A DNA stretch of 54,501 nucleotides, from assembly GCF_000003605.2 (NCBI RefSeq), contig NW_003133354.1, positions 45,289 through 99,789 on the forward strand, in the 5' to 3' direction. Position numbers and translations under genes: made by a program. Positions 1 to 54,501 of this stretch are shown here, piece after piece (the first letter of the stretch is position 1; each line of letters starts with the position of its first letter). The DNA is from Saccoglossus kowalevskii. Its lineage: Eukaryota; Hemichordata; Enteropneusta; Harrimaniidae. The notes beneath the pieces were generated by a model, which had not been told where the DNA came from, searched no databases, and saw nothing but the letters and a program-made list of their open reading frames with translations.

Positions 1-660
1 AAGAAACCTTCGTATTAGGTAAGAACCCTTCGAATTAGGCAAGAACCCTTTGAATTAGGTAAGAACCCTTTGAATTAGGTAAGAACCCTTTGAATTAGGC
101 AAGAACCCTTTGAATTAGGCAAGAACCTTTTGAATTAGGCAAGAACCCTTCGAATTAGGCAAGAACCCTTTGAATTAGGCAAGAACCCTTTGAATTAGGC
201 AAGAACCCTTTGAATTAGGTAAGAACCCTTCGAATTAGGTAAGAACCCTTTGAATTAGGTAAGAACCCTTCGAATTAGGCAAGAACCCTTCGAATTAGGC
301 AAGAACCCTTTCAATTAGGCAAGAACCCTTTGAATTAGGCAAGAACCCTTTGAATTAGGCAAGAAACCTTCGTATTAGGTAAGAACCCTTCGAATTAGGC
401 AAGAACCCTTCGAATTAGGTAAGAACCCTTTGAATTAGGCAAGAACCCTTTGAATTAGGCAAGAACCCTTCAAATTAGGTAAGAACCCTTTGTATTTGGT
501 AAGAACCCTTCATATATGGTAAGAACCTTCGTATTAGATATGAACCCTTCGTAGTTGGTAAGAACCTTTCGTATTAGGTATGAACCCTTCGTAGTTGGTA
601 AGAACCCTTCGTATTATGTATGAACCCTTAGTAGTTGGTATGAATTTTCGATAGTTGATA
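1..660. repeat. 20-bp tandem repeat array (satellite-like)
   Basis: About 32 head-to-tail copies of a 20-bp unit, consensus aagaacccttYgaattaggY, almost exactly in register with every 20 bases from 1 to about 500 and then decaying with small deletions to about 660. The array runs off the left edge. Variant units at position 1 and position 361 are identical (aagaaaccttcgtattaggt) and their next neighbours match too, hinting at a 360-bp higher-order period. No coding potential. Confidence 0.97.
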
Positions 661-850
661 AAAACTCAGGGTGGTGGTGAGAACGCTGGGTTGCTAATAA
701 GAACTATTTGTAGTAGACAAGAACTCTATGTAATTGGTAAGAATTCAGAGTAGGTTGTAGTTGGTAAATAATGACTCTGGATCGTTAGCAAAAACGTTTT
801 GTAGTAGCTAAGGACTTTGGGAAAGTGGGTGAGAATAGGTAGAGGTAGTG
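661..850. repeat. Degenerate tail of the 20-bp array
   Basis: Phrases such as gagaacgctgggttg, aagaactatttgtagtag and aagaactctatgtaattgg recur at roughly 20-27-base spacing and look like heavily diverged copies of the unit to the left. I infer the original array extended to about 850. Confidence 0.5.
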
Positions 851-907
851 GAATAATATTTACTGAATATTTGTTATTTCAATTTCAGGTGTGATTACTA
901 GATATGA

Positions 908-1036
908 GCCTTGAAATCACGACTTATGTCACTGCCTTGAAATCATGACTTATGTCACTGCCTTGAAATCACGACTTGTATCACTGCCTTGAAATCACAA
1001 CTTATGACGTCACTGCCCCGAAATCATGACTTATCA
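908..1036. repeat. About 27-bp tandem repeat, 5 copies
   Basis: Five copies of ccttgaaatcaYgacttatg followed by tcactg, with small length differences between copies (26-30 bp). Non-coding and unrelated to the 20-bp array. Confidence 0.9.
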
Positions 1037-2229
1037 TGCCTCTCGTAAAACCATAATTGATTGTATCCATATATTCGATAATGCACGCTACTACATTATC
1101 TATAACATTAGCTTTTGTAATATATATTATTATGTTTTTAGACCAAAGTATGAATTAAAGCTAGGTCAATCTATAGTACTGTATAACTAATTGGAAATAA
1201 ATGCAACTGTCATATATTAAATTTTGTGGTGGATTTTTTTTTCATAAATTAGGACAATAAATATCAAAATGTGAAGCTTGAGGCTAGATAAGCTCACCAG
1301 TAAGCAATAAGCTATCAAGCTAGTAACGAGAAATAGACACAGGTATATCATTTGTTTTCAAACATACGGTACATTACTGGACAGTGTAATCTCAAATGGG
1401 ATAGATTCAAGGCATGGTTCAGTTGGAGCCTATACATCTCTTGCAGAGATTAATTGCATTGTAACACCAGATATGTAGGTCACTTGGGTGAAATATCAGA
1501 ATTGTTAATTTACTAACAGCATCATCAATTATATGCGAGACTTGCACTTATTACTGCCGATGATTCCTTTGATACCTTCCAATCACATAAAAATATCCTA
1601 TTGAAGTTTGATAACGTCTCAGTTTGTACTCTGTGCAACAGTCAAAGTTGCCATCTTTGTTTATATGAGACCCATGACGACTACTGCCCTTTTAACTAAA
1701 ACTTTAATTATTCATAAATGTAGATGTATAAATCAAGGAAATCTATATAGACTACATTCTCTCAGCACAACCAACAACTTCGCTATAGACATCAATAAAC
1801 TTCATGCGCGAATCTGTAATTCCAGTTAGTAATTCTCTATCCTAAGACTGGCTTCTCTAATCCATGCCCAGTTTATTGCAAAGTATCCGTGATATGTGTC
1901 ACACTCGGCTGGGGTAGATCATTGACACACAAGAAACTGTTCGTATTCCGGTGATGTTTTTCTATAATAGGTACCAGTCAGTCAAAAACAGATACTCTGC
2001 AATATGTACACATAGCGACCGACCACCAAAGGCATGAATGTTTTATAATTTTTGATAGGATCAGAGTAATTCAGGGGGGGGGCTAAATCTGTCTATATTC
2101 AGTGTTTTCTTACCAACTACCAAAGTTTATTGACCTGTGGGGATATTTTTGAACCGCACACTGTTCAGGCTGATCAAAACAAGGAATGATGTGACAATCT
2201 TGCACACTATTCAAAGTATTAACATTTGA
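1037..2229. other. Intergenic, nothing recognised
   Basis: AT-rich single-copy-looking DNA. The only ORF (1608-1829, 73 codons) has low-complexity composition and no family features. I see no gene, RNA or clear element here. Confidence 0.6.
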
Positions 2230-2840
2230 ATGGATCCAGCGCAGAAAGACCACACACAATGTATGTACCCATATGTTCCTATATCAGTACAAAACCATGT
2301 TTAATGTATGTACCAAAATGGAAACAGATGTATAAGGTCCATAACAACAGAAATGCTTGATTTTGATGCAACCATTCCGCCATTTAGAATTGGATTATCG
2401 AACAAATTTATTTGCACATGTATAACATCATGAACAATGTACATTGCATATATTATTAATTTGAACGTGATTGGTCAAAGCATGTCAAAAATATGGTTTT
2501 GGAACAACATTCATTCTAATAAAATGGCCATTTAAGATATTGTCTATCTAAAATCTGATCTGCAAAACACAATGCTGTGCCATAATTTCCAATGTATGAA
2601 ACAAATTTGCACAAAATCCATTCATATAGGACCAATATTTGGTTTAAAATAGCAAAAATGCTCAAGTTGGATGAATTTTTAAACTTGAAATTATTGTCAT
2701 TTAGCCATCTTGAATCAGATCATTAAACGAATGGATGGATGTACATATGTATCCAAATTAAGATAAATAATATGTGTGTACAGTGTGAATGTGATTGGCT
2801 GAGGCATGTCCAAGATACAGGTCAGGACTCACTGTTGTTT
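2230..2840. mobile_element. Decayed copies of the 300-bp-repeat element family
   Basis: This stretch shares ordered phrases with the better preserved element at 3568-4808: a 'gtatgtaccaa' phrase, 'aaatgcttgat', 'gattggtcaaagcatgtc', 'aaaatggcc', 'gccatcttgaatcagatc', and 'ggcatgtccaagatacaggt'. The copies are strongly diverged. It lies just 3' of NOL10 and may be partly in its 3' UTR. Confidence 0.6.
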
Positions 2841-2843
2841 ATT
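2838..2843 (-). terminator. Candidate NOL10 polyadenylation signal
   Basis: TTTATT on the plus strand reads AATAAA in the NOL10 direction, about 210 bases past the stop codon. A second AATAAA (3058-3053) overlaps the stop codon itself. Such hexamers are common by chance in AT-rich DNA, so this is a weak call. Confidence 0.25.
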
Positions 2844-3053
2844 TTCACACATCAAAATGACTGACAGACACAATGACTAAGTTACCCCAAGTCCCTTTCC
2901 ACTATGGCTGGGCACTATGACAGGAGTAATGTAGATATTGACTGGAACTGGTATGATATGGGGGTAATGACTGATGTACCAAGATGTCATATCACAAACA
3001 TATCTCAATACTAATAGGAAAAACAAGATTCTGATTAAAAAGGGTGTACGCTT

Positions 3054-3185
3054 TTATTTTCTTTTTCTCCAGACCATTCCAGGTTTCCTCTCTTTCTTCA
3101 AAAGATGTTTTGCAGACCTTCCCACCTTTAATCTGTCATCTTTGTGTTGCCTAGCAGCAGCATCCTTTGCAGATTCTCGTTCATT
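3054..3185 (-). CDS. NOL10: NOL10 exon 18 (last coding exon)
   Basis: Forty-three codons plus [23 protein letters not shown], then a basic tail ending WRKRK. Acceptor tttag|AAT. The basic end suits RNA binding or nucleolar targeting, an inference from composition. Confidence 0.93.
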   Translation of the reverse strand, partial: NERESAKDAAARQHKDDRLKVGRSAKHLLKKERKPGMVWRKRK

Positions 3186-6100
3186 CTAAAAATATTTTGT
3201 AAAACAAATTAGGAGAGAAAAAAAAAATGGAACTATTAATCATGTCATTGTTTTTGAACTATTTTTTGTACTGCTACTTCGGTATCCCAACATGTTTTGC
3301 TGTACTGTTATATAAGATATCTCAGCAATATAAACATAAGTGTGAGTGTATACCTTTCTCAGTGTAAATGTCATTTCTTTACTTCCTGCAAACTTCCCTG
3401 TATTATCCTTAAAGCTGTCTTTGTTTATTCTTTCACCAAAACTTTTTCTGCAATAAAAATCACCAATATCTGTTACCATGGATACATTTAATATTTGAAT
3501 CATTAGCTTACATAGGACGTCCACTCAAGCCTCAATTATCTGATGAAGAACAAGCCATGCATGGCACAGTCCCCGTTAGTTATCAAATTTAAGATATATA
3601 GTTATATTTATGGTAATATAGCTGGAATATAACCATGTCAGGAATATGATTTTTTAACATTAAAATGATTGACATTTGTATCTGATCGTCAAACAAGTAC
3701 TTGTCCATATTGAGAGATATTGCTCTGGAACAGAATTCAAAATCAGCCATTTTGAATACAAACGAATATATAAAATTTGAATATATAATCAGTCAAAGCA
3801 CTTAAGAGATACATGTATGGCTCTAGAAGCCCAATCATTAAAACAAAATGGCAACCAGTCAGCCATTTTGAATCCAATCTGAAAAATAAAATGACATGCA
3901 TCAGGAACCCGTAATGTCTAATGTATGTACCAAGTTTGAACAAAATCCATCCATAAATGCCAGAAAAGTTTGATATTTGATGATTTTTTAGCACAAAAAT
4001 GGCCACCATTTGGCCATTTTGAATAGGATTGTCAAACCAATATATCTGTCTATCTATGACATGATGTATGATGAATGTTTAAAATTTGAACATAATCAGT
4101 CAAAACAAGTCGGAGATATGGGTCTAGAAGCCCATTCATTAAAACAAAATGGCCGCCAGACAGCCATTTTGAATCCGATCTGAAAAATAAATGATATGCA
4201 TCAGGAACCAGTAATGTCTAATATATGTACCAAGTTTGAACAAAATCCATCCATAAATGCCAGAAATGCTTGATATTTGATGATTTTTTAGCACAAAAAT
4301 GGCCACCATTTGGCCATTTTGAATAGGATTGTCAAATCAATATATCTGTCTATCTATGACATGATGTATGATGAATGTTTAAAATTTGAACATAATCAGT
4401 CAAAACAAGTCGGAGATATGGGTCTAGAAGCCCATTCATTAAAACAAAATGGCCGCCAGTCGGCCATTTTGAATCTTATCTGAAAACAAAATTATTTGCA
4501 TCAAGGTCCTATAATGTCTAATGTATATACCAAGTTTGAACAAAATCCATCTGTAAACAGTCGAGAAATGCTTGATTTTTAGGATTATTTAGCACAAAAA
4601 TGGCCGCTATTCGGCCATCTTGAATCAGATCGTGAAACAAATTGACGTGCATATGTATAATATCATGTATGATGTATGTGTGAAGTTTGATTGTGATTGT
4701 TCCAGGCATTTCTAAGATACAGGTCCGGACGCACGCACAGACGCACGCACGGACACACAGAGGTCAAAACATAAGTCCCCGTTTTCGGACTGCGTCCGAA
4801 CGGGGACTAACAAGTTGCAAATGAGAAATATTTTGAGACAAATTTTTGTAGCATATTTACAACATATTTGTCCTGGACATTTTGTTTCAAAATTTCAAAA
4901 AAATATTATGAAAATTAGGTAATTATTATGCATGCATTTGAACCAAAACATAATCAAGCTGAAAAACTTTCCCAAAACACCCATGGGGATATTTACAACG
5001 CGTTTGAGAGAAACAAATACCAATAAGTGTCTTGATGGTCAAAATAGCTTAACCGTTTATATACAGCGTATTCCTCAAAACTAAGTTGAAAATGCTCTAT
5101 AAGATATTACCGTAAAATCTGTATTAGAAGCCGCATCCCCAATAGAAGCCGCACCCATTCTTTTTGAACAATTGAGAACCAAACCTTCACAATTTCTCAT
5201 ATGTGTAGATGCTCCAATACAAGCCGCATCCCTTCTGTTGCATTGTACCATTTTAATAGAAGCCGCAGCTTTAACAGATTTTACAGTAGCTATTTGCCAT
5301 GTAATACACCAATTACAATCCTACTTTGCAAAGTTCCCCAAACTGGTTACACAATGAACTTGTTACTCCATGTATGTAGTCTAATTTTGTCATTACTAGT
5401 TCAATGATACAGTCATTCAATGTCATCTCGAAAACATATAATAGTCTAAGAATTTCTGATTGATCTGATCTAGTAGTCCAAGAAATAGATCTAGTTATAT
5501 AATGAGGATTGTCATTTTTTGTGATTATTTCACTATCTTCAAGCCTTTTTTTAAATACCGGGGTATTAATTTTTTTATTATTTTAGAATAAAAAATAAAA
5601 CATGTAAGCTAGTTTACCATATGCAGAAGCAGTAAAAACTAGTTTTGTATGTATTATTAAAAATAATAATATTGATCTTTACTTTACTTCTATTTTTTAA
5701 GGATTTAGGATATTTCTATGATCCTGCATGAAGATCAGACTTACGTGATATGTTTTCGTTTCTTAGTGAGTTCTTTGATAGCCTTGAAATCTTCCCCAGA
5801 TTTTAACTCATAAAATTTAGGTTTTGACTCTGTCAATCCTTGCATGGTATCTACTTTCCTTTTCATTCTTTCTTCTTGTTTTACAAGATGATGCTGTCGC
5901 TTCATCTCTTCTCTCCATTCCCGCTCTTCCTCTTCATCTGAGCTGCTCTCTTCATCACTAGGTCGTCCCTCTTCCTCCTTAAGTACAAACAAAGATGTAT
6001 CAAGTAGATGTATTAGTATACCTGGCATATCTTTATAATGTGCAGTCTATGTGCTTTATCCTGGCAAGTCATTAAATTAATTAATCAAAACTATACCTGG

Positions 6101-9100
6101 GAATTATATCTATATAGAAACTGAGTATTAGCTCACTTGGATATTCTCATTAAAAACTATGAAAGGTGTCAACTTTTGTGACGACATGCCTAGTTGTGCA
6201 TCCAAATGAACCGACACAACTGATTGGATAGTACTTATGAGCAGATGCATGCAGCATGTGATCTGATGAAACTGCAACTCTGTATGGAGGCCACTGATTG
6301 GTGGATTGAAACAACATCATGTGTACATGTTTTGGAGAAGGGGACTCATCAATATATAAACTAGATTGTGACGTTAAGAGTTTCCACAACCATGCTAAAT
6401 GCATTACCACCAGTCTATATCTGAGAAAGTGAATCCTGACACCAAATTGTTGAAAAGCCTTGAAGAACACTCGATAATGTAACCAGTTGAGCGAGGCTAA
6501 CAGAGTCATAAACTCAGTATGGTTCGTAACCAGTCTTATGATTGGTTGTTGACACATTCTGAATAGGCCACGCCTCAAACAGTGTCATGCGTTCGGGCCA
6601 ACCGTTAATTATTCATGAATGGAGTCAATTTGTGTAGTTTTCTTGATTTATTCTGCAGATATCGATAAAATATAGGTAAGGCTTTGGCAAAATTTGAAAG
6701 AGCAACTAATATTCTTCAACCAGGTATTTTTTCTAGATTTTATTAATCATTCTGTTTGTCTGTTTTTCCAGTTTAAAAAAAAGCTCGCTGGAGCCTTCAT
6801 CCCTTGTCTATTTCTTAGACGATACACCCCACCCCCACCCACCCCCCGCGTACAGTTGATTATAGTTCCTGGGCTCCCTGTGATGAAATAATCAAATATG
6901 GAACATATGTAATAAGTATTATTATTTACTGTTCACTAAGGTCACATAATCAAAATGTGCTATGAATACATATGTAATACAAGATGAGATGATCTTATTA
7001 AAAACAATAACACTTGCAACTAACCTCAATTTCATCAAACTTCTCATCTAGCATGGCTTGATGTTTCTTCTCTTTCTGTTTTTCCATCCTAGCAACCATA
7101 GGATTTAACATTCTGAACTCTTCACTATCTAAGTCTACTTGGAAGTCAGGATTTTTAAACATAACAGCAAAACGGTCATCTTTCAAAAGGCTAGGTAACA
7201 CTTTCTGAAAAACAATATATGTATTTGTCATCTATACACATGAAGTTGTCATGGCAGTCATGTGGTAGCCATGGCATTCACATGCAGTAGTCATGGAAAT
7301 CACATGTCAGTAGTACAAAGTTCATGAAAAACAAATAATTGTCAATGTCGTATCATTGTCTAATTTTTATACGACTGCCATGTCTTTTATAAATAATGAA
7401 AGATGTATAGTATATACATATAGATGTGTTGCGTATGAAGATTCTGTCATATTACTGTCACTCTTGATGACACAGTCCTGGTCACAATTAGGAGAAATGT
7501 TGTTCATGTCAAAGATAAAAGCAATATGGCTGCAAGTTTGTCATCTTTTGTCTGTTAACAAAATGTCATTGACATAACAGGCAAAATGTACTGTCAACTT
7601 GTGATTTCATGAATTTACGGCATTTTGAAGACGCAATTTTCCAAGAGTCACTGTCATATGATCGTAACAAATTGTATGTAAGAATTAAATGTATTATGTG
7701 GTCAAATTGCATATGCAAATTGGTGGTCATGTGACCAGGTAGATTGTTTATGAGAGAAATTGTAGTATGATTTATAAGTGAATAATAGACTTGACTAGTA
7801 CTCACAAATATACATTTATTAAAGATTAATTAAATGACTTGAAATGCAAATATCCCACTGACCTTTTTCTTTTTTTTATCTATGTTGTCTTCTTTTTCTA
7901 TGATTTTTTGTGCCAATTCTTTATTAACTGCAGGCAATTTCTGTATAACAAGTGAATTTGATGAATATAAAACATATGGCTTATAAGTCAATATTCTCCA
8001 GTAAACCTGCCATTTCACTCATTTCACTTAATGACCTCCAGTAAACCTGCCATTTCACTCAATGACCTGCAGTAATCCTGACATACACTCATTTCACTCA
8101 ATGACCTGCAGTAAACTTGCCATACACTCATTTCACTCAAAGACCTGCAGTAAACTTGCCATACACTCATTTCACTCAATGACCTCCAGTAAACCTATCA
8201 TACGCTCAATGACCTGCAGTAATCCTGACATACACTCATTTCACTCAATGATCTCCAGTAAACAAGTCATACGCTCAATGAACTGCAGTAATCCTGACAT
8301 ACACTCATCTCACTCAATGACCTGCAGTAAACCTGCCATACACTCATTTCACTCAACGACCTGCAGTAATCCTGACATACACTCATTTCACTCAATGACC
8401 TGCAGTAATCCTGACATACACTCATTTCACTCAATGACATCTAGTATATATGCTCAATGACCTACAGTAAACCTGCCATACACTCATTTCACTCAATGAC
8501 TTGCAGTAAACCTGCCATACACTCATTTCACTCAATGACCTGCAGTAATCCTGACATACACTCATTATCTCACTCAATGACCTCTAGTAAATCTGCCATG
8601 GACTCATTACTTCATTCAATGACCTACAGTTATCCTGCCATACACTAATTATTTCAATCAATGACCTCCAGCAAACAGGTGTAACACTCATTACTTAACT
8701 TAATAACTCCAGTAAATCTGCCATACACTCATTAGTTTATTCAATGACCTGCAGTAATCCTGACATACACTCATTATCTCACTCAATGACCTCCAGACGT
8801 AACACTCAATAATCCACTCAATAACTCCAGTAAATCTGCCATATGCTCATTACTTTACTCAATGACTCAACTTTACTCAAGTTAACCTGCCATACATTCA
8901 TTATTTCACTCAATGACCTGCACTAAACAGGCATAGCACTATTTCACTTGATTACCTACAGTGAACTTGTCTGTTACTCGTTATATCATCCAATGACACT
9001 ATTATAAATACATACATCAACTTTCACTCTGTTTGTCCGTGTAGCTTCAATCTTTTCCCGTATTTTCTTCTTTTTATAATCCTCATATGCAAAAGGCTCA

Positions 9101-12100
9101 GCAATTGATTTAGCTTTGTGATACAGTCGGATGTCCATGAAGAAACCATGCATATAGGCACGTAGTAAATTTGTACCAAGTAAGTGTTTTAACCCTGTAA
9201 ACAATCAAACATAGTAACAGTAAATGATACTGTATGACATTGGCTGTGATTTCTTGTACTTAATGAGCTGCAGCATTCACAAGGTATCTCAACAGCAAAT
9301 AGTAAAAGTAAAAATATTGAACACAGTTTACATAATTTATAACTTCTATTTACATATATGAAGAAGGTATCTTTTTTGGACAGCCTATTTCTTTGACAAG
9401 ATTTAGTCCTGATGGTAAAAACAGATCTGGCGGTGTACGACTCAGAGATAAACCAGAGAATATTCATGCAAATAGCAAGGTATATGCATATCGCAGTGCA
9501 TTATGGGAATTCCTTTACTCACCAAGATTTTCTAAATCTTTTTTTGTTACAAACTTATAATCATCATATACAACAGGATTTGGATCTTCTTCAAGTTCTT
9601 CTGTTAAGTTGTCTAAAAATGAACACCATCTTGCTGCAGGACCAAGACTCTAGAAAATAAATATTTTCATTTTGTTTAACTTTTTTTTAATGTTTCATAA
9701 ATTTGTAAATCAACTTGACCATTCACAATGCCTTAGCTGATGCTTCTACATAGGGAATATAGAATTTTTTCGTGTATATTGTAAATTTTTTACACAAAAT
9801 TTATGAAGATTTATAGGTAGCGGCTGTTACCAAATGGCTTCCATATAGACATCAAACTATTTTATGTTTATGCATGCCTGTGCACATTGACTGGTCGGCA
9901 AGAATCGGTTATTTGCATCCAATGAAAAAAGTAAGGACACTGTTAGCTGCCTCTGTTATTAATTATTCATGCAAGTATGTGTTCAAAACAACTTATTGTC
10001 AATGTTATCGCAGCAAATTGCAAGCCTATGTAAATCAGTGAGAGTGTCATTTATTGTTAAATGCTGGTTGGTAAAATAGTAAACATGACAATGTGACAGC
10101 CTATAACCAATGAATAATACCGTAGGCTTAGTATGCTGGAAATTTGTAAGCTCAATAATAGGGTCTGGTTGGTTCAGCAAAGGATAGTTTCTTGGTGTGT
10201 TTGGACATCAGCAGATATAGGCATTGTACTTCAAATGCTGTTATGAAATTATGAAAAGTGGTTGATTCTGTTATAAATTTTATTCATTGTTCTTGTATAG
10301 TAGTCTTCACAATAGTCATAATTCTTGACTGTTTCAGAAGTTATTATCTTGTCTAAAAATTTGAATTAAAACATTCAAATCCATGTGCTAAATATTTTGA
10401 CTTTGATTCAACAAATATTACATACTGTTTTAAAAATAGATTGACTCGAATTGGTGAAATACAGGACAAGTCATGCTCATTGGTGTACAGCATTGGTAAT
10501 TTATAGACACTACACAAAAAATTTTAAAATTACCAAAAGTACGATTTTTGACAGATCAACTTCAAACACTAGACAGGTCATCTATGCTTACAGATTAACC
10601 ATAAATATAAGTTTGATGCTGATCAGCTGAATATTATTGGAGATATTGAATCCACAAGAAAAGATTATGACAATAACTTTACTTTGAGAAAGCCAATGTG
10701 AAAAACTTACCGGAATAAAATAACTTTGCATTTTTGGAGATTCAGTTGCTAAGAATAACAATCCAGTATCAGGTAAAACACATAAATCATTGATACTGCA
10801 GAGTGGTTCAATTGAAGTGTAAGCTTTGCCCTGCAAGTAAAATCACACAATATTAATTGTTTCAAACAAAGAACAAATTTTATAAATTCTTCAACGTTTA
10901 CAACTCAAGCAAAAAAATGTCATCAAATCACCAAAATAATTTTGTCGTTGCAGACATATTCAACTATTTGTTTCTAACTATGTTTATGATAAAATGTACA
11001 AGTAGGATCTGACTTCTTGTGTGTAAGATTTCCTTAGAAGCAACCTCCATTTCCAGCCCTCTATGTTATTCACACAGATTGCAATGATCATAGATTTATT
11101 CAAATTTTTTTATCACAATGTCTGCTGTAATAACTGACAGGCAAGTTTACTAGTTTACATGTATAGTGCAAGGAAGAAACAAAACACACATCATTGACAA
11201 GTAAAATAAGTTTTCATTGACCTTCCTTGCTGTCATATGTAGTGTTACTTACAGTGTCTCTATCCCAAAGTTTCACAATTTTACTGTCAGCAGAAATGAC
11301 TAAATTATGTGAATTGTGAAATTCAATGGATTTGATTGGTAAACCATATTGGTGGTCCTTCACTAAAAGTGGCTTGTCTGATCGGATATCATACAATAAA
11401 ATCTAAAGGAAAAAAAATAAGATAATCATTTTGTGAAAAGAAAAAATAATTTGTTTTTTAAACTCTAGTTCATTTTTTGAAACTTCAATCAGTGACTGTG
11501 CACTAAATTAATAAATGGAATATCAGCCAGAAAGGAATGATAGAATGTTTTCAATTAATTTCTATACAAACTGGAGCGGAATAATTATGTATAACATCTA
11601 TAAACACATAACTCAGAGTTATTCATTAAAGTGGAACAAATCACATACCTATGGCTCATATGGTTTCTACATCTTAAAATTGAAAGTAGATCATTTCATT
11701 TTGGAAGTATTGAAGGGTCTTATCCCCAGACAAACATATCTACAATGTAAGTGATCTTAAAAATAATAAATTCCCCAAGCTTAGTGTCTATTGTCTTACT
11801 TAATTTAGGAGCAATGCTTAAACTCATATTCTGCAGTTTATTTCTTTTTACCATCCATAATTTTAACATTTGATATCATAATCAGGGTTTTTCTAGAAAA
11901 AACTTTTAAGAAGGAGAGCCCCTTTGTTACTATTGGTAACATTCGGTAAGATGCAACAATCAATAAACCTACCTGCCCTGTAGTCGTGCCAACAGCCATA
12001 TTCAAACTACCCCTGAATTTTAATGCTGAGATAGAAGGCATTCCATCCACACTATAAGTAAAAAAAAAGATGATTGAATTAAAACATTATTAATACAATT

Positions 12101-15100
12101 TAACAAGACCCATCACAGTCTAGTGATAATCATTGAATTCTTACTGTGTATGATCTGTCACACTGCTCAATGCACAGTCTAGTATCCCAACTCTGTTCCT
12201 CATTCGGGGATCCCAACATTCCACTCGACCTTCTAGTGTTCCAGTGACAAATAAATTATGAACCGGATTAATTTCACAAACATTTAATGACCTGGAAAAT
12301 ATTTAGGATCATAGTAAATAGTGATTCATTCATAGTGCATTCTGGGAATGATGACACTCATATCTATATATTGCACTGCACTGATGCAATATCTAAATAT
12401 TGCACTGCATGGATGGATGCAATATCTAAATATTGCACTGCATGGATGAAATATCTAAATATTGCACTGCATGGATGAAATATCTAAATATTGCACTGCA
12501 TGGATGAAATATCTAAATATTGCACTGCATGGATGAAATATCTAAATATTGCACTGCATGGATGCAATATCTAAATATTGCACTGCATGAATGCAATATC
12601 TAAATATTGCACTGCATGGATGCAATATCTAAATATTGCACTGTATGGATGCAATAAATAAATAAATATTGCACTGCATGGATGAAATATCTAAATATTG
12701 CACTGCATGGATGCACTATCTAAATATTGCACTGCATGGATGCACTATCTAAATATTGCACTGCATGGATGCACTATCTAAATATTGCACTGCATGGATG
12801 CAATATCTAAATATTGCACTGCATGGATGGATGAAATATCTAAATATTGCACTGCATGGATGCAATATCTAAATATTGCACTGCATGGATGCAATATTCA
12901 AGTCTGCAATTGTAAATATTGTTTGAATTTGTATACAAGTCTATAAATGTACTTACCCTGAATCAGTTACCAGTGAATTAAGGAATCTACCTTGTTCCAA
13001 ATTGAATCTATATACTTCTGCACTGTAAGAGACACAAAATTCACAATTTCTAAGTAAGTAAGTGTAGTTTAGGCTTGCCACAGTGAATCCTCTGAACCTA
13101 CATCAGTCCTTGTTATTCTGAATGTGTGTGTTATCTATGCTGTTATTGATCTTATTTTGGTGACAGTGCTTTCAAAAATCTAAAGTGACATGCAATTATT
13201 CTCTCAGGTTGTAACAGTAATGGGAAGTGGCTCACACAGCTTCTTGGAATGTCATACATTTTTGTATGTTCATTTGTGTTACTAAGTACATGTATGTTGA
13301 AATTCCATGTACAATTAATAGTAGTACAGTACAATAGCTTATGCAAATTAGTGGTGTTTTTATGATCAAAATAGTAATTTTTATGATTTAGTTTACAATA
13401 AATGTTATTTTCAGCTATATGGGCTTCTACTGAAAATGTGCTATTAATAGAGCAAATACAGTATTATGTTTTGCTGTCAAGAAACAATAAAAAAAGAAAA
13501 TTCTGTTGCAAAATTTAGAGAATTAAAGAAGTAGTTATTCTATCAAATTAATTAAAATATAACAGTAAAACAAAAAGAAAGTTACCTTGCCCCAACAAAG
13601 TACAAATCACATGAAGGCTCATGATAGGCTAAATCCCTGCCAAATTTAGGTATTCGCAGTCGATAGTATCTTCCATATTTGGCATGAAATTCTACATATC
13701 TATCTTGCTGAAGAAAAACAACCTGAAAGAAAAGATGACAATAATATGAGCTGCACTACATAAGACAGTCACCTTGTGCCATGCTTACACAGTGGTCACA
13801 CAGAGCCATGTAACACACCAGTTATACTAGGCCATGATTTGTGTATATGTACAATTGTGTGACAGGAATATGATATAAATATATAAAGTTTGAACAACAT
13901 TGGTCAGAAATATTTCACAAATGGTAAAATAGAGACAAAGATAGACAAAGATATTTATTGAAAACATTTATCATAACTAAGCAGCATTTTAACAAATGAA
14001 TTTAATCCCTACCTTACTGTAGTCTTCTGATAAGATATGGAACTTTACAACTGCAGGATAAAATATATGGCAACACAATTACACACAAGTTGACTGAGCC
14101 ATGTCAAGATATCTTAACATGTACATCAGTGAAAGCATGTAGCAGATACATTCTAATAAGATATCTTAACGTGTACATCAGTGAAAGCATGTAGCAGATA
14201 CATGTACATTCTAATAAGATATCTTAACATGTACATCAGTGCAAGCATGTAGCAGATACATTCTAATAAGATGTCTTAACATGTACATCAGTGAAAGCAT
14301 GTAGAAGATACATTCTAATAAGATGCCTTAACATGTACATCAGTGAAAGCATGTAGCAGATACATTCTAATAAGATATCTTAACATGTACATCAGTGAAA
14401 GCATGTAGCAGATACATTCAAATAAGATGTCTTAACATGTACATCAGTGCAAGCATGTAGCAAATACATTCTAATAAGATGTCTTAACATGTACATCAGT
14501 GAAAGCATGTAGCAGGTACATTCTAATAAGATATCTTAACATGTACATCAGTGCAAGCATGTAGCAGATACATTCAAATAAGATATCTTAACATGTACAT
14601 CAGTGCAAGCATGTAGCAGGTACATTCTAAACATCACTCAACATAAGTGAGATTCACATGATTTTGTTGCATCTTTACAACTAAAACTCAGTGTTCTTGA
14701 AACAAACTGTGATACATGTAGAAATTGATGTGCATGTGACCCATACCGGTAGTATGTGTCTATGGCAACCACAGCATATTTCATGGCAACCACACAATGT
14801 TTTTTTTAAACCTACCAGCTACATGTAGATAAAGAGTTATGCATTTTTTTAGCATATTGGAGGCAAAGATAGAATACAATACAATGCATGACATACTTAT
14901 CAGTTTGTTAAGTTTATTAATATTAACGAGGTGACAGATGTATGGACAAAATGGCAACTGGAATCAAACCCAGAAGTCTCTATTTTTTGCACTAAGTTCA
15001 GACAGGGAAAAATTAGCAACATTTACTTTACCTTCGGAATCAAAACATCTTTCAAACTTCATTGAAAGCTGGTTGACATCAAAACATCGAACTCTGGGTT

Positions 15101-18100
15101 TGTATATTCCTGTATACAATAAAATTTGCATAAGTCATACGGGAAATCTATAATTCTGAACATTGAAACTGTCTAACATTTATACAAGATACAGCACAGC
15201 TGTCTTTAGGCATCAGCTTCACATAACAAAAGACAGGCTTCACTACAATGTAGCACTTAATGTAGTCACTTTAATAAGCATTGCTACACCAGTTTCAATT
15301 TACACTTGTTTTGTAATCAAAATGTAAGTTTTAATGGTTTGCAGATACATTATGTATTTTAAAACTAGATATAAAGTTAATTTTGAAATAATGCAACACA
15401 TTGTATCAATGGGGAACAAATTGAATTATGACCCTTGATATGTGATTCTGATACTTGTACTAAATTCTGTTTAGAATTAAATATATTATTGTGACATTAT
15501 GTGGAGAGCATAGTAAACAGATTAATGAGAGATTAATCACATACATGTACTAGTTAGAAAAAAACTGGAAGCTGATGCAAACCTGGTGCACCCCCCTCAA
15601 AAAAGTATGCAAATGACAATTTTAGTTCAACATGTGCCAGATTGAAGAAAATATTACGTCATTTTTGGGAAAATAATATTAATAATAATAGTGTTAAAAT
15701 AATATTAAACAATTTTACAATGAAAAAACCCAGACATGATCACAAAAAATATGCACATTTTATTACAATATCAAATATGAGGTTAATATTAATTATTAGT
15801 CCATTGGAACATAGATGAAATCAAAATCTTCTTCATTATCAAATGTGTTTAACTGTAAACAAACTCTTGATGCAAAGCATTTTCTGCCATAAAAACTCTC
15901 CAACAATTTGACCTGCAATTTGAACGTCCTTTGACCTGATGAATCAAACCAATCAGAATGCTGTGTTGTACTGACAGAATATGTCGCAATGCAGAAGTGA
16001 ATTATCCATGTTAAAGTACAATCTGTTGGAAATGATTTGGGTGACAAAACGATATGATTTGTTTTTAAAAAACTGAAAAGAGTACTTAGACAAACATAAG
16101 CCCTAAAATAGAAATGTGCCAAAAGTGTGGGGGGGGGGGTGGATGCTTACTTTAGCATGGATGCTGTGTCCAATGAGTGCAGTATATACCAAGTGACTTG
16201 CCGTTTTAATAAGAAATCGAAAATGTATAGTTGGTGAATCTGTACCTTGTCTTTGTACTAACTTTGACCAAAATTGGTCCAGCCATCCCTGGGAAATGAC
16301 ATCAGATGTGTAGATGCTCAGGTGGACAGACACACAAACGAATGAAACCCAAAACATAAGTGCCCCATTATGCCTCTTGCCTTAGTACCAAATTTTAACA
16401 AAATTTGTCAAATGACAGAGAAGTTATCTATTACCAGGTATGTACGACCTAGAAATAGTGTTGTATGCGAGTACCAAGTTGCGAGTCGCAAGTAGCAAAA
16501 TATGCCATATGCTAGTGGTATAAACGGCATATGCGAGTGGTAAAATGTATCGTTTGCTAGTAGCAAAAAAGCCCTATGCAAGGGGTAATACAAAGGCTTG
16601 TAACACTTGCTTATAATATAACAACGTACGTTCAATTGTGTTTCATCACAGTAAAATCAAATATTTAGCATGGTTATGAAATGATGTGTACATGGTTGGT
16701 TAAGATTGGCATGATGCTGTATCAAAAAGTACGTTNNNNNNNNNNNNNNNNNNNNNNNNNNNNNNNNNNNNNNNNNNNNNNNNNNNNNNNNNNNNNNNNN
16801 NNNNNNNNNNNNNNNNNNNNNNNNNNNNNNNNNNNNNNNNNNNNNNNNNNNNNNNNNNNNNNNNNNNNNNNNNNNNNNNNNNNNNNNNNNNNNNNNNNNN
16901 NNNNNNNNNNNNNNNNNNNNNNNNNNNNNNNNNNNNNNNNNNNNNNNNNNNNNNNNNNNNNNNNNNNNNNNNNNNNNNNNNNNNNNNNNNNNNNNNNNNN
17001 NNNNNNNNNNNNNNNNNNNNNNNNNNNNNNNNNNNNNNNNNNNNNNNNNNNNNNNNNNNNNNNNNNNNNNNNNNNNNNNNNNNNNNNNNNNNNNNNNNNN
17101 NNNNNNNNNNNNNNNNNNNNNNNNNNNNNNNNNNNNNNNNNNNNNNNNNNNNNNNNNNNNNNNNNNNNNNNNNNNNNNNNNNNNNNNNNNNNNNNNNNNN
17201 NNNNNNNNNNNNNNNNNNNNNNNNNNNNNNNNNNNNNNNNNNNNNNNNNNNNNNNNNNNNNNNNNNNNNNNNNNNNNNNNNNNNNNNNNNNNNNNNNNNN
17301 NNNNNNNNNNNNNNNNNNNNNNNNNNNNNNNNNNNNNNNNNNNNNNNNNNNNNNNNNNNNNNNNNNNNNNNNNNNNNNNNNNNNNNNNNNNNNNNNNNNN
17401 NNNNNNNNNNNNNNNNNNNNNNNNNNNNNNNNNNNNNNNNNNNNNNNNNNNNNNNNNNNNNNNNNNNNNNNNNNNNNNNNNNNNNNNNNNNNNNNNNNNN
17501 NNNNNNNNNNNNNNNNNNNNNNNNNNNNNNNNNNNNNNNNNNNNNNNNNNNNNNNNNNNNNNNNNNNNNNNNNNNNGTTACAAGCCTTTGTATTACCCCT
17601 CGCATAGGGCTTTTTTGTTATTAGCAAACGATACATTTTACCACTCGCATATGTCGTTTTTACCACTAGCATATGGCATATTTTGCTACTTGCGACTCGT
17701 AACTTGGTACTCGCATACGGCACTATTTCTAGGTCGTACATACCTCCTATTACACAATAAAAAGCACTTGTTTTTACATGATAAATAACTCATTAAAAAT
17801 GAATTTATTAAAAACTGATTAGAGTGTACTACCTGTTGATAAAATATATTGTCTATCTTTTGACACTTGAATGCAGTTACTAACCACAGGCATTTCAAAA
17901 TCCTGTATCAGCTCAATCCTTCTTCTAAGATCTACAAAAAAACAATAAAAGCAACTATAAATAGGTATTCACTTCTAAGTTAAAAGCAGCAAACACAAAC
18001 ACATCAACTGAATTATGAAAATTTACAGATCATTGTTTTCATTGCACTTTCTTGCACATTACAAATGTATTTTGAAACAAGTCATTTTCAATGTCAAGTC

Positions 18101-21100
18101 CCCCTCCAGTTATTGGTGACTGTCAAAATCAATCTCCCAGAGTTCTATTTTTACGACTATATCTCTTTCACCACACGATTTTATGCTCGTCATTGATTGG
18201 TTGATGCATCACAGTGCCACTACGTTCAAAGACGCCCAACAAAACATTGTCATGTGTAGGTGTTTGATTTTTGAACCCAACGAAAGCGTAGGCATTGTTT
18301 GTATATTCTGGCTGTTTTCAAAGTGAGAAACTCGTTTTTTTACTTTCCATAACACAAACGATGTGACAGTAGGACAATTTAGCCATTAATACTACAAGTG
18401 CTTTTGTTTGTTTATATTTCTACGCCAGGCAATCCACAGGACCGAGTGTTTGGTGTTCTAGCTGCAAGGAACTCTGGGAAGAAGAATGTGTTAACATTAG
18501 TGCCAAATAATTATTTACACTCATGTGACAGACATTGTACCTAGTGGAGCTAATTTATTTGTGTGAATGTGAATGGACGTAGAGTTTGAATAAAATACTG
18601 CATGACTGCAATCTGGTTCCAGAATGGCAGAAATGTCGTCCTCAGACATTTTCAATTGAATCATGAAATAAATGCATGATATGATGTGTGAAGTACGTTT
18701 CAAGTTTGAATGTGATCGATCAAAACATGTGACAGATACACTGGATCACAAAACAAAAGCCTGTGCTTATGTATGTATGATATCATGTGTGATGTTTGTG
18801 TGAACTTTGATTGAAATCAGTCAAGGCATATCTAAGATACAGGTGCTTATGTGCACAGGGACACACTGATGCAGGGAATTACAAGTCTGAACATCAAGGT
18901 ATCAAGGTTCAATTTACATACAAAGTTTGAACAGAATCCAATGCAAGATTGAGAACCAGTTTCAAAATGGTGAAATGTGTGATTCATTTTTGTCCCCAAA
19001 ATGGCTGTAATTCAGCCATCTTGAATCAGAACATTTATGTGCATACAGTATGTCTGATAAGATGTATGTGTATCTTAACCTGATCAGTCCTAGCATATGT
19101 GAGATAGTGCTGGATATTAATGCTTGCACAATCCATAAGTCTCTTTTTCAAACTCTGTTCAAATAGGAACTGTTCAAATAGGACATGAACATGGTAAACA
19201 TGTATATGTATCTGTTCCTGTGTGCTTCAACAAAATATGTTATTATGTTTACGTCCCAGAGAAGAGTGAAGCAAAATAATTTGAATGCATAAATATGTTT
19301 AGCATATGTATTTTAAGTTGTGACAAAGTCAGCATGACCTCGATTTACTACATTTACTAATGTTTACAAATATCAAAATGCGTATCACATAAATTTAGAT
19401 TTTATTAAAGGAAGAACACCCAGTGATGTAAATTAATTTTGTTTCCAAGAGGAAAAAAATGAAATGTAGGTAGTCCCAAGAAAACTTACCCCCCCCCCCA
19501 AATAAATAAAAAAATGAACAAGTAAATAAATAAATAAATAAATAGTAAAGTGGTCGGTATTTTAATCAAAGTAAGTTGTTATTTTGACTGGCTCTTTCCT
19601 ACATCACTGTGAACACAAGTACAAATCTTCTAAAAAAAACAATATAGCCACACATATTGTTGGTTATTGCATGCAATAAATTTAGATTAAAAAAATGTGT
19701 TACTGAAATGATGTGGTAGCGAACTGCAGAATAAATTACCTTAGTTTAAAGATATAAATCAAGTTTCTGACGTTTGTCATTTAAGGATGGCAACTACATG
19801 AAACCATTTTATTGTAAAAGCATCCTTTTCCTATTCAGCAACAGACTTTCTCGCCTGAATTTGTCTGCACTTTTTTTCTTATACTAATTCTTATACATAA
19901 TATTTCTGAAAATAAACCCTAACATTGTCATCAACAAACAAAATAAGTAAATTTTTAGTTTTTACTCAACAAATTTGGAGGGAAATGGTTGTGAAATGGT
20001 TAATGACGCTAGTTTGGTTTGAAAAGTATAATATTATAAGGTTAGTATTTGTGTTGTTTGCTACCTGCAAACAGAACCGCCTACTTGGCATAATCCTAGC
20101 TGTAATGAATGACGTAAACGTTTGTTATCAGTACAGACCGTCTCAGAACTCCATAGCGTGAAAGAAAACGGTCAAAAAATACAGTTTTTTTACAGATATA
20201 AATGTTGATTCATGATTTTTCTTGAAAATAACCTTCTAACTATTAGCCCATATAAATTTTGCTGCTAAAACAGGAGTTAACCTCGATTGAAGTTTAAAAT
20301 CATAAAAGTGCCGATTTCTCGGTGTTCGGTTTCTGGCAATTACCGTTGACCTAATTTTAAATAGCGTTTCAGTGAGTAGCGCTACGATGTCGTCATCTAG
20401 CTTTTCGTACTCTCGAATATGTTGGCTTCATATCCGTATTTACATTTTTGCGGAATTCTATCGCGTATTTTCTCAAACCTCGTGCAAACCACCGGTATAC
20501 ACTAACTTCAACACCAAAAAACGTGCTTGAAATTTTTGATTTTCGGAGAGGAAAAAAAAACTTAATGTAAAAAATAGAAATACGGATTTAAACTTCATGA
20601 CCCTTGCTTCAAAACAGTGTAAAGTTTTTGGCCGCATGCATGATCGTAGAGCTGACATTTAAAAATGTATTCATGTTAGTTAATTATCAGCCGTGCCGAT
20701 TTTCAGACTCACATGACGCTAAAACAAACACAATGTTCACAAAATATTAATAATAGAAAAGTACAAGTCAAGGGCTTTCCAAACATATATAGATTGTATG
20801 GTTTCTTGTAAAATTTATTCTGATAATAGGTGTTTACATTTTCCATGCAAAAAAACTATCCTGCTACCTTAATACCTCAAAGTATGCACAAAGACAGTAC
20901 AGCTGGAATATTGATGCACGGTGTACTGTCTGAGTACATACTTTGAGGTATTCTCGTAATAACCTTATTATTATACATCTTTTCCTTCCAAGTTTAAACA
21001 GAAATGAACAGATCAAAACTTGTATAAAACAAGAGATGGCTGAGCCATCTCCATGCTGGCAAAAGTATTGGATTATTTTTCAGAAGTGGACCAGAAATAC

Positions 21101-24100
21101 AGAAGAAAAGAAATACACATAAAATCTCCAGTTTAGCCGTCATTGTAATTTAAGTTCTGAAATAGTTGTCATGAAATGTTGAAAAATTACAGCAAATCAA
21201 AAAAAATTTCACATGATACGAAAATAATATTTAATGTAATATGCATTTATTTTTTTTGTTGGTAACGAAATTTTTAATCTAAAACAAGTTGAAAATAAAA
21301 ACAAACCTGAATACATTCTTTAGTAATAAATTGATCATGGTAGCATAGCGCAAACGGGTCATGCTGCAGTTCACAAGTGAATAACTTACTTGTTTTCAAA
21401 GTGATGCAATTGTCGATTATTACTCAGTAGTGATTATTGGAACATACAAAAATTCTAATCTGGGGTCAAGAAAGACTCAATTGTTCAAAAAATTACACCT
21501 AGATTTGTTATGATATCTTGAAACTTTGCCATTAAAACTTTTATACACGTAATAGAGCAGTCACATTTGTTTATTCAGCAGTTGGCAAGCAAGCAATCAT
21601 TATATTTTCAGGCAGCAATCAAGCAGAAAGCAAGTGGATTAGGGATAGTGAGTTGGTCAGTTCCCAGAGAGAAAATTAGAGTTGAAAGAGGGGAGAATGC
21701 AGCCCCTCAGAACTTCCTGTTGTAAAACATGTACTGCATTTGTGCGAATGGATATCTCTAACAAAACACCTTATTTTGCATTGATAAGGGATGTTAAGCT
21801 TGCAACACATGGGGAAGCAAAAACATGTTGGCGAAAGGTTACAAGTTGTAGTAAGGTCACTTTTAGTGGTTAAAAAGAAGCCAGTTTCTTCAAATTCATG
21901 TTAACTGATTCAATATTTTCAATTGAATAGTACATGTAGTCATGAAATTATAATTTATGTACAGAAGTTGTAAAACTCACACAGGACTCTATTTAACTCA
22001 ATCTATATGAAGGGACTATTTCTTCAAAGTGGGATAGCAAATTTTCACTGGGGAAGCGACTATACCTGAGAAATGAGAAACAAAGAATGCTTAAAAATAA
22101 AACTTGTGTGCCTAGGGAATTTAGAAGGCATATAAAGCAGAAATATCCATATTTAAAATTATTTACTAATTTAGGATTAGCTTCTCAAACAAGAATCCTG
22201 GCAGCTAATGCAGACAGGATTGTGAAAGATCAAATATGAAATCAATCTGATCTACAGAATAATGCAGTGTAAATTTATATGATAGTACGTTTGTGATTTA
22301 TCTCAAAGCACCTATACGCACCAATTTAATTTAAATCTGATAAATAGTTGACATAACAGAAAATTGAATTTCTAATATGTATGAATTTCAATCCTAAACT
22401 AATTAAGTCTGTACAGTACCCTATCCCAGAGCACATAATGTATATGTACATTGTATGGACCAAGTTTTATTGAAATCTGATGACCTGATGATATCTGATG
22501 ATATAAATATTTGTAGGAAAACTAAAATTAGGTAATTTAATCAAATTATCTAATTAATATACACAGTTTAAATTCTAAAGTAATCACATCTGAGAAATAT
22601 CCAACTGTACCGAAGTATCTGATTGAAACTGTTAAAATTAGGCTAATTAATGGAAATTTGGAAAATAAAATGCACAGATTGCAATAAACAAATAATCAGG
22701 TCTGTGAATTATTCCAGGGCATCTTTGTACAAGGTCTCATTTTAATTTGACTGGTTGTTCTTGAGATACAAATGAAAAAGATAACTGTAAAATGTCTAAT
22801 TTTCACTGGCTTTAAATTTCACTGATTTATCATTATTCAGTGGGTTTTAAATTAGCACATTTTCCAGTCAGCGAAATCAGCAAAGTTAAAACCCAGGGAA
22901 TAATTAACCCTTTTACAGTAGTCAATATGCAAATTAAGTAAATGCACAGTTTATTAAGCCCTAAACAAAACACAATAATTATATTACCCCCATATAGCAA
23001 CTATGAACAAATTTCACTGAAATCTGACGAGTGGTTATTTAAGATATCAAAACATTGCATGCCTAACTCCAATCAAATTAAAATAAGATCATGGGCCTTT
23101 TTTTCACATATTTTTTAAACGAGCATTTCATTATTTATTTTTCATATACAGTGTACTTTATTTTATTTTTTACTATTTATTTGCTGGCAGTTTTAAAAAG
23201 TTTCGGTAATTGCAAAAACCCATAAGTATTTAACCCAATGACCATAGAAATCACAATCAAATCTCATATATATGATACAGCCTTTTATACAGACTGACAA
23301 CTTTCTCATAAGTGGAAATAGAGAATGTGATAAACAGCTAAAATATGTGATAAATGGCTAAAATATGTGATAAACGGCTAAAATATGTGATAAACGGCTA
23401 AAATGTGTATTTTGTCAGCAATTTGCACATGTTTGTACGAAGAACAAGCGTGAAAAGTTCTCACACATCGGTTAGCAGCAGTTCTGTTGCTCTTTTGCAA
23501 CAGGCAATTTATTTTTAATTTATTGAATGTATTCATGATCATATTTTCTTGTAAGTCACACTAAACACAGCCACACATGAACCACGTAGATTGTCATTGT
23601 CTAATTATCTGAATATGCAGTTAGTTGTCAAGGCATTGGTTGTCCAGTGATAAATATTTTAAAAAAAATAAATAAAATAAAATTGACATTGCTTTTAGAT
23701 TGTCAATAGAACAACAAAATAATACTACCACTGCAAATTTGAACTTATCTTGGATAAAGTAGTAGAACTTGATTTGCAAGAAATACACAGTTCTTACACT
23801 ATACCTAATTGAGGTGCTAGTGGAAGTGGTAAGATTGTAATACTTCCACTCACACCTCAAGAAGCAAGTAGGTACTTCTTGTAGTTTTGAAATATAGTCC
23901 GTTAAAACTTATGTGATTTGTATTCTTAACAGATTATATTCCCATTTTTAGTGGAAAGCAGTGTAATGTTTTGAAGGTTCTATTTGAGTATGATTACGTC
24001 ATTGCTCTAATTACCCAGAGTTCAATGCTAATAAACAGTACGGTAAGAGTGTTCCATCATTTTGAATCGTACGGACTGGTTCTTTTTACGTTAAGCCACA

Positions 24101-25083
24101 AACTTGTCAATATATTACATTTGGCATAATGTTTTTTTTTTGTAACAAAAATGATTTAATCAAATGCCGTAATGCTGACACTTGACATTTCTTAGGCATT
24201 TCACAACATATTATTTGGTTAAAGCATGGGTTTTTCTAGAAAAAAACTTCAAGAGGCAGCACTGCAATTTAGCATTACCACCAAGTGAGAGAGATAGGGT
24301 TTTCCCTACCAGGGTGTGGAGTGGAGTTTTTGATAATTCTAAGTTAAAATGGAGCATTATATGGCTTCCTTGATCATTGGCACCATAGTCTATTTCATTC
24401 ACAATTAACAAACTGATTGCATAAACGATAATAATAATTTGAGTGGGATAATTGCTAAACCAATAGGCTCAGTTCAGAAAAGGCAATGACTGTACATGTA
24501 TGTAATTACAGCCCAAAAAATTAGTTAGTTAGTTAGTTGAGTACCTCCTCAAGTTTACAGTGATTTATTTTTTTTATTTTTACTGACTTTGAACTTTAGT
24601 CGTGGTTTAAGTAGCACACTGGAACAAACTTGATGAATCAATCAATATGGTCAAATCCATTGGATCACGTCTCCATAAATATTCGTGATGTTTTGTATAG
24701 CGGCCACAATGTGATGCGTGAGCTTTGTGCCTTTATTTCCGTCTTTAACTTTGACATTATTTACAATGCCATTATACCGCACACCGTAATTACAAACACT
24801 GGGGATCATTGAAAAAAAAAAGATTCACTTACCAACATCATTTTTAAGTAGCTGTCTTCTCTTTCTATCAGAAAGCCACTGAAAGACGGAAAGTACACGC
24901 GATTGGTTACGAACATAACGATAATGATGTTACAGAACGACAATAAACACAAGTTGAGGTTTGGCCAGTTAGTAGTCGACGTTTTGGCGTCAACCTCGAA
25001 CACAAATGTCTACTTACATCTGGTAAAGATCTTCCAACGCTGAGATTGTAAATTTTAACGTTATTCGGATTTGATACTTGCAT
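3054..25083 (-). CDS. NOL10: NOL10, nucleolar protein 10 (complete, 18 coding exons)
   Basis: Orthologue of human NOL10 and yeast Enp2, a nucleolar WD40 protein of the SSU processome that works in 18S rRNA maturation. Coding exons in transcript order: 25083-25018, 24878-24833, 17931-17833, 15109-15032, 14050-14013, 13722-13586, 13022-12957, 12291-12145, 12051-11973, 11402-11253, 10830-10711, 9649-9523, 9194-9016, 7940-7863, 7204-7025, 5977-5745, 3447-3354, 3185-3054. All introns are GT-AG and all phases join: 2049 nt, 682 aa. Residues 1 to about 385 are the beta-propeller (for example AVGTTTGQ and [10 protein letters not shown]). Residues 385-444 carry the conserved [14 protein letters not shown] block, 479-505 the NUC153 motif (DDRF, NPDFQVD, SEEF), 531-550 an acidic stretch, and the end is a basic tail ([14 protein letters not shown]). 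The start fits the family N-terminus MQVS. Identification is by recalled homology; exon joins are read from the sequence. Confidence 0.97.
3354..3447 (-). CDS. NOL10: NOL10 exon 17
   Basis: Encodes [12 protein letters not shown] through [12 protein letters not shown], matching the vertebrate GSKQLTFTLKR signature. Acceptor tgcag|AAAAAG, donor AAG|gtatac. Confidence 0.93.
3568..4808. mobile_element. Non-autonomous element with 300-bp tandem core, in NOL10 intron 16
   Basis: The ends are inverted: AGTCCCCGTT at 3568-3577 and AACGGGGACT at 4799-4808. The core holds about three copies of a unit exactly 300 bp long (starting 3841, 4141, 4441), each beginning aaaacaaaatggc and containing a 'ggccattttgaat' phrase. 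The right end has a run of acgcacgcacgg-type sequence and a hairpin, AGTCCCCGTTTTCGGA (4774-4789) with TCCGAACGGGGACT (4795-4808). There is no transposase ORF and no clear target duplication. Diverged relatives lie at 2230-2840 and 18640-19140. Confidence 0.8.
3841..4738. repeat. 300-bp tandem repeat, 3 copies
   Basis: Copies begin at 3841, 4141 and 4441. The first two are nearly identical over their full length; the third is more diverged and slightly incomplete before the element's terminal segment. Confidence 0.92.
5115..5275. repeat. 'agaagccgca' short repeat cluster
   Basis: Four spaced copies of (at/aat)agaagccgca or acaagccgcatccc occur at about 5125, 5147, 5220 and 5257. This is probably a fragment of a small mobile element in NOL10 intron 16. 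The overlapping 61- and 68-codon ORFs are shadows of it. Confidence 0.5.
5745..5977 (-). CDS. NOL10: NOL10 exon 16 (acidic and coiled-coil region)
   Basis: Encodes [20 protein letters not shown], then a charged helical stretch ([10 protein letters not shown]) and [16 protein letters not shown], as in vertebrate NOL10. Acceptor ttaag|GAG, donor ATCAC|gtaagt. Confidence 0.94.
5978..7024. other. NOL10 intron 15, no recognised content
   Basis: AT-rich intron. The antisense 142-codon ORF at 6150-6578 shows no recognisable domain or conserved block, and has no splice-consistent homology I can see. A C-rich stretch (about 6828-6847) is simple sequence. Confidence 0.6.
7025..7204 (-). CDS. NOL10: NOL10 exon 15 (NUC153 motif)
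   Basis: Sixty codons holding the NUC153 motif: [20 protein letters not shown] then EFRMLNP, followed by a charged helix. Acceptor tttcag|AAA, donor GAG|gttagt. Confidence 0.96.
7863..7940 (-). CDS. NOL10: NOL10 exon 14
   Basis: Twenty-six codons, [20 protein letters not shown] then a lysine run (DKKKKK). Acceptor tacag|AAA, donor AAG|gtcagt. Confidence 0.93.
8020..8975. repeat. 39-bp minisatellite in NOL10 intron 13
   Basis: About 24 copies, the best ones with unit tcaatgacctgcagtaaacc followed by tgccatacactcatttcac; the right half degrades and has variable spacing. In the NOL10 direction each unit carries CAGGT twice (caggttt and caggtca), i.e. weak donor-like sequences. The 132- and 63-codon ORFs inside are products of the repeat. 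Confidence 0.95.
9016..9194 (-). CDS. NOL10: NOL10 exon 13
   Basis: Residues 385-444: [26 protein letters not shown] and a charged [13 protein letters not shown] helix. Acceptor acag|GGTT. I chose donor GAT|gtatgt because it keeps frame into exon 14 and preserves family spacing. The 39-bp minisatellite begins shortly after this donor. Confidence 0.93.
9523..9649 (-). CDS. NOL10: NOL10 exon 12
   Basis: Encodes [20 protein letters not shown] and then [18 protein letters not shown], the strongly conserved end of the propeller. Acceptor ctag|AGT, donor CTTG|gtgagt. Confidence 0.95.
9650..10710. other. NOL10 intron 11, nothing recognised
   Basis: AT-rich intron without a clear repeat, RNA gene or ORF. 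A short inverted look around 10500-10560 is only AT bias. Confidence 0.6.
10711..10830 (-). CDS. NOL10: NOL10 exon 11
   Basis: Forty codons, [20 protein letters not shown] through [13 protein letters not shown]. Acceptor tgcag|GGC, donor CCG|gtaagt. Confidence 0.95.
11253..11402 (-). CDS. NOL10: NOL10 exon 10
   Basis: Exactly 50 codons: [20 protein letters not shown] through [13 protein letters not shown], a near-identical match to the vertebrate WD40 core. Acceptor tttag|ATT, donor ACT|gtaagt. Confidence 0.96.
11885..11945. repeat. Dispersed repeat fragment (copy A)
   Basis: The segment gggtttttctagaaaaaact followed by t..aag is shared with 24226-24290 in intron 2, in the same orientation, followed by loosely similar sequence with a 'ggtaa' or 'cctacc' phrase. 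Probably two copies of one small mobile element. Confidence 0.5.
11973..12051 (-). CDS. NOL10: NOL10 exon 9
   Basis: Encodes [20 protein letters not shown] plus TGQ. Acceptor tatag|TGTG, donor CAG|gtaggt, ending in phase 0. Confidence 0.95.
12145..12291 (-). CDS. NOL10: NOL10 exon 8
   Basis: Propeller exon with the highly conserved [20 protein letters not shown] and the ALSSVTDHT segment. Acceptor ttccag|GTCA, donor ACACA|gtaaga. Confidence 0.95.
12366..12897. repeat. 29-bp minisatellite filling NOL10 intron 7
   Basis: About 18 copies of attgcactgcatggatgNaa plus tatctaaat. Each full unit contains an inverted repeat TGCAATAT-ctaa-ATATTGCA (8-bp arms, 4-base loop) when the variable base is C. 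The array takes up about 80% of the 665-bp intron between exons 7 and 8, leaving roughly 60-75 bases free at each end. Confidence 0.96.
12957..13022 (-). CDS. NOL10: NOL10 exon 7
   Basis: Encodes [20 protein letters not shown] then DSG. Acceptor tacag|TGC, donor CAGG|gtaagt. Confidence 0.95.
13586..13722 (-). CDS. NOL10: NOL10 exon 6
   Basis: Propeller exon encoding [20 protein letters not shown] and then [20 protein letters not shown], ending at YFVGA. Acceptor ttcag|GTT, donor GCAAG|gtaact. Confidence 0.95.
14013..14050 (-). CDS. NOL10: NOL10 exon 5 (38-base short exon)
   Basis: Very short exon encoding [13 protein letters not shown]; its presence is required both by frame and by family alignment (human VVTFEILSDDYSK). 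Acceptor tgcag|TTG, donor AAG|gtaggg. Confidence 0.93.
14105..14634. repeat. 52-bp minisatellite in NOL10 intron 4
   Basis: About 10 copies of aagatatcttaacatgtaca, tcagtgaaagcatgtagcag, atacattctaat. Copy-to-copy differences are few (a/g, ata/atg, one insertion of tgtaca), so the array looks young compared with the intron around it. Confidence 0.96.
15032..15109 (-). CDS. NOL10: NOL10 exon 4
   Basis: Encodes [20 protein letters not shown] then CFDSE. Acceptor acag|GAATA, donor GAAG|gtaaag. Confidence 0.95.
15110..16434. other. NOL10 intron 3, left part
   Basis: AT-rich intron. Between 16130 and 16380 there is a segment with 'accttgtctttgtactaactttgaccaaaattggtc' style wording (read in pieces), 'ggacagacacacaaacg' and 'aaaacataagtgcccca', which resembles the end of the 3568-4808 element family; it is preceded by a G run. 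The antisense ORFs at 15796-16357 show no known domain. Confidence 0.5.
16427..17754. mobile_element. Long-TIR DNA transposon interrupted by assembly gap
   Basis: Left arm 16435-16604 and right arm 17577-17746 are inverted copies of each other (about 170 bp, high identity), starting aggtatgtacgacctag at both ends. The flanks are TCTATTACC on the left and CCTATTACA on the right: an imperfect 9-base direct repeat with seven internal bases identical (CTATTAC at 16428-16434 and 17747-17753). Long TIRs plus a 9-base target duplication are typical of Mutator-like elements, but no transposase is visible because the centre is N. The right arm starts exactly at the gap edge, so the true TIR may be longer. 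Confidence 0.85.
16736..17576. other. Assembly gap (841 N)
   Basis: Unsequenced stretch inside the long-TIR element. The apparent 300-codon ORFs across it are artefacts of reading N as open. The inverted repeat arms are the likely reason the assembly failed here. Confidence 0.99.
17833..17931 (-). CDS. NOL10: NOL10 exon 3
   Basis: Encodes [15 protein letters not shown] and the first propeller strands ([11 protein letters not shown]). Acceptor gtag|ATCTT, donor ACAG|gtagta. It lies only about 90 bases from the transposon that carries the first assembly gap. Confidence 0.95.
18640..19140. mobile_element. Diverged copy of the 300-bp-repeat element family (intron 2)
   Basis: Contains 'gtatgatatcatgtgtgatg', 'aatcagtcaaggcatatcta', 'agatacaggtgc', 'aaatggctgtaattcagcca' and 'tcttgaatcagaac', in the same order as in the 3568-4808 element. 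Confidence 0.6.
19141..20860. other. NOL10 intron 2, mid part
   Basis: AT-rich. It holds a C run followed by an (AAAT)n microsatellite (19489-19545). No exon or RNA gene is recognisable; the 78-codon ORF at 19925 has no known features. Confidence 0.55.
20871..20952. repeat. Isolated 80-base hairpin (miRNA-like inverted repeat)
   Basis: Left arm 20871-20901 (AATACCTCAAAGTATGCACA then AAGACAGTACA) pairs with right arm 20922-20952 (TGTACTGTCTGAGTACATAC then TTTGAGGTATT) with about 3 mismatches over 31 bases and a 20-base loop. Size and mismatch pattern would fit a pre-miRNA, but equally a palindromic mobile-element scrap. Strand of any transcript is unknown. Confidence 0.7.
21029..22800. other. 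NOL10 intron 2, probable decayed mobile-element sequence
   Basis: Begins near an imperfect palindrome gagatggctgagccatctc (21031-21049), a kind of terminus seen in invertebrate repeats, and includes 'tggaccaagttttattgaaa' and 'tctgatgac' phrases (22461-22490) that recur loosely at 23007-23030. No coding sequence is evident. Confidence 0.35.
23325..23407. repeat. 20-bp tandem repeat, 4 copies
   Basis: Four copies of aaatatgtgataaacggcta with one or two substitutions, in NOL10 intron 2. Confidence 0.93.
24226..24290. repeat. Dispersed repeat fragment (copy B)
   Basis: Shares gggtttttctagaaaaaa and the following 'cttcaag' with copy A at 11885-11945. Confidence 0.5.
24515..24539. repeat. (TTAG)n microsatellite
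   Basis: About five tandem TTAG units. Short, in intron 2, without other structure. Confidence 0.8.
24833..24878 (-). CDS. NOL10: NOL10 exon 2
   Basis: Encodes [15 protein letters not shown] (residues 23-37), matching the conserved WLSDRK block. Acceptor ttcag|TGG, donor GTTG|gtaagt, ending in phase 1. Confidence 0.95.
25018..25083 (-). CDS. NOL10: NOL10 exon 1
   Basis: Residues 1-22, starting [17 protein letters not shown], the conserved NOL10 N-terminus. Donor GAT|gtaagt, phase 0. The start codon lies 65 bases from an ETS motif. Confidence 0.95.
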
Positions 25084-25147
25084 TGTGATGAAAGCAAAAA
25101 GACTAATACAACAGGTAATCCGATAGTGATAAACACATGGTCCGCGT

Positions 25148-25156
25148 ACCGGAAGT
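25148..25156. promoter_or_regulatory. ETS-family motif upstream of NOL10
   Basis: ACCGGAAGT, the standard GABP/ELK-type site, 65 bases upstream of the NOL10 start codon. ETS sites of this form are typical of housekeeping and ribosome-biogenesis promoters in animals. There is no TATA box in the expected place, which fits a TATA-less promoter. Function is inferred. Confidence 0.6.
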
Positions 25157-27120
25157 AAGAACTTTCAACTCTGAACTTTGACACAATTCTGTGAGAGGTC
25201 TGTGAGAGATATCTGTAAAATCAAATATAGAAGTGCTCTGAAATCATTTGCTGAAACGAACCCGAATAATCCTGATCATCCCAGAATTACAAGAACCAGG
25301 AATCAAGAACGTACTGAAAAATAAATTACCTGCAGGAAAAGGGCGACAAACTCAAAAAACAGCTGAAGATCATGAGTGGGGCCTGCCGGAGGTGTAATTT
25401 TGTGTATACATAATAATACACACGATGTTGATTGATTGACTAACACACTAGAAGTCATGTACATGAGTTGTTTATTTAGAAGTAAACTATTTGAAATTAT
25501 GGGTTAAAAAATTAGGGTCTATGGATGGCTGAGATGTTTTGTTCGCAATTTCTAGATAAATAAAAATGTACTGACCACACACCCCTAGTCAGCCACCCCT
25601 ATGATTACAATTGGTTGAACCCTCAGCGTATTGCCATATGGGATTCAAGGCTTTGTTTGTTGGATGTTGTTTATATGGAGACACAAATCCGTCGGGAGAG
25701 TGTAATTATGAAACGTTCGGGTGTTATTTTGCTATCAAAAATACACCATTGTACGCCTTGAAATATACATGAATTATTGTTTCAATTACTTCTAAAATGG
25801 TAACTGCTTCTTCAAAATTCCGTGTCACTGTAAATTCACGTGTTTTTCGGACGACGTTTTAGAAAATATGGGCCACATTCTTACACAATCAAAATACGAC
25901 TTGGAAACTAAATAATCTCGACAACCAGAAAAGCCCCACGGCGATATTGTCGTGTTACCCTCCGAGTTGCTATTTTGATTTTAGTAATCCAAGGTTGTTC
26001 AGCATCAAAAGTGGAGAAATCAGCACTTCTGTGAATCTGGACTTTCGGGAAAACGTATATGTTAGCGCATTAGCCAGTAGCAATAGTCAAAATGTGTTTT
26101 CGATTACTCGTCTTATCAGTCAACAGTATGATTTTTTTCGGTTCACTGTCAATCTGTTTTTACAGAAAAACGGTAAAATAATATACATAAAATGAAATTT
26201 AGCAGCGATTTCCATGGACCACAATGAAAACACATCTCGTCGATAAAAACCTACTAAAATATTGTAATTTTTTAATACTTCTACTAGACATCAAAAATAA
26301 CTTAGACCTTGTAAGAACACATGTCACCGTGCATAATTTTGAGATATATCCGTTTCATAGGAAACAGTGGTAAAATGTCCTAAAAAACGTGCTATTTTCA
26401 CTCTATTTTCTCCAAACAGCGTACGATCCCATATTTTTATTCCATTTTCCCTTCAAGTTGATGGATTTCTTCGTGACATGAAATATCAAATATGTAAAAA
26501 TGACAATATTTTCACTTGTGTGTAGCATTCTGCTTAACGATAAATAATTAAAAAATAAATAAATTGTGTCCAATCGCGTTGCTCAGGAACACTTTATATA
26601 AACCCGTTCCTTCCTTTTTATATAAATGATGACAGTCCAAAGGGCACAACGTGTAATTTATACGAATTTATAAAATGTTTACCGGTAGTAGCAGCTTTGT
26701 ATATTTTGTTTTTCATTTATTGTGTTTCGGCCATTAAATTATCTACTCTGCCAAAACAGTCACAATTATGTGATAATGAATTTTTATCAAAGAATGTCAA
26801 AGTTCATTGTCTTATCTCATTGGTTGTTGTTTGATAGTCCATGCCGCGTACCATATCGGATTAAAATTCATTGTACCATGCGAAGGTACAATTACGTATT
26901 ATTTTATACACTGACTCGATTTCATGAATACTAGTACGTTAATGATTTTTGTATAAAATATTCATAAACGTTTTTTTTTTATATATATATATTTCAAATG
27001 CTGGAACAAGTGACAAATCATTGGATTTGACGCAAGTGTGTCCTCCTGGGTAAAAGTATTTTATAAATTTTTGCTCATGTCTTCATAAAACGGAGTGTAT
27101 GTAAAAGTGTACATAGTTCG
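25157..27120. other. Intergenic region, NOL10-proximal half
   Basis: AT-rich sequence with no repeat array or exon I can recognise. The ORFs (25947-26195, 26722-26934) are 70-82 codons long, low in complexity, and unlike either gene in codon choice. A short (TA)n run follows a T run at about 26970-26990. Confidence 0.55.
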
Positions 27121-27320
27121 TATTCTACAAGTAAATAGTCGATCACGTGACATCGATTGTGTGACGTTATGGAACGCAAGACTCCGCCCATCTTATCAAT
27201 GATGCTATGTCACGTGACTAGGTATTTGGTAGATTACATTGTTGATGTTGCTCAGTGGCGCACAATTTGCGAACCACGCTGAAGAGCAGCAAATACGTAG
27301 GCTGCTTTTCACGTGCTATA
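27121..27320. promoter_or_regulatory. E-box / GC-box cluster, possible promoter
   Basis: Within 200 bases: TCACGTGA (27143-27150), TGACGTTA, CTCCGCCCA (27182-27190), GTCACGTGAC (27209-27218) and TCACGTGC (about 27309). This density of CpG-containing motifs is unusual in the surrounding AT-rich DNA. It lies 5 kb upstream of the receptor start codon and could serve its non-coding first exon; that link is inference. Confidence 0.35.
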
Positions 27321-27672
27321 AGCACAATTATAATATTAAAATTAGTTTTAGAATAAAGCTGTTGGATTTATTAATATTTATTATATATGCGATTTCAGAC
27401 TATCAATTAAATATCATATTCTTTTTAACAAATAAAAAAAATAACGACAGAATATCATTAAAAATGCTCGTTTATGATAAAATATCTTTCTTGGTATGAT
27501 ACATTATTTACTCGTTGTCATAGTAACTGAATTTGACATCGCGAGCTCACAATCATCGTATTCAATGAGAAACATCGATCATATACAGTACTTACTGTCG
27601 ACGACTATATAGATTACAACGCAGTTACCAAGAGTACCGGTTGCGCTTGGCAACGTAGCTGTTCAGTATTCG

Positions 27673-27916
27673 TACGTGTAACGGCTGAGTTACAAGGTAG
27701 CTGCCGAGAATTTGTTTAAAATTTACGTCTGGGTTCAACGTAGCTGTCAATAGTATATTTAACGGCTGGGTTACAAGGTAGCTGCCGAGAGTACGTGTAA
27801 CGGCTGGGTTACAAGGTAGCTGCCGAGAGTACGTGTAACGGCTGGGTTACAACATAGCTGCCGAGAGTACGTGTAACGGCTGGATTACAACGTAGCTGCC
27901 GAGTGTACCTGTAACG
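27673..27916. repeat. 36-bp minisatellite, 5-6 copies
   Basis: Unit gtaacggctgggttacaagg followed by tagctgccgagagtac. The last three copies are nearly perfect, the first two degenerate. A further weak copy may sit at 27640-27672. Confidence 0.94.
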
Positions 27917-27922
27917 GTAAGT
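27911..27922 (+). promoter_or_regulatory. Donor-like site ending the 36-bp array
   Basis: GTAACG|GTAAGT: the last repeat copy runs straight into a consensus 5' splice site at 27917. With the acceptor at 32361-32364 this could define a non-coding first exon of the receptor gene and a 4.4-kb 5' UTR intron. No transcript evidence is available from sequence alone. Confidence 0.3.
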
Positions 27923-28440
27923 TCACATTTTGTATACCGTGTTTAATCGTTCGCTTGCTGTGCTTCTAGTATATATTGTCTTACATACTGATGTGAAGCA
28001 TCTGAATTGCCCGCTATACTTAACTGTCGCACATGTTATGTAGTCATGTAACACTGATCGCATTTAGTCTCATCGGTCTCATAAACTAAGAACGTTCTGA
28101 ATGAACCGGTGAGACATTGGCGGATTGTAAACGCATATAGGCTGTCATAAGGGTTGTGATAAGGGGTTGAGCATAGGAAATAGCCGACAGGGAACACTAA
28201 TAGAAAAACACGTGCAAGTCTAAAAATATTCCATAAAATGGGAAACAATACGGCAAATTCATCATGGAATAAAAAAATACCACAAAACTGAATAAATATT
28301 TAGAGCAGTTCTTCTGCTATTGCCCATCTCCCAGAGTTTCTAATGACACACTCCCAAGTACACATGTGAAACTAAAAGTAATTTAACACCACTGTAATTT
28401 GTAATTGTTTGTGTCTTGGATCATTGGTCGTATTCAATGG

Positions 28441-28487
28441 TTTAAACACGGTCCCTCCATTCCGGGATAGAGGGACTGTGGTTTAAA
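28441..28487. mobile_element. Small hairpin element
   Basis: TTTAAACACGGTCCCTC (28441-28457) and GAGGGACTGTGGTTTAAA (28470-28487) are inverted copies around a 12-base loop, with one base of length difference. The form resembles fold-back miniature elements. Confidence 0.6.
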
Positions 28488-28791
28488 ACAAACAAAATTG
28501 AGTTAAACACTATGTGGATCATGTAATATAAGTGGGTTAGTGTACCATTACCTTCTCCCTCTTACCTTCCTCTCAATATGACAATTAAAATTTGATTACA
28601 GCCAATTTACGCGGATAGAATCGTTAATGAGAAATAGAAACATTCAAAAACTATTTTTGATTTGTTCCAAAGTCAAAGAGTAGCGTAAAGAGTCAAAGGT
28701 CACCTGGACACAAAGGTGTTTACAGTCCGCGTCTCCGGTCTATGTGTTGTCTCTCGGCAAAATATATAAACCCATTCTCTTCATTTTTATA

Positions 28792-28807
28792 AACATTATT
28801 ATATATC

Positions 28808-28867
<60 letters not shown>

Positions 28868-28883
28868 GATATATAATAATGTT
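28792..28883. repeat. Perfect 92-bp AT palindrome with (TA)n core
   Basis: Reading inwards from AACATTATTATATATCATTA at the left and its exact inverse at the right, every base pairs through to the centre at 28837/28838, and the core is pure TA. It can form a cruciform. A second TA run follows at 28884-28900. Confidence 0.95.
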
Positions 28884-28959
28884 ATATATATATATATATA
28901 TTATACTAGTATATCATTATTATAAATTCCAATAGCAGTCCAACCAGCCAAACTTTGAG

Positions 28960-31900
28960 TGCCAGTGTTGTTGAGACAAAACTAACCGACAGGACGCTGT
29001 GCTGCTTCCTGTTATTCTGTAATCTTCACTTTTTGAATTTGTTTTGTAACCGTATAACAAACATGTATATCTTTCTAGTTACTGTACTGAGTGATAATAT
29101 TTTTTTATACAAACCGCTAGTCCATCTAAGATTTCTTAATTTCATTATTGTGTCTTCAATTATTTAATTTATGAGATAATAATTAATATTTGTATGCTGG
29201 TACCTCCCATATTTGTGAAATAACAACTGTGAAAAACGTATTGAGTATGATACGAAAAAGAAGAACACTTGGAATATGTCCAATTTCAAATCCCTGACAT
29301 TATTACATGATAACAAAACAAGAGTGAACAAGTGCATGAATATTCAGTGAGGGCAATGCAGTCCTTTCAAGTGGATCTCTCAGATTTGTTCAGTTCAAAT
29401 TCCACATCCAGGTACCTACAATGGAACTCCATACAGAAATCTGAAAATGTTTACTTAGGTGATTATTTCAGCATTTGCATCAAATTTACATTTGATACAG
29501 CAATATTTGTAATTGTATCTTATCTGATTCCACGTTTTAGGTGTATTTATTACCCGCCCTTGCAGCATTTCCAAAGGGCAAGGCTATACTAGTTTCCCTG
29601 TGTTATAAAATCAGAGCAATCACAATACGAGCTTAATGTGTCAAATTACGAGAAATCAGAATATTGTAGTCAATAATGTACTAATACGACCGCCTTGATT
29701 TTTTTCAATAAGCATGATTTGTAAAATAACTACTCATTTCTGGAACGAGTGGCAAGAAATAGTACCAATGGCCTTGACCGCTCGAAATCCAAGATGGCGT
29801 TCTTTATGCTTAAACAGATATGTAATGTAGATCAAAGTGTCATAACGGGTCTTATTGAGATCAAGAGTTCATAAATTAAATTACAAATGATAGTAGTTAC
29901 AAATGAATAAAATAAATACCGTCTAAATGGCAATTCATAGCAAAGTATGTTTTATTTGACACGAATACATAATTTATGTTCAACTGAAAATAACACACGC
30001 ACAACATACACAATAAATAATCAAAATTTATAGTTTCTTAACATTTAAATATCAATACCTGTGTTGACAATCAAACCACCATTTGTACTTAGCAGATGGA
30101 AAAACAATTCTTTTTTTAGATAAAAAAAGAATATTTACACCATATATAGAATCAGAATTATTATATTGTTTTCACATTCAGTTAGTGCATGAAATTCACT
30201 GCCTACAGACTGATTAAAACACACAGTACATACTCTTTCCTCTGGAGGAAACTGGTATCTCAATTTTTCATTTGGTAATGTATGTGCTGAGATTCTAAAC
30301 TTGGTGATACCTATTCTATGATTAACATTCCTGGCTTACATATAACTCGAATTCATCTAAATAAGGCACGAAGTACGTAACTATTTTAAACATTGGTAAC
30401 AAAATCCTAAAGATGTTTCATTTTTGTTTCAGATTGAATCAAATGTAACCATGTATCATCAATTTCAGTAACATCATACGACTTGCTGATAAATGACACC
30501 TATGTATTTGATTTTTCTATTTTTGCTCTTTTCCAGAATTTATACACATTGACCAATAATGATAGGGTAACTATATTGCCTGTTTGTTTATGAACGACTT
30601 GAATGTGCATGTTCACAATACATGGGAAAGTTAGCCAATGCTTTGAACTTGACACACATATTTCCCATGTTATGCTAAACTTACATGCCAAGGTAACAGT
30701 AATTGTTTGGACTTTTTTGTACATTTCACATAGTTTTATATATTGTATTCTAATTTCTGGATCAAATTTTTCAATTTGTCTTCACATACTTTTGGTATTA
30801 ATTAATTAATAAATATACGATGTATTCCTGTTAACAGTTATGTAAGCGTTGTATGAAAATCAATAAAAACAATCAATATTGTTTATTGTAAAATACTTTA
30901 TTTTCACTTGTAATTTATATTCGAATATACTTTTTTCCTACATTTTACGAGTACATTAAACTGCTCAAAAATCAGTGGAAATATATTCCATACAAAACAC
31001 CCACAAATTATTTTCAACGAAAATTAATTCCAGCTAAAATAAAGTATTTAACAGTATATGTGGTCTATGTCATTTACGTTTATTCTCAAACTGGCAAGCA
31101 TCAATTTTATGCTAATGTAATTAGTAAAATTATTATCCATCAACACATGCAAGTTTGTGTACGGCTGTGCTCTGTCGTAACTGTGACATTAATGAACCGA
31201 TGATGCACGTCCTTCAACAACAATAATATATAATAATGCCTCAGAAAAATTATAGGTAGCATTTTCCAATCCAAGTGGTACCAAATCATGGCGTAACCTT
31301 GTGTCCGCTGAGAATCTAGATATTAAATATTTTCTCAGTATGAATACAAACTATCGATGCACTCGACCCCTGGTACAATCTTTTTTGTGCACGGCAAAGG
31401 TGAGAATAAACGTCTTGAAACAATATATGAAACATACTTTTGTGCAGAAATTATTGGCTAGAATTTGGGTGAGAACAATTCTGACTAAAGATAGTCAAGA
31501 ACAATGAAGTCATTATAACTACACATAAAAGTATGAGGTTATTACGAGGATTTGCAAGAAGACAGTACAGCAAGAATATGTTCCTCAATAAATGCTGCAA
31601 GTATAGAGTACTGATCTAGTTAATCTAAATGTCCCTTATAGAATAATTTAGCCAAATTGTAAACAATATCAATACAGTATATATGCTAGCCTCAACAACA
31701 TTGTTTGTAGTGATTGATAAAAAATGTTTGATATATTGTAACAACAAGAAAACAATTGTGATTTCAATTTTACCAACACACGCCAAAAATATCTAAATTT
31801 GATTTGAGTCCTTGTATACAAGACAATGTTTCATAACCAACGACAGACATTATTCTCCCATATACGTTTCCCTTCACCTATGACGATGTACATGAACCAA

Positions 31901-32360
31901 TGAGTTCCACGTATATCTACTTTCGAATGGTCGCAAACAAGTTTTTGTTTATTCAGCAATCACGTGACGTTATTAATGTTGACATTATAGTTATCATATT
32001 TTTTGGATAGAGTGTTGCAAGGGCTACAATAACATGTAAAAATTGTTAGTCATTATTATTATTTTATCAAGCTTTTTCTGTTTTGCCCAACGAAAGTCTA
32101 CTACATCCTTAATGATTTGTAATTGTATAATACCAAATGTGAAAATAAACGAATATATCGCAGCATTTGTCATGTCAAGTCACGTAGTGAATACAAGTAT
32201 GACAAGTATATGAAGAATATATTTATTATGACGTCATATAGTATAATTTCAATACAATATACGTCATTATTATAACAATAGTCCATAATAATGAATACCT
32301 GTAACAGTCGACATACCTTGAATAGTTCTTAATCGACCAAACAAATATTGTTTTGTAATT
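28960..32360. other. Intergenic region, receptor-proximal half
   Basis: AT-rich with no recognisable exon, RNA gene or tandem array. All ORFs are under 90 codons and show no family features. Possible TE remnants cannot be named. Confidence 0.55.
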
Positions 32361-32408
32361 TCAGATTTTCCAGTACATGAAGCTGTAAAACAAAGATCGG
32401 AGGTCAAC
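32361..32408 (+). promoter_or_regulatory. Putative 5' UTR acceptor and start context of the receptor
   Basis: ttgtaatttcag (acceptor AG at 32363-32364) precedes 44 bases of leader, then aacATGG, with A at -3 and G at +4, a favourable start context. The acceptor suggests the leader is spliced from an upstream non-coding exon. Confidence 0.45.
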
Positions 32409-32810
32409 ATGGCACAAAGAGCAGTCTATATTGTGTATGCAATATCTATGATTTTTAACGCGGGCAAAGTTGTGGGTCAAACAACACCAGAGATCGACAG
32501 TCATATCATCACGCTGATGACAACTGATGGTGTCAGTATTACTACTAAAATGACAAGTCCGGATAATCTGCTACAGGAAGATTTATCAACTGGTTTTAGA
32601 ACATCGCTGTCTCCGGCATCCACCATGTCACCACATGAACAGGATGTTGATAACAAACAGTTGAACATTGTTGGGTTTTTTCCTCTTAGTGGAAACGTTT
32701 GGCGCGCCACAGGAGTTTTACCAGCGTGTGAATTGGCCATTGAACATGTGAACGCAAATGATGACACACTGTCTGGTTACACACTACGTATGGATTATGG
32801 TGACACACAG
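32409..32810 (+). CDS. Receptor exon 1: signal peptide and lobe-1 start
   Basis: Residues 1-134. A hydrophobic start (AVYIVYAISMIF) looks like a signal peptide. LNIVGFFPLSG at 85-95 is the first strand of the flytrap domain, and Cys107 is the first conserved cysteine. The 3' end GDTQ|gtgagt is the source sequence of the adjacent minisatellite. Confidence 0.94.
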
Positions 32811-35800
32811 GTGAGTTACACATTGCATATGGACTATGGGTTGCTGAGGTGAGTTACACATTGCATATGGACTATGGGTTGCTGAGGTGAGTTACACATT
32901 GCATATGGACTATGGGTTGCTGAGGTGAGTTACACATTGCATATGGACTATGGGTTGCTGAGGTGAGTTACACATTACATATGGACTATGGGTTGCTGAG
33001 GTGAGTTACACATTACATATGGACTATGGGTTGCTGAAGTGAATTACACATTGCATATGGACTATAGGTCAATGAGGTGAGTTTTACATTGCATATGGAC
33101 TATGGGTTGCTGAGGTGAGTTACACATTACATATGTACTATGGGTTGCTGAGGTGAGTTACACATTGCATATGGACTATGGGTTGCTGAAGTGAGTCACA
33201 CATTGCATATGGTCTATGGTTTATTGAGGTGAGTTACACATTGCATATGGACTATGGATTGCTCAGGTGATTGACACATTGCATAATATGGACTATGGGT
33301 TGCTGAGGTGAGTTACACATTGCATATGGACTATGGGTTGCTGAGGTGAGTTACACATTACATATGTATTATGGGTTGCTGAGGTGAGTTACACATTGCA
33401 TATGGACTATGGGTTGCTGAAGTGAGTTACACATTGCATATGGACTATGGGTTGCTGAGGTGAGTGACACATTGCATATGGACTATGGGTTGCTGAGGTG
33501 AGTTAGATACTACGTGTTAAATGTTATAAATTGGTTTTGTTATATAAGCCATAAATACAGTGTACCAGTAGATGGATTGTAATATCAGTCATTGTGAACC
33601 GTTGAATGTTTATTTATTTTTATTGATAGTGTAACCCTGGATATGGAACAAAAGTTCTGTTTGAGTTCATTAACTCCAATATTACTTATGTGATGTTGCT
33701 TGGTGCGGGGTGTTCAGGAGTCGCACAACCAGTATCCATGGGAGCCAACCTATGGAATCTTGTCCAGGTAAATTATAAGTTATTATATACACTAGACTAG
33801 CGACAGTCATCAGGTCTAATGTGTTAGTATACTAATTCAAATCAGCAAACGGCTGCGGCATTTTTTGTAAACGCCTTTGCCAGCTTAATAATTGCCATTT
33901 GATGACATCATATAACCCATGTCTTTTTCACTAATACGAAAACCAAATGTTCACCATATAAGTATACGCTATAAATGTCATCATGTTTGGGGAAAATGAC
34001 ATTTATTCTGTCTTAGTAGTGTGAACTCATTACCATAACTCTCGCATATTTCAAAATGTCCTCCAATGATTTGACGGTGAAAATATAAAATCGTATAATT
34101 GTCAATTACGAGGTCTTAAATGCCTTTCTAGCAATGAAGTCGCGAATTAGATCATTCCAAGCATTGTTCAATCGTGCAAGCAACGATTGAACAATGCCAT
34201 AGTAACAGTTAAGAGGCGGGATCACGACAAAGCAGTACGTTATTTGGCATATTAATGCCTCTCAAAAGCTGAGCAGTCCGTGACTGGAACATTGTAACTT
34301 TACATTGAGTCACCTGAGTTGGCCTGTTTCTATGGTAATTTGCAAGTCGGGCTGAAATTTTAATTGAGTAAGATTGACACAACGCTGAGTGGGAAGTAAT
34401 TCGACGAAATAAAATAATTATTATTACGTATATACGTATAACGATCCTAGATTTGAATTAAAATCATCTATAATAATAAGATTTGTTGCATTGTATTCAT
34501 GCACAATACATTTGCCATTCGTACGGTTGTCTCACGTAAATTCACACAAGGTCTCTTCTACCATTACTGAATTTCAACGCGTAATAAGTATGATGTAATA
34601 TATGATCCCTAGAATGGTTAATTAGATACTCTAGACTTAACACTATGTTAGGAAAGTTACAAAGTGCGAGAATCTCGTTAATAGTCAACTGTGCTCCACG
34701 ACAATTAAATGTAACTATTTGTGCAGACATTGTAAGTACATGTCGAACTTGGTTTTAAACTTTTTAAAGTTAACATTAAGCTATTTTTTGTACAAAACTT
34801 TGAATATCGTTGGTTGATGTCATTGGTGAAATAAATAAATTGGCAATAAACATCCTAAATGGTGGATTGTAATGATCACGTTCAATAGCATACATTTGAA
34901 TTAGCAACCCGATTTTTGGTTTACGGTTCACGGTTATAAAACCATCACTATCTTTGACACGTGACCAAATTTAAATTTGCCATGAGCATAAGTTTCTGCA
35001 TAAGTTACCAATGTGGAAAAATGTCGTGGAGTGGGTCACTTTACTCTTTTTTAATTTCTTGGCACAAATTCTGCACGTCTTGCAATAGTTCACGGCTTGG
35101 AGCCGACCGGTACATTCCACGATGTTTCATTTTCATCACTGCTCGTCTTAGGACTTTGTCTGTTTTTATAACTGCCGATATATCTACATGCGTTGTATTG
35201 GCTGGTTGTAACTATGATAAGTCATTCACAATAATTCAAGGGAGATCTTCGGAATCTGTCTCGTGGACCAACTACTAAACAAGGTTTTCTTAGATGATTC
35301 AACCAACCTCTTCGTTCGTAAAGTTATTAGTGCAAAACTTAACGATGACATCAGTCGTAAGGATGACGATTTTATTTACAATAAAGTACCGGATTTCATT
35401 AATTATTGCGTCACTGGCTATATTAGATAATATCTGCAAAGATTAATCATTTTTCTGATAACTACTTTCTCACCCAAAACGTTTTCTAACAACTTTGGCA
35501 TAACAGAATATTATACCTGCCAAAGAAATGTTAAATGTTAAAGCTGGTCGTTCCCTACAAAACCCTATGTTTTATAGTTCAGACGAAAGAAGACAATGTC
35601 TGCATATATACCACGGGTTGTGACAAGGCGAATGACTAGGGAACTATATATCCCATAGACAAGAGAGACTGCGATGTTTCTGTGAAATTGTCGAAATTTG
35701 TGGTCTCCTTAATCTCAAGTTCAACTGGATATAATTTAGGATGGTTGTTTGAAAGTACATCATCATTATCTGAAATTAAATTATTTTTTATTTGCTAAAG

Positions 35801-38800
35801 GTGAATTGTTTATAAACAATTATTTTATCCAGTAAGCCCGGGGATTTTAATAAGACACTCGTAATAACAACAAACAAACATACACTATATTTCTGAAAGC
35901 CTTGTCTGTGGGAAGTATAACATACCTATTATGAGAATCAGATAGACAATTGATTGCATCACGATCTTTAAATACATACTTTGGTCACCTGATGCATGAC
36001 TCAAGTCTATGGATTCGACTTCTGATAGCTTTCACCCACTCTGACAAAGTATGCAGCTCCACCTCCTCTCGTTTGGCACACTAGTATATTCTTCAACCGA
36101 GTCCATAATGATTTTAAAATTGTGACTCCAGTTGATTTATTGAGGTTCCCAAAACTGCAGTCCACATGATATCATCTTTCGAAGTGTGGAATAATGTTCA
36201 GATTTCAGTAATAACATAACCAGCTGGGGTAAAATGAAGAGGTCGGGCAGGCACAAGTAGTTTGATTTTCAAAAAATCTGTTATGCAGTGCTTGTTTATA
36301 GATGAAGAGTTTGTACATGTATATTTGTAAGACGAATGGGCAAAGACTGGTTATCAAAAAAGGTATTTTAGAGTTATCGACCTTCTTATGAAGTATATTG
36401 CTGACATTGATTTATTTAATTCATTTATTTGCAAAAAACAGATGCATGAAGTAACGATGTTCATTTGTCAACATCAGTTATCGAGCTGCTTTGAAAAGTA
36501 GTTGAAATGTCACCAATATTACCACTGGGGAGTTTGTAATCTTATTCTGTTCTGGGATCAAATTAAAAACAGCTAGTTGGCAGTCATTTGAACTGCTTAG
36601 TATGTGTATATGTGTTTAGTATTTTATTTAATGCAGGTTATAGAAAAAAATATATGTAGGAAAAGCAATTATACATGGGAACTTGCAAATTATCACCATG
36701 CACACATATAGTCACGCGGAGATGGAACATATTACAATTAAAATAACCATATTCAGAAATTCAATTAATTTTTGTATTGCATATGCGGAATAGAACATTC
36801 ATTAATATTGCATAATAACTCGGTGTTATCAATCAAAGGTTATTATATACCAAAATTAAAATATTGAAAAAAAACACACATTTTATTTAAATTCGTCAAC
36901 ATCCCAGAACAAAATTATATTTTTTTCCTTAATATTGATTCCCATTATGGTTTATAGTTTGCAGGTAACATAGCAACTGTGGCTTTCAATAAAGCATAAA
37001 AATGGCGCAGATAAAATGAACTTGTGTGGCAAATCAATAATAATTACGTTTCGTGTAATTTTTCCTAATCTCTGTCTTTTTCTATTTGATTCATGTGTGT
37101 GTCACAAAAATACGTTGTTCGTATTATATGTTACACGTGACATCAGTGATTTACGATCAGTCTCAAAAAAAGTTTATCACAGAACAGAGAATGACACACT
37201 GAATATATACATTGTAATGACATTTGCTTGAACACCAATCAAGACACAAGTCACAGAAATTGTATATTGGGGAAGGATATAGTGTCCAAATACAATAAAT
37301 TACAATATATTTGTAATTCATTGCAAAATATAATTTTATAATGAATAAGTGATATCTCACAAATATTTTTTTTGCAGCAGTTAAATAGTTAAACAATCTA
37401 CAACCGAATATTAAATAATTAAGAGGATTACGCTAAACATGCAAATTATAAGCATTGAATGTCCCTCATTGGTAAATGTAAACATGGTTTTTCATTATAC
37501 CATTGGGATAAGATGGATGCATAGTAAACATATCTTGTCCATGGTCTAAATTAGCAACTCAAATCAGAAGTGTCAATTTATCAAACCAAGAATATAAGAT
37601 TAGAGCGATTAATAAACCAACCAACACAATACGTTTTGAAATTCTCGCACAGAAAGATGATATCTTCTATTACTCGCAGATTATAGTTTAAATGTTTATG
37701 GCAGCAGACAATTGTCACGATTATTGACTTTTGATTGACCTTTAGGTGTTATTAGTTTGAGATTAACATTATTCACAATAATTTTAATTATAATCCGAAT
37801 TCCGAATAGTTGCCCCGACAATCACGGCCAAGTGAATTTCTATCATTTCTGGAATCTATCATTTTGGGTTTTGTCGTAATTTCAATTGATGAATTTGGAT
37901 GTGGTGATGATATCAAAAGTAACGAAGCGGCGAATCAACCGGCTATAATTTAAATTGTGATTACGTATCGCCAGTTTTAAAATTGAAATTACGCCAAAAA
38001 CCAAATTGTTAAATTCCAGACAATATTAGAAATTCATTTGGTCGTCATTATTCACGACACATGCTACATCTTATATAACAATTGTGAGCCACAAACCACG
38101 GGAAGGTCTAGTATTTTATTCAGTCAGAATTTAGATGTAGTGTTAGTTGCACGACTGTGCTTATTTGAGTCCTGCCAGGAATCAGCTCGCAAAGGATGTA
38201 ATACGTGTATTTTGCGCGTTGTACTATAATCGCATACATTCCTGTGCTCGCAATCAAACATTCTCAAACACACACTGCGTTCTGTGACGCTATAGGTTAG
38301 AACTACGTTCAAATGATGAACACAAAATTGAATCGCTTGAGTTGACTTCCCGTTAAATCGTCATCGCATATCAATGTACTGGTTATATCTTATAATTTCT
38401 TGGTATAATTTATTTATTCAAGCTCATATCAATTGATTACAATTTATATCTGGTGAGTTACAGGCCATGACGTCATAGATATCAACCAGTTTTGTTCTCT
38501 GGAGAAAAAAACGAATCGTACAGAAGTTGACAAAGCATTCAAAATTGAGCAATATTATAAAAGAAATGTAAAATACATATATTTTGAACACTTAAAAAAA
38601 CGATGTTTCTGCAAATGTGTCATATCTTCCCAGGAATTGCTAATGGCCAAACCCCCAGTCAACCCTAATACAATTACTAAATACAGTTGTCATCACAATA
38701 TATACGGATTGAAATATAAATAAATTGGAGTCAATTCAGATCGTGGTCGTTTCACAAACTGTGAAACATTTCCACTGAAACAAATCTCTGTGCTTGGGGG

Positions 38801-41800
38801 TTCAGATAATCACCAGTAATATTGTTGAGAAACACCAAAACCTTGGAATATTGGCGTATTTTGCCAACAATTCAAACTGCTTGCATAGAACAATCACATT
38901 GAAATTTTCCTATATCTCCGTACTGAACTGTCGTAATATATGTGATACATATGTCTGTAACATCGTCATACATTTGCCTATTGTCTTCGTTACTTGTTTA
39001 ACAATTGTAGACACTTTAATTAGTCATATCCGTGCATTCAGCCAAACTCACTAAAGGTACATATTAAGATATCGTAATCTGTAATTGCAATGGTAACAAG
39101 TGTTCGCCATTCTGAATACACCGTGACTGAAAATAACAATTTTATATATTCGGATTGATTTATAATTTGTATTCATGGTCATTTACAACAGGTCAAACGT
39201 TCATTTTTTTCTGTGTGTTTTTTGCAGATGTCTTATTCAGCATCGAATCCAGCTTTATCGAACACAATTCGCTATCCATCGTTCTACCGAACGTACGCAC
39301 CAGACTCTTTATATAACAACGCTCGTCTGGCCATGATAAAATATTACGGGTGGAGAAAAGTTGCCACACTCCACGAAAACCAAGAACTCTTTTCTTCGGT
39401 AAGTATCGGCTCATATCCATAATCACAGCTATGACAGGCCGTATTCTATTTTAACTGGTCCCTAAACAATTGATACCAGAATTTTAGATGCAGTGCTGGC
39501 TGCACACAATTGTTAATTTGTCGCCTTTTTGGGTAATCAGCTCCTGGATTATATTCGCAAAGCATGTAATACGTGCGTTTTGCAAGTTCGAATACGAAAA
39601 CCCTCTCAGTTATGTTTACACAATCGAACATTTCTGCAACGCTATTTGTTAGAACTGCTTTCAAATGATGAGCACTGCTTTCTAACGTCCACAAAACGCA
39701 TGAGTTTGCTTCTCTTCAGTGCATATCACCGTATATGGTTATGACAATTAAGATATTCTTATAATATACATACTTGGTATTTTATTGTAGCACATTTCAA
39801 TTGTTAGTTACAATTCATATATAGTGATATCATGTTGATGTGGGTTACTTACTATATATGAGTAGCGTGTGTTGTTCATATTTTCCTGTCCTGCTTAAAT
39901 TATTTTTTCTCTTTATTTTTTATCTCATCAGACAATAAACCACCTCAGCTCACTTCTGAGAGACAACGACATTGACATTCTAACGTCAGAAAGTTTTACA
40001 GTCGATGCATCTGAGCAAGTCAGAAACCTCAAGGTATGACAAACGTAATGCAACATTAAAGTTGTTTTAATCGTAAATCTGTTACGTAATACGATTACAG
40101 ACTCCGTGGACTGAACACCATATAAGATTCGTTGAAAAGGATAGTTATGCAGGTGTTTTGAGTTGCAATTACGTGTATAATTATTTGTCTTTAGAATCTT
40201 GTGTGCAACGAAGTGAACGTAAACTCACCATTACATAGAAATAATATTAGCCAACTCGAAATATGCGTGGAATGCAAAGCTTGTGTCCAATCACCAATAC
40301 CTACACTAATTCGTCTAGTCCAGAAATCAGGTGTACGATCAACTAGAACCATCGAGACATCCGCGAAAAAAATCACTCTAGCCAAGCTTACCGAATGACT
40401 GTGATGGCAGGTGACCTGTTTTTCTGTTCAAAATGATGTATAATGTACCCCGTGTGCATATCAATGCGAGAGATACTATACATAAATTAAACTGGTACGC
40501 AACGGTAGTTCGTGTTAGGAAACTGTAATCGTCTGTACAAAATCATTGACTATGTCGTAATTAAAAGAAACTTACACGAGACGAGAGCGTATGAGGTCGG
40601 CATTATTGTTATCTTGTATTATTGTTGTGGGGTAAGGAGTCTAATAAGTTAAATATTTCTTTTCCAGGAGAAAAATGCACGAATAATTTTTGGTAATTTT
40701 TATGAAGATATGGCCCGCCAAGTTTTCTGTGAAGTAAGTCATTTGTATCAAATTAGAATTATGGTAAATATTACCATCGGTCATGTCTGTTGCATCATCA
40801 GTAGCCAGTTTTTATCGGACTGAATTTTCAAATTGCCCGCTCATATTATAATTTTCTGTCAACGTGCTTGGGAACTAATTGCAGAATCGGGGGACAGCAC
40901 AACTCAAGCTACACTTTGTGACACACAAATAATTTTACGTCCCCGACGTATTTCTCCCAACAGAAAAAAAATGAACACTAGGTAAATGACAACTCGCTTT
41001 GAACGAAATTTTGGCGGGCATTTGCATCGAAGGTCAAAGCGAATTAAACTAAGCCAAAAAGCGACATTGNNNNNNNNNNNNNNNNNNNNNNNNNNNNNNN
41101 NNNNNNNNNNNNNNNNNNNNNNNNNNNNNNNNNACCACCACATGACAGCTAACATACAATATTCAATATTCGTATGGTATAGCTGTAAACCAGAACGTTG
41201 AATTGAGTATACCATTCACACATCTGATTTCACTAACACCAATGTCAGAGAGTAAATAATATAACTCAGTTATGTGTATATTTCGTTGTTTACCATAAAC
41301 TGTATTGGTGTGTGGTAGTGTGTTTTCTTGTCATGATTTCACTATCTGACATTTATATATAATTTAGGGTGAACAATGTAGGCTTGAATAGTTATGTGAG
41401 CATACCATTTTATATGCACGTTAAATTCTGTACTAGTTAGTTATGAGTATTCTAATTACCAGGTGTACAAACAAAATATGTATGGCAAACACTACGCATG
41501 GATTATACTTGGCTGGTATAGTCATGATTGGTGGAAGGTGGCTGATCCAAATATTGACTGCACTCCCGAACAGTTGTATACGGCTCTGGATGGTTACATA
41601 GCGACTGAAAACATAGACTTGAGTATTTATAGGGACAGGAAAACAGTGTCTGGATACGTAAGTACTGCTGTCTTCATCATCCAAACGTTGTGTCACTGAC
41701 ATATAGTAGTCTGCCACAGTTATTTTGGTCCCAGAAATACTTCCGGTGTCGACATAATTATGCAAATCAATCACGTGTTAAGACTTAGATCGTGAAAATA

Positions 41801-44800
41801 GAAAATATTAAACAGTTGCGATGTACTTCAGTAAATTTTATTATCTGCTACATTACTTGAAAGTCGTTAGCATATGTAGTGAAATGCAATGAATCGTACA
41901 CAGCAGTCACATGTACGCGAGTTATGCATTTTACAACGTGATTGGTTGACGTGATTGGTTGACGTGATTGGTTGACGTGATTGGTTGATTTAGCGTATCT
42001 GCAACAACAATACATTCCGCCATGCAACGCTTTCTCGATTCCAATGATATGTGAAATGCTCCATGCTTGGAAGCAGTGGTAACACATATAAAGAGTTGTC
42101 ACCAATTTACAATGAATGCTTTATCGAATTTTGCTTTATTTAGAAAAATATATTCGTATTGAACTATCAAGATTCCGCTTGATTCTACGTGGTCCCGTCC
42201 ACCTATGGTGAACACTCAATCACAACTAAATCTACGGAAATACTTGAATACGTGGTAAATTTTTACTATTTGTAATCAATCTTGAAAAAACTGTAATTAT
42301 AGCAGTTGGTATATGGAATATACCTTGTAAGTCAAACTCTAAAAACATATATCCGATAATATACTATTAAAAATGAATTTGAATACAATACAGTGGTAGT
42401 CATTTATTGGCATACTAGCACATTGCAGTATTCAAATGAAAGCAACTGATATTTAGTATACAAATCTAGGGTTTGACCCAAGAATAAGACTTTGCTATAA
42501 TTCTTTTACTGTTTGTTTGTGTTGAATATGCACTCAATTCACGACGATATTAACTATGCGACTCACTCCCACGGTACTGATAACATTGTGTTATAAGATA
42601 AGGGGTTATCATAGTTAATTTTTATGTTCCTAGAAGGCCCATTCCGCTTATCATTGGGAAGTCAAGCGCTCAGTAAAAACTGAGCATTAAAAGGGGTAAT
42701 TATAAAATGTTTATATGAATTCATGAAACTAGTTCGTTTCGTGATTACAGTTCTTTTTTTGTTCGATCGGAGATTTTCTCTGAGTACGGAAATTAGAAAT
42801 TGTCAAAAAAATCCTGAAATGTACGCAACGATGTAACACAAGTCGCTTTTATGTTATCTTCACAGTGTACGTGACAAGGGTTGTTAGCCCAGAAGTTCCA
42901 AAGGCCGCGCTCGGAAGTTTTCTTTTATTCAAAATAAAAATATAAAGGGGATATACTCGAGCTCATGCATGGCTAGATCGACTTCCCGACTTTCTCATGT
43001 ATATATGTTAATGAAAAAAATTACATCACTTTTTTAGATTGTTAATCAATGAGTTTTAAATTTGCAAAGTGTACCACAAGTGTAACATACTAAAAACATC
43101 CAGCACATCTCAAAAATAAAATGACGCAAACAAATTCAAAGAAGACGTTTAGGTCAAAATCAAATTTCAGAATATTCACAAGCAAAAGTGAGATAACAAA
43201 GAAAATTGAAAACTAATCAGTGCAAAGAAAGGGCACTGAAATCAATATGAACCGCAGCTGGTGAAGGTGTGTGCAACCGGGAGATAATAATGTGATCTAC
43301 CTTGTGTCTTCCGCTGACAAGAAAGTACACATTGCGTTTAAGTTGGACTCCTGATTTGTTTGATTCACAAGTTTACGCAATATAAAACGAACATGATAAT
43401 AACAATATTAGTAATCGATTTGAAATTAACCTCTGTTCAACGCTGTACATGGGCAATGCAACTGCTTGCTAAATCGTTCACTCAATATGTGTAAACTGAC
43501 ACAACCTCTAATACGTATTGAAGGGCTCTGTTGTCTCCTAGCAACATCCAGCAAATGATATGGTACTGATATATCATACTATATACATAATTATTTTATA
43601 AACGGCGATTTATGATTCATCAATGTGACCTCTTAGTGGCAAGCATATGGGTGTGATTTGCATAAACTGTTGTGATTTTTTCCATTTCAAATATGGGAGA
43701 TGACGATACTTGTTATGTGTTTCGTCAAAATCGACGAGTATTGTTATCTCTTACGTTTGAGAACACAGGGACATTAGTTTTCAATCTTGCGAAATTTCAC
43801 CCACCTACTGTGTGGTCACGTGACATATATGCAGTGAAATATCCCACGTTTTGACATTTAGAATGTAGTATTGTCCGTCACGTAATGTTTTTTTTCTCGT
43901 ATTATTCAAGTTTTCCCGAACTGTATGCATACCATGTCTACTTATAAAATCTTATTCTGGTCACTGTATTGTTTATAGACCCCGAATGAGTTTCAGTTGT
44001 TATACGAAGATGTGTTGAAAGAAAGGAATATATACGATAGTGTCAATGCTGGCGCTTCATATTGCTACGATGCTGTGTGGAGTATAGCATTGACTCTCAA
44101 CCAATCAATAGATATACTACAAAATGGTAAGATTAAACGTATCAAGGAATTACTGAATAATATGAACATATTATGACTACAAACGAGAAAAGATGTGCAA
44201 CCCCAGGGAAGGGTCTCCAAATGAAATATGGTACGCAAGCTGAAGTAAAAAAAATAAACGTAAAACGTGTTATTTAGTCGTTTGACGCGTACACGCGTGT
44301 AGCGTGTTTAGGGTCGAATATTTTAGATGTAACATAGAATATAGCAATAAAGTGTGAAAAAAGGAATCTTATGAATTCATATTACGTCAACTTGGAATCA
44401 GTATGATTTTAGTATGTATATAGGGTTTCTATTTTAAATATCTGCGCTTGAAAAGGGGTATAATTTCACACAAATAAGTATGTGTTTAGAGGATTTTTTG
44501 AAAAGCTATACTTTAGCATGGGTACTAGGTCTGACTTGGAATACCGCCCCTGGGTGTGTAACAATAAGGCTTGGAATACCGCCCCTGGATGTGTAACAAT
44601 AAGGCTTGGAATACCGCCCCTGGGTGTGTAACAATAAGGCTTGGAATACCGCCCCTGGGTGTGTAACAATAAGGCTTTCACAACACAATATGTACTAACG
44701 TTATATCGATCGCATCAAGCATACTCTCATTCTCTTCAATGCCCGAAATGCCAACCAAACACATTTCCCACAATTAGGTTACTTTGCATTCCCTTAGAAG

Positions 44801-47800
44801 CATATACTCATGACATATAACATATAATTCATTCTATCCTTCCTATAGTAGAAAGTTTCCAGTGATATAATATAGCTTTTGTCTAACATAAATCAACAAT
44901 ATTTATATGTGCGTAATAAAATTACCAAAGAAGTGTATTTTATAATGTTCTACATCAGATGCGAACACCACAAATCGCCGGTTAGAAGACTTTCACTATG
45001 AAGATAACAGCATGAGAAAGGTCTTCATGGATGTGTTAGAAAATCTCAATTTTGAAGGAGTATCTGTGAGTATGATTTACAATATGCCAACACGTTTCTG
45101 TGCGTGTGTGGTGCCTGCTGTCTGTCTTATTTAGACGTTATAAACGGTACCGAGGTTATTTTGTATTTGCAGTGTATTTTTACCAGTGAGCCTTGCTAAT
45201 TTCCCGAAAAACCAAATACCCGAGCGTACCGTTCATTACCTCACTATAATATGAGGGCATGTTGGGCATTCTAATACATTTTCTAATGATAAATTTTCTC
45301 CTCGTGTGGTGCACAATAGAGTTATCTTTTATAATATTAATGTTTTGATGTCGACGTTATTTATCTACTTTCAATTATAAAACATATGTTTTTGAAATCG
45401 ATATTAATGATTATTGTTTAAAACTGCGATTCCATGCATGTTTGCCAACATATTTACTACATTGCTATGAAGACAAACTCACGTTGGTTCACTACGACAA
45501 TGTAGAGGTCAATGCGCGGTGTTACAGTGTAGGTACCAGTCATCTAATTATCACCGGGTATTGATCAGAAATGTGAAAGTGAGCACTTAGAAAAAAGGGA
45601 TGCCTATATAGCAATAGGATATGGGTGTACCACCAGCATTCACCTTCGAAGCTAAAAAACAAAATTGGATACCTTAGATACAGCTTAGAGCACGCCTTCT
45701 GTTTTCCTCATCAGAATGGTTATGTTCTATTGATTGTTTTCAGCTTATTATTTTTTTTCGCTGCTGTTTACCTTATTTCCTATTACATTGCCAGGGACCA
45801 GTGAGTTTTAACCCAAGTGGAGATAGAGAAGGCCTGGTAAATATTGAACAGTTACAAGGTAATGTCATCGACAAGCGAGATTTGAATATTAATTACATTA
45901 CTCATGTGTAATATATAACATGAACATTCCTTCTAATTGATATAATCTATTATATTAAACCCAATATCCCATGTGTCTGTTTCGAAGCTTTTATTAAATA
46001 AATAATTAGATAAATCAGCCGATAAAGCAGTTGGAATCGTAAACTGTGTGCGCGTCTCAAGCTTCTTATTCCTTGAACACAGGCTTCTTATTCCTTGAAC
46101 ACGGATTGTCTAGAGTTCATCGACACCGATAAATGACTTTGTTGATTTCGTAGGATATAACAAGATTTAAAGTTACATTAATATTCTCCTTAACTTTGAA
46201 TATTTACATTTCGAATTGCAGACAAACGCATGCAGTGCAGTTTTGGTAAAATTAAAAACTTTCAAATACTGTATTGCGATTAGAACATACTTAGGGGAAA
46301 CTATCGGTATACAGTGGAACCATAAAAATTTATCATAAACACTTATTTGAAAAGAAATATTTTCAACAAATGAACCACGTTTTTACATTTTTCTAGATGA
46401 CGTCACGATTTAAAATTGCGCACAGCGACTAGTTGATAACGAGCATGTGTAATTGGCATGGTACATGTGATGAATTATTATATGACCTATGATATATTAT
46501 TTATATTTGACGGACGTAATATTTATAACAATAAAATGACCTAATTAACGTGCTGTGCTGAACGAGCATAAATATATATTTATAAATTCAAAATTGAAAC
46601 TGAAACATAGTTTCAATTGGCCGAAGGAATAACATTGGAAGATTTCCATTAACGTCCAATGAACCCACTGATTGGCTGGATGGATTCAACTGCCATTGAC
46701 ATTTGAGAACATTTTTAAAAAATGAAGCGATTGTGGTCGTGATAATAATGTTATTTTATTTTAAATGTAATTGTTTGATATTTCCCCCAGATGGTAAAGA
46801 AGTAGTTGTTGGCGTATACTTTCCACAAGTAGAAAGTCTAGACGAACAGCTACGATGGGATATGGGTGACAAAGCAGTGCAGTGGAAAGGTGGGTTACTG
46901 CAGAGTCATTGGGTAACAATCCAGTGCAGTCCAGTGGAAAGGTGGGCTACTGTGGGGGCATTGAGTAACAGTGCAGTAGAAAGGTAGGTTACAGTGGGGT
47001 TATTAGGTAACAGTGCATAGGAAAGGTGGGCTACTGCGGAGACATTGGGAAACAATCCAGTGCAGTGAAGTAGAGTGGTAGGCTACTGTGGAGACATTGG
47101 GAAACAATCCAGTGCAGTGCATAGGAAAGGTGGGCTACTGCGGAGACATTGGGAAACAATCCAGTGCAGTGAAGTAGAAAGGTAGGCTACTGTGGAGACA
47201 TTGGAAAACAGTGCAGTGCAGTGGTAAATTGGGTCACTATGGGACATTGGCTAGCAGTGCATATGAAAGGTAAGCTAATGTAGGGTCATTAGATAACAAA
47301 GCGGTGTAGTGGTAAGGTGGGCTACTATGGGGACATTGAGTAACAATACAGTGCGTTTAACTATACTAAATACTTGCTATTTTCTATCTGCTATCTGCTA
47401 TTTCCATCTGTAAGCTGATATCATACACGTAGGAGATTACTTAACCCGTTGATAAGGGGCGCCAACGCATATGTTGTAATGTCGAATTCTGAAGATACGC
47501 GAAGCCCCTTCCCACAAACACAAACACAATATATTTGGCACTGACTATCCGGTGAGTTGTAATGAAGAAGAATGTCCTTTGGAAGAAAAATATTATGTCG
47601 TTTGTGTGTTTCTTTTTGAAACTAAACTTGTTGTCAGATACGAACGCTTTACATTAGCAAGAATATTGTGTTCCAAAACTTCAGTTGTGATTGCGATTTT
47701 GCGATAATTGTCAATTTCCCGTCACGTCGCCACTTTTACAGATTTAATATATCCCGAGTCATCATATCGCTTTAATACAGCTATAGTCTACGTTTGGTTC

Positions 47801-50800
47801 ACCTCAAACCGCACGTCATATGTATGAGAAATCAACAAGGCTATGAATGACATGTGAGCATTATAATTTACAGGTGGTGAACCTCCAAAAGATGAAACTG
47901 ACGTCATCATGGAATATCAACGTATACCTAAACTATACGTCACGATTTTCTCCTTATTGACTGGTGTTGGCGTGCTGCTGTCGGGTGGTTTGCTCGTTTT
48001 TACCATTGTTTACTGGAGAAGAACGTAAGTTGAATGTCTGTGGAGTAGAGAAGTAACGCCCGAATTAATGGAAATAATAGTAGAGCTATATACTGTAATA
48101 CACTACAACAATAACTATTCCATATCTCTGAGGAAATAACCGACACTGTTTTTTTAAATCGTCATTTGATTAGACTAAACTGTGCTAACATTTAAAAATG
48201 AAATTTATTCTGATTTGTTATCAGTTAAAGTGTGTTTATTCTCCATCGAATCAAGGTGGAAATATGAAATTATGATTTGTCGTTTCTCAATCAATGTTGT
48301 TATATTTTACATGCATCCTTTAATCTCGGTATTTGAGAGTTGAAACATGTTCTTAATATAATATAATAATATAATATAATAACTTATACACTTTATATAT
48401 CGTTGGATTAAATAATCATGGTACTCCATTTACGGGTTATTGTTAATTCTTCCTGTGTACAGATGTATCTATAAAGCGGCACCAGTGTTCCTCGTGGCGA
48501 TGATTAGTGGCATTATACTTTTATACGTGTCTATAATACTGCTTGGATTGGATGCTAATATAGTTGGACAAAATCATCTTTCTCTTGTTTGCACAGTAAG
48601 TATATTCAGCTTGTACAGCCAATCATTTCCGGGTTTCTGGTAACAGGCATATTTTATTACAAGTGAACCAGCTCAATGCATTCGTATACTTTTGCACTTG
48701 TATTTTGTTTGTAACATTTGACGTATGAAGTAGTATGTGTCGTATACTAAATGCAACAACTACAGTATTTGCAAAGTATCGAGGTCGGTAATTGTTAGTA
48801 AACAACTGAATGCTGAGCATTTATGTAAGGGTATCAATAATACGTCCATACACTCACATGCGAAACTGGCGTCTCTGATGCGGTCTGCTTAATTATTCAA
48901 ATTTCAGTAAAAAACGAGTCGAGATATTTGTTTGAAGAACAGTTATTTCTTAAGGTATAGAGTAGATAATATTTGGTAATCCTTGTCTTAACTGATCAAA
49001 ATAATTCGACGTATTGAGCAATGACAATTTGTAAACGTGTAGGTAGACCACAGGAGCATGCACAATATCTATAAATTGGAATCAATAAAAGTTTACACAA
49101 CAAAACATGTATTCACTCCATAAAAAGTCATGACATTTTCTTTCTAAATGTATACATGTTACACGAGATTATATTGTTCGAAAGCAAGATTCGAAACTGT
49201 GTTCAGGCATTCCAGATAAAAAAGGAAACTCAAACACCGTGACTACTGACTATAATTCGTAGTTCATTTTACTACATATGTTAAAGACATTTTAATAAGT
49301 TCAACTGACAATACAAATTTAACAAAATACCTGAATTTTTGCCTGGGCACATAATTAAGGTATTGCCAAAGACGCGTGGTTTACATGTAGGTTAATGTAG
49401 TATATATATAATACATAATAGAACTACATACTTAGAATATAAGTTGTATGGACGCTCCCCGTTTGTATCGGTGGATGTATCTCAGAGCGTTATTGGATTA
49501 ATGAGCTAATGCCATGGCAACCTCATTTCAAACTTGTCTACTGGAAAACACTATGACAGTATATTCATATCAAGGTACAACGTCCATTCAATCTTTGTAG
49601 GGTTTCTTTTTGATACAATGATTTATGTTTTTAGACAGGTTCTCATTCAGTCGTACGAATTGTACTCAGCTTATACATATAACGTGCTTAAAAGTCCTTG
49701 ATATTATGGTATCTACAAAACACACATTACATTATACAACTATTGCGAAACAAGAACATAAACAAATCTTAAGTGGTATGTTTTGTTTGGCAGATTCGAG
49801 CATGGACGTTATCTGTTGGTTTCACGTTGTCCTATGGAAGTATATTTTCAAAGGTTTACAGATGTCACAAGTTATTTACTACCAAGGTGAACCTATGGAA
49901 ACCAGTAAGTACCTTACCTTATGCCACAGTTGTGTTACCACTAATCTAAGAGCAATGCACATATTTTAAAATGTAAATGAGTATTTTATTCAAACTTATT
50001 GTTTTATGTTCCACATTTGTCGGGAGACACTGCAAAATAAACACCAAGTCCGAGAATCCCAAATATTACAGAAAGGGGTGTAACTTCCGGGGAATTTTAA
50101 TTACACTAATAAACAAGATCAAGTTCAGTGATAGATTCCAGATTTAACAGTAATTTGCATATCCTGTCTTGTGTAATCTAACTATCTGACGTTAGTGTAT
50201 TTATAGTCTTATATTTTACTGAATAAAACAGTTATTGTATGGTCGTAGTCTTGTCTATGACACCTTATCACTGCCTCGTTGCATAGTTATTTCCGAGCTA
50301 CAGAATCTCTTCTGCCCTACTCCCACAACATTGTCTGTCTACTAAGCTGTACTTGTTGTTCTTGTCAGTCTTGTATGTTGTGTTCGTGTGAATACTATTA
50401 GAATATCGTGAATGTGTTATTATGTCCCTTTTATGACTATAAGTTGTCAGTGTAATATTTCTGACAATTCTACGTTCAATTTCCCTCACAGCATCGATCC
50501 TTAGAAATGGACTATGGGTTCGTTGTGCGGTTTTGGATTAAACTACTAGTATGGTGTTATTCTTTTTACAGGGCCCACATACTGTGCCCATACTTAGATA
50601 TCTGATGGTATTTCTAATTCTCGATCTGGTTACTTTAATTGTATGGAGTTGGAAGTTCCCAATGGAGCTGACCATTGACAGTCTCACCCCCCTAGTAAGT
50701 ATCGATATCACACACACCACTTGTAGTGAAATAAACCTTGATCTGTTTAATGGTGGACAACGGCATGATGTCGTCAGCAACAATTATATTATTCCAGGTC

Positions 50801-53425
50801 AATTCAATATGATACTTTTTTAATAATAATAATTTATGTTATTCAAAATGGGAAACGTAGTGACCATAAAGAACGAGAATAAAAATTAATATTAATGCTG
50901 GCTGTGACGTATAGGAAATGATGCGTTAAGATACAGATGGAGCATCACACATTAGCTGTGTAATTTATCGTAAAAATTCTTGATTTGTTTAGATTGATGA
51001 AGATAAGAATGTGGAGGTAATCCCATTAATCGAGTATTGTACTAAAGGTAACTCCATGTATTTCATCGCTGCGTTAATGATTTTCCACGGACTGCAATTA
51101 CTGCTAGGTAAGAACAATTGCAGATCAATGGTTATTGTGTTACTGATTGTGTGAAATGTTCACAGAGTTTCATTCATTCAAAGACAAAGACATCCCCGGA
51201 AAACACAATCTGATATATGATATTTACGTTTTATTGTGACTAGATTATTTGTATACATTTGTTCACACAAAATTCGACAATACATACACATTGGGTATAT
51301 GAATAGTGAATTCTGAATATCTGTTCTCCACTTGTTTTATAATCTCGTTTTTGTTCATATTATATTGTGTTCTATTATGTTTTGCACTACAAATAACAAT
51401 TTGACTTACAGGGTGCATAGGTCGATGATTTCGAAGTAGTCTTTTCTGTTACATGATAATGTCACCTTTGGTAGTGATTCTATTACAATTCATTTACACA
51501 TTTAAAAGCTTAAATAAATATATTAGCTCATAACATGATACTTCCTACTTCATTGAGGAATCTTAACTTTCTAATTGTTTAATTCCACTATGTTTGGAGA
51601 CAGAACTATAACTATAGTATTTGCTAATATCTAATATGTTCTAACAATAATATTTTTTACTGCTTTGAGAACAGGAAATGTTGATGATGACACATTTCCC
51701 TCATGTCGCCGCAGTTTGTTTTTTTTTTCGTTGGCTTGTAATTTTTACCTCAAAATTTTGTAATGTTTCCTCCTACTACAATAATCTCCATTGTGTTCCG
51801 AGATAGACAAGTACCAACTTCATAGTCACAGACAGACAAGATTAAACATAGCTAATCTCAATTATTCAGAGAATATATTCTGAGATAAACAACTCTAATT
51901 TCGCTGATCTCCAATATATGTATTATTCCCACAGGCGCATTTCTGTCATATGAAACACGTGATATAAAGATACGGACTCTCAATGATATATTTTTCAATG
52001 GCGTTGCTACCTACGTAATTGTTACACTCAGTATCATATGCGCCCCATTGTCTTTCATTATTTACAAGCCGGACGTGGCTTATCTAATCGTGGCATCACT
52101 TGTGTGGACCGCTTGTACTCTAACGCTTCTCTTCATCTACATACCAAAGGTAAGTCTGGTGTACAATGCGTTCTTAAACCATGTGGCTCTGTGTGTATAA
52201 AAAGGAAGACAGGCCGCCAGATTTCCATGTGCTGTACATCGTTTCATGGCGATTAATCTTCTCGACAATCAGAATGGGAGTACGGCATTTATAAGAATAT
52301 ATAAGAAATGCTATTGTGGTGTTAGTTTACAAGTTGTGTGACGTCCAGAAAGCAGCATCTTTAAAACATTCGTTATAAGTGCCCAAAATGACTGTCACTA
52401 TTTATGCAAAATAAATAATGTTTGTTCTATGTGTGTAAGTATAATGATGTAAGTGATGTTCTGAACTGTTTGTCAAACTTTAGTAACAACCGTGGACAAA
52501 TATATTATGTGCACAACATTCCTGTTTCACGACGCGGGTTTCAGAAACATTATCTTTTGCAACGGAATGAAATACCCTTATAACCCTAGCAATACTGTTA
52601 CTCTGTTAGTTCACATGTATAGTTTTTCACTACATGTATTACAATTGACTATGAGCGAAATAAACCTACAAAAACTGTATTCAATAGATTCATTTACTTT
52701 CTCGTGTCTCGAACAAAGCTTGTCGATAATTCATAATAGTAAAGCGTAATATGTGAGAGATTAACACCCGCAGTTGAAATGATAACAGCTGTGTATCAAC
52801 TAAACAACGAACCATGCCAAATTTATATTTCTCGTGGTACACCGAGACCAAAGAGCCGCGGTTTAACGATTTGAGACAGTTTCACTAAATGCTTTGAGTC
52901 ATTTGAAAGAAGTGAAGGAATGTGGATGTAAAATCGAAAACATTGTATTTGAGGGGTGGGTGTTGAGTAGATTTCATTAATACCAATTGGCATAAGCCTT
53001 GCCAATGTAAACAGAAGTCGGTCTAAATGTGCGAGTTGAGCACAAATGCTGTCAGTCAGCCATTTTCACACCATGACATCGGTCTGAGAAATCCAATTAA
53101 TGTTGAGCTGTGTTTAATACTTTTTATGACAAAAATGTAAAAGACACTCAAATGTGTTCATTCCCATTCATAATGATTCTACGTGTATATCTATACAACG
53201 TGTGTCTTTGTGTCATCCTATTACATCAGGTGGATGCACAGACTTTTTACTGTTCAAGTACTGGTAATTTACGTACTTATTGAATGAATACCGTCTAATC
53301 TGTTTCAGATCATTTATGTCTGGGGTACTTGCAAGGTACGTCGGAATTCTATAAGCAAAACAGATGAACAGCTATATGAGGAAGAAGTCGACGAAGAAAC
53401 AAAATTACGTCATAAACTAGAGGAG
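32409..53425 (+). CDS. GABA-B-receptor-like class C GPCR (3' end outside window)
   Basis: Seventeen coding exons: 32409-32810, 33630-33767, 39228-39398, 39932-40033, 40668-40733, 41463-41657, 43979-44126, 44959-45065, 45795-45858, 46791-46889, 47874-48024, 48463-48595, 49794-49904, 50572-50694, 50993-51107, 51935-52149, 53309-53425. All junctions are GT-AG and in phase: 2457 nt, 819 codons, still open. Order: signal peptide (about 1-23), Ser/Thr-rich linker to 84, Venus-flytrap domain 85 to about 500, seven TM helices about 518-779, and a charged tail beginning a likely coiled coil (LRHKLEE). It resembles GABBR2 in GEPPKD before TM1 and in MYGKHYAWIILGWY, and GABBR1 elsewhere (PALSN, ARQVFCE). 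No sushi domains. Predicted plasma-membrane receptor coupling to G proteins, probably as a dimer. Ligand uncertain because two key GABA contacts are missing. Confidence 0.95.
32811..33505 (+). repeat. 38-bp exon-derived minisatellite carrying repeated splice donors (intron 1)
   Basis: About 18 copies of gtgagttacacattgcatat followed by ggactatgggttgctgag, starting at the first intron base. The unit resembles the end of exon 1 plus its donor: exon TTACACACTACGTATGGATT against unit TTACACATTGCATATGGACT, and exon ACACAG|gtgag against unit GCTGAG|gtgag. The intron thus contains a ladder of donor look-alikes every 38 bases. Reading on from exon 1, frame stays open only to LLR and then stops. Confidence 0.95.
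33630..33767 (+). CDS. Receptor exon 2
   Basis: Residues 135-180, CNPGYGTKVLFEFINSNITY then VMLLGAGCSGVAQPV. Cys135 would pair with Cys107 as in GABBR1; Ser163 after GC matches GABBR1a Ser246. Acceptor gatag|TGT, donor CAG|gtaaat. Confidence 0.95.
34161..34197. repeat. Perfect 15-bp inverted repeat, 7-base loop
   Basis: GCATTGTTCAATCGT and ACGATTGAACAATGC around gcaagca. Every base pairs. No flanking duplication is evident. Confidence 0.93.
38120..38480. repeat. Duplicated segment, copy 1 (intron 2)
   Basis: Diverged direct copy of 39475-39840. Shared ordered phrases: 'tttagatgtagtg', 'aatcagctc', 'cgcaaag.atgtaatacgtg', 'caatc.aacat', 'gttagaact', 'caaatgatga.cac', 'acttggtat/cttggtat' and 'gagttacaggcc'-type ends. 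Confidence 0.75.
39228..39398 (+). CDS. Receptor exon 3
   Basis: Residues 181-237, MSYSASNPALSNTIRYPSFY then RTYAPDS and YYGWRKVATL. Ser186 equals GABBR1a Ser269; Tyr203 replaces the GABA-contact His286. Acceptor tgcag|ATG, donor TCG|gtaagt. Confidence 0.95.
39475..39840. repeat. Duplicated segment, copy 2 (intron 3)
   Basis: Partner of 38120-38480, about 1.36 kb away in the same orientation on the other side of exon 3. The intervening exon has no second copy at the matching offset, so this looks like two insertions of one element rather than an exon duplication. Confidence 0.75.
39932..40033 (+). CDS. Receptor exon 4
   Basis: Residues 238-271: TINHLSSLLRDNDIDILTSE then SFTVDASEQVRNLK, matching the GABBR SF..D....VKNLK segment. 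Acceptor tcag|ACA, donor AAG|gtatga. Confidence 0.94.
40668..40733 (+). CDS. Receptor exon 5
   Basis: Residues 272-293: EKNARIIFGNFYEDMARQVF then CE, very close to GABBR1 (DARIIVGLFYE). Tyr283 matches GABBR1a Tyr366. Confidence 0.95.
41070..41133. other. Assembly gap (64 N)
   Basis: Short unsequenced run in receptor intron 5. ORFs crossing it are not real. Confidence 0.99.
41463..41657 (+). CDS. Receptor exon 6
   Basis: Residues 294-358: VYKQNMYGKHYAWIILGWYS then HDWWKVADPNIDCTPEQLYT. Trp311 matches GABBR1a Trp394, with exactly the same 28-residue distance from the Tyr in exon 5. Acceptor accag|GTG, donor TAC|gtaagt. Confidence 0.95.
41658..43978. other. Receptor intron 6
   Basis: AT-rich intron holding a 13-bp CCAAT/CRE-like tandem repeat (41936-41989). 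Otherwise no repeats, RNA genes or coding sequence seen. Confidence 0.6.
41936..41989. repeat. 13-bp tandem repeat of ATTGG + TGACGTG
   Basis: Four copies of cgtgattggttga. Each carries an inverted CCAAT box (ATTGG) next to TGACGTGA, a CRE/bZIP-like core. It could bind NF-Y and bZIP factors, or simply be a short tandem duplication. Confidence 0.9.
43979..44126 (+). CDS. Receptor exon 7
   Basis: Residues 359-407: TPNEFQLLYEDVLKERNIYD, then SYCYDAVWSIALTLNQS. Family YDAIWALALALN is conserved, but the GABBR1 Glu465 position reads Gly383. Acceptor tatag|ACC, donor AATG|gtaaga. Confidence 0.94.
44536..44676. repeat. 35-bp minisatellite, 4 copies (intron 7)
   Basis: Unit cttggaataccgcccctggg followed by tgtgtaacaataagg, nearly perfect and GC-richer than its surroundings. 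The antisense ORFs (MKALLLHTQGRYS type) are the repeat read through. Confidence 0.95.
44959..45065 (+). CDS. Receptor exon 8
   Basis: Residues 408-443: DANTTNRRLEDFHYEDNSMR then VLENLNFEGVS, matching GABBR 'LEDFNY' and 'FEGVSG'. Acceptor atcag|ATG, donor TCT|gtgagt. Confidence 0.93.
45795..45858 (+). CDS. Receptor exon 9
   Basis: Residues 444-464: GPVSFNPSGDREGLVNIEQL, matching GABBR1 'GHVVFDASGSR...IEQLQ'. Acceptor gccag|GGA, donor CAAG|gtaatg. Confidence 0.93.
46791..46889 (+). CDS. Receptor exon 10
   Basis: Residues 465-497: DGKEVVVGVYFPQVESLDEQ then LRWDMGDKAVQWK. Acceptor cccag|ATG, donor AAAG|gtgggt. The exon end seeds the adjoining minisatellite. Confidence 0.92.
46871..47352 (+). 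repeat. About 45-57-bp exon-derived minisatellite carrying repeated splice donors (intron 10)
   Basis: About ten copies built on agtgcagtggaaaggtgggc then tactgtggrgacattgggwaaca. The first copy is the exon 10/intron 10 junction itself (CAGTGCAGTGGAAAG|gtggg). Later copies keep the junction, for example aacaaagcggtgtagtggta then aggtgggc at about 47297, which still resembles exon codons GACAAAGCAGTGCAG. Copies vary in length, so this array is older or less homogenised than the one in intron 1. Confidence 0.9.
47874..48024 (+). CDS. Receptor exon 11: linker and TM1
   Basis: GGEPPKDETDVIMEYQRIPK leads into TM1 (LYVTIFSLLTGVGVLLSGGL). The EPPKD linker is a GABBR2 signature. Acceptor ttacag|GTGG, donor AGAAC|gtaagt. 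Confidence 0.95.
48463..48595 (+). CDS. Receptor exon 12: TM2
   Basis: Encodes APVFLVAMISGIILLYVSII, LLGLD, then LVCT. The LGLD motif is standard for GABA-B receptors; Cys591 is the extracellular-loop disulfide cysteine. Confidence 0.95.
49794..49904 (+). CDS. Receptor exon 13: TM3
   Basis: IRAWTLSVGFTLSYGSIFSK then VYRCHKLF, corresponding to GABBR1 'LWLLGLGFSLGYGSMFTK'. Acceptor ggcag|ATT, donor CCA|gtaagt. Confidence 0.95.
50572..50694 (+). CDS. Receptor exon 14: TM4
   Basis: ILRYLMVFLILDLVTLIVWS is TM4, followed by PMELTIDSLTPL in the second extracellular loop. Acceptor tacag|GGC, donor CTA|gtaagt. Confidence 0.94.
50993..51107 (+). CDS. Receptor exon 15: ECL2 and TM5
   Basis: PLIEYCTKG carries Cys686, the partner of Cys591; SMYFIAALMIFHGLQLLLG is TM5. 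The family 'YGYKGLL' reads 'MIFHGLQ', so the conserved Lys is His. Acceptor tttag|ATT, donor CTAG|gtaaga. Confidence 0.94.
51935..52149 (+). CDS. Receptor exon 16: TM6 and TM7
   Basis: AFLSYETRDIKIRTLND is the third intracellular loop motif (GABBR 'FLAYETK...IND'), then TM6 (VATYVIVTLSIICAPLSFII) and TM7 (AYLIVASLVWTACTLTLLFI) ending IPK. Donor AAG|gtaagt. Confidence 0.96.
53309..53425 (+). CDS. Receptor exon 17: start of cytoplasmic tail
   Basis: IIYVWGTCKVRRNSISKTDE then acidic EEEVDEETKLRHKLEE, the likely start of the dimerising coiled coil. Donor GAG|gtaagt is good, so at least one more exon lies to the right of 54501; I find none in the remaining 1.1 kb. Confidence 0.92.
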
Positions 53426-53633
53426 GTAAGTACGCCATCCCTTAATATGGTAGGTGAAATGTTAATATAATAGTTGGTTATGAATAGACACGGCTATATG
53501 TCCATGTTCTAAATAGGGAGGTAGGCTATAATAGCAATACATAGTGATAATTTCGATTATCATCTGTTCATGTTACCAACAAATTAAAAGTATTTTTTTC
53601 CCAAGAAAACCAGGATTATGTTGAGGTGCATTT

Positions 53634-53945
53634 AAAGTCGGGCTTACTAATAATAATTTTTAATAATTTTATTAACACTTACACATTCCCCGGAGGGATT
53701 GGCAATGGTTACAAAAGTTTAAAAAGGAATAAAAGGTTACAAAACAGAAAATAGATAAGAAAAAAACAAAACAAAACAATCTAAGCTAATACATTACAGA
53801 TAACATTACAGATTACTATATAGTGATACTACTTCACTAATATTTATATATTCATATACAGGAACGAGAATTAGAAATATACATTGTATGTTGAATATAA
53901 TTATGTATGTACGAGATCAAGGCTGACACCTTTTGCATTTCATTC
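53634..53945. mobile_element. Probable retroelement fragment
   Basis: Begins 'taataataatttttaata' and 'ttattaacacttacacattccccggagg' (read in pieces), then A-rich runs; this is the look of a LINE-type 3' end. No reverse transcriptase is visible in the window. Confidence 0.35.
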
Positions 53946-54326
53946 ATGATACATATGTTTTCTGTGCAAGCATTTACAAATCGGTGTGACTAAAGAATCC
54001 AAACTAAACTGTTCTGTACAACATGTGGAGTATCAGGGGTAAATTCTTCTCTTCGGGGTTCTCCACACTTGTCAGAGGGGAATCTCGTCTCGTCTCTATA
54101 TCGCGTCCCCTCGAGGTGCGGGATCGGGAAAGTCATATGATACATATGTTTTCTGTGCAAGCATTTACAAATCGGTGTGACTAAAGAATCCAAACTAAAC
54201 TGTTCTGTACAACATGTGGAGTATCAGGGGTAAATTCTTCTCTTCGGGGTTCTCCACACTTGTCAGAGGGGAATCTCGTCTCGTCTCTATATCGCGTCCC
54301 CTCGAGGTGCGGGATCGGGAAAGTCA
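53946..54326. repeat. 190-bp direct tandem duplication
   Basis: 53946-54135 is repeated at 54137-54326 (offset 191) with no mismatch that I can find by eye. The unit is GC-richer than its surroundings. Its identity implies either a very recent duplication or an assembly artefact. Confidence 0.93.
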
Positions 54327-54501
54327 CTTAACTTTACAGTCAAATAAAACACACACAACGAAATACGTTTCAACTCTCGTCTTAGTCGGTCTGTGGAGCA
54401 CTCTATAAGACACAGCACCCTGGGGGAAAAGTCCCCAAGACTATCGCAAGGCTGACTCAAGACTCTCTTAGACTGCGTCAACACTCGCCCCAAGGCTCTC
54501 C
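54327..54501. other. Window end, unassigned
   Basis: Sequence with regular CAAGACT/CAAGGCT phrases (ccaagactatcgcaaggct, ctcaagactctc, ccaaggctctcc), perhaps a short degenerate repeat or part of a mobile element. No exon of the receptor is recognised. Confidence 0.4.

What the first reader, a model, noticed from the sequence alone, without database searches (positions are those of the whole stretch)
32770..33505. Minisatellite made from an exon end and its splice donor (receptor intron 1)
Seen: the 38-bp unit starts at the first intron base and every copy carries GAG|gtgagt, and its body resembles the last 35 bases of exon 1. So the true donor is followed by about 18 near-identical donors, one every 38 bases. 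Inference: the array grew from the exon-intron junction itself. Because 38 is not a multiple of 3, use of a downstream donor changes frame and would usually truncate the receptor; different donors could give variable ends or a soluble fragment, or the copies could compete for U1 snRNP.
Basis: partly seen in the sequence, partly recalled or inferred. Interest (0 to 1): 0.75.

Follow-up and report, generated by a model that had tools for sequence, protein, structure and literature searches.

The report
Repeated splice donors after exon ends
In an animal GABA-B-type receptor gene the end of exon 1 and its splice signal have been copied 18 times in a row at the start of the next intron, and similar arrays sit at another exon of the gene and at exons of other genes in this genome; they are most likely tolerated by-products of DNA duplication, but they offer a natural test of how cells choose a splice site.

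Summary
Intron 1 of a GABA-B-like receptor starts with 18 tandem units (17 of 38 bp, one of 41; 32811-33497); the true donor is followed by 18 copies, 14 of them exact GAG|GTGAGT. The unit derives from the exon end: 21 of 25 bases match in register, 0 of 5000 shuffles score as well, and the exon tail is conserved GABA-B coding sequence. A second such array follows exon 9 of the same gene. In the own genome (572 Mb), contigs C1-C2826 hold 17 listed AGGTGAGT arrays against 7 control arrays; of 12 with a readable flank, 4 (this one included) abut exons confirmed by homology, 2 more are likely and 2 possible. 'Variable ends or soluble fragment' fails here: 17 of 18 downstream donors, and intron retention, give the same stop at 32850. 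Donor bases vary as much as others, so no selection is seen. Best reading: exon-junction minisatellites tolerated because the first copy keeps the gene intact. Human precedent: IFI6, where downstream copies are used. No RNA data were available, so donor use is untested.

The parts
32409..32810 (+). Exon 1 (coding, 134 codons, phase 0 at its end) of a GABA-B-like receptor; bases 32776-32810 are the source of the repeat unit
   Evidence: Open frame and donor; PDB match of exons 1-3 to GABA-B1, E 8.1e-34; Pfam ANF_receptor for exon 1 alone is weak, E 0.069, under its cut-off
32811..33497 (+). Array 1: 18 tandem units (17 x 38 bp, 1 x 41 bp), each starting with a copy of the donor
32811..32816 (+). 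True donor CAG|GTGAGT, predicted U1 pairing -12.2 kcal/mol
   Evidence: U1 5' end recalled
32850..32852 (+). TGA in frame with exon 1, inside the second donor; shared stop for donors 3-19 and for intron retention
33498..33537 (+). Last donor copy and a worn stretch that again resembles the exon tail (12 of 14 bases); weak, 80 of 5000 shuffles do as well
33630..33767 (+). Exon 2 (46 codons)
   Evidence: Pfam ANF_receptor E 0.0071, under its cut-off
46792..46889 (+). Exon 9 (my numbering), near the end of the ligand-binding ectodomain; its tail is the source of array 2
46890..47340 (+). Array 2: true donor AAAG|GTGGGT and nine further donor-like copies at 46942, 46984, 47026, 47078, 47130, 47182, 47224 (worn), 47270, 47317; spacing 42-52

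Best explanation
A stretch of about 34 bases of exon 1 plus the first bases of intron 1 was duplicated in tandem and the copies multiplied into a minisatellite inside intron 1 (origin shown by sequence; the DNA mechanism, slippage or unequal exchange, is inferred). Every copy carries a donor, most of them near consensus, so a pre-mRNA of this gene offers 19 donors 38 bases apart. The array is tolerated because its first copy is the untouched exon end and donor: when 32810 is joined to 33630 all copies leave with the intron. Any other choice gives a non-productive mRNA. It is one instance of a recurrent event in this genome, seen also at exon 9 of the same gene and at exon ends of other genes. 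I expect mostly first-donor use and little function (inferred; no RNA data).
For: Exon-derived unit in register; exon tail conserved in GABA-B; second array of the same build at exon 9; exon-abutting arrays at PSMD13, a TYW2/TRM5 gene and a second GABA-B gene; 17 donor-motif against 7 control-motif arrays on the same contigs, P 0.032. For tolerance and not function: donor columns vary as much as others, 5 of 144 against 22 of 540 cells, p = 1; the true donor has the best predicted U1 pairing; 18 of 18 downstream donors give a truncated frame.
Against: In the human IFI6 precedent downstream repeat units are used as donors (PMC4526556). In the ER-alpha example of PMC6002489 the intron-proximal of two equal donors is normally used, and that paper cites faster proximal splicing with competing upstream sites (title only); such a rule would favour the last copies over the first. 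Triples as such are not enriched over control, 141 against 121. Flanks of control arrays were not read. For the second GABA-B gene (C2616) the exon tail is not significantly like the unit, 75 of 500 shuffles.
Confidence: 0.6

Rival explanations
1. Splicing brake: the copies load U1 and draw splicing to non-productive donors, so receptor output falls as copy number rises. Nearly all products share one stop and most would be expected to decay.
For: 14 of 18 copies pair with U1 at -10.8 kcal/mol or better; the 38-base period leaves room for a U1 on each copy, since a 35-base footprint is quoted in PMC6002489; the array RNA is less folded than shuffles, z +2.19; the shared stop lies 72-645 bases before the junction for donors 4-19 and 34 for donor 3; downstream copies are used in IFI6.
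Against: No sign that donor bases are kept; no expression data.
Confidence: 0.2
2. Array 2 at exon 9 makes a secreted receptor: donors from 47026 on, or retention of that intron, end the protein after the ligand-binding domain with up to 32 extra residues; a soluble ectodomain could bind ligand or partner like human GABAB1e.
For: Frame read; exons 7-9 align to residues 328-404 of the 420-residue GABA-B1 ectodomain chain 4mqe_A; GABAB1e lacks the membrane part and is secreted according to passages of PMC2987798.
Against: No transcript; the next exon is not placed, so the outcome of donors 46942 and 46984 is unknown; the ectodomain copies themselves are worn and irregular.
Confidence: 0.08
3. 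Ladder for stepwise removal: each AG|GT boundary acts as acceptor and donor, so the intron is taken out in steps with no effect on the mRNA.
For: All 18 unit boundaries read A-G or A-A before GT; 15 of 18 have AG|GT.
Against: Pyrimidine share before the boundaries is 0.40-0.60 against 0.73 at the true acceptor; a 38-base intron is shorter than spliceosomes usually accept (recalled).
Confidence: 0.03
4. Chance: an ordinary intronic minisatellite that happens to contain a donor and to resemble the exon.
For: The genome is rich in minisatellites, 28 in 109.5 kb, and control-motif arrays exist.
Against: Register and similarity; second exon of the gene; exon ends of other genes.
Confidence: 0.04

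Closest known systems
Human IFI6 (6-16, G1P3) minisatellite with multiple splice donors (Turri, Cuin, Porter 1995, NAR 23:1854; not held; known here from its title and from passages of PMC4526556, and PMC3618361)
   Same: Tandem units at an exon-intron boundary that offer serial donors
   Different: IFI6 units are short and in frame (12 bases, recalled) and downstream units are reported to be used; here the unit is 38 bases, exon-derived and out of frame, and use is unknown
[quoted passage not shown]
   Same: Tandem duplication of a segment with AG|GT creates new splice sites
   Different: Here the duplicated segment spans an existing donor; what grows is the start of an existing intron, no new intron is made
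Repeated ~150-bp block at the 5' end of intron 1 of MSTN-2 in Sparus aurata (PMC3045353, passages)
   Same: Repeats at the start of a first intron, with length alleles and further predicted splice sites
   Different: One or two copies; no exon origin and no serial donors stated in the passages seen
Human GABAB1e and other truncated GABAB1 isoforms (PMC2987798, passages)
   Same: Receptor without membrane part by alternative splicing; relevant to array 2
   Different: No repeat array involved in the passages seen

Membership tests
Minisatellite providing multiple splice donors (IFI6 type) | Tandem units each holding a donor-like site | tested here: met
   18 units; 14 of 18 downstream donors exact GAG|GTGAGT
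Minisatellite providing multiple splice donors (IFI6 type) | Array starts at the exon's own donor | tested here: met
   32810|32811
Minisatellite providing multiple splice donors (IFI6 type) | Downstream units used as donors in mRNA | not testable with these tools
   No RNA data held
Minisatellite providing multiple splice donors (IFI6 type) | Unit keeps the reading frame (recalled for IFI6) | tested here: not met
   38 bases and a stop in the second donor; it is met by the TYW2-like array C2447, 36 bases and open
Intron gain by tandem genomic duplication | A new intron lies between two copies of an exonic AGGT segment | tested here: not met
   The duplicated part spans an existing donor; the acceptor at 33630 is not a copy of the unit
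Recursive splice sites | Pyrimidine-rich acceptor directly before the donor | tested here: not met
   Pyrimidine share 0.40-0.60 against 0.73 at the true acceptor
GABA-B receptor (class C GPCR) | Ligand-binding ectodomain like GABA-B1/2 | tested here: met
   PDB E 8.1e-34 for exons 1-3, 6.5e-10 for exons 7-9
GABA-B receptor (class C GPCR) | Class C seven-helix membrane part | tested here: met
   One membrane exon: PDB GABA-B E 8.7e-11; Pfam 7tm_3 E 2e-07 but 31.4 bits, under its cut-off of 33.5; the whole membrane part was not assembled

The most novel reading that the evidence does not exclude
Exon-donor minisatellites form a genome-wide class in this animal whose copy number tunes how much correctly spliced mRNA a gene makes; in this receptor gene two such arrays act together, array 1 as a brake and array 2 as a switch to a secreted ligand-binding ectodomain.
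Probability: 0.12. Interest if true: 0.85.

Novelty: new variant of a known kind. Interest (0 to 1): 0.52.

Why it matters
Choice between competing 5' splice sites is mostly studied with two or a few sites in designed constructs (general knowledge). Here nature supplies 19 near-identical sites in a row in one intron, a second array in the same gene and further ones in other genes of one genome, so the rules of donor choice could be read from junction counts. It also shows an evolutionary route: a duplication that spans a donor can grow without breaking the gene, because the first copy stays intact.

Tried and rejected
Soluble receptor from array 1: rejected, one shared stop. RNA structure hiding the donors: not supported, folds less well than shuffles (first 211 bases only). 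Selection on donor columns: none seen (a 3-base insert in one unit was removed before the count). Exon copied from the array instead of the reverse: rejected, the exon tail aligns with GABA-B1. Copies of the unit elsewhere in the window: none with a 23-base probe at up to 3 mismatches (17 hits, all in the array). Copies of exon tail plus donor after the other 11 of 13 receptor exon ends: none in the next 600 bases. Donor-bearing arrays in the other parts of the contig and in two other contigs that I fetched: of 28 arrays in 109.5 kb without N (53.6 kb of it the window) 3 hold two or more AGGTRRG, all in the window. Number of triples as a sign of enrichment: rejected, 141 against 121; with gaps 12-42 it is 422 against 216 but dominated by one long array. 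Not answered: the AGGTAAGT census and a protein search for paralogues in the own genome. Not done: flanks of control arrays. Papers: ten answered searches of an open-licence library; I saw listings, and passages of ten papers; none of what I saw describes exon-junction minisatellites as a genome-wide class, which does not show that none is in print.

Full report
What is there. On the + strand from 32409 it holds a GABA-B-like receptor gene. Exons 1-3 joined match GABA-B1 chains of the PDB (best E 8.1e-34), exons 7-9 match GABA-B ectodomains (best 6.5e-10) and a membrane exon matches GABA-B chains (best 8.7e-11). Pfam on single exons is weaker: of 8 exons only exon 3 passes a cut-off (ANF_receptor, 8.1e-13). 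I placed 13 exons by open frame, splice consensus and homology; some exons are missing and none has transcript support.

Array 1. Intron 1 begins with 18 units, 17 of 38 bp and one of 41 bp (32811-33497). Of the 18 donors after the true one 14 are exact GAG|GTGAGT and four are altered. Predicted pairing with the U1 5' end (sequence recalled) is -12.2 kcal/mol for the true donor, -10.8 to -11.6 for the 14 and -2.5 to -8.2 for the four. The true donor is the strongest of the 13 exon ends scored; there the ends of exons 5-8, 10 and 13 are off by 1-2 bases against the later table, so their values are rough. AGGTGAGT occurs 15 times on the + strand of the window, all in this array with the true donor counted, and 0 times on the - strand.

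Origin. The unit matches the exon tail in register, 21 of 25 bases without a gap; 0 of 5000 dinucleotide shuffles reach the score and the best of 200,000 permutations has 18 matches. Against it: the last ten exon bases are not clearly alike, and another place in the window (39801, gapped) scores 16 against 17. The tail encodes GYTLRMDYGDTQ, which aligns with DYELKLIHHDSK of GABA-B1 just before the conserved CxPG, so the exon came first. After the last donor a worn stretch again looks like the exon (12 of 14 bases), but 80 of 5000 shuffles do as well, so this is weak. The first four units are identical (two later ones, 33308 and 33422, are too) and others differ from the consensus by up to 5 bases, which hints at recent copying on the exon side (inference).

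What use of the copies would do. Donor 1 gives the open frame. Donor 2 adds 38 bases and stops in exon 2. Donors 3-19 and retention of the intron all read the TGA at 32850-32852, which lies in the second donor itself, and give one product...GDTQVSYTLHMDYGLLR. The stop lies 34 bases before the junction for donor 3 and 72-645 for donors 4-19, so most would be expected to decay (rule recalled). The product holds about 50 residues of the ligand-binding domain (48 aligned positions), too little for a soluble receptor. So 'variable ends or soluble fragment' does not follow, while a brake on productive splicing remains possible.

Second array in the same gene. The exon that I number 9 ends GTGGAAAG|GTGGGT at 46889|46890 and is followed by nine more donor-like copies to 47317, spaced 42-52 bases; one (47224) is worn. 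Its unit is built from the exon 9 tail: the first copy beats 5000 of 5000 plain shuffles. Of 13 exon ends only exons 1 and 9 have such copies in the next 600 bases (0 of 300 shuffles each; the other 11 show 14 to 299 of 300). If the twelve shorter arrays of the window lay at random about 0.09 would span one of the 13 donors; two or more has P 0.004 (a rough sum made after the fact). Exon 9 lies near the end of the ectodomain, so donors from 47026 on, or retention, would end the protein after the ligand-binding part, with 32 extra residues; for 46942 and 46984 the outcome is open because the next exon is not placed.

Recurrence in the genome. Triples of AGGTGAGT with gaps of 6-31 occur 141 times and those of the reversed motif 121 times, so triples are not enriched; with gaps of 12-42 they are 422 and 216, but one long array on C1113 dominates the listing. 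Each listing shows the first 100 places. On contigs C1-C2826, where both listings can be compared, these are 17 distinct donor-motif arrays against 7 control arrays, counting one per contig (binomial P 0.032). I fetched the upstream flanks of the 16 others. Five cannot be judged (gap, or flank still repeat: C166, C2826, C2794, C1492, C2182). Of the 12 remaining, ours included, 4 abut an exon confirmed by homology: C2511 (this one); C1646 (PSMD13, E 1.1e-13; 31 of 37 bases of tail and unit alike); C2447 (TYW2/TRM5 methyltransferase, Pfam 8.2e-07, above its cut-off; 25 of 26 aligned bases and a 3-base gap); and C2616 (a second GABA-B gene, E 1.7e-20, whose exon ends at VFCE as exon 4 does here). 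For C2616 the tail is not significantly like the unit (75 of 500), so there only the position at the donor is shown. C1912 and C1734 look like exons with a matching tail (0 of 500 each) but have no homologue in Pfam, NCBIfam or the PDB. C1737 (tail not significant, 276 of 500) and C2717 (0 of 500) are possible. C998, C1169, C1298 and C2171 show no exon. Tail-to-array similarity alone is also high in arrays without an exon (C1298, C2171, C2182), since flanks hold worn copies; so homology of the exon is the real evidence. Flanks of control arrays were not fetched. In C2447 the unit is 36 bp and open, so each further donor would add 12 residues in frame.

Function. Donor columns vary as much as the rest: 5 of 144 against 22 of 540 cells, p = 1. 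The RNA of the first units folds less well than shuffles (z +2.19, 197 of 200 shuffles fold at least as well). According to passages of PMC6002489 U1 protects 23 exon and 12 intron bases, 35 in all, so 38 bases leave room for a U1 on each copy; the same passage cites Hodson 2012 (not held) for U1 binding competing donors alike in the first complex, the choice coming later. In that paper's ER-alpha example the intron-proximal donor is normally used, and in IFI6 downstream repeat units are used (PMC4526556). Both speak against my expectation that the first donor wins. Only RNA can settle it.

Comparison. The nearest precedent is the human IFI6 minisatellite with multiple donors (original not held). 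What I did not find in it, or in the papers seen, is an exon-derived, frame-breaking unit, two arrays in one gene, and recurrence at other genes. The event also recalls intron gain by tandem duplication of AGGT (PMC3443670, passages), but works on an existing donor.

Verdict. Real, exon-derived and recurrent; most likely tolerated rather than useful; a good natural test of donor choice. Interest 0.52.

Noticed in passing
window 1-629: A 20-bp array whose units read TTAG|GTAAGA in part (9 AGGTRRG on the + strand); it begins at a run of N (L002), so whether it starts at an exon cannot be seen.
   Followed up: partly
window 27672-27917: Another 38-bp array; just after it the sequence reads TAACGGTAAGTTC, a donor-like site. 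No exon was identified.
   Followed up: no
window 7860-14700, - strand: Exon-like open frames that recall NOL10 (recalled, no search made); arrays at 8020-8931, 12360-12897 and 14106-14630 lie among them, the first strongly skewed (-0.50 on the + strand).
   Followed up: no
window 41489-41506: 18 bases in exon 5 equal the exon 1 tail at 17 of 18 positions (ACACTACGCATGGATTAT against ACACTACGTATGGATTAT), seen by eye; probably chance.
   Followed up: no
own genome C2447, L035: TYW2/TRM5-like exon followed by an in-frame 36-bp donor array, open in all units read; would add GELETNIVDLYT repeats.
   Followed up: partly
own genome C2616, L036: A second GABA-B receptor gene has a donor array at the exon that ends VFCE, the exon 4 position of the window's gene.
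   Followed up: partly
own genome C1113 and C3269: Very long arrays, one of about 41-bp units with AGGTGAGT (C1113, from 515 to beyond 9249) and one of 34-bp units with the reversed motif (C3269, to beyond 31000).
   Followed up: no
window 53946-54326: Perfect two-copy tandem duplication of 191 bp; recent, or an assembly artefact.
   Followed up: no
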